Positions 1 to 43,135 of a stretch of DNA of 43,135 bases are shown here, in pieces (positions within the stretch are counted from its first letter, which is position 1; each line of letters begins with the position of its first letter). Both the position numbers and the translations under genes were made by a program. Below the pieces are notes generated by a model. That model ran no database searches and was not told where the DNA came from. It worked only from the letters and a program-made list of their open reading frames with translations. The stretch covers positions 1 to 43,135 of the forward strand of contig JAOZVS010000131.1 in assembly GCA_025869435.1 (NCBI GenBank), read 5' to 3'. The DNA comes from Zavarzinia sp. Its GTDB lineage: Bacteria > Pseudomonadota > Alphaproteobacteria > Zavarziniales > Zavarziniaceae.

Positions 1-9
1 ACAAAAAGA

Positions 10-35
10 AAAAGGGGGCGCGAGCGCCCCCTTTT
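10..35 (-). terminator. Rho-independent terminator of the porin gene
   Basis: An 11-bp perfect stem (AAAAGGGGGCG against CGCCCCCTTTT) closes a CGAG tetraloop and, read on the minus strand, is followed by TTCTTTTTGT. It lies just beyond the porin stop codon. Strength and position make it a clear intrinsic terminator for that gene. Confidence 0.9.
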
Positions 36-51
36 CCCCGATCGATAAAGA

Positions 52-1179
52 TCAGAACGACAGCATCGAGCCGAGCAGGAACACGTCGGCGTCTTCCTTC
101 GTGAAGGAGCCGCCGCCGCCGCCCTGGTTGTCCCAGTGCATGTAGCCGACCGCGAGGTCGAGACCGGTCGCGACCTTGTAGCCGCCGCCGACCGACAGAC
201 CCCAGATGGTGTCCGGGAACGAGTCTTCGTCCCACCAGATCGACTGCGCGCCCAGGCTCCAGGCACCCTGGGCATACTGCACGCCGACGTCGTAAGCCGA
301 CACATCGTTGTCCTTGAGGAAACCGAAGCTGTCGATCGCGAGGTACGAACCACCGAGGGTGACCGTGCCCGCGCCGGCCGCGAAGCCGAGGTTCGCGCCC
401 AGGCCCCAGGAGGTCTGATCGTCAGCGAGACCGCCGGCGTCAGTGATTTCAGACTCCAAGAACGCATAGGTGCCGGACAGGCCGACGGTAACGCCCGAGA
501 ACTCTTTGGAGTAATTCAGGCCAGCGGTGAACTGCTGGCCAGCGACGGAGCCGACGACTACGTCGTCAGCGGTGCCCAGAATGCCATCGGGACCCGCAAC
601 CGTGGTAACATCCGATTCGAAGCCACCGGCGACAGCGCCGTCCTTCGGATCCTGCGTGCCGTCCGGCGAATAGGACAGGCCGAGCTGGAAGCCGCCGATG
701 CGCGGGGTGAAGTAGTTCACCTTGCCGGCGTCGCCGTCCGAATTGTAGGTGAAGGCGTTGAACATATAGTCGCCCGAGTTCACCGTCAGGATGCCATTGA
801 CATCCGGCGAGGGGGAGACATAGCCCATCTGGGCGGCGACCGGATCATTGGTGCCGAACTCGACGCGGCCGAAAGCGCCCGAGAAATACAGATACGCTTC
901 GTCGATCTGGTCGTCGACGCTGGCGCCTTCGAGCTGGATCTGGAAGCCGTAGGTCAGGCCGTTCGAAGCGGTGCCTTCAGCGTTGAAGGAGATTTCGCTG
1001 TTCCAGGAATCGAACGAGACTTCGCGGGTGTCGGCATCGCCGTCACCGCCGGCGAGAACGACGCCCGAGAAGAAACCGCCCAGCGTGAGCTTCAGGCCTT
1101 CGTCGGCCGCAAGGGCGCTGGTGGAAAGCAGCGCGGCAGTGGCAAGCGCCGTGGTGCTCAGAAGAATCTTTTTCATCAT
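52..1179 (-). CDS. Outer-membrane porin (Gram-negative porin family)
   Basis: A 375-aa protein with a Sec signal peptide (residues 1-24, cleavage after ALA) and then a sequence rich in alternating polar/aromatic beta strands. It ends in Phe (LGSMLSF), the C-terminal aromatic typical of beta-barrel proteins. The opening strand (LKLTLGGFFSGVV) and the GRVEFGTNDP segment match alphaproteobacterial general porins of the Rhodobacter type. It should form a trimeric passive channel for small solutes; its selectivity cannot be read. The start is the first of two tandem ATG codons after a GAGGGG ribosome site. It is monocistronic, with its own terminator and a candidate promoter about 90 bp upstream. 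Confidence 0.85.
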   Translation of the reverse strand: MMKKILLSTTALATAALLSTSALAADEGLKLTLGGFFSGVVLAGGDGDADTREVSFDSWNSEISFNAEGTASNGLTYGFQIQLEGASVDDQIDEAYLYFSGAFGRVEFGTNDPVAAQMGYVSPSPDVNGILTVNSGDYMFNAFTYNSDGDAGKVNYFTPRIGGFQLGLSYSPDGTQDPKDGAVAGGFESDVTTVAGPDGILGTADDVVVGSVAGQQFTAGLNYSKEFSGVTVGLSGTYAFLESEITDAGGLADDQTSWGLGANLGFAAGAGTVTLGGSYLAIDSFGFLKDNDVSAYDVGVQYAQGAWSLGAQSIWWDEDSFPDTIWGLSVGGGYKVATGLDLAVGYMHWDNQGGGGGSFTKEDADVFLLGSMLSF

Positions 1180-1262
1180 CCCCTCATTTCAGTACGAGGC
1201 AGCCGGGAGTGGCCCCCGGAACGACCCGACAGCGTACCCCGCTGCCCGGTCTCTACCCGCCG

Positions 1263-1291
1263 ATAGAATTTCCGATGCCTCGCCGGGTCAA
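1263..1291 (-). promoter_or_regulatory. Candidate sigma70 promoter of the porin
   Basis: On the minus strand TTGACC (1291-1286) and TTCTAT (1268-1263) are separated by 17 bp, about 85-115 bp upstream of the porin ATG. The -35 is good and the -10 is weak (first T and last AT conserved), so this is only a candidate. The rest of 1180-1510 holds a small hairpin (AGGGAC 1320-1325 / GTCCCT 1334-1339) and no gene that I can support. Confidence 0.4.
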
Positions 1292-1510
1292 GCGAAAGGG
1301 CTGGTTTCAGGACGCCTCGAGGGACATTGAGACGTCCCTGTTGCAGTTGCGTAACAGTCGAGGGGGGCGCCGGAGGCTTCCGAAATCGGCCGGGCGACAG
1401 GCTTTTTGGGGGCACGCGGGGCCCTGCGCCATTGCTTTGCCGCATGGCATCACTTAATGAAGGGCGGCAGCCCGCCTTTCCCGCGGGCGGAATAGACGTG
1501 AGGGATATTG

Positions 1511-2062
1511 ATGTCCGGACTGCGTTATGGTGCCAGGCTCGCTTCGGCCCTGGCCGTCATGGCCCTGGCCGCCTGCGGCTCGACCGAAACCGTTCAGCAA
1601 TACCCACAGCAGAACCCGGATGGCACTCACAAGCCGGTTCCCGATGCTTCGCAGGCCGAGGGCGGCCTGTTCGGCCCCGAGGGCCTCGTGCTGTTCGGCG
1701 GCAAGGACAAGGCCGACGACCAGGGAGGCTCCAGCGGCATCGGCGTCAATGCCCTGCTGTGGCGCGCCTCGCTCGACACCCTGTCCTTCATGCCGCTGGT
1801 CTCGGCCGATCCCTTCGGCGGCGTCATCATCACCGACTGGTATTCCTCGCCCGACCGGCCGTCGGAGCGCATGAAGGCCACGGTCTATATCCTCGACCGC
1901 CGGCTGCGCGCCGACGGCCTGAAGGTCGCGCTGTTCCGCCAGCAGATCGGTCCCGAACGGCAATGGCTCGATGTCCCCGTCTCGGCCCAGACCGTGGGCC
2001 AGCTCGAGAACGCGATCCTGACCCGCGCCCGGCAGCTGCGGGTGCAGAGCCTCGGCCAGTAA
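1511..2062 (+). CDS. DUF3576-type lipoprotein
   Basis: A 183-aa protein with a lipoprotein signal peptide and lipobox LAAC at about residues 19-22, so the mature protein should be lipid-anchored. After a Pro/Gln-rich linker comes a compact domain (GVNALLWRASLDTLSFMPL ... FGGVIITDWYS) that I recognise as the DUF3576 family, often found next to leuS in alphaproteobacteria. Its function is unknown; an envelope role is inferred. I chose ATG 1511 over the TTG immediately before it, because GTGAGGG at 1499-1505 sits at a workable distance. It lies 166 bp upstream of leuS on the same strand. Confidence 0.75.
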   Translation: MSGLRYGARLASALAVMALAACGSTETVQQYPQQNPDGTHKPVPDASQAEGGLFGPEGLVLFGGKDKADDQGGSSGIGVNALLWRASLDTLSFMPLVSADPFGGVIITDWYSSPDRPSERMKATVYILDRRLRADGLKVALFRQQIGPERQWLDVPVSAQTVGQLENAILTRARQLRVQSLGQ

Positions 2063-2141
2063 GCCGGGCTGACCGAGCTCGGACCGCGATCCGGGACAGG
2101 GCGGAGCCCCGGCGGCCCATGGCCTGCCGGGGACAGATCCC

Positions 2142-2171
2142 TTGCCAGCGGCGAAGCCATCGCCCTATATC
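2142..2171 (+). promoter_or_regulatory. Candidate leuS operon promoter
   Basis: TTGCCA (2142-2147) and TATATC (2166-2171) are spaced by 18 bp and end about 58 bp before the leuS ATG. The region between the DUF3576 gene and leuS is otherwise empty. This is a motif match only. Confidence 0.35.
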
Positions 2172-2228
2172 TCTGTCTCCCGCGTGATCACCGCTGCCCG
2201 GCAGCGCCAGAAAGCCGATAATTTTCCC

Positions 2229-4799
2229 ATGTCGAACGAGCGTTACAACCCGCGCGCCGCCGAGTCGAAATGGCAGGCCGCCTGGGAGGCGGCGGACGCC
2301 TTCCGCGCCGGGGAAGACCGGACCCGCCCGAAATATTACGTCCTCGAGATGTTCCCCTATCCGTCGGGGCGCATCCACATGGGCCATGTGCGCAATTACG
2401 CCATGGGCGACGTCGTCGCGCGCTACAAGCGGGCGCGGGGCTTCAATGTTCTGCACCCCATGGGCTGGGACGCCTTCGGCATGCCGGCGGAAAACGCCGC
2501 GATGGAACGCCATGTCCATCCCGCCGACTGGACCTACAAGAATATCGACACGATGCGCGCCCAGCTGAAGTCCATGGGGCTTTCGCTGGACTGGAGCCGC
2601 GAGATCGCGACCTGCCATCCCGAATATTATCGCCACGAACAGAAGCTGTTCCTCGATTTCCTGAAGGCGGGCCTCGTCTACCGCAAGGAATCCCTCGTCA
2701 ACTGGGATCCGGTCGACAACACGGTGCTGGCCAACGAACAGGTGATCGACGGTCGCGGCTGGCGCTCGGGCGCCCTCGTCGAGCGGCGCAAGCTGTCGCA
2801 ATGGTTCCTGAAGATCACCCATTTCGCCGACGAGCTGATCAAGGGCCTCGAAACCCTCGACCGCTGGCCGTCCAAGGTCCGCCTGATGCAGGACAACTGG
2901 ATCGGCCGCTCGGAAGGCGCGCGCCTGTCGTTCCGCTTCGAGGGCGAGGCCCCGGCCGAGACGATCGACGTCTATACGACGCGGCCCGATACGCTGTTCG
3001 GCGCCGCCTTCGTCGCCATCGCCGCCGATCATCCGGTCGCGCTCGCCCTCGCCCAGAGCAATCCGGCCCTGGCGGCCTTCTGCGATGAGTGCCGGCGCGG
3101 CGGCACTTCCGAGGAAGAGATCGAGAAGGCCGAGAAGCTCGGCTTCGATACCGGCCTCGAAGTTCGCCATCCGTTCAAGCCGGACGCGACCCTGCCGGTC
3201 CATGTCGCCAATTTCGTGCTGATGGATTATGGCACCGGCGCCGTCTTCGGCTGCCCGGCCCATGACCAGCGCGACCTCGACTTCGCCCGCAAATACGGGC
3301 TTCAGGTCACCCCCGTGGTGCTGCCCCCGGGCGAGGACCCGGCGACATTCGCCGTCGGCACCGAAGCCTATACGGGCGACGGCACGCTCTATCATTCCGA
3401 ATTCCTGAACGGCCTCGGCACCGTCGAGGGCAAGGCCGCCGCCATCGCCAGGATCAAGGAGATCGGCGCGGGCGAGGGCACCGTCACCTACCGCCTGCGC
3501 GACTGGGGCGTCTCGCGCCAGCGCTACTGGGGCGCGCCCATTCCCGTCATTCATTGCGAGGCCTGTGGCATCGTCCCCGTTCCGGCGGACCAGCTGCCGG
3601 TCACCCTGCCGGAAGATGTCACCTTCGACGTGCCCGGCAATCCGCTGGACCGCCATCCGACCTGGAAGCATGTCGACTGTCCGACCTGCGGCCGCCCGGC
3701 CCGGCGCGAGACCGACACGTTCGATACATTCATCGACTCGTCCTGGTATTTCGCCCGCTTCTGCTCGCCCCGCAGCGACGAGCCCTTCGACCGCGAGGCG
3801 GTCGATTACTGGCTGCCGGTCGACCAGTATATCGGCGGGGTGGAGCACGCGATCCTGCATCTGCTCTATTCCCGCTTCTATACGCGAGCGATGCAGGCGA
3901 CCGGCCATATCGGCATATGCGAGCCCTTCGCCGGCCTGTTCACGCAGGGCATGGTGAACCACGCGACCTATAAGTCCGCGGGCGGCGAATGGCTGAACCC
4001 GGCCGATGTGACGACGGACGCGGGCGGCGCCCTGGTGCGGCTGGAGACCGGCGAGCCGGTCACCGTCGGCCGGGTCGAGAAAATGTCCAAGTCCAAGAAG
4101 AACGTGGTGGACCCGGACGACATCATCGAGCGTTACGGCGCCGACACCGCGCGCTGGTTCATGCTGTCGGACAGCCCGCCGGAGCGCGACCTCGAATGGA
4201 CCGAGGGCGGCATCGAGGGCGCCTGGCGTTTCAGCCAGCGCCTGTGGCGCATGGCGACCGAGGGCCTGGAACGTCTCGGCCCCGTGGGCGACCACGCCTT
4301 CGGCCCCGAGGACGCGCCCTTACGCCGCGCCACCCACAAGGCGATCGCCGGCGTCACCGCCGATATCGAAGCCTTCCACTTCAACAAGGCGGTTGCCCGG
4401 CTTTACGAATACGCCAATGCGGTGCAGGACGCCGCCCTCGGCAAGACCGGCGCCAGCCCGGCGGCGACGCGCGAGGCGCTGGAGACCATTATCCAGCTGG
4501 TCGCGCCGATGATGCCGCATCTGGCCGAGGAATTGTGGTCGCTGCTCGGCCATGGCGTGCTGCTGGTCGCCACCCCCTGGCCGCGAGCCGACGCCAGCCT
4601 CGCCGCCGACGACGAGATCACCGTCGCCGTCCAGGTGCAGGGCAAGATGCGCGGCACGTTGGTGGTGCCGGCCGATATCGACCGTGCCGACCTCGAAGCC
4701 CGGGCCCTCGCCCTCGAGACCGTGCAGAAAGCGATTGACGGCAGGCCCCTGCGCAAGGTCATCGTTGTGCCCGGCCGTATCGTCAATCTGGTGGTCTGA
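2229..4799 (+). CDS. leuS: Leucyl-tRNA synthetase
   Basis: An 856-aa class I aminoacyl-tRNA synthetase that charges tRNA-Leu in the cytoplasm. The N-terminal catalytic signature is HMGH (residues 50-53, in [13 protein letters not shown]) and the KMSKS loop is at residues 618-622. Between them lies a CP1-type editing insertion including TTRPDTLFG and a D-rich segment (GCPAHDQRD) that position the editing active site. The length is standard for bacterial LeuRS. ATG 2229 (MSNERYNP) was preferred over an upstream in-frame start because homologues begin this way. It heads an operon: lptE starts 4 bp after its stop and holA follows. Confidence 0.97.
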
Positions 4800-4803
4800 T
4801 CCC

Positions 4804-5352
4804 ATGCCGCGCAAGCCGTCGACCCGCTCCGCCTTCGGGCTGTCCCGCCTCGCGGCGGCCTGCGCCCTCGGCGCCGCGCTCGCCCTCGGTGGCTGCGGCT
4901 TCCAGCCGATGTACGGCAGTCATTCGACCTCGGCCGAGGCGGAGAAACTGCTCGGCTCCGTCGCCATCGGCCAGATCGGCAAGGACCGGACCGGCCAGAT
5001 CCTGCGCAACGACCTGATCGACAAGATCTCGGGCGGGCGCACGGCGCAGAGCCCGCGCTTCCGTCTCGATGTCGCGCTGGAGACGATCGAGCTTGGCGGC
5101 CTGGTGCAGACCGACTCCTCGATCACCCGTTATACCGTGACCATGCGCGGCAAGATTTCCCTCGTCGACCTGTCGACGGGCACGGCGGTGATGAACGAAC
5201 TGGCCCGCGCGACCACGGCCTATAACGTGCCGCAGTCGGAATATGGCGCCATCGCCGCCCAGCAGGATGCCTATCGCCGCGCTTCGGGCCAGCTGGCGGA
5301 CGAGATCCGCTCGCGCATCGCCAGCTTCCTCGAAACCCGCCCCAACAGCTGA
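4804..5352 (+). CDS. lptE: LPS-assembly lipoprotein LptE
   Basis: A 182-aa lipoprotein of the LptE (RlpB) family, which plugs the LptD barrel and helps deliver lipopolysaccharide to the outer leaflet. The signal peptide ends in the lipobox LGGC (about residues 30-33) and is followed by the family's typical start GFQPMYG. The remainder is a small alpha/beta domain ending in a helix (LADEIRSRIASFLE). The leuS-lptE-holA order is widespread in proteobacteria, which supports the call. It starts 4 bp after leuS and ends 9 bp before holA, so the three are very likely co-transcribed. Confidence 0.9.
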   Translation: MPRKPSTRSAFGLSRLAAACALGAALALGGCGFQPMYGSHSTSAEAEKLLGSVAIGQIGKDRTGQILRNDLIDKISGGRTAQSPRFRLDVALETIELGGLVQTDSSITRYTVTMRGKISLVDLSTGTAVMNELARATTAYNVPQSEYGAIAAQQDAYRRASGQLADEIRSRIASFLETRPNS

Positions 5353-5361
5353 GGTCCGGCC

Positions 5362-6399
5362 GTGAAACTGGCCGGCGCCGCCGTCGACCGTTTCCTGGCG
5401 AAGCCCGACGCCTCGGTCCGCCTCGCCCTGATCTTCGGGCCCGACAATGGCCTCGTCCGCGAGCGGGCGACCCGCCTGGCCCGGACCGTGGTGCCCGATC
5501 TGAACGATCCCTTCCGCGTCGCTGAATTGAGCGGCGCCGCCCTCGACGAGGATCCGGCCCGCCTCGCCGACGAGGCGGCGGCGATCTCGATGATCGGCGG
5601 GCGGCGGGTGATTCGCCTGCGCGACATCGGCGACAAACACGCGAAACTGATCGCCGGCTTTCTCGAAGCCCCGGCGGGCGATGCCCTGATCGTGGTCGAG
5701 GCCGGCGACCTGCCGAACAAGCGCAGCGCCCTGCGCACCATCGTCGAGGACGCGGGCAACGGCGCCGCCATCGCCTGCTACCCGGATGATGCCGCCAGCG
5801 TCGACGACCTGATCGAACAGGTCCTGAAGGCGGCGGGCCTCGCCATCGATCCCGCCGCGCAGAGCTGGCTGGCCGAGCGCCTGGGCGCCGACCGGGCCCA
5901 GTCGCGGGGGGAACTCGACAAGCTCGTCCTCTACATGGGCTCGGCCTCGAAGACGGTCGGCATCGACGATGTGCGGGCCGTGGTCGGCGATGCTTCCGAG
6001 ATCGGCATCGACGACGTGGTCTTCGCCTGTCTTGTCGGCGACATGCCCCGGCTGGAGCGCAGCATCGAGCGCTGCAGGCAGGTCGGCGAAAACGCCATCA
6101 CCATCCTGCGCGCCGTCAGCCGTCAGGTGCTCCAGCTTCAGGCCGCCCGCGCCCTGATGGACGAGGGCCTGCAGCTGGACCGCGCCCTGGCCGCCCTGCG
6201 CCCGCCCATCCGCTTTCCCCGCGACCGCGCCTTCAAGGCGCAGCTGCCGCGCTGGAGTGCCCCGCGCCTCCTCGATGCCGTCGATCTCCTGGTCGAGGCC
6301 GAACTCGACTGCAAGACGACGGGCAATCCCGCCGATGTCCTGATGGCCCGCGCCCTGATGCGCATCGCCGGGGTCGCCGCCCGGGCCGGACGGCGCTGA
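5362..6399 (+). CDS. holA: DNA polymerase III delta subunit
   Basis: A 345-aa delta subunit of the clamp loader, which opens the beta sliding clamp during replication. The N-terminal motif RLALIFGPDNGLVRERA, a degenerate AAA+ P-loop region, is characteristic, as is the C-terminal helical collar domain with CKTTGNPADVLMARALMRI. Length is usual for the family. Translation starts at GTG 5362, 9 bp after lptE. It is the last gene of the leuS-lptE-holA operon; a gap of about 140 bp then separates it from the SulP transporter. Confidence 0.93.
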   Translation: MKLAGAAVDRFLAKPDASVRLALIFGPDNGLVRERATRLARTVVPDLNDPFRVAELSGAALDEDPARLADEAAAISMIGGRRVIRLRDIGDKHAKLIAGFLEAPAGDALIVVEAGDLPNKRSALRTIVEDAGNGAAIACYPDDAASVDDLIEQVLKAAGLAIDPAAQSWLAERLGADRAQSRGELDKLVLYMGSASKTVGIDDVRAVVGDASEIGIDDVVFACLVGDMPRLERSIERCRQVGENAITILRAVSRQVLQLQAARALMDEGLQLDRALAALRPPIRFPRDRAFKAQLPRWSAPRLLDAVDLLVEAELDCKTTGNPADVLMARALMRIAGVAARAGRR

Positions 6400-6537
6400 C
6401 CCTCCGTCCATGCCTGCGTCTTGTTGCGATGCAATGGCCTCCGGGGCATAGTGGAGTTATTCGAAAGGACCCGGTGAAACTCCGGGTGGCTCTTCCGGCC
6501 GCCGATCCGCCGGACCTTGCCCATATCCGGTATTTTC

Positions 6538-7968
6538 ATGACCTCGTTGCGCGTTTACCGCCACGAATGGCTTCACAACATTCGTGGCGATCTTCTGTCC
6601 GGCATCCTGGTGGCGCTGGCGCTGATCCCCGAGGCGATCGGCTTTTCGGTGATCGCCGGTGTCGATCCCAAGCTCGGCCTGTTCGGCTCCTTCGCCATTG
6701 CCTGCGTCTCGGCCTTCGTCGGCGGGCGGCCCGGCATGATTTCGGCCGCGACGGCGGCGACCGCCGTCCTCATGGTCAGCCTCGTGCGCGATCACGGCAT
6801 CCAGTATCTGTTCGCCGCGACGATCCTGATGGGCGCGCTGCAGATCGGCGCCGGGGCCTTGCGCCTGCACCGCCTGATGCGCTTCGTTTCCCGCTCGGTC
6901 ATCACGGGCTTCGTCAATGCCCTGGCGATCCTGATCTTTCTCGCCCAGTTGCCCGAGCTGATCGGCGTGCCGGTCGAGACTTACGCCATGATCGCGGGCG
7001 GTCTCGCCATCATCTATCTTCTGCCCCTGGTGACGCGACTGGTGCCTTCGCCCCTCATCGCCATCGCCGCGCTGACCGCGATCGCCTGGGGCTTCGGTCT
7101 CGACCTGCGCACCGTTGGCGATCTGGGCGAATTACCGTCCAGCCTGCCGGTTCTCGCCCTGCCGGATCTGCCGCTGACCCTCGAGACACTGCGGATCATC
7201 TTTCCCTATGCCTTCGCGCTGGCCGCCGTCGGCTTGCTCGAATCCCTGATGACCGCGCAGATCGTCGACGACATGACCGAGACCACCAGCGACAAGCACC
7301 GGGAATGCTTCGGCCAGGGCGCCTCGAATATCGCCGCCGCCCTGGTCGGCGGCATGGGCGGCTGCGCCATGATCGGCCAATCGGTGATCAATGTCGGCGC
7401 GGGCGGGCGAGGGCGGCTGTCCACCTTCATCGCCGGTGGCTTCCTGCTGTTCCTGATCCTGGTGCTGGACGATCTCGTGCGCGTCATCCCGATGGCCGCC
7501 CTCGTCGCCGTCATGATCATGGTTTCGATCGGGACCTTCAACTGGCGCTCGATCCTTGAACTGCGTCACAATCCGCCTTCGTCGTCGATCGTGATGCTGG
7601 CGACCGTGGTCACGGTGATCGCCACCCATGACCTCGCCAAGGGGGTGATCGTCGGCGTGCTGCTTTCCGGTGTCTTCTTCGCCGGCAAGGTCTCGCGCCT
7701 GATCTCCATCACCCGCGACGGCGACCGCTACGTGGTGCGGGGTCAGGTCTTCTTCGCCTCGACCGAGACCTTCCTGCGCGGTTTCGATTTTCTCGACGTG
7801 CCGGCGCAGGTGACCATCGACCTGACCCACGCCCACCTGTGGGATATTTCCTCGATCGGCGCCCTGGACAAGGCCGTCCTCCGCCTGCGCCGCGCCGGTG
7901 CCGAAGTCACGGTCGAAGGTCTGAACGAAGCCAGCGCCACCATGGTCGACCGCTTCGCCGCCCATTAG
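6538..7968 (+). CDS. SulP-family anion transporter with STAS domain
   Basis: A 476-aa inner-membrane protein with about ten to twelve hydrophobic segments (residues 20-390). They begin with the SulP signature region GDLLSGILVALALIPEAIGF and include an ESLMTAQIVDD segment typical of the family. A short cytoplasmic STAS domain follows (about 395-476; TIDLTHAHLWDISSIGALD). SulP proteins carry sulfate, bicarbonate or dicarboxylates, and the substrate here cannot be told from sequence. It is on the short side but complete at both ends. I chose ATG 6538 over an upstream in-frame TTG (6517) because the protein proper starts here. No operon partner is evident. Confidence 0.85.
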   Translation: MTSLRVYRHEWLHNIRGDLLSGILVALALIPEAIGFSVIAGVDPKLGLFGSFAIACVSAFVGGRPGMISAATAATAVLMVSLVRDHGIQYLFAATILMGALQIGAGALRLHRLMRFVSRSVITGFVNALAILIFLAQLPELIGVPVETYAMIAGGLAIIYLLPLVTRLVPSPLIAIAALTAIAWGFGLDLRTVGDLGELPSSLPVLALPDLPLTLETLRIIFPYAFALAAVGLLESLMTAQIVDDMTETTSDKHRECFGQGASNIAAALVGGMGGCAMIGQSVINVGAGGRGRLSTFIAGGFLLFLILVLDDLVRVIPMAALVAVMIMVSIGTFNWRSILELRHNPPSSSIVMLATVVTVIATHDLAKGVIVGVLLSGVFFAGKVSRLISITRDGDRYVVRGQVFFASTETFLRGFDFLDVPAQVTIDLTHAHLWDISSIGALDKAVLRLRRAGAEVTVEGLNEASATMVDRFAAH

Positions 7969-8059
7969 AGCGGCGATGCGTTCTCGATCGAAATAACGGG
8001 TCAAGACTGTCACATTGAATCCCGCCCCCGGCCCGGGGCCACGACACGGGAGCCCATGC

Positions 8060-8449
8060 ATGATCGACCATATCGGTTTCGGCGTCTCCGACCTGGCCCT
8101 CTCGCGGGCGTTCTACGCGGCGGCCCTGGCGCCGCTGGGCATTACCGTCGTCATGGAGGTGACCGCCGAGGAAACCGGGACGGAAGGGCATGTCGGTTTC
8201 GGGACGGCGGGCAAGCCGTTCTTCTGGATCGGATCCGGCCGTGCGCTGGCGGGCGGGCTGCATGTCGCCTTCGCCGCGCCCGACCGGGCAACGGTCGACC
8301 GTTTCCACCAGGCGGCGCTTGCGGCCGGCGGGCGGGACAATGGCGCGCCGGGCATAAGGGCACATTACCATCCGAGTTACTATGGCGCCTTCGTGCTGGA
8401 CCCCGATGGCAATAATATCGAGGCGGTCTGTCACCGCCCCGAGGCCTGA
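8060..8449 (+). CDS. VOC-superfamily (glyoxalase-like) protein
   Basis: A 129-aa single-domain protein of the vicinal oxygen chelate fold. It begins MIDHIGFGVSDLALSRAFY, whose early His is the usual first metal ligand, and ends with LDPDGNNIEAVCH, whose Glu is the usual last ligand. Such proteins are glyoxalases, dioxygenases or resistance enzymes; nothing here fixes the substrate. ATG 8060 is preceded by GGGAG at a good distance, which decides against an in-frame start 45 bp upstream. It stands alone between a transporter and a regulator. Confidence 0.82.
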   Translation: MIDHIGFGVSDLALSRAFYAAALAPLGITVVMEVTAEETGTEGHVGFGTAGKPFFWIGSGRALAGGLHVAFAAPDRATVDRFHQAALAAGGRDNGAPGIRAHYHPSYYGAFVLDPDGNNIEAVCHRPEA

Positions 8450-8536
8450 GAGCCTGCGACGGGAGGACATTCGCCTGTTCCCGTCGGCCCGGTCGCCAAT
8501 CGCTCCCTACGGCTTCCCCGGTTCAAAGGGATATGA

Positions 8537-8563
8537 TTGACAGTTTTTACAGCCCGATATAAA
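8537..8563 (+). promoter_or_regulatory. Candidate promoter of the orphan HTH gene
   Basis: A perfect TTGACA (8537-8542) is followed after 15 bp by TATAAA (8558-8563), inside an AT-rich stretch that stands out from the GC-rich surroundings. A TAGAAT at 8571-8576 is a second possible -10. The spacing is shorter than ideal, so this is a reasonable but unproven promoter. Confidence 0.5.
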
Positions 8564-8591
8564 TCTGATTTAGAATAGGGCGAAACAAGAT

Positions 8592-9137
8592 ATGCCGACA
8601 ACGGTCGACGAAATACTGAAGAACGCCTTTCTCCAATTGGTGCCGCGCGCCGATAAAAGCCGGCTTCGCCTGTTGTTGGGATTTTTCGCTGAATATTCGC
8701 TGCGCGTGTTCAGGTTGCGGATATCGCTATTCGATGGCGATATCGAAATGGCAACCATTTCCGACGCGGTTGGATTCAACAGCACCATTCACATGTTCTC
8801 GACCCTTCGCGACCTCGAGGTTTTTTCCGACCTGACGGTCGTGGTCGGCGATGCGCAGCAGGGTTGCACGGCGCAGATGATCGCCGACATCACCGGCCTG
8901 CCGCGCGAGACCGTGCGGCGCAAGCTGAAGAAACTGGTCGAGTCCGGATACCTCACCACGACGGAAGACGGTCGTTACATCCACCGCCCCGGCATCCTCC
9001 TCGAGGAGCCTCACGTCAGCGCCATATTCGAGCTCGAGCAGATCACGCTCGAATTCATCAACCGCTGCCTGGCGACCCGCGTCGGCGACGTGAAGGTCAT
9101 CCGCGCCGATGACGAGGACGCTTCCGCCGGTCAGTAA
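8592..9137 (+). CDS. Winged-helix DNA-binding protein, orphan regulator
   Basis: A 181-aa protein that I cannot place in a named family. A helix-turn-helix (about residues 94-122; AQMIADITGLPRETVRRKL then KKLVESGYL) is followed by a short wing (TTTEDGRYIHRPG), as in MarR/Crp-type winged helices. The first 90 residues are helical with no evident ligand-binding fold. The 5' half has more AT-ending codons than its neighbours, hinting at acquisition. Its 3' end overlaps the convergent TonB-dependent receptor gene by 7 bp, so the two may be linked, but this is inference. Confidence 0.65.
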   Translation: MPTTVDEILKNAFLQLVPRADKSRLRLLLGFFAEYSLRVFRLRISLFDGDIEMATISDAVGFNSTIHMFSTLRDLEVFSDLTVVVGDAQQGCTAQMIADITGLPRETVRRKLKKLVESGYLTTTEDGRYIHRPGILLEEPHVSAIFELEQITLEFINRCLATRVGDVKVIRADDEDASAGQ

Positions 9138-11530
9138 CGCAACGTCGCCGTGACCCCGAGCATCAGGGGATCGCCCGGAATGACGACGGTCCCGCCGAGA
9201 TTGAGCGGCAGCGAAGGCTGGGCCGTGTCGTAATTGACGTCGAACAGATTGTTGGCCCAGAGGGCCAGCGACCAGCGCCGGTCGGCCGAGCGCAGGCCGA
9301 GCTTCAGGTTGGTGATGCCCCGGCCCTTGACCCTCGTGTAGTCGGAGCTGGCCTCGGTCTTGTAGGCCGAGACATAGTTGAAGTCGCCGCCGATGAAACC
9401 TTCCAGGTCATCGCCCCGCCAGGAACCGAGCGGCCTCGCGTAATCGAAGCCGACCGAGGCGGTCCAGCGCGGCGCCCCCTCGAGATCCTGTCCCGCGAGA
9501 TCCATGGTGCAGCCTTCGCCCGGGGGGACATGGACATCCGGCGGGCAGGGCGCGTCGGGATAGGACTGAATCTCGGTCTCGTTGTACGAGAGGCTGGCCC
9601 TTACGCCGAAGGCGGGGAAAATCCGGAAAGCGGCATCGAGTTCGGCCCCCCGCGACCGGACCCGGCCGACGTTGGACAGATAGGTCGCCAGGGTTTCGCG
9701 GTCGAATTTCACCGCCTGATAATCCCGCAATTCCGTCCAGTAGAGCGTGCCGTCGATCGTCAGCCGATCGCCGAGAAAGCGCGTCCTGACGCCGAGTTCC
9801 GCCGTGTCCGCCGTCTCGGCCGCGACCTCACGGCCGGGTCCCTCGCTGAGCGCGGCAAAATTGATGCCGCCGGGCTTGCCGCCCCTCGCATAGGAAACAT
9901 AGGCCACGACACCCCCGGATATCTGATGCGCGAGGCTGATCCGCGCGGACAACCCTCCGTCGGCGCGGGAGTCCCGCCACGCCTCGGGCCGCGCGACCTG
10001 GTCGCGCACCAGCGAGGCGATGGGATCCGGCAGGTTGTCGCCCCCGCCTTCGAGATATTGCCGGAAACTCCCGCTCTGGCGCTCCAGCGTGTAGCGCAGG
10101 CCGGCGCTCAGGGCCGTGTCATCCGTGATGTTCCAGATCGCCTGGCCGAAGGTCGCGACGCTCGCGGTGTCGATGCTCGAGGCCTGGTAGACGTGAAGCC
10201 CGTCGATCGCCGCCCGGATCGCCGGCTCCAGCAACGGGCCGAGCAGCGGCGGCAGGGTCGGCACGATCAGGACGGAGGCGGCATCGGCGCCGAATTCCTG
10301 ATCCTGCAGGCTGTCGACCCGCTGCCAGAAGGCCTGAAGCCCGAAGACATGATCGACCACGCGCCGGCCGGTGGAGGCGAGGCGCAGATCCTGGCTGAAC
10401 TGTTCCTGGTCGTAGGACACGCCGAACTGGTTCAGCACCGACATCGCCGTGTAGTCGCTGTCGGTGCGCGGGGCATAGGCCTGGCCGCGCCAAGCGGTGA
10501 GCGAGGTCAGTTTATAATCGGACAGATACCATGCGGCTTCCGCCAGCACGCCGCTCTGGTGGGCCTGGGCCTCGACCCTCGCGTTGACGTCGGTCTGCCG
10601 GCGGCCGGCGCTGTCCACGGGCGTGGTGTAACCCGCCCTGAGCCGGCGCTCGCGCCCATTGTCGGGGAAGTCGCTGCCGTCAGCCTGGGTCTCGATGTTC
10701 TGGCCCAGCAGCTGGACGCAGCAGTCGGTGTCCTGCTCGCTCCTGTCGGCGACGATCCTCAGGCTGAAACCGTCCGTCGGCTCCCACAGCATCTGCGCGC
10801 GCAGGCCATAGTCGTTGGTGCCGTTCAGGCGGTCCGCCGCCTCCGACCCGGGGTTGGTGTTCTCGACCGCGCCTTCACGCTCGCCGTGGGAAAAGCCGAG
10901 GCGCAGGGCCAGCGTGTCCGAAACCGGCCCCGTCACCATGCCGGTGGCGCGGAAATAGCGGTCGCTGCCCGCGCTCAGCGAGATTTCGGCGCCGGGCTCG
11001 AAGGACGGCCGCGCCGTCGCCACGTTCAGGGCGCCCGCCACCGTGTTCCGGCCGAACAGGATGTCCTGCGGGCCACGGATCAGCTCCGCCCGCTCCAGAT
11101 CGAACATGTCGAAGGACAGGGAGGCAGGCTTCGGATAATAGACGCCGTCGATGTAAAGCCCGTTGGCATTGTCCCGGGCCTCGTTGGCGGGCGCCGCGCC
11201 GATGCCCCGGATCGCGATGGTTGAATTGCGCAGGCTGGAGCTGACGGCGATCGCATTCGGCATCCGCCCGACAAGGCGCATCAGATCGCCCTCGGCTTCC
11301 TCGACCTTTTCGCTGTCGGCGACGCTTTTCGACACGGGCGGCTCTCGGCGATCCTCGCCTGAGGGCGAAGCCGTCACCACGACCGGGTCGAGCAACTCCG
11401 CGCCGGCACCGAGGGACTGTTCGATATCCCCGCGCGAAAGGGGGGCGGGATCATCGGCCCAGGCCGCCTGCCATGAAACCGCCGCGACAAGCCCGGCGGC
11501 AAGGGCGCCTTCGCGCCGATTGATGAACAA
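9131..11530 (-). CDS. TonB-dependent outer-membrane receptor
   Basis: A 799-aa receptor with a signal peptide (residues 1-25, ending AWA) and a TonB-box-like DPVVVTA at about residues 48-54. A plug domain follows (about 60-175; IAIRGIGAAP ... IRGPQDILFGRNTVAGALNV), then a long beta-barrel ending in Tyr (GVTATLRY). It should take up a large ligand such as an iron chelate, cobalamin or glycan using TonB energy. No siderophore, haem or sugar genes lie nearby, so the ligand is unknown. The start is TTG 11530 with GGGGGAAG just upstream; no better in-frame start exists before the signal peptide. Confidence 0.87.
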   Translation of the reverse strand: MFINRREGALAAGLVAAVSWQAAWADDPAPLSRGDIEQSLGAGAELLDPVVVTASPSGEDRREPPVSKSVADSEKVEEAEGDLMRLVGRMPNAIAVSSSLRNSTIAIRGIGAAPANEARDNANGLYIDGVYYPKPASLSFDMFDLERAELIRGPQDILFGRNTVAGALNVATARPSFEPGAEISLSAGSDRYFRATGMVTGPVSDTLALRLGFSHGEREGAVENTNPGSEAADRLNGTNDYGLRAQMLWEPTDGFSLRIVADRSEQDTDCCVQLLGQNIETQADGSDFPDNGRERRLRAGYTTPVDSAGRRQTDVNARVEAQAHQSGVLAEAAWYLSDYKLTSLTAWRGQAYAPRTDSDYTAMSVLNQFGVSYDQEQFSQDLRLASTGRRVVDHVFGLQAFWQRVDSLQDQEFGADAASVLIVPTLPPLLGPLLEPAIRAAIDGLHVYQASSIDTASVATFGQAIWNITDDTALSAGLRYTLERQSGSFRQYLEGGGDNLPDPIASLVRDQVARPEAWRDSRADGGLSARISLAHQISGGVVAYVSYARGGKPGGINFAALSEGPGREVAAETADTAELGVRTRFLGDRLTIDGTLYWTELRDYQAVKFDRETLATYLSNVGRVRSRGAELDAAFRIFPAFGVRASLSYNETEIQSYPDAPCPPDVHVPPGEGCTMDLAGQDLEGAPRWTASVGFDYARPLGSWRGDDLEGFIGGDFNYVSAYKTEASSDYTRVKGRGITNLKLGLRSADRRWSLALWANNLFDVNYDTAQPSLPLNLGGTVVIPGDPLMLGVTATLRY

Positions 11531-11549
11531 TGCTTCCCCCGGACCCCAC

Positions 11550-11572
11550 GCCCCGCCGGTCCTCGGCGGGGC
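11550..11572 (-). terminator. Hairpin after the quinone oxidoreductase gene
   Basis: A 9-bp GC-only stem (GCCCCGCCG / CGGCGGGGC, 5-base loop) lies between the oxidoreductase stop and the TonB-receptor start. There is no T-run after it, so it may be a weak terminator or a leader structure of the receptor mRNA, about 20 bases before its start codon. Confidence 0.45.
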
Positions 11573-11610
11573 ACCCCATCCGGATCATACAACACAGCCC
11601 CCGCCGGCAA

Positions 11611-12591
11611 TCAAGGCAGCAGCACGGTCGAGCCGACCGTCGCCCGGGATTCCAGCGCCTGATGCGCCGCGACCGCGTCGCCAAGGGCGAAGCGCTGGCG
11701 GACATTGGTGCGGATCACCCCGCTGGCGACGAGATCGAACAGGCTGGCCGCCGCCTCGTCCCGCTCCGCCTTGTCGGCGATATAATGGAACAGGGTCGGG
11801 CGCGTGAGATAGAGCGAGCCCTTGGCCGACAGGATGCCCGGATTGAAGGGCGGCACCGGCCCGCTGGCATTGCCGAAACTGACCATCAAGCCGCGCGTCG
11901 CCAGACTGTCGAGCGAGCCGTCCCAGGTATCCTTGCCGACGGAATCATAGACGACCGAAACGCCCTTGCCGCCGGTCAGGGCCTTGACCCGCGCCGCCAC
12001 GTCTTCCGTCCGGTAGAGGATGACCTCGGAAGCGCCATGTTCCATCGCCAGCGCCGCCTTTTCGGGCGAACCGGCGGTGCCGATCAGCCGGACCCCCATG
12101 TGCCTTGCCCATTGGCAGGCGATGAGGCCGACGCCGCCGGCCGCGGCGTGGAACAGCACGGTCTCGCCCGCCTCGACCCGATAGGTGCGATGCAGGAGAT
12201 ACCAGGCGGTCAGGCCCTGCAGCATGAGCGACGCGGCTTGTTCGTCCGTGACCCCATCCGGCACCTTCATCAGAAAGTCGGCCGGGTAGTTCCGATGGCT
12301 GGCATAGGAGCCGATGGGCGTGAGGCAATAGGCGACCCGGTCGCCGGCGACGAGACCGGTTACCCCGGGACCGACATCCTCGACGACGCCCGCCGCCTCC
12401 AGCCCGATGCCGGACGGCAGGGGCAGGGGATAGAGGCCGCTGCGGTGATAGCAATCGATGAAATTGACCCCGATCGCGGTCTGGCGCAGGCGCACCTCGC
12501 CCGGCCCCGGTGGCGGCAGCTCCACCGTCTCGAGCACCATCACCTCCGGCCCGCCGGCCGAATGAATGCGGATCGCCAGCGCCTCGCTCAT
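11611..12591 (-). CDS. Quinone oxidoreductase (zinc-free MDR family)
   Basis: A 326-aa NADPH:quinone oxidoreductase-like protein of the medium-chain dehydrogenase family. The N-terminal GroES-like domain contains GVNFIDCYHRSGLYP and GIGLEAAGVV. The nucleotide-binding domain has the fold motif FHAAAGGVGLIACQWA, where AAGGVG is the QOR-type dinucleotide loop. The structural zinc-site cysteines of alcohol dehydrogenases are absent. It probably reduces quinones or enones in the cytosol. Start ATG 12591 lies 11 bp after the dienelactone-hydrolase gene stop, so the two form an operon. Confidence 0.9.
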   Translation of the reverse strand: MSEALAIRIHSAGGPEVMVLETVELPPPGPGEVRLRQTAIGVNFIDCYHRSGLYPLPLPSGIGLEAAGVVEDVGPGVTGLVAGDRVAYCLTPIGSYASHRNYPADFLMKVPDGVTDEQAASLMLQGLTAWYLLHRTYRVEAGETVLFHAAAGGVGLIACQWARHMGVRLIGTAGSPEKAALAMEHGASEVILYRTEDVAARVKALTGGKGVSVVYDSVGKDTWDGSLDSLATRGLMVSFGNASGPVPPFNPGILSAKGSLYLTRPTLFHYIADKAERDEAAASLFDLVASGVIRTNVRQRFALGDAVAAHQALESRATVGSTVLLP

Positions 12592-12602
12592 CGTCTCGTC
12601 CC

Positions 12603-13307
12603 TCAGGCCAGATGTTGCTTGAAGAAGGCCACAGTCCGCCCGTTGGCCAGATCGGCCGAAGCCTTGTCGTAATGCGCGCCGCCGATGCGGGCGAAGGCAT
12701 GGTCCTGCCCGGCATAGGTGTGAAGCGTGACCAGCGGGTTGCCGCCCAGCCCCTCGGCGATCTTGGCCTGCGCCTCGGGCGGCACGAAGCCATCCTTCTC
12801 GGCGATATGCAGCATCAGCGGCTTCTTGATACCCTTGGCGAGGTTCAGCACCTCGTTGATGCCGACGCCGTAATAGCCGACGGACGCATCGACCGACGTT
12901 TCCGCCGCCGTCCGATAGGCCATGTGCCCGCCGAGGCAGTAACCGACGGCGCCGACCTTGCCCGTCGTCCCCGGCAGGCTGGCGGCAATGGCCCGTGTCG
13001 CCTCGATATCCTCGATGCCCTTGGCGCGGTCGAAAGCGCCGAACAGCGAGAAGGCCCGGTCCCATTCCGCCTTGCTCTGGTCGGTGATGTCGATGCCCGG
13101 CTCGATCCGCCAGAACAGGTCGGGGCAGATGGCGACGAAACCTTCACTCGCCAGCCAGTCGGTCACGCCGCGCATGACCGCGTTGACGCCGAAGATTTCC
13201 TGGATGACGACGATCGCCGGGGCGGGCGCCCCACCCGCCGGCCGCGCCACATAGGCCGAAAAGCTGCCGCCGTCCTTCGCCGCGATGGTGATGCTGGATG
13301 CCGTCAT
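12603..13307 (-). CDS. Dienelactone hydrolase family protein
   Basis: A 234-aa alpha/beta hydrolase of the dienelactone hydrolase family. The expected Cys-Asp-His triad is visible: C124 in GYCLGGH, D172 in AEKDGFVP and H203 in AGQDHAFAR. E37 in IQEIFG is the residue that holds the cysteine in dienelactone hydrolase. The true substrate is unknown, because most chromosomal members do not act in chlorocatechol pathways. Start ATG 13307 follows AGGGAGGA, an excellent ribosome site, ruling out a longer N-terminus. It is the first gene of an operon with the quinone oxidoreductase, suggesting detoxification of reactive carbonyls or quinones (inference). Confidence 0.88.
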   Translation of the reverse strand: MTASSITIAAKDGGSFSAYVARPAGGAPAPAIVVIQEIFGVNAVMRGVTDWLASEGFVAICPDLFWRIEPGIDITDQSKAEWDRAFSLFGAFDRAKGIEDIEATRAIAASLPGTTGKVGAVGYCLGGHMAYRTAAETSVDASVGYYGVGINEVLNLAKGIKKPLMLHIAEKDGFVPPEAQAKIAEGLGGNPLVTLHTYAGQDHAFARIGGAHYDKASADLANGRTVAFFKQHLA

Positions 13308-13456
13308 CGGTTCCTCCCTGAATTGCGCAGGGATGCTAGCGCCCGAAAGCGACCTTGTCATGGCATCCCGTCGATGGGGCATGGGGATTGCGGCCTGCGC
13401 ACGGACGGTGGCCAGGGTGCCATGCCGTAACCTCTTGCATTCCACCAACGACAGAC

Positions 13457-13990
13457 CTACGGCACCACGATGCCCTCATGGGCGAGCAGCCAGCGCTTCA
13501 CGTCTTCCGAGCCGCCATAGCCGCCGAGGCGGGGGCCGGCAGCCAGGACGCGGTGGCAGGGCACGAGCAGGCCGACCGGGTTGCGGCCGCAGGCCTGGCC
13601 CACGGCCTGGGCGGCGACGCCGCCGAGGCTGCGGGCGAGGGCCCCGTAGGTCTCGAACTGGCCGAAGGGGATGGCGGCGATGCGGCGCCAGACCTTGCGC
13701 TGGAACGGCGTGCCGTGGGGTGCGATCGGCAGGTCGAAGTCCCGGCGGCGGCCGGCGAAATAATCCTCCACCTGGCCGAGGGCGAGATGCAGCAGGATGT
13801 CGTCGGCCGGGGCGTCGTCGCCGCTGGGCGACCAGCCGGCGGCGGTGATCGCGTCGGCGCGCACCGTGACGTGGAACATCCCGATCGGAGTCTGCACGCG
13901 GGCTTCGGCCAAGGTCTCGACCTTCCATGGTTGTCTTGCGTCGGCAATGCGCTGATCTACACTGATCCGGCCCGTCGTCGCCATATCCAT
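13457..13990 (-). CDS. ogt: Methylated-DNA--protein-cysteine methyltransferase
   Basis: A 177-aa suicide DNA repair protein that moves the methyl group of O6-methylguanine to its own cysteine. The active-site motif PCHRV has C145; the preceding FQRKVWRRIAAIPFGQFETYG and GQACGRNP segments are the DNA-binding and recognition-helix parts of the Ogt/MGMT domain. There is an N-terminal stretch of about 33 residues before the conserved TPIGMFHV. ATG 13990 or 13984 are both possible starts. It is transcribed divergently from the small gene at 14017, only 26 bp away. Confidence 0.88.
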   Translation of the reverse strand: MDMATTGRISVDQRIADARQPWKVETLAEARVQTPIGMFHVTVRADAITAAGWSPSGDDAPADDILLHLALGQVEDYFAGRRRDFDLPIAPHGTPFQRKVWRRIAAIPFGQFETYGALARSLGGVAAQAVGQACGRNPVGLLVPCHRVLAAGPRLGGYGGSEDVKRWLLAHEGIVVP

Positions 13991-14016
13991 GGCGGCGATA
14001 TGCGAAAGAGGACGCC

Positions 14017-14304
14017 ATGAAGATCAACGTCGAATTCGATATCACCCCGGAGGAGGCCCGTCGCGTCCTCGGCCTGCCCGATCTCGAGCCGATGCAGCAG
14101 CGCATCCTGGCCGAGCTGGAAGGGCGGATGACCCAATATCTGAACGTCATCGATCCCGAAACCATCTTCAAGCAATGGCTGCCCATGGGCATTCAGGGCG
14201 GGCTGCAGGGCTTCGAGAAGTTCCAGGACTTCCTGTGGTCGGCCGCCAGTTCGGTCCGGGGCGGCGGCAAGCGCAAGCCCGATGCCAAGGACGAGCCCAA
14301 GTGA
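14017..14304 (+). CDS. Small conserved protein (DUF6489-like)
   Basis: A 95-aa protein starting MKINVEFDITPEEARRVLGLPD, a pattern I associate with the DUF6489 group of alphaproteobacteria. It has a predicted amphipathic central region (PETIFKQWLPMGIQGG) and a Lys/Asp-rich tail. No function is known to me. It overlaps the following [2Fe-2S] protein gene by 4 bp (GTGA), so the two are translationally coupled. Its promoter must lie in the short gap to ogt or inside ogt. Confidence 0.75.
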   Translation: MKINVEFDITPEEARRVLGLPDLEPMQQRILAELEGRMTQYLNVIDPETIFKQWLPMGIQGGLQGFEKFQDFLWSAASSVRGGGKRKPDAKDEPK

Positions 14305-14666
14305 GCGATCGAAGCCTGCCGGGCGATCCCGCGCCCTATTACGAAGCCCATGTCTTCGCCTGCGTGAACGAGCGTCCCGATGTTCATCCCCGTGGCTCCT
14401 GCAAGGCGCGCGGGGGTGTACCTTTACGCAACTACATGAAGGTCCGGGCCGACGAGCTGGGCCTTGCCAATGTCCGCATCAATCAGGCCGGTTGCCTCGA
14501 CCGCTGCGAGCTCGGCCCCGTCCTGGTGATCTATCCCGAGGGCGTCTGGTATGCCCCGCGTACCCCGGCGGACATCGACGAAATCCTCGACGTCCACCTG
14601 AAGCAGGGTGGGCGGGTGACAAGGCTGATGCTTCAGCCCGACCAGACATTGCCCGCCGCGGACTGA
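14301..14666 (+). CDS. Thioredoxin-like [2Fe-2S] ferredoxin
   Basis: A 121-aa protein of the thioredoxin-fold [2Fe-2S] ferredoxin family (Shethna/NuoE-like). Four cysteines are visible in the expected order: C in VFACVNER, C in GSCKARG, then the pair in GCLDRCELGP. The last two plus the first two are the usual cluster ligands. The redox partner is unknown. The start GTG 14301 overlaps the upstream stop, and mnmE begins 1 bp after its own stop. This suggests it could supply electrons or Fe-S chemistry to something co-expressed with mnmE (inference only). Confidence 0.85.
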   Translation: MSDRSLPGDPAPYYEAHVFACVNERPDVHPRGSCKARGGVPLRNYMKVRADELGLANVRINQAGCLDRCELGPVLVIYPEGVWYAPRTPADIDEILDVHLKQGGRVTRLMLQPDQTLPAAD

Positions 14667-14667
14667 C

Positions 14668-15960
14668 GTGACAGACACGATCTTCGCCCTGGCGTCCGGC
14701 CGGGGCCGGGCCGGCGTCGCCGTGATGCGCCTGTCCGGCCCGCTGGCCGGGGCCGCCCTCGACCGCCTGTGCGGTGCAAGGCCCCAGCCCCGCCTAGCCC
14801 GGCTCGCGGCGTTGCACGATCCCGAACATGGCGAGGTGATCGACCGGGCGCTGGTGCTGTGGTTCCCGGCCCCGGCCAGTTTCACCGGCGAGGATGTCGC
14901 CGAACTTCATGTCCACGGCGGGCGGGCCATCATCGCCCGATTGACCGGTGTGCTGACCGGGCTTGGCCTGCGCCCGGCCGGCCCCGGCGAATTCACCCGC
15001 CGCGCCTTCGAGGCCGGCAAGCTCGACCTGTCGCAGGCCGAGGCCATCGCCGACCTCGTCGATGCCGAGACCGAAGCCCAGCGCCGCCAGGCCCTGCGCC
15101 AGCTGGACGGCGCCATGGGCCGGCTCTACGAAGGCTGGCGCGACCGGCTGAAGGTGCTGCTGGCCCGGCTGGAAGCCCTGATCGACTTTCCCGACGAAGG
15201 CCTGGACGAGGCGATCGAAGGCGCGGTCATGGCCGGGGCCGGAGCCTTGCGGGACGAGATCGCCGCCCATCTTGCCGATGGAAGGCGGGGCGAGCGCCTG
15301 CGCGACGGTTTCGAGATCGCCATAACCGGCGCCCCCAATGTCGGCAAGTCCAGCCTGCTGAACCGACTGTCGGCGTCGGAAGTCGCCATCGTTTCCGATA
15401 TTCCGGGGACGACGCGGGATGTGATCGAGGTCGCCCTCGACCTCGGTGGCTATCGCGTGCTGCTGATCGACACGGCGGGCCTGCGCGAGACCGACGACCC
15501 CATCGAGCGGGAAGGGGTGCGCCGCGCCCGCGCCCGGGCGGAAGGCGCCGACCTCCGGCTGCAGGTGATCGTGCCTGGCGACGAGGCCCCGGCCGACTCG
15601 GGGCGAGAGAGCATCCTCGTCCTCAACAAATGCGACCTCGGTCCCGGGCCGGCGAATGCGCTGCCGGTGTCGGCCCTGAGCGGGCAGGGGATCGACGCGC
15701 TTCTGGCCGCCATCGCCGCCCGCGTGGCCGCCCGGCTCGATTCGGCGGAAGCCCCGGCCATCACCCGCGCCCGCCACCGGCTGGCGGTGGAGGAGGCGGT
15801 GGCCAGCCTCGACCGCGCCCTGGTCCCCGGCTTCCTGCCGGCGGAATTGCGCGCCGAGGACCTGCGCCTCGCCCTCCGGGCGCTGGGCCGCGTGGTCGGG
15901 GCGGTCGATGTCGAGGACCTGCTCGACGTCATCTTCTTCGAGTTCTGCATCGGCAAATGA
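14668..15960 (+). CDS. mnmE: tRNA uridine-5-carboxymethylaminomethyl modification GTPase
   Basis: A 430-aa GTPase that, with MnmG, installs the cmnm5 group at the wobble U34 of several tRNAs. The N-terminal tetrahydrofolate-binding domain is followed by a G domain. The P-loop GAPNVGKS is at residues 221-228, with G2/G3 elements DIPGTTRD and DTAGLRE and the G4 element NKCD. The C-terminal CIGK ends the protein, and its Cys is essential in the family. The start is GTG 14668, one base after the ferredoxin stop. It is followed by two parS sites and mnmG, the classic origin-proximal order. Confidence 0.95.
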   Translation: MTDTIFALASGRGRAGVAVMRLSGPLAGAALDRLCGARPQPRLARLAALHDPEHGEVIDRALVLWFPAPASFTGEDVAELHVHGGRAIIARLTGVLTGLGLRPAGPGEFTRRAFEAGKLDLSQAEAIADLVDAETEAQRRQALRQLDGAMGRLYEGWRDRLKVLLARLEALIDFPDEGLDEAIEGAVMAGAGALRDEIAAHLADGRRGERLRDGFEIAITGAPNVGKSSLLNRLSASEVAIVSDIPGTTRDVIEVALDLGGYRVLLIDTAGLRETDDPIEREGVRRARARAEGADLRLQVIVPGDEAPADSGRESILVLNKCDLGPGPANALPVSALSGQGIDALLAAIAARVAARLDSAEAPAITRARHRLAVEEAVASLDRALVPGFLPAELRAEDLRLALRALGRVVGAVDVEDLLDVIFFEFCIGK

Positions 15961-15976
15961 TGTTTCACGTGAAACA
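15961..15976. other. parS site 1
   Basis: A perfect 16-bp palindrome TGTTTCACGTGAAACA directly abuts the mnmE stop codon. It equals the widely conserved ParB-binding sequence. With the two other copies at 15999 and 17983 it forms the centromere of the chromosome, loaded by the ParB encoded 3.4 kb away. Confidence 0.95.
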
Positions 15977-15998
15977 GGGCAGCCTCCGCCCGCCTCTT

Positions 15999-16014
15999 TG
16001 TTTCACGTGAAACA
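15999..16014. other. parS site 2
   Basis: A second perfect TGTTTCACGTGAAACA palindrome, 38 bp centre-to-centre from the first, in the mnmE-mnmG spacer and about 67 bp before the mnmG start. It is an expected ParB nucleation site. Confidence 0.95.
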
Positions 16015-16080
16015 CCGACGCGAAGCCCTGTCGCAAAAACCTCGTTTGACTGTATCGCGCCAGCGCATAGAGTGCCGGCC

Positions 16081-17931
16081 ATGACCCAATACGACGTGAT
16101 CGTGATCGGCGGCGGCCATGCCGGCTGCGAGGCTGCTACAGCGGCGGCGCGCTTTGGCGCGCGCACCCTGTTGCTTACCCATCGCATCGAGACCATCGGC
16201 GAAATGTCCTGCAACCCCGCCATCGGCGGCCTCGCCAAGGGCCATCTGGTGCGGGAGATCGACGCCCTCGACGGCGTCATGGCCCGGGCCATCGACCGGG
16301 GCGGCATCCAGTTCCGGGTGCTGAACCAGTCCAAGGGGCCGGCCGTGCGCGGCCCGCGCGCCCAGGCCGACCGCAAGCTCTACCGACAGGCGGTCCAGGC
16401 CCTGCTGGCGGAACAGCCCAATCTCGACATCCTGGCCGCTCCAGCCGAGGATCTGATCCTCCGCGATGACCGCATCGCGGGCGTCGTTCTGGCCGATGGG
16501 CGGGAGATCGCTTGCGCCGCCGTGGTGCTGACAACCGGCACCTTTCTGCGCGGCCTCATTCATATCGGCGAGGAGAGGATTCCCGCCGGCCGGGTGGGCG
16601 AGGCACCCAGCCTCGGCCTGTCCGCCGCGCTGGCCCGCATCGGCTTCACCCTCGGCCGGTTGAAGACGGGGACGCCCGCCCGGCTCGACGGCCGCACCAT
16701 CGACTGGGCCAGCCTCGAAATGCAGCAGGGCGACGATCCGCCCCAGCCGTTCTCCTTCCTGACGACGGCGATCGAAACGTCCCAGATCGCCTGCGGCATC
16801 ACCTATACCAGCGAAGACAGCCATGCCCTGATCCGCGCCAACCTGCACCGCGCGCCGATGTATTCCGGCCAGATCGAAAGCGTCGGCCCGCGCTACTGCC
16901 CCTCGATCGAGGACAAGGTGGTGCGTTTCGCCGAGAAGGAACGCCACCAGATCTTCCTCGAGCCGGAAGGGCTGGACGACGACACGGTCTATCCCAACGG
17001 CATTTCCACCTCGCTGCCGCGCGATGTGCAGGCCGCCCTGCTGAAGACCATCCCGGGTCTGGAGCGGGCGACCATGCTGCGTCCCGGCTATGCCATCGAA
17101 TATGATTTCGTCGACCCGCGCGAGCTGACCCACCAGCTGGAGACCCGGCGCTGCCCCGGGCTTTATCTGGCCGGCCAGATCAATGGCACCACGGGTTACG
17201 AGGAAGCGGCGGCGCAAGGCCTGATGGCCGGGCTGAACGCCGCCCGCGCCGCCGGGGGCGGGCAGGGGGTCGTGCTCGACCGCGCCGATGCCTATATCGG
17301 CGTGATGATCGACGACCTGGTGACCAAGGGCACGCGCGAGCCCTACCGCATGTTCACCAGCCGGGCCGAATACCGCCTGCTGCTGCGGGCCGACAATGCC
17401 GACCGCCGCCTGACCGACAAGGGCCTGGCCTGGGGCTGCGTCGGCAGCGCCCGGGCCGAGGCCTTCGGCGCCAAGAAGGCCGCCGTCGATGCCGCGCTGA
17501 CCCTCGCCCGCGATACCCGCCTGACCCCCAACGAGGCGGCGGGGCTTGGCCTCGCGGTCAATCAGGATGGCCAGCGCCGCTCCATCCTCGACCTGCTGCG
17601 CCTGCCGGGCGTCTCGCTCGCCAGCCTGTCGGCCCATTGGCCCTGGCTGGCCGAGATGCCGGCAGATATCGCCGAGCAGGTCGAGATCGAGGCGCTTTAC
17701 GCGGGTTATATCGACCGGGTGGAGGCGGATATCCGCGCCTTCCGCCGCGACGAAAATCTGACACTGCCGGCCGATATCGACTTCGCCGCCATCGGCGGCC
17801 TGTCGGCGGAAATCCGCCTGAAGCTCGATGCCGCCCGGCCGCCCACCCTCGGCGCCGCCGCCCGCATTTCCGGCGTGACCCCCGCCGCCCTCACGGCCTT
17901 GTTGGCCCATGTCAGGAAGCGAGTCGCTTAA
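16081..17931 (+). CDS. mnmG: tRNA U34 carboxymethylaminomethyltransferase, FAD subunit
   Basis: A 616-aa FAD enzyme (GidA), partner of MnmE in wobble-uridine modification. The N-terminal dinucleotide-binding motif is GGGHAG at residues 10-15 ([14 protein letters not shown]). Family signatures include [18 protein letters not shown] and [18 protein letters not shown]. The C-terminal helical domain binds MnmE and tRNA. Length is normal. ATG 16081 was chosen because homologues begin a few residues before the nucleotide loop. It is followed after 1 bp by rsmG. Confidence 0.97.
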
Positions 17932-17932
17932 C

Positions 17933-18568
17933 ATGGCTCTTGAACGGCCGATGACTGCCGAGGGTTTTGCCGCGGCCGTCCCTGTTTCACGTGAAACATT
18001 GCAGCGCCTCGCCGCCTATGCCGAGCTTCTGGAGAAGTGGCAGGCGAAGATCAATCTGGTCGGGCCGGCGACCCTGCCGGACCTGTGGCGCCGGCACATG
18101 CTGGATTCGGCCCAGCTCTTCGCCCTGCTGCCCGAGGCCCCGGCAGGGCGCAAGCGCCGCATCGTCGATCTCGGCTCCGGCGCCGGCTTCCCGGGTCTCG
18201 TCCTCGCCATCATGGGGGCAGGGGATGTTCACCTGGTCGAGAGCGACCAGCGGAAATGCGCCTTCCTGCGCGAGGCCGCCCGCGTCACCGGGACAGAGGT
18301 CACGATCCATCCCTTGCGGATCGAGACCCTGGCCCCGCTCGATGCCGATGTGATCACCGCCCGCGCCCTGGCGCCCCTGGCCAAACTGCTGGATTGGGCG
18401 GCCTCGCATCGATCTGCCCACACGATTCACATAATCCCCAAGGGCAAGGAGGCCGAGGCCGAATTGACCCAGGCCGAACAAGGTTCCACACTGGAGGTCG
18501 AGCGGGTCCGGAGTCTGACCGATCCTGCCGCCACCATTTTCCGGATACGGGTGATCGATCATGACTGA
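17933..18568 (+). CDS. rsmG: 16S rRNA (guanine527-N7)-methyltransferase
   Basis: A 211-aa SAM-dependent methyltransferase (GidB) that methylates G527 of 16S rRNA; its loss can give low-level streptomycin resistance. The SAM-binding motif I is VDLGSGAGFPGLVLAI, and VITARALAPL is a later family motif. The N-terminal PVSRETLQRL is encoded over a parS site (17983-17998), as in many alphaproteobacteria. ATG 17933 lies 1 bp after mnmG; another in-frame ATG at 17909 overlaps mnmG and is less likely. Its end overlaps parA by 8 bp. Confidence 0.95.
   Translation: MALERPMTAEGFAAAVPVSRETLQRLAAYAELLEKWQAKINLVGPATLPDLWRRHMLDSAQLFALLPEAPAGRKRRIVDLGSGAGFPGLVLAIMGAGDVHLVESDQRKCAFLREAARVTGTEVTIHPLRIETLAPLDADVITARALAPLAKLLDWAASHRSAHTIHIIPKGKEAEAELTQAEQGSTLEVERVRSLTDPAATIFRIRVIDHD
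17983..17998. other. parS site 3 (inside rsmG)
   Basis: A third perfect TGTTTCACGTGAAACA lies within the rsmG coding region, where it encodes the residues VSRET. It is about 2.0 kb from the pair upstream of mnmG and 0.6 kb from parA. Confidence 0.95.
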
Positions 18569-19364
18569 CGTCAGGCCATCGGATGTGCGTATCATCGCCG
18601 TAGCCAACCAGAAAGGCGGCGTCGGCAAGACCACCACCGCGATCAACCTGGGCACCGCCCTGGCCGCCGTCGGCCGCAAGGTGCTGATCCTCGATCTTGA
18701 TCCGCAGGGCAATGCCTCTACCGGCGTCGGCGTCGACCGCGCCTCCCGCGAGATCACCTCCTATGACGCCCTGATGGGGGAGGCGACCCTGGCCGAGGCG
18801 CTGGTGGAAACCGCCATTCCCAATCTCTCGCTCGTACCCTCGACCGTCGATCTGTCGGGCGCTGAGCTGGAACTCGTCGATCAGGACCGCCGCGCCCACC
18901 GGCTGAAGGATGCCCTGGCGGCACCGGAAATCGCCCGGGTCTTCGATTACGTGCTGATCGACTGCCCGCCGTCGCTGAACCTGCTGACCCTCAATGCCAT
19001 GGTCGCGGCCGATTCGGTGCTGGTGCCCCTGCAGTGCGAATTCTTCGCCCTCGAAGGGCTCAGCCTGTTGCTGCGCACGATCGAACAGGTGCGCGGCAGC
19101 CTGAACCCGGGCCTCCAGATCCAGGGTGTCGTGCTGACCATGTACGACAACCGCAACAACCTGTCGGATCAGGTCGCGGCCGATGTCCGCAGCTTCCTCG
19201 GCAGCAAGGTCTACAACACGGTCATTCCCCGCAATGTCCGTATCTCCGAGGCGCCCAGCCATGGCCAGCCGGCGCTCGTCTATGATCATCGCTGCGCCGG
19301 CAGCCAGGCCTATATCCGTCTGGCCAGCGAATTGCTGCGCCGGGAAGAGCCGCGCGCGGCCTGA
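18561..19364 (+). CDS. parA: Chromosome-partitioning ATPase ParA
   Basis: A 267-aa Walker-type ATPase of the chromosomal ParA/Soj family, which binds DNA non-specifically as an ATP dimer and moves ParB-parS complexes. The deviant Walker A motif is KGGVGKT at residues 18-24 with the second (signature) lysine; DLDPQGNAS and VLIDCPPSLN follow as the A' and B motifs. There is no N-terminal HTH, as expected for chromosomal rather than plasmid type Ia proteins. It overlaps rsmG by 8 bp and precedes parB by 26 bp. Confidence 0.96.
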   Translation: MTDVRPSDVRIIAVANQKGGVGKTTTAINLGTALAAVGRKVLILDLDPQGNASTGVGVDRASREITSYDALMGEATLAEALVETAIPNLSLVPSTVDLSGAELELVDQDRRAHRLKDALAAPEIARVFDYVLIDCPPSLNLLTLNAMVAADSVLVPLQCEFFALEGLSLLLRTIEQVRGSLNPGLQIQGVVLTMYDNRNNLSDQVAADVRSFLGSKVYNTVIPRNVRISEAPSHGQPALVYDHRCAGSQAYIRLASELLRREEPRAA

Positions 19365-19390
19365 AAATCTGTCTGAAGGATCGAGTGTCG

Positions 19391-20293
19391 ATGGCTGAGG
19401 AAACCCGCAAGAAGGGTTTGGGGCGGGGGCTTTCCGCCCTCATGGGCGAGGTACGGGAAGCGGTGAATGCCGCGACGCCGGCAACGCCGGGGGAGAAGCC
19501 GCGTGCCCTCCGCGAATTGCCGATCGAGCAGATCCAGCCCAACCCGGGTCAGCCGCGCAAGCGCTTCACCGCCGAGGCGCTGGACGATCTCGTCGCCTCG
19601 ATCAAGACCCATGGCATCCTGCAGCCCATTCTGGTGCGCAAGATCGCGGGAGATCGTTACGAGATCATCGCCGGCGAGCGCCGCTGGCGCGCGGCCCAGA
19701 GCGCGCAGCTGCATCAGGTGCCGGTCGTCATCAAGGAATTCACCGATCAGGAGGTGATGGAAGTCGCCCTGGTCGAGAATATCCAGCGCGCCGACCTGAC
19801 CCCGATCGAAGAGGCCGCCGGCTATCAGCGCCTGATCGAGGATTTCGGCCATACCCAGGACGTGATCGCCCGGATCATCGGCAAGTCACGCAGCCATATC
19901 GCCAATACCCTCCGCCTGCTGGCCCTGCCGGCGCCGGTGAAGACCTTGGTCGAGCAGGGCTCGCTGTCGGCCGGCCACGCCCGCGCCCTGATCGGCCTGC
20001 CCGATGCCGCCGCCCTGGCCAAGAAGGCGGTGGACGAGGGTCTCTCCGTCCGTCAGATCGAAGACCTGGCCAAGAAGTCGAAATCCCCCGCCACCGGAAC
20101 GGGCGGGGCAGGGGGCGGCGCCCCGGCCAAGGACATGGACACGATGGAACTGGAAGGCAATCTCGCCGCCGCCATCGGCCTCCCGGTCTTGATCGCCCAC
20201 AAGGGCGACGCCGGCGGCAGCCTGACCATCCGCTACAAGACCCTCGACGAACTCGACCAGATCTGCAGCAAGCTCAGCCGGGTCGAGGACTGA
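19391..20293 (+). CDS. parB: Chromosome-partitioning CTPase ParB
   Basis: A 300-aa ParB/Spo0J protein that binds parS, spreads as a CTP-dependent clamp and activates ParA. The N-terminus (KKGLGRGLSALMGE) is the ParA-stimulating peptide. The CTP-binding domain shows GERRWRAAQ (the Arg-rich box) and ENIQRADLTPIEEA. A central HTH (VIARIIGKSRSHIANTLRLL) reads parS, and a C-terminal dimer domain follows. ATG 19391 was chosen, though an in-frame GTG 6 bp upstream has a closer AAGGA. An inverted repeat (20320-20328 / 20344-20352) follows the stop and may end the transcript. Confidence 0.96.
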   Translation: MAEETRKKGLGRGLSALMGEVREAVNAATPATPGEKPRALRELPIEQIQPNPGQPRKRFTAEALDDLVASIKTHGILQPILVRKIAGDRYEIIAGERRWRAAQSAQLHQVPVVIKEFTDQEVMEVALVENIQRADLTPIEEAAGYQRLIEDFGHTQDVIARIIGKSRSHIANTLRLLALPAPVKTLVEQGSLSAGHARALIGLPDAAALAKKAVDEGLSVRQIEDLAKKSKSPATGTGGAGGGAPAKDMDTMELEGNLAAAIGLPVLIAHKGDAGGSLTIRYKTLDELDQICSKLSRVED

Positions 20294-20361
20294 TCCCGTC
20301 ATCCCTTGTGAACCGTGCCCCGTCGTCCCATAATTGAACTTCCGGACGACGGAAGACAGCG

Positions 20362-20547
20362 ATGAGCAAGAATTCTCCTATGGTCTCCGAGTTCGAGACC
20401 GATCAACAGGAACGCGACTACACGCGCTGGCTGAAAGCCAAGGTGGCGGCAAGGCTCGCCGACTCCCGAGCCATCATCCCGCATGACGACGTCATGGCGG
20501 AAATGGAAGCCATCATCGCCACGGCTGAAAACGACAAGACGCGGTAA
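20362..20547 (+). CDS. RelB-type antitoxin of a type II TA module
   Basis: A 61-aa acidic/basic small protein with the pattern VSEFETDQQERDYTRWLKAK ... IIPHDDVMAEMEAII that I recognise from alphaproteobacterial RelB-family antitoxins. It would bind and neutralise an mRNA-cleaving or gyrase-acting toxin and repress its own operon. The toxin should be encoded immediately downstream: a start codon does lie directly after its stop, but that gene is broken (see 20548). An orphan antitoxin is therefore likely. An inverted repeat at 20320-20352, just upstream of its start, could be its operator or the parB terminator. Confidence 0.75.
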   Translation: MSKNSPMVSEFETDQQERDYTRWLKAKVAARLADSRAIIPHDDVMAEMEAIIATAENDKTR

Positions 20548-20715
20548 ATGTTGCCCATCGTCTGGTTGATGGACGCTCGGAACGATCTTCGACACATCAT
20601 CGCGATCTCCCCCCGCGCGTCATGCCGGCGAAGGCCGGCATCTCGCGACGGGAAGGTGCCTTCGTGTATCGAGACCCCGGCCTTCGCCGGCGTGACGATG
20701 GGCGGATGGCGATGA
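20548..20715 (+). pseudogene. RelE/ParE toxin remnant truncated by a palindromic repeat
   Basis: The ATG at 20548 immediately follows the antitoxin stop. The first 19 codons (MLPIVWLMDARNDLRHIIA) match the start of RelE/ParE-family toxins. The reading frame then runs into a palindromic repeat (20618-20697) and ends at 20715 after 55 codons with a Pro/Arg/Ser-rich, unrelated tail. Normal toxins are about 90-100 aa. The catalytic C-terminal half is missing, so the toxin is almost certainly inactive. Confidence 0.72.
20618..20697. repeat. Inverted pair of REP-like palindromic repeats
   Basis: Two 28-bp units face each other: 20618-20645 (core CCGGCGAAGGCCGG) and 20670-20697 (core CCGGCCTTCGCCGG), 24 bp apart. 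The second, reverse-complemented, matches the first at about 25 of 28 positions. A third, solitary relative is at 41728-41755. This is the form of interspersed REP/BIME-like elements common in high-GC proteobacteria. The pair sits where the toxin gene breaks. Confidence 0.82.
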
Positions 20716-20719
20716 AATG

Positions 20720-20751
20720 AAAAGGGCGGGTCCCTGGGGATCCGCCCTTTT
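20720..20751 (-). terminator. Intrinsic terminator downstream of rho
   Basis: AAAAGGGCGG (20720-20729) pairs with CCGCCCTTTT (20742-20751), and the stem extends inward for about five more pairs. On the minus strand it is followed by CATTTC. It lies 7 bp past the rho stop codon, so the rho mRNA itself seems to end by an intrinsic hairpin. Confidence 0.85.
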
Positions 20752-20757
20752 GCCGTC

Positions 20758-22014
<1,257 letters not shown>

Positions 22015-22292
22015 GGGCTCGACCAACGCAAAGCAGCGGGTGTGGGGATATCGGATGGACGACAGCGCCAGGACAATGTCCAACTGACGGGCCAGAAGGC
22101 CGGATGCCGTAACCAGTGCCGAAGGGAGAGGATAGGTCCGAAGAGCACCCCGGTCTGCCCTCGCGACATCCTGCGGTCGGGCGGGGCCGGAATCGAGGCC
22201 TGAGCGGCCAGGGTACGGGCAACTCGGCCTGCCCGGACAGCCGCACCATGCGCCGCATGGCACGCACTGTCAAACGGAAGTTGCGCGGCTCC

Positions 22293-22736
22293 TCAGAACG
22301 GCTTGAGCACCACGAGCGGCACGATGATCAGGAACAGCACCGTCGGCACTTCGTTCAGGATCCGGTAGAAACGTGCCGTGTGCGGCCGCTCGTCCCGGCC
22401 GAAGCGGCGCACCTGGCCAACCAGCATCCCGTGAACCCCGGACATCAGGATCACGAGCAGCAGCTTGGCATGGAACCAGCCGCCCGCGCTCCACGCCTGG
22501 GTCGCAGCCATCAGCGACAGGCCGAGGATCCAGGTCACGATCATCGACGGGTTTATGATCGCCTTCAGCAGGCGGCGTTCCATGACCTTGAAGGTCTCGG
22601 ACGCATCGGATCCCACCGCCTTGTCGGTGTGATAGACGAAGAGACGGGGCAGGTAGAACATGCCCGCCATCCAGGTGGTGAAGGCGATGATGTGCAGCGT
22701 CTTCAGGATGTTGTAATGCTCGGCCAGGAACTGCAT
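22293..22736 (-). CDS. hemJ: Protoporphyrinogen oxidase HemJ
   Basis: A 147-aa inner-membrane protein with four hydrophobic helices, of the HemJ family that oxidises protoporphyrinogen IX to protoporphyrin IX in most bacteria lacking HemG/HemY. A conserved His lies in the first helix (LKTLHIIAFTTWMAGMFYLPRLFVYH), and a Lys/His motif in GGWFHAKLLLVILMSGVHG; these bind haem b and are essential in the family. It is 11 bp downstream of hemH, giving the order hemE-hemH-hemJ for late haem synthesis. Confidence 0.93.
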   Translation of the reverse strand: MQFLAEHYNILKTLHIIAFTTWMAGMFYLPRLFVYHTDKAVGSDASETFKVMERRLLKAIINPSMIVTWILGLSLMAATQAWSAGGWFHAKLLLVILMSGVHGMLVGQVRRFGRDERPHTARFYRILNEVPTVLFLIIVPLVVLKPF

Positions 22737-22747
22737 GTCTTATTCTC

Positions 22748-23785
22748 TCACTTGGTACAGATGCAGCCAGAACGGCTGGCGTTACAGATCCTGACACCGC
22801 CGTCCGGTGCCGTCCCGCCGTGGCCCCAGGCGGTCGCGACCAGCCGGGCGAGACCCGCGATGAAGGCCGGTTCGCAGCCGACGGCGGGCACCCTCATGTA
22901 ATGCGGCACGCCCGCATGGTCGGCCAGCTCGCGGTACTCGATGTCGAGCTCGACCAGGGTCTCGGAATGTTCGGAAACAAAGGCGATGGGCACGACGATG
23001 AGACCAAGCCCGTCCTTGCCCGCGCGCCTGATCTCGTCATCGGTATAGGGCGCGATCCACTCCAGCGGGCCGACCCGGCTCTGGTAGGATACCACCCAGT
23101 CGAGACCGGGCCGGCCGAGGGCGGCGGCCACGGCCTTCGCCGTCATTTCCACCTGATCCTGATAGGGATCGCCGGCTTCGACGACTTTCTTCGGCAGGCC
23201 ATGGGCCGAGAACAGCAGGCGGCAGGGGGTATCGCCCATCGCTTCCAGCGCCTTGCCGATCAGCAGGCTCTGGGCCTGCACCCAGCCCTGTTCGACCGGA
23301 TAGCAGCAGATGCTGGCGGTCCTGGCGCTTACGCCCGCTTTCGCCGCCGCCCGCCGCCATTCGGCGAGCGACGAGGCGGTCGTCGTGGTCGAGAACTGGG
23401 GATAGAGCGGCAGAAGAACGATATCGTCCGGGGCGAATGCGGCGACGGCTTTCGCTGTTTCCGCCGCCCGCGGATGCCAGTAGCGCATCGCGATGAAGCA
23501 GCGCGCCTCGACATCGAGGGACAGCCCCGCGATCGCCTCGGTCAGGGCCTCGGCCTGGTTCTCGGTCAGGGGCAGGATGGGCGAGCGACCGCCAAGCCGG
23601 CCATAAATCTCCCGCGCCGTCTTCTCGCGCCGGCCCGAGATCAGCCGCGCCACCAGCCAGCGCAAGGGCTGGGGCAGGCGGATGATGGCGGGATCGGAAA
23701 ACAGGTTGAACAGAAACGGCCGAACGGCGGAGGGCCGATCCGGCCCGCCCAGATTGAACAGGACCACCGCCAGCCGACGGGTCAT
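22748..23785 (-). CDS. hemH: Ferrochelatase, probably with a C-terminal [2Fe-2S] cluster
   Basis: A 345-aa enzyme inserting Fe2+ into protoporphyrin IX. Family motifs include VVLFNLGGPDRP at the N-terminus, PLYPQFSTTT, the catalytic-His segment LLFSAHGLPKK, and CEPAF near the end. The C-terminus carries C334, C341 and C343 (RICNASRSGCICTK) with spacing like that of the [2Fe-2S] ferrochelatases of Caulobacter and relatives; the fourth ligand would be a mid-protein Cys in ICCYPVEQGW. The cluster is inferred. It overlaps hemE by 4 bp. Confidence 0.95.
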   Translation of the reverse strand: MTRRLAVVLFNLGGPDRPSAVRPFLFNLFSDPAIIRLPQPLRWLVARLISGRREKTAREIYGRLGGRSPILPLTENQAEALTEAIAGLSLDVEARCFIAMRYWHPRAAETAKAVAAFAPDDIVLLPLYPQFSTTTTASSLAEWRRAAAKAGVSARTASICCYPVEQGWVQAQSLLIGKALEAMGDTPCRLLFSAHGLPKKVVEAGDPYQDQVEMTAKAVAAALGRPGLDWVVSYQSRVGPLEWIAPYTDDEIRRAGKDGLGLIVVPIAFVSEHSETLVELDIEYRELADHAGVPHYMRVPAVGCEPAFIAGLARLVATAWGHGGTAPDGGVRICNASRSGCICTK

Positions 23786-24834
23786 GGCCGCCAGTCCCGA
23801 ATGATCTTCGCGACCTCGCCGACATGGGCCGGCGGGGTCTCGGGCACGATGCCATGGCCGAGGTTGAAGACGAAACGCTGGGGCCCGAGGGTGCGCAGGA
23901 TGATCTCGGTCCGCCGGCGCAGGGCCTCGCCGCCCGCGACCAGCAGCAGGGGATCGAGATTGCCCTGCACGACCGCGCCCGGTTGGACCTGGTCGCGCAC
24001 GAAGTCGAGCGGGGTGCCGGCATCGATGCCCACGGCATCAACCCCCGTAGCCGGGGCAAAGCGCGGCAGCATGGCACCGATTCCCTTGGCGAAGCCGATC
24101 ACCGGCACCTGGGGGAAACGGGCCTTCAGCGCCGCCCTGATGCGCGCTATGGGGCCAAAGACCCAGCGCGCCATCTCATCCTCGGGCAGGGAGCCGGCCC
24201 AGGTGTCGAAAATCTGCAGCGCCTCGGCGCCAGCCTCGACCTGCGCCGCCAGATATTCGATCGTCGCCTCGGTGACGAGGTCGATCAGCCGGCCGAAGCC
24301 CTCAGGATCGCGGTAAGCCCAGAGCCTGGCCGGCTTCTGGTCCGAAGTGCCTTCGCCGGCCACCATATAGGTCGCGACGGTCCAGGGCGCCCCGGCGAAA
24401 CCGATCAGGGCGACATCGGTCGGCAGGCGCTTCGCCAGCAGCCGGACGGTTTCATAGACCGCGCCAACCCGCTCCCCGAAGCCATCCATGGACAGGCTGG
24501 CGAGGCCGGCCGCGTCGGTGACAGGATCGAGGCGCGGTCCTTCGCCCTCGACGAAACGCACGCCCTGGCCAAGGCCATGGGGCACGATCAGGATGTCGGA
24601 AAACAGGATGGCCGCATCCATGCCGAACCGCTCGATCGGCTGCAGGGTGACGGCGCAGGCCTTCTCACTGTCGAGGCAGAAGGACACGAAATCCTTCGTC
24701 GTCGCCCGCACGGCGCGATATTCGGGCAGGAAGCGGCCGGCCTGGCGCATGAACCAGAAGGGCGGCCGATCCACGACCTCGCCCTTCAGGGCCTTCAGGA
24801 AGCGCTTTTCCGTTACCAACAGGGGCTCTGCCAC
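23782..24834 (-). CDS. hemE: Uroporphyrinogen decarboxylase
   Basis: A 350-aa cytosolic enzyme that removes four carboxyl groups from uroporphyrinogen III to give coproporphyrinogen III. The signatures PPFWFMRQAGRFLPEYR and GFAGAPWTVATYMVAG are clear. GTG 24834 was chosen: it opens VAEPLLVTEKRFLKAL, the usual start, and AAAGG lies 8 bp before it; TTG 24840 is an alternative. It is the first gene of the hemE-hemH-hemJ run and is divergent from ppsR. The spacer between them is the probable replication origin. Confidence 0.95.
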   Translation of the reverse strand: MAEPLLVTEKRFLKALKGEVVDRPPFWFMRQAGRFLPEYRAVRATTKDFVSFCLDSEKACAVTLQPIERFGMDAAILFSDILIVPHGLGQGVRFVEGEGPRLDPVTDAAGLASLSMDGFGERVGAVYETVRLLAKRLPTDVALIGFAGAPWTVATYMVAGEGTSDQKPARLWAYRDPEGFGRLIDLVTEATIEYLAAQVEAGAEALQIFDTWAGSLPEDEMARWVFGPIARIRAALKARFPQVPVIGFAKGIGAMLPRFAPATGVDAVGIDAGTPLDFVRDQVQPGAVVQGNLDPLLLVAGGEALRRRTEIILRTLGPQRFVFNLGHGIVPETPPAHVGEVAKIIRDWRP

Positions 24835-25190
24835 TTTCAATACCTTTATATAAAAAGGATTGTAGTTGTTAGTGGATGCCTGTGGATCACGGGGTTCCCC
24901 AGGTTCACCCTGTTTTGTCCCCATGCCGCCCGACAGCCATGTTTCGGGTTCTTCAGTAGTGGCTAAATCGGTGGGTGTCGAGGGAGGGCAGGGCTTTTTG
25001 TTCTGTGAATCCCGTGGATAAGTGACAAGCCGGGATTGCGGCGCCGCGGCTCTTCGGCTCCTGTCCACAGCCCGGCATAAAACCGTCCACCAGGGAGTAT
25101 TCGGTTGAGCGATGAACCCGTAGAAACCGTGAATGTCGAGAGCTGGCCGGAAGAGGGCGATTCATCCCCCTTATCCACGCAATCCACAGA
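24835..25190. other. Probable chromosomal origin of replication (oriC)
   Basis: The hemE-ppsR spacer and the first codons of ppsR hold a cluster of DnaA-box-like 9-mers. TGTGGATCA at 24881-24889, CGTGGATAA at 25013-25021 and TTATCCACG at 25171-25179 each have one mismatch to TTATCCACA. Weaker ones are TGTGAATCC 25004, CTGTCCACA 25061 and CAATCCACA 25180. An AT-rich tract (24841-24870, including TATATAAAAA) beside hemE could be the unwinding element. In Caulobacter and Rickettsia oriC occupies this same hemE-adjacent spacer. Three parS sites and parAB 5-9 kb away agree. No protein-coding gene is supported in 24835-25104. Confidence 0.75.
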
Positions 25191-26013
25191 CAAGGCGACC
25201 AAGCGCCTGCACCTCTATCTGATCTCGGACGCGACCGGCGAAACCCTGTCCTCGGTGGCCAAGGCGGCGATGTCGCAGTTCCCCGATGTCGCGGCGCTGC
25301 TGCATGTCAGCTTCATGGTCAGGACCAGGGCGCAGATCGAGCGCGCGCTCGACATGGCGGTCTCGACCGGCGGGATCATTCTCTACACGCTGGTCAACGC
25401 GGACCTGAGGCTGGTGATGGACGAGGGCTCGCTTTCGCGTCATGTCCCGGCGATCAACGTGCTCGATCCGGTGATCCAGAACCTCGCCGCCTATCTCGGG
25501 ATGCCGGCGCGGGCCATGCCCGGGCGCCAGCACGCCCTCGACGCCGAATATTTCCGCCGCATCGAGGCGATGAATTTCACCCTCGCCCATGACGACGGCC
25601 AGAATCCGCAAGGCCTCTACGAGGCGGATGTCATCCTGCTCGGCGTCTCGCGCACCTCGAAGACGCCGACCGCGGTCTATCTCGCCAATCGGGGCATCAA
25701 GACCGCGAATATTCCCGTGGTGCCGGGCTGTCCGCTGCCGCCCGAGCTGTTCGAGGTGACGAGCCCGCTGGTGGTCGGCCTCACCACCTCGCCCGACCGG
25801 CTGATCCAGGTCCGCCGCCATCGACTGCTGCTGCTCGGCCAGAACGCGGCGACCGACTATGTCGACATGGAAGCGATCGGCAAGGAGTTGACCGAGGCGC
25901 GGCGGCTCTTCGTCAAGCACGGCTGGCCGGTGATCGATGTCTCCCGCCGCTCGATCGAGGAAACCTCGGCCGCCATCCTCAATCTCTACTACGACCGGCT
26001 GAACCTGATGTGA
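25105..26013 (+). CDS. ppsR: Pyruvate, water dikinase / PPDK regulatory kinase-phosphorylase
   Basis: A 302-aa protein of the PpsR/PDRP (DUF299) family, a bifunctional enzyme that inactivates and reactivates phosphoenolpyruvate synthase or pyruvate phosphate dikinase by ADP-dependent phosphorylation and phosphate-dependent dephosphorylation. It has LHLYLISDATGETLSSVAKA after a 30-residue variable start and the P-loop-like LLGVSRTSKTPTAVYLANRG at about 177-196. Start TTG 25105 follows CAGGGAG at ideal spacing; a nearby ATG is out of frame. Its position next to hemE is the conserved origin-flanking arrangement. A GC hairpin (26016-26034) follows the stop. Confidence 0.93.
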   Translation: MSDEPVETVNVESWPEEGDSSPLSTQSTDKATKRLHLYLISDATGETLSSVAKAAMSQFPDVAALLHVSFMVRTRAQIERALDMAVSTGGIILYTLVNADLRLVMDEGSLSRHVPAINVLDPVIQNLAAYLGMPARAMPGRQHALDAEYFRRIEAMNFTLAHDDGQNPQGLYEADVILLGVSRTSKTPTAVYLANRGIKTANIPVVPGCPLPPELFEVTSPLVVGLTTSPDRLIQVRRHRLLLLGQNAATDYVDMEAIGKELTEARRLFVKHGWPVIDVSRRSIEETSAAILNLYYDRLNLM

Positions 26014-26015
26014 AA

Positions 26016-26034
26016 GGCGGGCGGCTTGCCCGCC
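26016..26034 (+). terminator. GC hairpin after ppsR
   Basis: A 7-bp stem GGCGGGC / GCCCGCC with a 5-base loop lies 3 bp after the ppsR stop. It lacks a T-tract, so it is either a weak terminator or an mRNA-end-stabilising hairpin. Confidence 0.45.
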
Positions 26035-26087
26035 GAGGGCGCCGCGAAAGGACTTCTTGCGCGGGTGATCGTCGATTGTTATGACAG

Positions 26088-26216
26088 CCCGGTCATTGGG
26101 GAGTAGCCGCCCGCGGCGAAGCGGGGGTCGCGTCAACAGACTTGGGGGACGGTTTCCGTCCGCCATGGCGCGATCAGCGGATCCGGATCCGCCTGGCGAG
26201 ACCTTTGGCAGGTTGC
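26088..26216 (+). promoter_or_regulatory. yybP-ykoY manganese riboswitch
   Basis: The 5' part carries the signature GGGGAGTAGCC (26098-26108), followed by a GC stem (CCCGC / GCGGG), and GTCGCGTCAACAGACTTGG. The 3' part carries CTGGCGAGACCTTTGGC (26193-26209). These are the two conserved blocks that form the Mn2+-binding loops of this riboswitch class. It ends about 70 bp before the ATG of a TMEM165/GDT1-type exporter, a very common target. It should raise expression when Mn2+ is high. Confidence 0.9.
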
Positions 26217-26286
26217 GTCCGTCCTTCGCAGGGTCGGGCCGCGGCTTGCCATCGGTTATGTGCCCGACCCTGCCCCGTGACGTTCC

Positions 26287-26862
26287 ATGGAAGCCTTTCT
26301 CACCTCGACCGGCATCGTCGCCATCGCCGAAATCGGCGACAAGACCCAGCTGCTGGCCATTCTGCTCGCCAGCAAGTTCCGCCGACCCTGGGCGATCTGT
26401 GCCGGCATCTTCGCGGCGACCGTGCTCAATCATCTGCTGGCCGCCTCGTTCGGCACGCTGGTCGCGACCTGGATCGGTCCCGAGGTCATGCGCTGGGTGC
26501 TCGGCCTTTCGTTCATCGCCATGGGCGCCTGGGTCCTGATCCCCGACAAGATGGACGACGACGAGGTGGGGGTGGACAAGCGCCGCATCGGCGCCTTCCT
26601 GACCACGACCATCGCCTTCTTCCTCGTCGAGATGGGCGACAAGACCCAGATCGCCACGGTGGCCCTGGGCGCCCGCTTCGAAAATATCTATCTGGTCACC
26701 CTGGGCACCACCTTCGGCATGATGCTGGCCAATGTCCCCGCCGTCTTCCTGGGCGAGGCGGCAACGCGGGTGGTGCCGCTGAACGTCGTGCGCATGGTGG
26801 CGGCGGCGATCTTCGTCGCGGTCGGCGCCGTCACCCTGTTCCTGCCCGGTCTGCTGGGCTGA
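26287..26862 (+). CDS. TMEM165/GDT1-family cation exporter (probable Mn2+)
   Basis: A 191-aa inner-membrane protein with six predicted helices in two halves. Each half carries the family's hallmark E-x-G-D-K-T: EIGDKT at residues 15-20 and EMGDKT at 115-120. The two halves are linked by an acidic loop (DKMDDDEVGVDKRR). Bacterial members (MneA-type) export manganese, and the eukaryotic ones handle Mn2+/Ca2+ in the Golgi. The manganese riboswitch directly upstream strongly supports a Mn2+-efflux role. It is monocistronic and ends in a shared hairpin facing the MFS gene. Confidence 0.9.
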   Translation: MEAFLTSTGIVAIAEIGDKTQLLAILLASKFRRPWAICAGIFAATVLNHLLAASFGTLVATWIGPEVMRWVLGLSFIAMGAWVLIPDKMDDDEVGVDKRRIGAFLTTTIAFFLVEMGDKTQIATVALGARFENIYLVTLGTTFGMMLANVPAVFLGEAATRVVPLNVVRMVAAAIFVAVGAVTLFLPGLLG

Positions 26863-26867
26863 AGCGA

Positions 26868-26888
26868 TGGGGCGGCACCGCCGCCCCA
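26868..26888. terminator. Bidirectional hairpin between convergent genes
   Basis: A perfect 9-bp stem TGGGGCGGC / GCCGCCCCA with a 3-base loop lies between the stops of the exporter (plus) and the MFS transporter (minus). There is no strong T-run on either side. Confidence 0.55.
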
Positions 26889-26893
26889 CATGC

Positions 26894-28306
26894 TCAGGCC
26901 GTATAGGCCTTCACCCGCTCCAGCGCCCGGCGATAGGGCGCGCAGCCGATCCACAGCACGAGGGCGGCGAGCGGCAGGGCGATGCCGGCGACCAGCGCCA
27001 TCGAATAGCCGACCATGTTCTCGTCGTGGAAGACGAAATCGGTGACGAGCGCGACCACCGTCGGCCCGAGGCCGAGGCCGATCAGATTGACGATGAAGAG
27101 ATAGACCGCCGAGGCCTGGCCCCGCATCTGGTTCGGCATGATCTCGGCGATGGCCGCCGGGGCCGCGCCGAAACACATCGTGTAGAAAAAGGTGGTGGCG
27201 ATGGACAGCGCCAGCACCATGTTGCCGTCAGCGACGAAGGGCATGCCGATGGCGAAGGGCACGCCCAGCAGGGCGGCGACCATGCCGACCCGCAGCCGGC
27301 CATCGGCGATGCCCTTCTGCTTCAGCACGTCGCCCAGCCAGCCGCCGAAGATCACGCCGACGACACCCGCCGTCAGCTGGACGATGCCGAAGGCGAAGCC
27401 GATCTCGGACGGGGTCCAGCCATGGGCGCGGATGAAGAAGCTGGGCAACCAGGTCGCGACGCCATAGCCGACGAGGGAGAGCAGCGCGAAGCCGACATTG
27501 TGGCACAGCACGGCCTTGGCGTTGCCGCCGATATAGCGCACCACCTCGCGCACCGGCACGGGCTTGACGCCCATGCTGCCATCGGCCTGGCGCACCGCCT
27601 TGATGCCCTGGCGGATCGGCTCGCGCACGGTGAACATGAGCAAGGCAATGAGAAGGCCGGGCAGGCCGACGACGAAGAACACCACCTGCCAGGCGAAAAC
27701 CTCGCCGACGATGGGCAGCACCATGTGCTCCGCCCCCGAGACGAGGCCGATGACCAGCCCGCCGAAGATATAGGCCAGCCCTGAGCCGACGAAGATGCCC
27801 ATGTTGTAGACACCCATCGCCGTGCCCATGCGATGGGGCGGGAAATAGTCGGCGACCAGCGAATAGGCGGCGGGCGACAGCGCCGCCTCGCCCACGCCGA
27901 CGCCGATCCTTGTCAGGAACAGGTGCCAGAATTTGCCCGCGAACCCGCAGGCGGCGGTGAACAGGCTCCACACCACGATGCCGACGATGATGATGCCGCG
28001 CCGGCTGCGCCGGTCGACCATGCGGCCGATCGGCAGGCCGAGAAACGTATAGAACAGGGCGAAGGCGAGGCCCGCGAGCAGGCTCATTTCGGTATCGTTG
28101 ATGCCAAGGTCGCGTTTGATCGGGCCGACCAGCAGATTCAGGATCTGGCGATCGATGAAGGACACCGTATAGGCCAGCATCAGCACGCCGACGACGTACC
28201 AGGCATAGACCGGCGACGGATAGGCGGCCGCCTCGGCCCCCGCTGTTTCCTGATTTTTCGAAATGGCCGCGGCTGTACGCGCGACGGACTCGGAACGCAC
28301 CGACAT
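26894..28306 (-). CDS. MFS transporter, spinster-like
   Basis: A 470-aa inner-membrane permease with about twelve transmembrane segments and a 40-residue cytoplasmic N-terminus. The segment VSFIDRQILNLLVGPIKRDL at TM1 and GRMVDRRSRRGIIIVG between TM2 and TM3 match the spinster-like (Spns) MFS group common in sphingomonads and other alphaproteobacteria. The substrate is unknown; relatives have been tied to lipids, aromatic compounds and glucuronides. ATG 28306 follows GGGGAGGGG, which decides the start. Its promoter is shared territory with the divergent VWA gene. Confidence 0.85.
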   Translation of the reverse strand: MSVRSESVARTAAAISKNQETAGAEAAAYPSPVYAWYVVGVLMLAYTVSFIDRQILNLLVGPIKRDLGINDTEMSLLAGLAFALFYTFLGLPIGRMVDRRSRRGIIIVGIVVWSLFTAACGFAGKFWHLFLTRIGVGVGEAALSPAAYSLVADYFPPHRMGTAMGVYNMGIFVGSGLAYIFGGLVIGLVSGAEHMVLPIVGEVFAWQVVFFVVGLPGLLIALLMFTVREPIRQGIKAVRQADGSMGVKPVPVREVVRYIGGNAKAVLCHNVGFALLSLVGYGVATWLPSFFIRAHGWTPSEIGFAFGIVQLTAGVVGVIFGGWLGDVLKQKGIADGRLRVGMVAALLGVPFAIGMPFVADGNMVLALSIATTFFYTMCFGAAPAAIAEIMPNQMRGQASAVYLFIVNLIGLGLGPTVVALVTDFVFHDENMVGYSMALVAGIALPLAALVLWIGCAPYRRALERVKAYTA

Positions 28307-28440
28307 GTCCCCTCCCCTTGTTTTTTTGTGACCACCGTCATGGCGGGTGGTTCGGGGGAAGTGTAGCCGTGGGTCGTGCCGCTTGTCGCGGCCGTTGTGC
28401 TCGTGGCAGCCTGCGGGACAAAGCACGATGGGGAGTGGAC

Positions 28441-30393
28441 ATGAAACGGACAGGAATCCTCGGGCGTCTCGGCCTGGCCGCCGCGCTGCTGCTGGCGGGG
28501 TTTTCGGCGACGCTCGCCCGGGCCGATGATCGGGCCAGGGCCATTCTCGTCCTCGATGCCTCGGGCAGCATGTGGGGCCAGATCGACGGCAAGGCGAAAT
28601 GGGATATCGCCCGCGCCGCCGTGGACAGGCTGGTCACCGGCTGGGACCCGGCGATCGACCTCGGGCTGACGGTCTATGGCCATCGCACCAAGGGATCCTG
28701 CGACGATATCGAGGATGTCATGCCGGTTGGCCCAGTCGATCCGGCGAAACTGAAGGCGGCGATCGCGAAAATCTCGCCCAAGGGCAAGACGCCGCTGACC
28801 GCGGCCGTGCGCCGGGCCGCCGAAGCCCTGAAATATACCGAGAACGCGGCGACCGTGATCCTCGTCTCGGACGGCGAGGAGACCTGCGACCTCGACCCCT
28901 GCGCCATCGCGTCCGAACTCGAGGCCAGGGGCGTCGGCTTCACCGCCCATGTCATCGGTTTCGACATCCGCGACGAGGCGGCGAAAGCCCAGCTGAAATG
29001 CATCGCCGACAACACGGGCGGCACCTTCGTCCTCGCCGACGACGCGGCCAGCCTGCAGAACGCGCTGACCGCCGTCGCGGCCGCGACCGCCGCCCCGACG
29101 CCGACACCGCCAGCCCCGGCCCCGGCCCCCGCCAAAGGCAGGACCAGCTTCAGCGCCGTCTATGCCCCGGGCGCGCCGGTCGAAGACAAGGACCTGAGGT
29201 GGGGTGTCTATCTGGATGTCCCCGGTCAGGAGGATCTGGGTCAGCCCGTGGCCAGCCACTACAGCGCCCACTGGACGCCCGGCGACCCCATCCCGCCGGG
29301 GGATTACATCGTCGTCGCCAGCCTTGGGGCCGCCTCGGTGCAGCAGCCGGTGAAGATCACCGGCGAGAAACAGGAGATCGTGCTTGACCTTGGCGCCGCC
29401 GTTGTCCTGCCCGCGATCCGCGAAAGCGAGACCGGGCCCCTGATCGCGACCGAAGTCGCCTGGAAAATCCACGACATGACCGACAGGGAAGTCGGCTACA
29501 GCTTCAAGCCCGAACCCGATTTCACCGTCCCAGCCGGCAGTTACCGCCTGACCGCGCGCTATGGCGATGCGAAGGGCGAGGCCACCTTCGATGTGAAACC
29601 CGGCGAAAAGCCCCGGGTCGTGATCACCCTGGGCAGCGGCACGGTCGAGGCCGAGGTCCGCCCCAGCGCGGGCGAGGCCCCGGCGACGGACGGCGTGAGC
29701 TGGAAGGTCTTCGCCGAGAACAGCGGCGATTCCCTGACCTATTCCTACAAGGGCAACCCGGTCTTCCATCTGACCGCCGGCACCTACCGGATCACCGCGA
29801 CCATCGGCGAGGCGACGGGCGAGAGCACGGTGACGGTGACGCCGGGCGAGACCACGAAGCTCAGCCTCGTGCTCGGCGTCGGCCTGCTGAAGCCGGTGGC
29901 GATCTTCGCGCCGGGCGCGCCCAAGCCGACCAAGGATCTGTCCTGGCAGATCTTCCCGGCGGCGACCGATCTGGCCGGCAACCGGGGCGAGATGGTCGCC
30001 TATAGCTATGACCTGACGCCCAGCTTCAAGCTGCCCGCCGGCCAGTATTTCGTGAAGGTGACGACCGGCATCGCCGAGGCCTCGGCCGAGATCGAGGTGA
30101 AGGCCGGGGCCGCCCTGGCGCCCGAACTGAACCTGAACGCGGGCGCCATCGTGGCCAAAGCCACCCTGGGGGCCAAGCCCGAGGGCGACTACAGCTGGAA
30201 GATCTACCGCACCATCGCCGCCATCACCGGGGTCGAGCGGGAACAGGTGTCCTACGCCTATGACGCGGCGCCCATCTGGATCGTGCCCGCGGGCACCTAT
30301 GTGGTCGAGCTGAAGATGGGCGATGCGGTCGCGGAAGCGGAAGTGACGGTCGAGGCCGGCAAGCCGGCGCCGGTCACCCTGACCTTGCCGTGA
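28441..30393 (+). CDS. Secreted von Willebrand factor A protein with five tandem repeats
   Basis: A 650-aa exported protein. The signal peptide (residues 1-28, ending ARA) is followed by a VWA domain (about 33-210) with an intact metal site: DASGS at 39-43, a conserved Thr in GKTPLTAAV and Asp in LVSDGEETC. A Pro/Ala linker (about 217-232) leads to five degenerate repeats of 80-90 aa, the last four showing the core YSY..P.F.LPAG.Y....T.G.A..E..V..GE. They look like small beta-sandwich (PEGA/carboxypeptidase-like) modules. It may bind a protein or glycan in the periplasm. No chaperone or protease partner is adjacent, and its role is unknown. Confidence 0.8.
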   Translation: MKRTGILGRLGLAAALLLAGFSATLARADDRARAILVLDASGSMWGQIDGKAKWDIARAAVDRLVTGWDPAIDLGLTVYGHRTKGSCDDIEDVMPVGPVDPAKLKAAIAKISPKGKTPLTAAVRRAAEALKYTENAATVILVSDGEETCDLDPCAIASELEARGVGFTAHVIGFDIRDEAAKAQLKCIADNTGGTFVLADDAASLQNALTAVAAATAAPTPTPPAPAPAPAKGRTSFSAVYAPGAPVEDKDLRWGVYLDVPGQEDLGQPVASHYSAHWTPGDPIPPGDYIVVASLGAASVQQPVKITGEKQEIVLDLGAAVVLPAIRESETGPLIATEVAWKIHDMTDREVGYSFKPEPDFTVPAGSYRLTARYGDAKGEATFDVKPGEKPRVVITLGSGTVEAEVRPSAGEAPATDGVSWKVFAENSGDSLTYSYKGNPVFHLTAGTYRITATIGEATGESTVTVTPGETTKLSLVLGVGLLKPVAIFAPGAPKPTKDLSWQIFPAATDLAGNRGEMVAYSYDLTPSFKLPAGQYFVKVTTGIAEASAEIEVKAGAALAPELNLNAGAIVAKATLGAKPEGDYSWKIYRTIAAITGVEREQVSYAYDAAPIWIVPAGTYVVELKMGDAVAEAEVTVEAGKPAPVTLTLP

Positions 30394-30403
30394 GATGAGG
30401 CGC

Positions 30404-30430
30404 GGTGGGCGGCCTCAGCCGCCGCCCACC
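30404..30430. terminator. Hairpin between convergent genes
   Basis: GGTGGGCGGC (30404-30413) pairs with GCCGCCCACC (30421-30430) over a 7-base loop. It lies 11 bp past the VWA stop and overlaps the last codons of the opposing gene. It is likely the VWA transcript end. Confidence 0.55.
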
Positions 30431-31392
30431 ATCAATTGCTGGGCGAGGCGGGCCAGGTCGATCAGGTCGGTCGCCCGGGCCACGTAATGGTCGCGCGGGT
30501 TGAAGCTCAACCCCTCGCCCGTGCGCAGGGCATGATCGACGCCGTCGATCAGCTTGCGCAGGCGGCGCTGATGAAGGCCGAGGGCGCGCTGCGCCGGATC
30601 GGTGATCACCCCGGCGAAGGCCGACAGGGCGGCGGCGCCGACGAAGAGGCTGCCGGTCACGCCGGCCACCAGGGCCGGCCCCGCCGTCGCCGGAAAGAAG
30701 CCGTTCCAGATCCCGCCGAGGGTCGCGCCCAGGGGAAAGGCGCCGATCGCCGCCTGCTGCGCGATGGCCCCGGCCAGCACCGGCCCCAGCGACAGGAGCC
30801 CCGGCGTCAGCTGCTTGAAGGCGATGGCGCCGATGCCGAGGCTGGTCAGGGCCGTGGCGATTTCGGCCGCGGCGACCCGGGTCGCGGCATAGCGGGCGAT
30901 GGCTTCGTCGAGGCGGGCGCGGAAGGCGGCATCATCCAGCCGGCGGGCCTGCGCCGCCTCGAGAATGCCGAGGGCGGAAACCACCAGGGGATCGGCCGCG
31001 AGACTGGCGGCGACGCCATCGACTCCCGCCGCCTCGCCGAGCTGAAGCAGTTCCTGCTCGATGGCGAGGCCGAGGCCTCGGGCGACATCGGTCCGGTAGA
31101 GGAGATCGACGGCGCCGATCCGCGCCCCGGTCCTGTGGGCCCCGACGCGGGAAAGCCCCCCGCCGGCGAGGCGCAGGCCCAGCTGTGGCACCGACAGCAG
31201 GAGATTGGCCGGCGCCCGCGCCAGATCCCAGCCGACGGCCCGCCGATGCAGGGCAAGACTGCCGCGAAAGGAGAAATGACGGTCGACGAAGGTGATTACC
31301 CGGCCATGGCAGGCCGCGACATAGTCGCTGATCGCCCGATCGACCAGCGTGCCCGCCTGCGCCGGATCCGGAAGGGCAGGGGCGGCGGGCAT
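30415..31392 (-). CDS. Uncharacterised protein (possibly DUF6635-like)
   Basis: A 325-aa protein starting with a cytosolic-looking region ([36 protein letters not shown]). It contains long Ala/Gly-rich helices and ends with one or two strongly hydrophobic segments (about residues 205-280), so it may be membrane-associated. The N-terminal pattern resembles what I recall for DUF6635, but I cannot confirm this. ATG 31392 lies 4 bp after the stop of the Rap1a-like gene, so it belongs to that operon. No catalytic motif is visible. Confidence 0.65.
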
Positions 31393-31396
31393 GGCT

Positions 31397-31810
31397 TCAA
31401 TTGCCTTGCGGGCAGGGATGGCGGGCGCGCATCGCGGCCCGCACCAGATCATCCGCCGGCTTGTCGTCGAATTCGCCGCGACCCTTGCCCCAGTCCAGCA
31501 CCTGGTCGGCGATGTCCTGCCATTTCAGACTGCCGTTGATGCACATGACCTGATCGTTGGGGACGACCGGCCGCACCGATTCGATCTGGAAGAAATTCTT
31601 CAGGTAATCCTTGCAGCGGCGCGCCGCCGGCCGGCTGCCTTCCCCCGGGGGACTGGACAGCGCCTGACCCGCCGCGCCGCAAACCGCCCGGAAATCCGCC
31701 CCCGAGATGATGTCGCGCGGCGGCGTGTCCTCGGCCAGGACCGGCGCTCCGAGCGCCGCGAGCAGCACGGCCGCGAGGACGGCCGCCAGCGCGGTCGAAG
31801 GGGAATTCAT
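31397..31810 (-). CDS. Rap1a/Tai-like periplasmic protein
   Basis: A 137-aa exported protein with signal peptide 1-26 (cleavage after VLA) and four cysteines at 44, 66, 90 and 133. These suit two disulfides. The layout ([51 protein letters not shown]) follows the Rap1a/Tai family, which includes periplasmic immunity proteins against type VI secreted peptidoglycan amidases and many orphan housekeeping members. No effector or secretion gene is in the window. It is the middle gene of an operon between a dipeptidase and an unknown protein. Confidence 0.7.
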
Positions 31811-31837
31811 GCGCGTCTCCTCGGCGTTTTCTCGTCG

Positions 31838-32386
31838 TCACGGCATCATATGGGTGCCGGCGGCGGCATCGGTCAGCAAGGGATATTGGTCCGGGTCCGG
31901 CAGATTGTAATGCCACCATTCGAATTCATTGTGCACGAATCCCGCCTCGGCCATCACGCCCAGCAACAGAAGGCGATTGCGGCGGGCTTCGGGCGCCACC
32001 GCCGCCGCGTGATAGGACAGCACGGTCATTTCGTCGAATCCGGTGCCCATGTCGAGGGCGACACCCTCGGGCGAGCACAGGGTGAGATCGACGGCGACGC
32101 CCCGACCGTGGGTGGAGCCGAGACGGGGATCGGCGATGAAGGTCGGGTCCGGCAGGGCCTGCCACAGTTTCCACTGCGCCTCGGTCGGGCGGAAGGCGTC
32201 GAAGACGAGAAGATCGAGGCCGATCGCCCGCGCCGCCGCCCGCGCCCGGTGAAAGGCTTCCGCCGCCCTGGGGTGCAGGAAACAGGCACCGCGACCATAG
32301 ATCGGCGTGCCCGTGATGTTGTTCGCCGTCGCATAGGCGATGTCGAAGAAGGGGCCATCGGCCCCGGGGGTGATTTCGGTCAGCAT
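31838..32386 (-). CDS. D-alanyl-D-alanine dipeptidase (VanX/DdpX family)
   Basis: A 182-aa zinc peptidase. The zinc-site motif SxHxxGxAxD is [10 protein letters not shown], giving H93 and D100 as ligands. EWWH at 156-159 gives the catalytic Glu and the third ligand H159. R66 in FDAFRP is the conserved transition-state residue. It should cleave free D-Ala-D-Ala, for cell-wall recycling or nutrient use; it is not evidence of glycopeptide resistance because vanH and vanA partners are absent. No signal peptide is visible, so it is probably cytoplasmic. It leads the operon with the Rap1a-like and unknown genes and is divergent from hslV. Confidence 0.88.
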
Positions 32387-32494
32387 GGCTGCAGTGTGCC
32401 AGATGTGCGCGGGTGCACAAACGCCGGTGCTTGTGGTCTCGTCCGCGATCGCTACATAAGAGCCCTGAATTCAGCATCCCGAGGACATGAACCC

Positions 32495-33043
32495 TTGAGC
32501 GACAATATCCCCGTCTGGCACGGCACGACCATCCTTGGCGTGCGCAAGGGCAACAAGGTGGTGATCGCCGGTGACGGCCAGGTCAGCCTGGGGCCGACCG
32601 TGATCAAGGGCAATGCCCGCAAGGTGCGGCGCATCGGCAATGGCAAGGTCATGGCCGGTTTCGCCGGCGCCACCGCCGATGCCTTCACCCTGTTCGAGCG
32701 CCTCGAAACCAAGCTGGAGCGTTTTCCCGACCAGCTGACCCGCGCCTGCGTCGAACTGGCCAAGGACTGGCGCACCGACAAATACCTGCGCCAGCTGGAA
32801 GCCATGCTGATCGTCGCCGACGCCACGACGATCCTGGTGCTGACCGGCACCGGCGACGTGCTGGAGCCGGAAGGCGGCATCGCCGCCATCGGCTCGGGCG
32901 GGAATTTCGCCCTCTCGGCCGCGCGCGCCCTGATCGACTACGAAGCCGACCCCGAGGTGATCGCCCGCAAGGCGCTGGGCATCGCGGCCGACATCTGCGT
33001 CTACACCAATCGCAATCTCACCGTCGAAGTCATCGAATCATGA
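32495..33043 (+). CDS. hslV: ATP-dependent protease peptidase subunit HslV
   Basis: A 182-aa Ntn-hydrolase forming the proteolytic core of HslUV (ClpQY). The mature N-terminus should be the Thr in [14 protein letters not shown] (T10), exposed by removal of a short propeptide of the type common in alphaproteobacteria. GDGQVSLG and [14 protein letters not shown] are family signatures. The start is TTG 32495 with GAGGA upstream; there is no in-frame ATG at a sensible place. It overlaps hslU by 4 bp. Confidence 0.95.
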
Positions 33044-34344
33044 GTGAATTCTCTCCCCGCGAAATCGTTTCCGAACTCGACCGCCACATCGTCGGCCAGC
33101 ACGAGGCCAAGCGCGCCGTCGCCATCGCGCTGCGCAACCGCTGGCGCCGCCAGCAACTGTCCGAGGATCTGCGCGACGAGGTCCAGCCCAAGAACATCCT
33201 GATGATCGGGCCGACCGGCGTCGGCAAGACCGAGATTTCCCGCCGCCTGGCCAAGCTCGCCAATGCGCCCTTCCTGAAGGTCGAGGCGACCAAATTCACC
33301 GAGGTCGGCTATGTCGGCCGGGATGTCGAGCAGATCGTGCGCGACCTTCTCGAGGTCGCCATTTCCCAGACCCGCGAGAAGCGCCGCCGCGACGTCCGCG
33401 CCCGGGCCGAGCTGAACGCCGAGAATCGCGTGCTCGACGCCCTCGTCGGCGAGACCGCCTCGAAGGACACGCGGGAGAAATTCCGCGCGAAACTGCGCAG
33501 CGGCGAACTCGACGACAAGGAGATCGAGCTTCAGGTCGCCGAAACCGCCAGTCCGCTCGGCGGTATGGAAATCCCGGGGATGCCGGGCGGCGTCGGCATG
33601 GTCAATCTCGGCGACATGCTGGGCAAGGCCTTCGGCCAGCGCACCAAGCCGAAGCGCACCACGGTCAAGGACAGCCACAACCTGCTGCTGGCCGAGGAAT
33701 CGGACAAGCTGCTGGACCAGGAAAGCGTGACCTCGGAAGCGATCAAGGTGACGGAAAACGCCGGCATCGTCTTCCTCGACGAGATCGACAAGATCTGCGC
33801 CCGCTCCGAGCGCAGCGGCGCCGATGTCTCGCGCGAGGGTGTGCAGCGCGACCTGCTGCCGCTGATCGAAGGCACGACGGTCGCGACCAAGCATGGCGCG
33901 GTGAAGACCGACCATATCCTGTTCATCGCCTCCGGCGCCTTCCATATCGCCAAGCCTTCGGACCTGCTGCCCGAATTGCAGGGCCGCTTGCCGATCCGGG
34001 TCGAGCTGAAAGCCCTTTCGCGCGAGGATTTCGAGCGCATCCTGACCGAGCCGGAATCGAGCCTGATCCGCCAGTATGTCGCCCTGATGCAGACGGAAGG
34101 CGTCACCCTCGACTTCACGCCCGATGGCATCGCCGAGATCGCCAAGGTGGCGGCCGAGGTGAATGCGACGGTCGAGAACATCGGTGCCCGGCGCCTGCAC
34201 ACGATCCTGGAGCGGGTGCTGGACGAGATCAGCTTCACCGCTTCGGACCGCAGCGGTCAGACCGTGATCGTCGACGCCCCCTATGTCGCCGCCAATGTCG
34301 GGATGCTGGCCGCCAACACGGACTTGTCGAAGTTCATCCTCTGA
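33040..34344 (+). CDS. hslU: ATP-dependent protease ATPase subunit HslU
   Basis: A 434-aa AAA+ unfoldase of HslUV. Walker A is GPTGVGKT at residues 57-64; the [12 protein letters not shown] pore-loop region follows. Walker B lies in [11 protein letters not shown], with sensor elements after it. The C-terminal LSKFIL tail docks into HslV. The I-domain (about 110-240) is present. ATG 33040 overlaps the hslV stop (ATGA), so synthesis is coupled. A strong hairpin follows at 34352-34380. Confidence 0.97.
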
Positions 34345-34351
34345 TCGAACA

Positions 34352-34408
34352 GGGTGAAGCGGTGTGGCACCGCTTCACCCTCCGGTATTAAAAGTTCCCA
34401 TTTTAATA
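34352..34408 (+). terminator. Terminator of hslVU with a second AT-rich hairpin
   Basis: GGGTGAAGCGGTG (34352-34364) pairs perfectly with CACCGCTTCACCC (34368-34380) over a TGG loop, 7 bp after the hslU stop. A second 8-bp AT stem TATTAAAA / TTTTAATA (34386-34393 / 34401-34408) follows and runs into TTTTT. The second hairpin may also be part of the promoter or an operator of the next gene. Confidence 0.8.
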
Positions 34409-34481
34409 TTTTTCGCTGTATTTTCCGAGCGCGCCTCGCAATTCTCCATGCCGCATGGGTTTGGGTTGCGAGGGTTGAAGA

Positions 34482-35252
34482 ATGCACATTGCGAAAGTTG
34501 TGGCCGCGGCGGCATTGACGCTGGCGGTTGGGGGCTGTGCGGCTATCGTTGAGGGAACGTCCCAGGATATCGCCGTGAACACGACGCCGCCGGGCGCTTC
34601 CTGCGTCTTCGAGCGTGAGGGCGCGGTGATCGGCACGCTGCCCTCGACGCCGGCCAGTCTCTCGGTCAGCAAGACCAAGTACAACATCACCATCCGTTGT
34701 GACAAACCCGGCTATCAGCAGGCGGTGGCGCTCAGCCACTCCGGCACGTCGGCGGCCATCGCGGCCAATATCGCCCTCGACGTCGTCCTGACCCTCGGCG
34801 TGTCCTCGATCGTCGATTCCGCCGTTGGCGCGGACAATAAATACGATACACCGATCGTGCTGAACATGGTTCCGATCGGCGGCGCGCCGGCATCCGTGGT
34901 TCCGCAGCTGGGTGCCGCGACGGATCTGACCGCGCTGCTGGCCGACAAGACGCTCTATATCACCGAGGGTGACAGCAAGGTCACGGTCGACTACTACGGC
35001 ACCGATGGCAAGCTGACCCGCAAGGACGGCGACTGCACGCGCGCGGGCAGCTGGTCGGCCAAGGATGGTCAGCTCTGCCTCGGCTTTAGCGCCAAGGACG
35101 AGACGACCAAATGCTACGCGGTTTCCGGAACGGCAACCCAGCCGGCATTCCGCGACGTGAATGCCGCGGCCGATGCCGCGCCGATCAGCACGCGCTTCAT
35201 GGCCAAGGGCAATATCGAGAATTTGCCGGGGGATACCAAGGCCTGCAACTGA
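34482..35252 (+). CDS. Outer-envelope lipoprotein with PEGA-like domain
   Basis: A 256-aa lipoprotein: the signal peptide ends in the lipobox VGGC with C19. Residues 25-80 (AIVEGTSQDIAVNTTPPGASC ... ITIRCDKPGYQQ) resemble a PEGA-type beta domain seen in many small lipoproteins. A hydrophobic Ala/Gly stretch (about 85-115) follows, then a C-terminal domain with four cysteines (CTRAGSW, LCLGF, CYAV and the last CN). The function is unknown to me. It is monocistronic: AT-rich sequence upstream (34381-34430) likely holds its promoter, and a hairpin follows. Confidence 0.7.
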   Translation: MHIAKVVAAAALTLAVGGCAAIVEGTSQDIAVNTTPPGASCVFEREGAVIGTLPSTPASLSVSKTKYNITIRCDKPGYQQAVALSHSGTSAAIAANIALDVVLTLGVSSIVDSAVGADNKYDTPIVLNMVPIGGAPASVVPQLGAATDLTALLADKTLYITEGDSKVTVDYYGTDGKLTRKDGDCTRAGSWSAKDGQLCLGFSAKDETTKCYAVSGTATQPAFRDVNAAADAAPISTRFMAKGNIENLPGDTKACN

Positions 35253-35280
35253 GGCCTGGCGACTTCATCGAGGATGGCGT

Positions 35281-35303
35281 GGGCGGCGGCAGGGCCGCCG
35301 CCC
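35281..35303 (+). terminator. Hairpin after the PEGA-like lipoprotein
   Basis: GGGCGGCGGC / GCCGCCGCCC with an AGG loop forms a 10-bp stem. It is nested inside a longer inverted repeat, GACTTCATC (35261-35269) and GATGAAGTC (35322-35330). It lies between convergent transcripts; no T-run is present. Confidence 0.6.
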
Positions 35304-35355
35304 GACACGCACCGGACGGGGGATGAAGTCATCCGATGCGCGCGTCGCGTTCGCC

Positions 35356-35589
35356 TCAGGCGGCGCGGCGGCGTTCCGCCGCCGAATGGGCGAGAACCAT
35401 CCGGCGGGCCGCGGCCTCGATCTGGTTCAGGCGACGGAAACGGCTGCCGTCCAGCAGGCGGAAGCGGGGGTCCGAGGCGATGAAGCGAAAGCCCGTGCGC
35501 TCGCGCAGGGCAAGGCCCGCCGTGATCTCGTCGATTTCGATGGTGACGGCCTCGACCGAGCCATACTCGGGTTCGAAAGTAATAGACAT
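35356..35589 (-). CDS. Uncharacterised 77-aa protein
   Basis: A small, charged, cytosolic-looking protein: MSITFEPEYGSVEAVTIEI with a two-strand start, FRFIASDPRFRLLDGSRF, then a basic amphipathic helix (RLNQIEAAARRM). I recall similar anonymous small proteins in alphaproteobacteria but no function. Start ATG 35589 follows AGGAG, a good ribosome site, ruling out a 16-residue longer form. It lies 76 bp downstream of a Cys-rich peptide gene on the same strand, with a hairpin between, and may be controlled by it. Confidence 0.65.
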   Translation of the reverse strand: MSITFEPEYGSVEAVTIEIDEITAGLALRERTGFRFIASDPRFRLLDGSRFRRLNQIEAAARRMVLAHSAAERRRAA

Positions 35590-35631
35590 TGTATTCTCCT
35601 GGCGTCCCGCGTCTTCCATATCGCGAGATCG

Positions 35632-35668
35632 TGACAAAATTGGGATTCCTGTTCGGAATTATTTGTCA
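35632..35668 (-). promoter_or_regulatory. Hairpin across the stop codon of the Cys-rich peptide
   Basis: TGACAAA (35632-35638) and TTTGTCA (35662-35668) are inverted, with a nested 5-bp stem ATTCC (35645-35649) / GGAAT (35655-35659). On the minus strand the outer arm begins with the peptide's TGA stop codon, so ribosome position would decide whether it folds. It is not followed by a T-run. Confidence 0.55.
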
Positions 35669-35746
35669 GGCGGTACACATTCGGCAGTAACAGCCGGCAA
35701 TGACGCGCCAGGTTCTCGGTTCAGCGTTTGTTTCGATTGTATTCAC
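35666..35746 (-). CDS. Short Cys-rich peptide, leader peptide or peptide precursor
   Basis: A 26-aa reading frame starts at GTG 35746, preceded at 7 bp by GAGGAG, one of the better ribosome sites in this window. The peptide is MNTIETNAEPRTWRV followed by IAGCYCRMCTA: a polar N-terminal half and a C-terminal half with cysteines at 19, 21 and 24. This shape suits either a Cys-codon-sensing leader peptide or a modified-peptide precursor (leader plus core). No known precursor family matches to my knowledge and no maturation enzyme is adjacent. It may be chance, but start signal, placement and surrounding structure argue for a real gene. Confidence 0.5.
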   Translation of the reverse strand: MNTIETNAEPRTWRVIAGCYCRMCTA

Positions 35747-35940
35747 GGGTCCGCTCCTCTGTCTGGGGGAACCACGACGCTCGCCGTGGCGCTTTAGCTG
35801 GGATAACGCGGCGCAAGCTGCTCCCGTCAAATTCCGCGGGTCCGTAACGGGGACCACCCGGCCGCCACCATGGGTCGACGACGTTAATCTAGGCGCCCCG
35901 GCGCCGGTTTCAAGCATAAAACACATGGCGGGCGATAATA
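35747..35940 (-). promoter_or_regulatory. Structured leader with candidate promoter
   Basis: On the minus strand TATTAT (35940-35935) is a near-consensus -10, with TTAATT 16 bp before it. The following ~180 bases have no supported gene. CGGACCCG occurs twice: at 35844-35837, where it pairs with GGGTGGTCC (35859-35851) in a local hairpin, and at 35753-35746, right at the peptide's start codon. The two copies compete for the same partner. This is the arrangement of a translational switch (inferred). Confidence 0.45.
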
Positions 35941-35953
35941 TTAGATTGATCAC

Positions 35954-36835
35954 TTAAATTAAGTGTGAAAAGAAATCGCCCGCCAGGTCGACGACATCGT
36001 CCAGCCGATCGTGATGCACCCAGTGCCCGGCATTCTCGAGCGTCTCGACCCGGACATCCCGGAAACAGGCGGCCTTGCCGTCGGCCAGCGGATCGCTGGC
36101 CCAGCTTTCAGTGCCGCGCACCAGAAGGACCGGGCAGTCGATGCGCGACCAGGTCGACATGATCTCGGCCGGCGGTGTCCACGCCGGGCTGATCACCCGG
36201 ACATAGGGATCATATTTCCACGACCAGGTGCCATCCTCGTTCTGGAAGGCGGCGTGCAGGGTCAGGTGCCGCGCCTGTTCGTCGCTGAGCCGGCCGTTGG
36301 CCGCCTTCATGCGGGCGATGCAGTCCTCGATCGAGGCATAGCGCGGCGGCCGCTTGTGGGCGACGGCCCGCGTCCCCTCGACCCATTGGCGCAGGCGCTC
36401 GTGCGGGGCGAGGTCGCCGTGCTTCTTCAGGACCTCGGGCGACGGCCCCCAGCCTTCGATCACCATCAGCCGGCCGACATTCTCGGGATAGATGCCGGCA
36501 TAGAGCAGCGACACGGCGCCGCCCCAGCTGTGGGCGAGAATATTCACGGGCGCCAGCCGGCGCTGTTCGATCAGCTGGGCGAGATCGAGCACGAAACCAT
36601 GGGTCGGATAATGGCTGCCCGGGGCATGGTCGCTGTCGCCATGGCCGCGCAGATCGAGCGCCATCACATGGTAGCGGTCGCACAGGCGCTGGGCCACCCA
36701 GTCCCAGCTGCGGCAATGGTCGTTGCCGCCATGGACGAGCAGCAGGGGCGGCGCGTCCGGGTTGCCCCAGTCGACATAATGCAGGCGCAGACCCTGGCTG
36801 TAGAAACGCTGCGATGTCGGGCCAAGACCCCTCAT
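35954..36835 (-). CDS. Alpha/beta-fold hydrolase
   Basis: A 293-aa hydrolase with the oxyanion-hole motif HGGNDHCRSW (residues 35-44), the nucleophile S103 in AHSWGG and the catalytic His at about 271 in GHWVHHDR; an Asp in the LVRGTESWASDP region completes the triad. No signal peptide is present. The substrate is unknown; epoxide-hydrolase/haloalkane-dehalogenase-like families share this layout. It overlaps the HxlR regulator gene by 4 bp, so both form one operon and the regulator probably controls the enzyme. Its stop codon lies in a 15-bp palindrome CACTTAAATTAAGTG (35951-35965). Confidence 0.87.
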   Translation of the reverse strand: MRGLGPTSQRFYSQGLRLHYVDWGNPDAPPLLLVHGGNDHCRSWDWVAQRLCDRYHVMALDLRGHGDSDHAPGSHYPTHGFVLDLAQLIEQRRLAPVNILAHSWGGAVSLLYAGIYPENVGRLMVIEGWGPSPEVLKKHGDLAPHERLRQWVEGTRAVAHKRPPRYASIEDCIARMKAANGRLSDEQARHLTLHAAFQNEDGTWSWKYDPYVRVISPAWTPPAEIMSTWSRIDCPVLLVRGTESWASDPLADGKAACFRDVRVETLENAGHWVHHDRLDDVVDLAGDFFSHLI

Positions 36836-37374
36836 GCTGTCCCCTCCCCTTTGATTTTCTTGTCGTTGTCGGCTTCCGCCCGCTCATGGAGCCGGCGCGC
36901 CAGCACCATGGTGCCCGGTTTAGCCGCCCCGCCCGGGCCGGGCAAGACCCTGACCGCACCGGCTTCTATCCGGCCGCCACAGGCGGAACAGCAGACTTTC
37001 GCCTCGAAGGGCTGGCCGCAGGTCTCGTGGATGAAGATCATCGGGCTGCCTTCGGCCGGTCTTGCCCAGCGCTCGCCCCAGGCGGTCAGGGCGAGAATCG
37101 CCGGCACGAGATCGGCCCCGGCCGGCGACAGACCATAGGCATGGCGCAGAGGGCGGCGCGTATAGGCCCGGCGTTCAACGATGCCATTGTCGACCAGCAG
37201 CGTCAGGCGCCGGGTCAGAAGATTGCGGGAAATACCGAGATTGGCCACGAGATCGTCGAAACGATCGAGGCCGAGAAAGAGGTCCCGCAGGATCAGCAGC
37301 GTCCAACCGTCACCGATCACATCGAGCCCGCGGGCCAGTGAACATTGCATCCGGGCGAAACTGGTTCTCTGCAT
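36832..37374 (-). CDS. HxlR-family regulator with Cys-rich C-terminal extension
   Basis: A 180-aa winged-helix regulator. The HxlR signature CSLARGLDVIGDGWTLLILR is at residues 11-30, followed by GISRNLLTRRLTLLVDNGIV (recognition helix) and a basic wing. C11 matches the redox-sensing cysteine found in some relatives. Unusually, residues 117-135 add a zinc-ribbon-like HETCGQ ... CCSACGG segment (C119, C128, C129, C132). It is the first gene of an operon with the hydrolase and divergent from a SnoaL-like gene. Two palindromic operators lie between them. Confidence 0.88.
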   Translation of the reverse strand: MQRTSFARMQCSLARGLDVIGDGWTLLILRDLFLGLDRFDDLVANLGISRNLLTRRLTLLVDNGIVERRAYTRRPLRHAYGLSPAGADLVPAILALTAWGERWARPAEGSPMIFIHETCGQPFEAKVCCSACGGRIEAGAVRVLPGPGGAAKPGTMVLARRLHERAEADNDKKIKGEGTA

Positions 37375-37397
37375 GGCGGAATCCTATTTAGTTCCCT

Positions 37398-37443
37398 CAT
37401 TGAACTCAATGCCCGGATGTGGATATCATCATTGAACTCACTG
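37398..37443. promoter_or_regulatory. Two HxlR operators in the divergent intergenic region
   Basis: CATTGAACTCAATG (37398-37411) is a perfect 14-bp palindrome; CATTGAACTCACTG (37430-37443) is the same with one change. They are 32 bp apart, about three helical turns, in the 80-bp gap between the HxlR gene and the SnoaL-like gene. Binding by HxlR is inferred from position and symmetry. Confidence 0.7.
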
Positions 37444-37454
37444 GAGAGCCAGCC

Positions 37455-37907
37455 ATGTATCACATGATCGTGAAACGGAAGGTGCGGGCCTTGTTCGAAG
37501 CGGTGAGCCGGGGCGACGCGGGACCGGTATTGGGGCAATTCGCGCCCCGCCTGGAACATCGCCTGCTCGGGGACTCGGCCCTCGGCGGCACGCGCCACAC
37601 ATTGGCGGCCACGGCGCGCTGGTACGAAAGGCTTTACCGTCTGATGCCGGATATCGCCTTCGACCTCGACACGATCGAGGTGGCCGGCGGTCCCTGGCAC
37701 ACGATCGTCACCGCGACCTGGGAGGAACGGAACAGCGGCACCGACGGGGTCGAGACCCGCAACCGCGGCCTCCATGTCCTCACCCTTCGCTGGGGCAAGG
37801 CGACCAGCCTCGTCATCTGCCCCGATACGGCGGGCCTCGTCGCCACCCTCGACCGGCTGGCGGCCAGGGGTGTCGCCGAAGCGCGGGCCGCCCCGATCAG
37901 CGACTGA
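37455..37907 (+). CDS. SnoaL-like / NTF2-fold protein
   Basis: A 150-aa cytosolic protein with the SnoaL/NTF2-like layout: an N-terminal helix (VRALFEAVSRGDAGPVLGQF), then a curved sheet (AFDLDTIEVAGGPWHTIVTATWEER ... RGLHVLTLRWGK). Members are polyketide cyclases, isomerases or small binding proteins; residues here do not fix the activity. ATG 37455 is preceded by GGAGAG at a slightly long spacing. It is transcribed away from the HxlR gene and shares its operators, so it is probably the second target of that regulator. Confidence 0.78.
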   Translation: MYHMIVKRKVRALFEAVSRGDAGPVLGQFAPRLEHRLLGDSALGGTRHTLAATARWYERLYRLMPDIAFDLDTIEVAGGPWHTIVTATWEERNSGTDGVETRNRGLHVLTLRWGKATSLVICPDTAGLVATLDRLAARGVAEARAAPISD

Positions 37908-37909
37908 TC

Positions 37910-37946
37910 TGTGACGGCGGTCACCCGGGTTTTGTGACGGCCGTCA
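37910..37946 (+). promoter_or_regulatory. Two CRP-like boxes upstream of the cytochrome gene
   Basis: TGTGA-CGGCGG-TCAC (37910-37924) and TGTGA-CGGCCG-TCA (37933-37946) are close matches to the CRP/FNR-family TGTGA-N6-TCACA consensus. They are 23 bp apart, 110-150 bp before the cytochrome c start. The second contains the perfect palindrome TGACGGCCGTCA. Confidence 0.55.
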
Positions 37947-38057
37947 TGGGCGCCGGTCATGCGGGCGCGCATCTTCCCGCTGCCCTGGGGGGATGTCCGT
38001 CCCGGCCAGGGCGCCCGCCTCACCGGGCTCATGGATTCAAGGATTGTAGAGACCATC

Positions 38058-38531
38058 ATGACATTGAAGATCGCCGCCATCGCCGCCGCCGGCCTTGTCC
38101 TCGCGGGCGCCGCGACCCTGGCCGCCCCCGGCGCCGAGCCGACCGATCCGGTCAGCCGGGGCCGTTATCTGGTCCGCGTCGCGGGCTGCAACGACTGCCA
38201 TACCCCTGGCTATGGCCCCGCGGCCGGCGCCGTCGACGATGCCCTGTGGCTGACCGGTGACCGCGTCGGCATGAGCGGACCCTGGGGCACGACCTATGCC
38301 ACCAACCTGCGGCTCCTGCTCGCCGGCATGAGCGCCGATGAATGGGTCAATCACGCGAAACACCTGCGGACCCGGCCGCCCATGCCCTGGTTCAACCTCC
38401 AGGCCATGACCGAGGACGACCTGCGGGCGATTCATGCCTTCGTCACGTCGCTGGGTCCCGCGGGGCAGCCGGCGCCGGACTATCTGCCGCCGGGCCAGAC
38501 GCCATCGGGGCCGGTGGTGCAATTCCCCTGA
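38058..38531 (+). CDS. Periplasmic c-type cytochrome
   Basis: A 157-aa exported protein: signal peptide 1-23 (cleavage after LAA), then one haem-binding motif CNDCH (C44, C47, H48). A downstream Met in RPPMPWFN is the likely sixth ligand. The sequence WGTTYATNL and the FVTSLGP end resemble the cytochrome c subunits of alcohol/aldehyde dehydrogenases, or sulfite-type small electron carriers. No dehydrogenase gene is adjacent, so the partner is unknown. ATG 38058 was chosen because it begins the signal peptide. Two CRP-like boxes lie upstream. It converges with smr, leaving 5 bp between stops. Confidence 0.83.
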   Translation: MTLKIAAIAAAGLVLAGAATLAAPGAEPTDPVSRGRYLVRVAGCNDCHTPGYGPAAGAVDDALWLTGDRVGMSGPWGTTYATNLRLLLAGMSADEWVNHAKHLRTRPPMPWFNLQAMTEDDLRAIHAFVTSLGPAGQPAPDYLPPGQTPSGPVVQFP

Positions 38532-38536
38532 CGGGA

Positions 38537-39100
38537 TCAGTCGCGGGCGCGCTTCAGGACGACATAGAGCGCGCCCTCGCCACCATCGCGGCGCTGGGCC
38601 GGGTGCCAGCCCAGCACGCGGTGCGCGTGATCGGGTGCGTTCAGCCAGCGCGGCACCATGCGGTAGAGCACGCCGTCCGGCTCCTCGTCGATCGGGCCGC
38701 GGCCCCGGCCGGTGATGACGAGGACCGAACGCAAGGCCCCGGCATGACAGGCCATCAGGAAACGGTCGAGGGCGCGGTGCGCCATCTCCTGCGTGAGGCC
38801 ATGCAGGTCGAGGCGGGCCTCGATCGGCATCTCGCCCCGGATCAGGCGCTTCTGCTTGGCGCCGTCCATCGTGTGGATGCGGGCGCCGGGGGCTGGCGCC
38901 TCGCCGGACAGGGGGATTTCGAGCCTTGTCACGACACGGCGCGGCCTGGCCCCCGGCAGCGGCTGCAGCGCCGGGGCGACACGGCCGGAATTCAGCGGGC
39001 GAACGTCCTGCATCGCGGTCTTCAGCAGGTTTTCTTCGTCGGGCGAGGGCGGCCGGCCCGGAAACATGCCGCGCGGCCCCTTTTCGCCCTTGCGGCTCAC
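38537..39100 (-). CDS. Smr/MutS2-type endonuclease domain protein
   Basis: A 187-aa protein with a C-terminal Smr domain: LDLHGLTQEMAHRALDRFL, where LDLHG is the conserved loop, and SVLVITGRGRG, the second signature. Smr domains nick DNA or cleave RNA, for example at stalled ribosomes, in several bacteria. The N-terminal 90 residues are basic and disordered-looking, as in other alphaproteobacterial members. GTG 39100 overlaps the mltA stop codon (GTGA), so translation is coupled. The tim44-mltA-smr order next to secB is conserved in this class. Confidence 0.9.
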   Translation of the reverse strand: MSRKGEKGPRGMFPGRPPSPDEENLLKTAMQDVRPLNSGRVAPALQPLPGARPRRVVTRLEIPLSGEAPAPGARIHTMDGAKQKRLIRGEMPIEARLDLHGLTQEMAHRALDRFLMACHAGALRSVLVITGRGRGPIDEEPDGVLYRMVPRWLNAPDHAHRVLGWHPAQRRDGGEGALYVVLKRARD

Positions 39101-40329
39101 GGCACCGGCTCCGCCATGCGGGCGACCACCTCGGCCGGCAGCAGCAGCCACCAGCGGCCCTTCTGCTTCATGGCGCCCGCCAGCCGCTCGGCCTCGGCGC
39201 CGGCGCCGAAGAAGACATCGCCCCGTACCGGCCCCCGAATGGCGCCGCCCGTATCCTGCGCCACCATCAGGCGGCGGAAGGGCAGGGGCGGCGTCCCGTC
39301 CTCTGCCGCCGGCAGGCTGGCGTCGAGCCAGATGGGCAGGCCGAGGGGCAGGAACTTGCGATCGACGGCGAGCGAGCGGCCGGGCGTCAGCGCCACCCCT
39401 TGCGCCCCGAGCGGCCCCGGCCCGTCGCCGAGGTCGCGGAAGAAGACATAGGACGGATTGCGGTTCATCAGCGCCGCCGTCTGATCGGGATGCGCCGCCA
39501 GCCAGGCCTTGATCGACTGCATGGTGACCTTGCCCTTTTCAAGGAGGCCATCCGCCAGCATCACCTTGCCCAGCGCGACGTAAGGGTGGCCGTTCTGGCC
39601 GTCGAAACCGACGCGGAGGATCCGGCCATCCGCCATGCGGACCCGGCCCGAGCCCTGGATTTCCAGAAAGAAGGCTTCGACGGGCGAGGCGACGAAGGCA
39701 ATCTCCAGCCCCTTGCCCGCCAGCGCGCCGGCGGCGATGCCGGCCCGGTCGTCATAGGGTTTCAGGCGTCCGTCGACCACCCGGCCGGCGATGCGCTGGC
39801 CCTTCAGCTCGTCGCGGAATTCGCCGAGATCGACCTGCACCAGATCGCCCGGCCGGCGATAGAGCGGCGTGCGGTTGGCCTCGTCCGGGGCGAGGGCGCC
39901 GTCCAGTTCCGGTTCGTAATAGCCGGTGAACAGTCCCTCCGCGCTCTCGCCGTTCAGGGCGGCGACGGGACGGAAGCGGTCTTCGAGGAAGCGGCGGACG
40001 GTATCGGCGTCGGGCGCGGCCAGTTTCGCCGCCTCGGTGCAGGCGGCGGTCCAGTCGGCGACCGTGCCGGCGATGCCGAGGCTGGTTTCCGGCTTTCGCC
40101 GCATCTGCCGCTCGCAGGACAGGCGGAAGGCCGGCCAGGCTTCGTGGGCGGCATCATCGCCCCAGCCGGGAAGATCGGCGAAACCGGCGGGCGCCAGAAC
40201 GAGGCGGGGCGGCGCCTCCGAGGGCGGCCGTGGCTTCGGCGCGGCCAGCAGGGCAAGGCCGATCGCCGTCAGGGTGGCGATGGTCAGCGCGACCGGGGCC
40301 GGCGAGAAAATTCGGCGAAACAGGCCCAT
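39097..40329 (-). CDS. mltA: Membrane-bound lytic murein transglycosylase A
   Basis: A 410-aa MltA-family lytic transglycosylase that cleaves peptidoglycan with formation of 1,6-anhydromuramic acid. It has an N-terminal signal/anchor (residues 13-30; no lipobox Cys) and the family motifs GLFTGYYEPELDG, FFLEIQGSGRVRM, GKVMLADGLL and NPSYVFFRD. The 3D-domain end VAQDTGGAIRGPVRGDVFFGAG contains the catalytic Asp (VAQDTG). The missing lipobox, compared with E. coli, suggests a simple membrane anchor or periplasmic form. It follows tim44 by 9 bp and overlaps smr. Confidence 0.93.
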   Translation of the reverse strand: MGLFRRIFSPAPVALTIATLTAIGLALLAAPKPRPPSEAPPRLVLAPAGFADLPGWGDDAAHEAWPAFRLSCERQMRRKPETSLGIAGTVADWTAACTEAAKLAAPDADTVRRFLEDRFRPVAALNGESAEGLFTGYYEPELDGALAPDEANRTPLYRRPGDLVQVDLGEFRDELKGQRIAGRVVDGRLKPYDDRAGIAAGALAGKGLEIAFVASPVEAFFLEIQGSGRVRMADGRILRVGFDGQNGHPYVALGKVMLADGLLEKGKVTMQSIKAWLAAHPDQTAALMNRNPSYVFFRDLGDGPGPLGAQGVALTPGRSLAVDRKFLPLGLPIWLDASLPAAEDGTPPLPFRRLMVAQDTGGAIRGPVRGDVFFGAGAEAERLAGAMKQKGRWWLLLPAEVVARMAEPVP

Positions 40330-40338
40330 GGCGCCCGG

Positions 40339-40992
40339 TCAGGCGTTGCCGGGACTGGTGGCCACGAGCTGCCAGTTGGGATCCGGGTTGCGGGTATCGC
40401 GGGCGAAGGTCCAGATATCGATCATCTCGCGCACCGCGGTCGGGTGGCCTTCGATCACATGGCCCTGAGCATCGCGTACCACCGATATGCCGTCGGAGAC
40501 GAAGCGCACGGTGATTTCGGCCGTGCGGCCCTTCATCACGCCGCTTTCGATCGTCGCCGACTTGAGGGTGACCAGCGTGTGTTCCGCGCTTTGCCCCGCG
40601 GCCTTGCGATTGGCGATGACGTCGGTGAACCCGGCCAGCACATCCCTGGCGACCAGGGGCGCCAGCACCGCCTCGTCACCCTTGGCAAAGGCATTGACGA
40701 TCATCTCGTAGGCGAAGCGCGCGCCGCCGAGGAAGGTTTCCGCCTCGAAATGGCGATCGGCCAGGCGGATATCGGTCAGATTGGGGCCGGCGGGCGCGCC
40801 CGCGCCTTCGGGCAGCTTGCGGGTCGGCAGGGCCACCACGCGCTCGTCCGCCGCCGGGGGGGCAGGCCGGGCGAAGGGATCGCGCGGCTGTTCCTCGCCC
40901 GTGCGCTGGCCCAGCACGCTCCACAGGCGAAAGCCGATGAAGCCCGCGATCGCCGCCAGCAGGACAATGTCGAGATATTCAAAGCCGCCCAT
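40339..40992 (-). CDS. Tim44-domain inner-membrane protein
   Basis: A 217-aa protein with one N-terminal membrane helix (EYLDIVLLAAIAGFIGFRLW), a Pro-rich linker and a C-terminal Tim44/TimA domain (about 85-217; FLGGARFAYEMIVNAFAKGD ... IDIWTFARDTRNPDPNWQLVAT). The mitochondrial relative tethers the import motor; bacterial members are inner-membrane proteins of unclear role. ATG 40992 is the likely start, giving the MGGFEYLDI opening seen in homologues. It is divergent from secB, with about 200 bp between them, and is co-transcribed with mltA. Confidence 0.88.
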   Translation of the reverse strand: MGGFEYLDIVLLAAIAGFIGFRLWSVLGQRTGEEQPRDPFARPAPPAADERVVALPTRKLPEGAGAPAGPNLTDIRLADRHFEAETFLGGARFAYEMIVNAFAKGDEAVLAPLVARDVLAGFTDVIANRKAAGQSAEHTLVTLKSATIESGVMKGRTAEITVRFVSDGISVVRDAQGHVIEGHPTAVREMIDIWTFARDTRNPDPNWQLVATSPGNA

Positions 40993-41190
40993 GGCACTTT
41001 CAATCGTGATGCCGGAAACCATCGCGAAGACCGGCGGAAAAGCTGGCGCCAGCATAGCCGCCTCACCTGCCCGAATCCAGCCGGGATCCCCGCGATCAGA
41101 GATAGGTCCTCGACACGGAATTCCAAGGCCCGCTTGTCCCGGAATCGCCCCTGTGGTAGCGGAGAGGCCGATTTTCCAGGAATGGCGACC

Positions 41191-41694
41191 ATGACCGACA
41201 CCCAAGCCCCCACCCCCGATCAGGCGCCCGCGCCGGACCAGGCCAATCCCGTCCAGTTCTCGGTGATCGCGCAATATGTCCGCGATCTCTCGTTCGAGAA
41301 CCCGGGCGCGCCGGGCAGCCTGGCCCTGACCCAGCAGCCCAAGATCGATATCGGTGTCGATGTCCAGGCCCGCCGCCTGCCGGAAGACCGCTTCGAGGTC
41401 GAACTCCGCATCCGCGCCAATGCGACCGATGCCGAAGGCAAGCCCGCCTTCGTCGTCGAGCTGGTCTATTCCGGCCTGTTCCTCGTCCGCAATGTGCCGG
41501 CCGACGCGCTGCAGCCGCTGTGCCTGATCGAATGCCCGCGCGTGCTGTTCCCCTTCGCCCGCCGCATCATCGCCGATGTGACCCGTGATGGCGGTTTCCC
41601 GCCGCTGATGCTCGATCCGATCGATTTCGTCGCGCTGTACCGCCAGCACCTGTCGCGCGCCCAGGCGCAGGCCCAGGCCGCGCAGCAGCAGTAA
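41191..41694 (+). CDS. secB: Protein-export chaperone SecB
   Basis: A 167-aa tetrameric chaperone that keeps preproteins unfolded and passes them to SecA. The core is typical: FSVIAQYVRDLSFENPGAPGSL, VELVYSGLFLVRNVP, LCLIECPRVLFPFARRIIADVTRDGGFPPLMLDPIDFVALY, with a Gln/Ala-rich tail. The N-terminus is Pro/Ala/Asp-rich and variable. ATG 41191 was preferred because AGGA then lies at normal spacing; ATG 41182 is only 0-1 bp from it but also possible. It is followed by a GGCGCC-TTCG-GGCGCC terminator-like hairpin. Confidence 0.94.
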   Translation: MTDTQAPTPDQAPAPDQANPVQFSVIAQYVRDLSFENPGAPGSLALTQQPKIDIGVDVQARRLPEDRFEVELRIRANATDAEGKPAFVVELVYSGLFLVRNVPADALQPLCLIECPRVLFPFARRIIADVTRDGGFPPLMLDPIDFVALYRQHLSRAQAQAQAAQQQ

Positions 41695-41702
41695 GGCCGG
41701 TT

Positions 41703-41718
41703 GGCGCCTTCGGGCGCC
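41703..41718 (+). terminator. Tetraloop hairpin after secB
   Basis: GGCGCC-TTCG-GGCGCC forms a 6-bp stem with a very stable UUCG tetraloop, followed by TTCTCG, 9 bp after the secB stop. It is a plausible short terminator. Confidence 0.6.
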
Positions 41719-41727
41719 TTCTCGTCA

Positions 41728-41755
41728 CGAGGCCCCGGCCTTCGCCGGGACGACG
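41728..41755. repeat. Solitary REP-like palindromic repeat
   Basis: A 28-bp unit with the core CCCCGGCCTTCGCCGGG matches the second unit of the pair at 20670-20697 at about 24 of 28 positions, in the same orientation. It lies between the convergent secB and dnaQ genes, a typical location for such elements. Confidence 0.72.
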
Positions 41756-41768
41756 ACCTGAAGGGCTC

Positions 41769-42437
41769 CTATTCGGCGGTCCAGAGCGCGGCCTTGATCC
41801 CGGCGATCATCTCGGCATGGGCGGCCAGTTCTTCCTCGGTCGGGGCGTGGGGGCGCGGCGGGCGCACTTCGCGCAGCCTCGTCTCGATCCTCGTGCCGGT
41901 CGAGCGGGCCAGCGAAAACCCCTGCTGCCGGCCGCCGATCAACTCGAGATAGACCGCCGCCAGCAATTCGCAGTCAAGCAGCGCGCCATGCTTGCCGCGT
42001 TTCGACAGATCGACATCGAAGCGTTTGCACAGCGCGTCGAGGCTGGCCGGCGCGCCCGGAAACTTCCGCCGCGCGATCAGCACCGTGTCGATCGCCCGCT
42101 CCATCGGGAAGCCTTCGCGCTCCAGACGGGTCAGCTCCATGTTCAGAAAGCCGATGTCGAAGGCGGCGTTGTGGATGATGAAGGGCGCGTCGCCGATGAA
42201 GTCGAGGAAGTCCTCGACCACATCGCCAAACAGCGGCTTGTCGGCCAGGAATTCGTTGGTGAGGCCGGTGACGCCCAGCGCGCCTTCCGACATTTCCCGC
42301 TCGGGATTGACATAGACCTGATAGGTCCGCCCGGTCGGGACATGGTTCATCAATTCGACGCAGCCGATTTCGACGATGCGGTCGCCATTGGCGAATTCGA
42401 AGCCCGTGGTTTCGGTATCGAGGACGATTTCACGCAT
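41769..42437 (-). CDS. dnaQ: DNA polymerase III epsilon subunit (3'-5' exonuclease)
   Basis: A 222-aa proofreading exonuclease of the DEDDh type. The ExoI motif DTETTG has D7 and E9; ExoII lies in FIIHNAAFDIGFLNMEL; ExoIII is the HGALLDCELLAAVY segment with the His and Asp of DEDDh. The C-terminal tail binds the alpha subunit. It overlaps coaE by one base (TGATG), so the two are coupled. The order coaE-dnaQ-secB is standard for alphaproteobacteria. Confidence 0.95.
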   Translation of the reverse strand: MREIVLDTETTGFEFANGDRIVEIGCVELMNHVPTGRTYQVYVNPEREMSEGALGVTGLTNEFLADKPLFGDVVEDFLDFIGDAPFIIHNAAFDIGFLNMELTRLEREGFPMERAIDTVLIARRKFPGAPASLDALCKRFDVDLSKRGKHGALLDCELLAAVYLELIGGRQQGFSLARSTGTRIETRLREVRPPRPHAPTEEELAAHAEMIAGIKAALWTAE

Positions 42438-43078
42438 CACGCCAGTCTTTCCGCCTGTTTCGCCGGGGGATCGGTCAGCAGGCGCTGGACGATCGCCGCG
42501 ACATGGTCCCGGGCGACATCGAGGCCCTGATCGGTCGGGATGACGAAATCCGCCTTGGCCCTCTTGTGACTGTCGTGCAGTTGCCGGGCCAGGATTTCCT
42601 GCAGCTTTTCCTCGGTCATGCCCGGCCGCTCCAGCACCCGGCGGCGCTGGACATGTTCGGGCGCCGAGACGACGGCGACATAATCGGCGCGGGTATGGCC
42701 ATTGGTCTCGAACAGCAAGGGCACGTCCATCACGACGAGCGGGGTTTTCCGCGCCATTTCCGTGACGATGAAATCGCGCTGCACCTCGCCGACCAGCGGA
42801 TGAATGATGGCTTCCAGTCGCCGCCACGCCGTCTTGTCGCCGGCGATTTCCTTCGACAACAGGGCGCGGTCGACCGCGCCATGGCGGACGACGCCGGGAA
42901 AGGCCTCGCCGATCGGCCCGACCGCCTTGCCGCCGACATCGTAAAGCCCGTGAACCGAGGCATCGGCGTCGTAAACCGGCACGCCCAGCGCCCGGAACAT
43001 GCGCGCGGTCTCGCTCTTGCCCATGCCGATCGAGCCGGTGAGGGCAAGGATGATCGGCCTTTCACGCACCGAGGACAT
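42437..43078 (-). CDS. coaE: Dephospho-CoA kinase
   Basis: A 213-aa P-loop kinase that makes CoA from dephospho-CoA, the last step of CoA synthesis. The Walker A motif GSIGMGKS is at residues 15-22; VYDADASVHGLY and VVMDVPLLFETNG are CoaE signatures, and QLHDSHKRAKADFVIPT is the conserved C-terminal region. ATG 43078 lies within the end of aroE, overlapping it by 17 bp. Confidence 0.95.
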   Translation of the reverse strand: MSSVRERPIILALTGSIGMGKSETARMFRALGVPVYDADASVHGLYDVGGKAVGPIGEAFPGVVRHGAVDRALLSKEIAGDKTAWRRLEAIIHPLVGEVQRDFIVTEMARKTPLVVMDVPLLFETNGHTRADYVAVVSAPEHVQRRRVLERPGMTEEKLQEILARQLHDSHKRAKADFVIPTDQGLDVARDHVAAIVQRLLTDPPAKQAERLA

Positions 43079-43135
43079 GACGCCGCAACTCCTCCGTCAC
43101 TTCGGGTTCCACGCCGAACCAGGCGGCGAAGCCCG
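43062..43135 (-). CDS. aroE: Shikimate dehydrogenase, 3' end only
   Basis: The last 23 codons of a gene that enters from beyond the window. The C-terminus GFAAWFGVEPEVTEELRRHV matches shikimate dehydrogenases, which end in a similar AAWFGV/PEV.ELR helix. It ends at TGA 43062 and overlaps coaE by 17 bp. The aroE-coaE-dnaQ order supports the call; the rest of the gene is not visible. Confidence 0.78.
   Translation of the reverse strand, partial: GFAAWFGVEPEVTEELRRHVLGA

Follow-up and report, generated by a model that had tools for sequence, protein, structure and literature searches.

A probable divergent SAM-II-type riboswitch joined to a cysteine-codon leader peptide in Zavarzinia and other alphaproteobacteria

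Introduction

Work on riboswitches and work on leader-peptide attenuators usually proceed separately. In the translational attenuation of ermC, a stalled ribosome frees the downstream Shine-Dalgarno (SD) sequence. Among riboswitches, the SAM-II riboswitch (RF00521, the metA element) is described from alphaproteobacteria (PMC1273637; see also PMC9373788 and PMC10907184). According to the first of these papers, it is built from a stem, P1, and a pseudoknot, P2, carries the motifs AUUUGA, GCUUGC and GCUAAA, and lies upstream of methionine genes. The element reported here shares these features. Unlike SAM-II as described there, however, it carries an extra hairpin, P3, within the 3' strand of P2, a helix, P2a, re-formed beyond P3, and a shorter L3 loop, and its target is a leader peptide with cysteine codons or, elsewhere, cys genes.

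On the side of the peptide, ribosome-mediated attenuation has been proposed for the uORFC-8-2 motif, which precedes cysS in Rhodobacterales (PMC8632094) and which, like our leader, is an alphaproteobacterial short ORF with adjacent cysteine codons. The accessible text of that paper describes an intrinsic terminator, cysS as the target and mainly UGC codons, and mentions no riboswitch, whereas here the window (by which we mean the whole stretch of 43,135 nt of a Zavarzinia contig that was analysed) showed no terminator between peptide and gene, the cysteine codons of the leaders are biased towards TGT, the target is an unnamed small gene and a riboswitch lies upstream. Cysteine-rich regulatory short ORFs of mycobacteria are described as cysteine-responsive attenuators (Canestrari et al. 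2020, as cited in PMC9094748). They too have cysteine codons in a short ORF, but differ in being leaderless, and the accessible part of PMC9094748 does not mention a riboswitch. Finally, for CutF/CutO of Rhodobacter capsulatus, stalling on an upstream peptide was proposed to open an SD-hiding stem (PMC9973294). CutF, as presented in that report, is an exported copper sensor with a proline-rich end upstream of copper genes and in this differs from the leader in the window, in whose 26 residues we saw, by eye, neither a hydrophobic stretch nor a proline-rich end.

Both halves of the arrangement described below have known relatives. No description of a SAM-II riboswitch combined with a cysteine leader peptide was found among the open-access papers that the literature searches listed, and within that literature the combination and the pseudoknot with an inserted hairpin appear new.

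Results

The region under study comprises 364 intergenic nt on the minus strand, flanked by an alpha/beta hydrolase gene (36835-35954; Pfam E 1e-25) and an ORF of 77 aa (Table 1). A preliminary description of this DNA, made from the sequence alone, had reported a GTG start with GAGGAG at 7 nt, a frame ending in CYCRMC-TA and a 77-aa gene with its own AGGAG. All of these can be read directly: the AGGAG lies at 35600-35596, and the leader codons are V N T I E T N A E P R T W R V I A G C Y C R M C T A stop, with cysteine codons TGT, TGC and TGT beginning at 35692, 35686 and 35677. The hairpin said to include the TGA of the peptide (P5, TGACAAA/TTTGTCA) is also present and is kept in four of six Zavarzinia (by eye, alignment A7), and it does not appear in the RNAalifold consensus of the six. 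Less durable was the idea of copies of CGGACCCG competing for one partner. The repeat is real, yet only the window and its nearest relative have a near-exact copy at the start codon, so this detail is not conserved and we rejected it as a conserved switch.

Boxes of the TTGA.. and TA.. type, resembling the candidate promoter of the window, were seen by eye in the five other Zavarzinia; the promoter match would put the transcription start at about 35880-35875. No intrinsic terminator was found in the window between the peptide and the 77-aa gene, the sole terminator-like site (35994-35980) being upstream of the leader, and no tRNA genes were found in the window. Elsewhere in the window, a sul1 RNA (RF03058, 70.3 bits; 6464-6519, plus strand), another sulfur-linked RNA, runs up to the beginning of a 483-aa ORF (6517-7968) that reads, by eye, like a SulP-type sulfate permease. 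A manganese (yybP-ykoY) riboswitch (26084-26194, plus strand, 55.6 bits) precedes a 191-aa ORF at 26287 that is membrane-protein-like and reads, by eye, like a UPF0016-type exporter. An aminotransferase family found in the same genome bears on nothing discussed here.

Table 1 Features of the leader and the downstream small gene, with positions in the window
Feature	Position	Strand	Basis
Sigma-70-like candidate promoter, TTGAAA-16-TAGATT	35886..35913	-	Consensus scan of 851 bases, with 2 sites against a mean of 0.3 in shuffles
P0, local hairpin GGUCC/GGACC just 5' of the aptamer	35839..35855	-	Sequence
SAM-II-type aptamer core	35770..35839	-	RF00521, 20.9 bits; model R1, 84.3 bits (the window sequence was among those used to build R1); alignment A3
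P1	35838-35834/35811-35807	-	Aptamer core
AUUUGA motif	35832-35827	-	Aptamer core
GCUUGC motif	35818-35813	-	Aptamer core
GCUAAAGC	35798-35791	-	Aptamer core
P3, inserted hairpin CCACGGC/GUCGUGG within the 3' strand of pseudoknot P2	35772..35789	-	A3, varying sequence
P2a, GGGA (35825-35822) with UCCC (35770-35767), beyond P3	35767..35825	-	Permutation test, 90 loci
SD sequence of the leader peptide, GAGGAG	35754..35759	-	Sequence; 7 nt before GTG
Cys-rich leader peptide of 26 codons, GTG start at 35746	35666..35746	-	Sequence; ORFs at the same place in relatives
P7, predicted long-range helix, CCUGGCG (35712-35706, peptide-coding) with CGCCAGG (35604-35598)	35598..35712	-	RNAalifold, six Zavarzinia
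P5, hairpin with the stop codon of the peptide	35632..35668	-	Sequence and fold; kept in 4/6 Zavarzinia by eye
P6, predicted hairpin between P5 and the SD sequence	35606..35627	-	RNAalifold, CG/GC swap in 3/6
77-aa protein of an unnamed family, members mostly about 63-84 aa	35356..35589	-	Profile A6 matches, 42/386 genomes of the class

At the Rfam gathering threshold the window leader gave no match. At a permissive threshold, RF00521 (SAM_alpha, SAM-II) matched 35847-35774, scoring 20.9 bits where the cut-off is 36 (E 0.029, 801-base search), which taken by itself would be weak evidence. The aligned core, CGCGG-AUUUGA-..-AGCUUGC-.CCGCG-..-GCUAAAGC, is that of SAM-II in the RF00521 alignment, and the P1 stem and the three core motifs AUUUGA, GCUUGC and GCUAAA by which a SAM-II riboswitch is recognized are all kept in the window. 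A canonical SAM-II of 50.8 bits also occurs in the same genome, upstream of an ORF identified by eye as metZ. The preliminary description had spoken of a structured leader; the RF00521 match and the relatives point to a SAM-II-type riboswitch, which had been missed. From these comparisons we infer that the window leader is a divergent riboswitch of the SAM-II type, presumably with SAM as its ligand.

The element also occurs beyond the genus. In a DNA search of 60 genomes, including the source genome, 35856-35742 emerged as the conserved part of the intergenic region, with matches in 15 of the 60. The other five genomes of the genus all matched (E 1.3e-80 to 5.4e-18), three of them over only about 35856-35742 and two over more, and the best-conserved part is the 115 nt up to the leader start codon. 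A covariance model of the core, R1, had matches at E up to 0.01 in 84 of the 386 alphaproteobacterial genomes sampled, 70 of them at E up to 1e-7; the weakest of these matches may be ordinary SAM-II copies, and the metZ copy of the source genome itself matches at E 2.7e-6. In a phylum sample, whose share from outside the class is not shown, R1 matched 13 of 299 genomes, all 13 labelled as of the same class or nearer. The places matched by R1 at E up to 1.1e-7 numbered 92, with weaker ones left out; 90 were fetched, the other two having already been seen (L014, L022). Two Zavarzinia loci (L009, L011) brought the set to 92 again, and two loci without the anchor motif (L111, L132) were dropped, giving the 90 loci compared below.

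A scan at the Rfam gathering threshold covered 60 of the 92 loci. The element scored below the cut-off in 56 of the 60 and passed it in four (L055, L056, L087, L088), and thus grades into the accepted SAM-II family; two further RF00521 matches are a second, upstream tandem copy (L059, L086). When 17 loci were scanned permissively (E up to 1), the variant was reported in L014 (29.6 bits) and in no other relative of the window. Tandem pairs, with a more canonical SAM-II copy upstream of the variant with the inserted hairpin, occur in L022, L014, L059 and L086. One genome (G380, contig C116, 73-97 kb) has five variant copies in about 23 kb (L046, L075, L076, L077, L108), whose leaders differ (among them MVRYLCCRYT and MTHNRCS) and whose downstream genes include rhodanese, SsuA-like, MetQ-like and Lrp-like ones.

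GCUUGC and GCUAAA are present in all aligned relatives (A3), and in the 90 loci they are conserved by construction since each locus was anchored on AGCTTG followed by GCTAAA. P1, with the best helix chosen per locus, takes the compensated forms CGTGG/CCACG, TGCGG/CCGCA and CCCGG/CCGGG besides CGCGG/CCGCG. A hairpin before P1 recurs, and P0 in L039 is GGCCC/GGGCC, compensatory relative to the window (by eye).

The strand that closes the pseudoknot lies 3' of the inserted hairpin (CCACGG..CCGUGG, after GCUAAAGC), and a hairpin with a span of 17-26 nt stands at the P3 place in 71 of the 90 loci. Across loci the P2a pairs include GGGC/GCCC, GGGA/UCCC (as in the window), GAGC/GCUC, CGGA/UCCG and GAGGAUC/GAUCCUC, with a helix of at least 4 pairs in 66 of the 90. 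Summed over the 90 loci, pairing with the own strand reached 966, whereas permutations averaged 872 (sd 19; maximum of 5000 permutations 947; p 2e-4). The hairpin finder plainly failed in some loci (e.g., L049, L100, L118), which should have weakened this signal rather than inflated it. The covariation expected of the SAM-II pseudoknot is therefore found in P2a, though across an inserted hairpin; the part of P2 formed by GCUUGC and GCUAAAGC is invariant and carries no covariation information. In four loci (L063, L080, L081, L107), the SD region repeats, by eye, part of the P3 5' strand (such as CACGGAG) and could pair with the P3 3' strand, a possible expression platform.

The element precedes methionine and cysteine genes or short ORFs. 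Its directly controlled genes include those for O-succinylhomoserine sulfhydrylase (metZ), MetX, siroheme synthase CysG and PAPS reductase (cysH), each over the NCBIfam cut-off; MetN-like and MetQ-like genes, both below NCBIfam cut-offs, also lie behind it. Methionine/SAM genes downstream, as in SAM-II, are thus found for the group, while the target in the window is the unnamed small gene. The spacing to the first start codon is 48-71 nt, counted from the G of GCUAAA, in all 26 leaders that precede a relative of this gene and in 23 of 30 first ORFs longer than 100 aa. In L065, L130 and L133, the element and a Cys-rich leader precede mutually similar ORFs, of which the one in L130 looks like a RimK-type ATP-grasp ligase (below the NCBIfam cut-off, E 8.7e-17) and that in L065 has no Pfam family at E 1e-6.

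With start codons picked by an in-house score for SD sequence and start codon, the first ORF has 6-60 codons in 54 of the 90 loci; 42 of these 54 contain cysteine and 36 at least two. Behind the first ORF, 26 of the 90 loci have a relative of the 77-aa gene; in these the leader contains cysteine in 25 and at least two in 24, the sole leader without cysteine being a 47-aa ORF (L047). Cysteine codons make up 79 of the 661 codons in the 26 leaders vs 220 of 27,476 in larger downstream ORFs, and reading the leaders in shifted frames yields 34 (frame +1) and 11 (frame +2). They cluster near the end, with at least two in the last ten residues of 23 of the 26 leaders vs 32 of 519 SD-preceded control ORFs; the figure at loci without the 77-aa relative is 11 of 28. 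TGT accounts for 51 of the 79 cysteine codons in leaders vs 46 of 220 in larger downstream ORFs (Fisher p 6.5e-12; as the loci are kin to each other, this and the other p values overstate independence and serve as guides). Cysteine aside, conservation of leader length and sequence is low: the 25 leaders with cysteine that precede the small gene have 12-34 aa, and elsewhere lengths fall to 6 aa, with the minimal forms M-T-T-C-C-P and M-T-C-C-C-P.

The leader thus has the layout of an attenuator, namely a short SD-preceded ORF with cysteine codons clustered near its end, before a conserved gene. Lack of conservation of the frame or its cysteine codons had been named beforehand as counting against the preliminary description; a Cys-containing short ORF was found at the same place in all five same-genus relatives.

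The 77-aa protein was found in five genomes of the same genus and one of the same family, and profile A6, made from 16 proteins (that of the window and 15 of 25 others, two of which, from L065 and L046, were trimmed at the end), detected the family in 42 of the 386 genomes sampled from the class. The window protein has no Pfam or NCBIfam match. Naming the family from these databases was given up, with single-member weak matches only (best E 0.0048, one of 16 members), and a PDB search with the family gave nothing convincing (best E 0.13). The AlphaFold model, from six sequences, was too poor (mean pLDDT 59.4, pTM 0.32) and hence unfit for a fold search. Ten family loci without a convincing R1 match (best E 0.6) were read. 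A Cys-rich short ORF lies upstream in five of these (L155, L157, L159, L160 and L161, with L155 and L157 from one genus), and in the other five, including L031 at a contig edge, no convincing Cys-rich ORF was seen.

Transport or sulfur-type genes lie behind the small gene in 7 of the 26 loci: by Pfam, ABC ATPases (L050, L052, L110), a rhodanese (L046) and solute-binding proteins (L058, L084), and by eye a MetN-like ORF (L125). In 19 of the 26, the six Zavarzinia included, no sulfur gene was seen by eye within about 1 kb behind the small gene, a count based on a downstream-gene listing from which L061 is absent. The 77-aa protein may have a role in sulfur metabolism.

Between the leader and the small gene, unconstrained RNAalifold prediction on six Zavarzinia gave the long-range helix P7, whose 3' strand overlaps the SD sequence of the 77-aa gene (CGCCAGGAG) and whose CCUGGCG strand, in the window, ends 13 nt before the first cysteine codon. 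One G-C pair of P7 is replaced by U-A in two of the six. P7 is in the centroid and absent from the minimum-energy fold of the window RNA, and the RNAalifold covariation term for the six-Zavarzinia fold was unfavourable (+0.53). The covariation score of P6 and P7 together lay above all 500 shuffles and slid versions; their number of pairs with double changes was not above shuffles (357 of 500 reach it). Across 25 loci (L116, with an unclear start of the small gene, was left out), own pairings between peptide-coding stretch and SD beat permuted ones (p 0.019) and the Fisher combination vs shuffles gave p 0.031, with one of the 25 loci reaching p<0.05 alone. Limited covariation in the six Zavarzinia lends some support to a pairing that would hide the SD sequence of the 77-aa gene, and across the 25 loci the signal is weak.

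Fold stability was dropped as evidence, since in this respect the window leader did not stand out from shuffles (fold z -0.74 and -0.13); it is conservation rather than stability that exceeds chance. Constrained folding was also tried as a way to fix the sign of SAM control. Holding the aptamer folded left the SD slightly more accessible (0.37 vs 0.32; 84 of 90 loci usable), with lower accessibility in 20 loci and higher in 38 (Wilcoxon p 0.019); OFF control was not supported, with a slight trend against it.

Discussion

Our findings establish a real, conserved feature, most likely a structural riboswitch variant joined to a cysteine-codon leader peptide. At the level of sequence, comparison among loci brings out the SAM-II-type RNA, the inserted hairpin, the leader with cysteine codons, the order of these parts and the sulfur or methionine genes behind part of the loci. 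We think it probable that the region acts as a two-input, sulfur-sensing mRNA leader, in which the SAM-II riboswitch gates the cysteine-codon leader peptide. The first input would be the divergent riboswitch, controlling translation of the 26-codon peptide, and the second the cysteine codons close to its stop. If charged Cys-tRNA ran short, a ribosome would stall at these codons and cover or crowd the peptide-coding stretch that pairs with the downstream SD sequence, thereby freeing the SD of the 77-aa gene. With plentiful cysteine, or with SAM keeping the leader untranslated, the SD would stay paired. SAM as ligand, SAM as OFF signal and the logic of their combination are all proposed here. 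In particular, SAM is taken as the OFF signal because of the riboswitch family and the methionine genes, and as constrained folding lent no support to it, this is a step that we infer. Sulfur genes follow the small gene at no more than 7 of the 26 loci, which slightly lowers our confidence in the two-input reading.

A simpler reading would have a single input, with the riboswitch controlling a Cys-rich functional small protein (e.g., thiol- or metal-binding) that is made together with the 77-aa protein. The riboswitch does also lie directly before coding genes, and the Cys-rich ORF and small gene occur together in five loci that the model does not match. However, little except cysteine is conserved in leader length and sequence, forms as short as MTTCCP and MTCCCP exist and the TGT bias is strong, and we give this reading a small though real chance of being right. 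Alternatively, the nascent chain itself could be the sensor, its cysteines binding a metal or sensing redox state and stalling the ribosome, so that the signal would not be cysteine supply. Clusters of Arg or Met next to Cys recur at the C-terminus (by eye), and in Rhodobacter a stalling-like event at CutF is described as unmasking a downstream SD (PMC9973294). Yet the neighbours that could be named belong mostly to sulfur and methionine metabolism and to transport rather than to metal handling, and the shortest leaders would presumably barely leave the peptidyl-transferase centre, which makes this sensor unlikely. The preliminary description had itself proposed a leader switch that responds to cysteine supply, and comparison supports this idea in part, through the cysteine enrichment, the TGU bias, the clustering near the stop, the minimal leaders and the sulfur genes in part of the loci.

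The aptamer could also have switched to another sulfur metabolite as ligand while retaining the SAM-II fold. Its shorter L3 loop, inserted P3 and low Rfam score would fit such a change, as would targets that include cysteine-pathway genes besides methionine ones. But the window keeps AUUUGA, GCUUGC and GCUAAA, four copies score above the SAM_alpha cut-off and metZ and metX are among the targets, and we consider a change of ligand very unlikely. Least credible, with hardly any likelihood, is the other early suggestion, a ribosomally made and post-translationally modified peptide precursor. Some loci do combine a Cys-rich C-terminus with a longer N-terminal part. On the other hand, very short forms occur, length and sequence vary while the cysteine codons persist, and the synonymous bias points to the codons, which disfavours such a precursor. 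Moreover, no modification enzyme was recognised among the neighbours of the window locus compared with Pfam or among 20 downstream proteins elsewhere (16 behind a short ORF; 4 unnamed), and ten leaders had no NCBIfam match.

Returning to the two-input reading, its boldest form is that a SAM-II subtype with a hairpin-threaded pseudoknot gates a cysteine leader, so that RNA alone would compute 'low SAM and low cysteine' and open both a small-protein gene and sulfur-acquisition operons across alphaproteobacteria. This we hold only tentatively, with doubt slightly outweighing belief. If true, it would constitute a natural and widespread two-signal sulfur device, with a SAM aptamer governing where translation of a cysteine-codon peptide begins to be allowed, and would account for a set of tiny ORFs and for a conserved, unnamed small protein.
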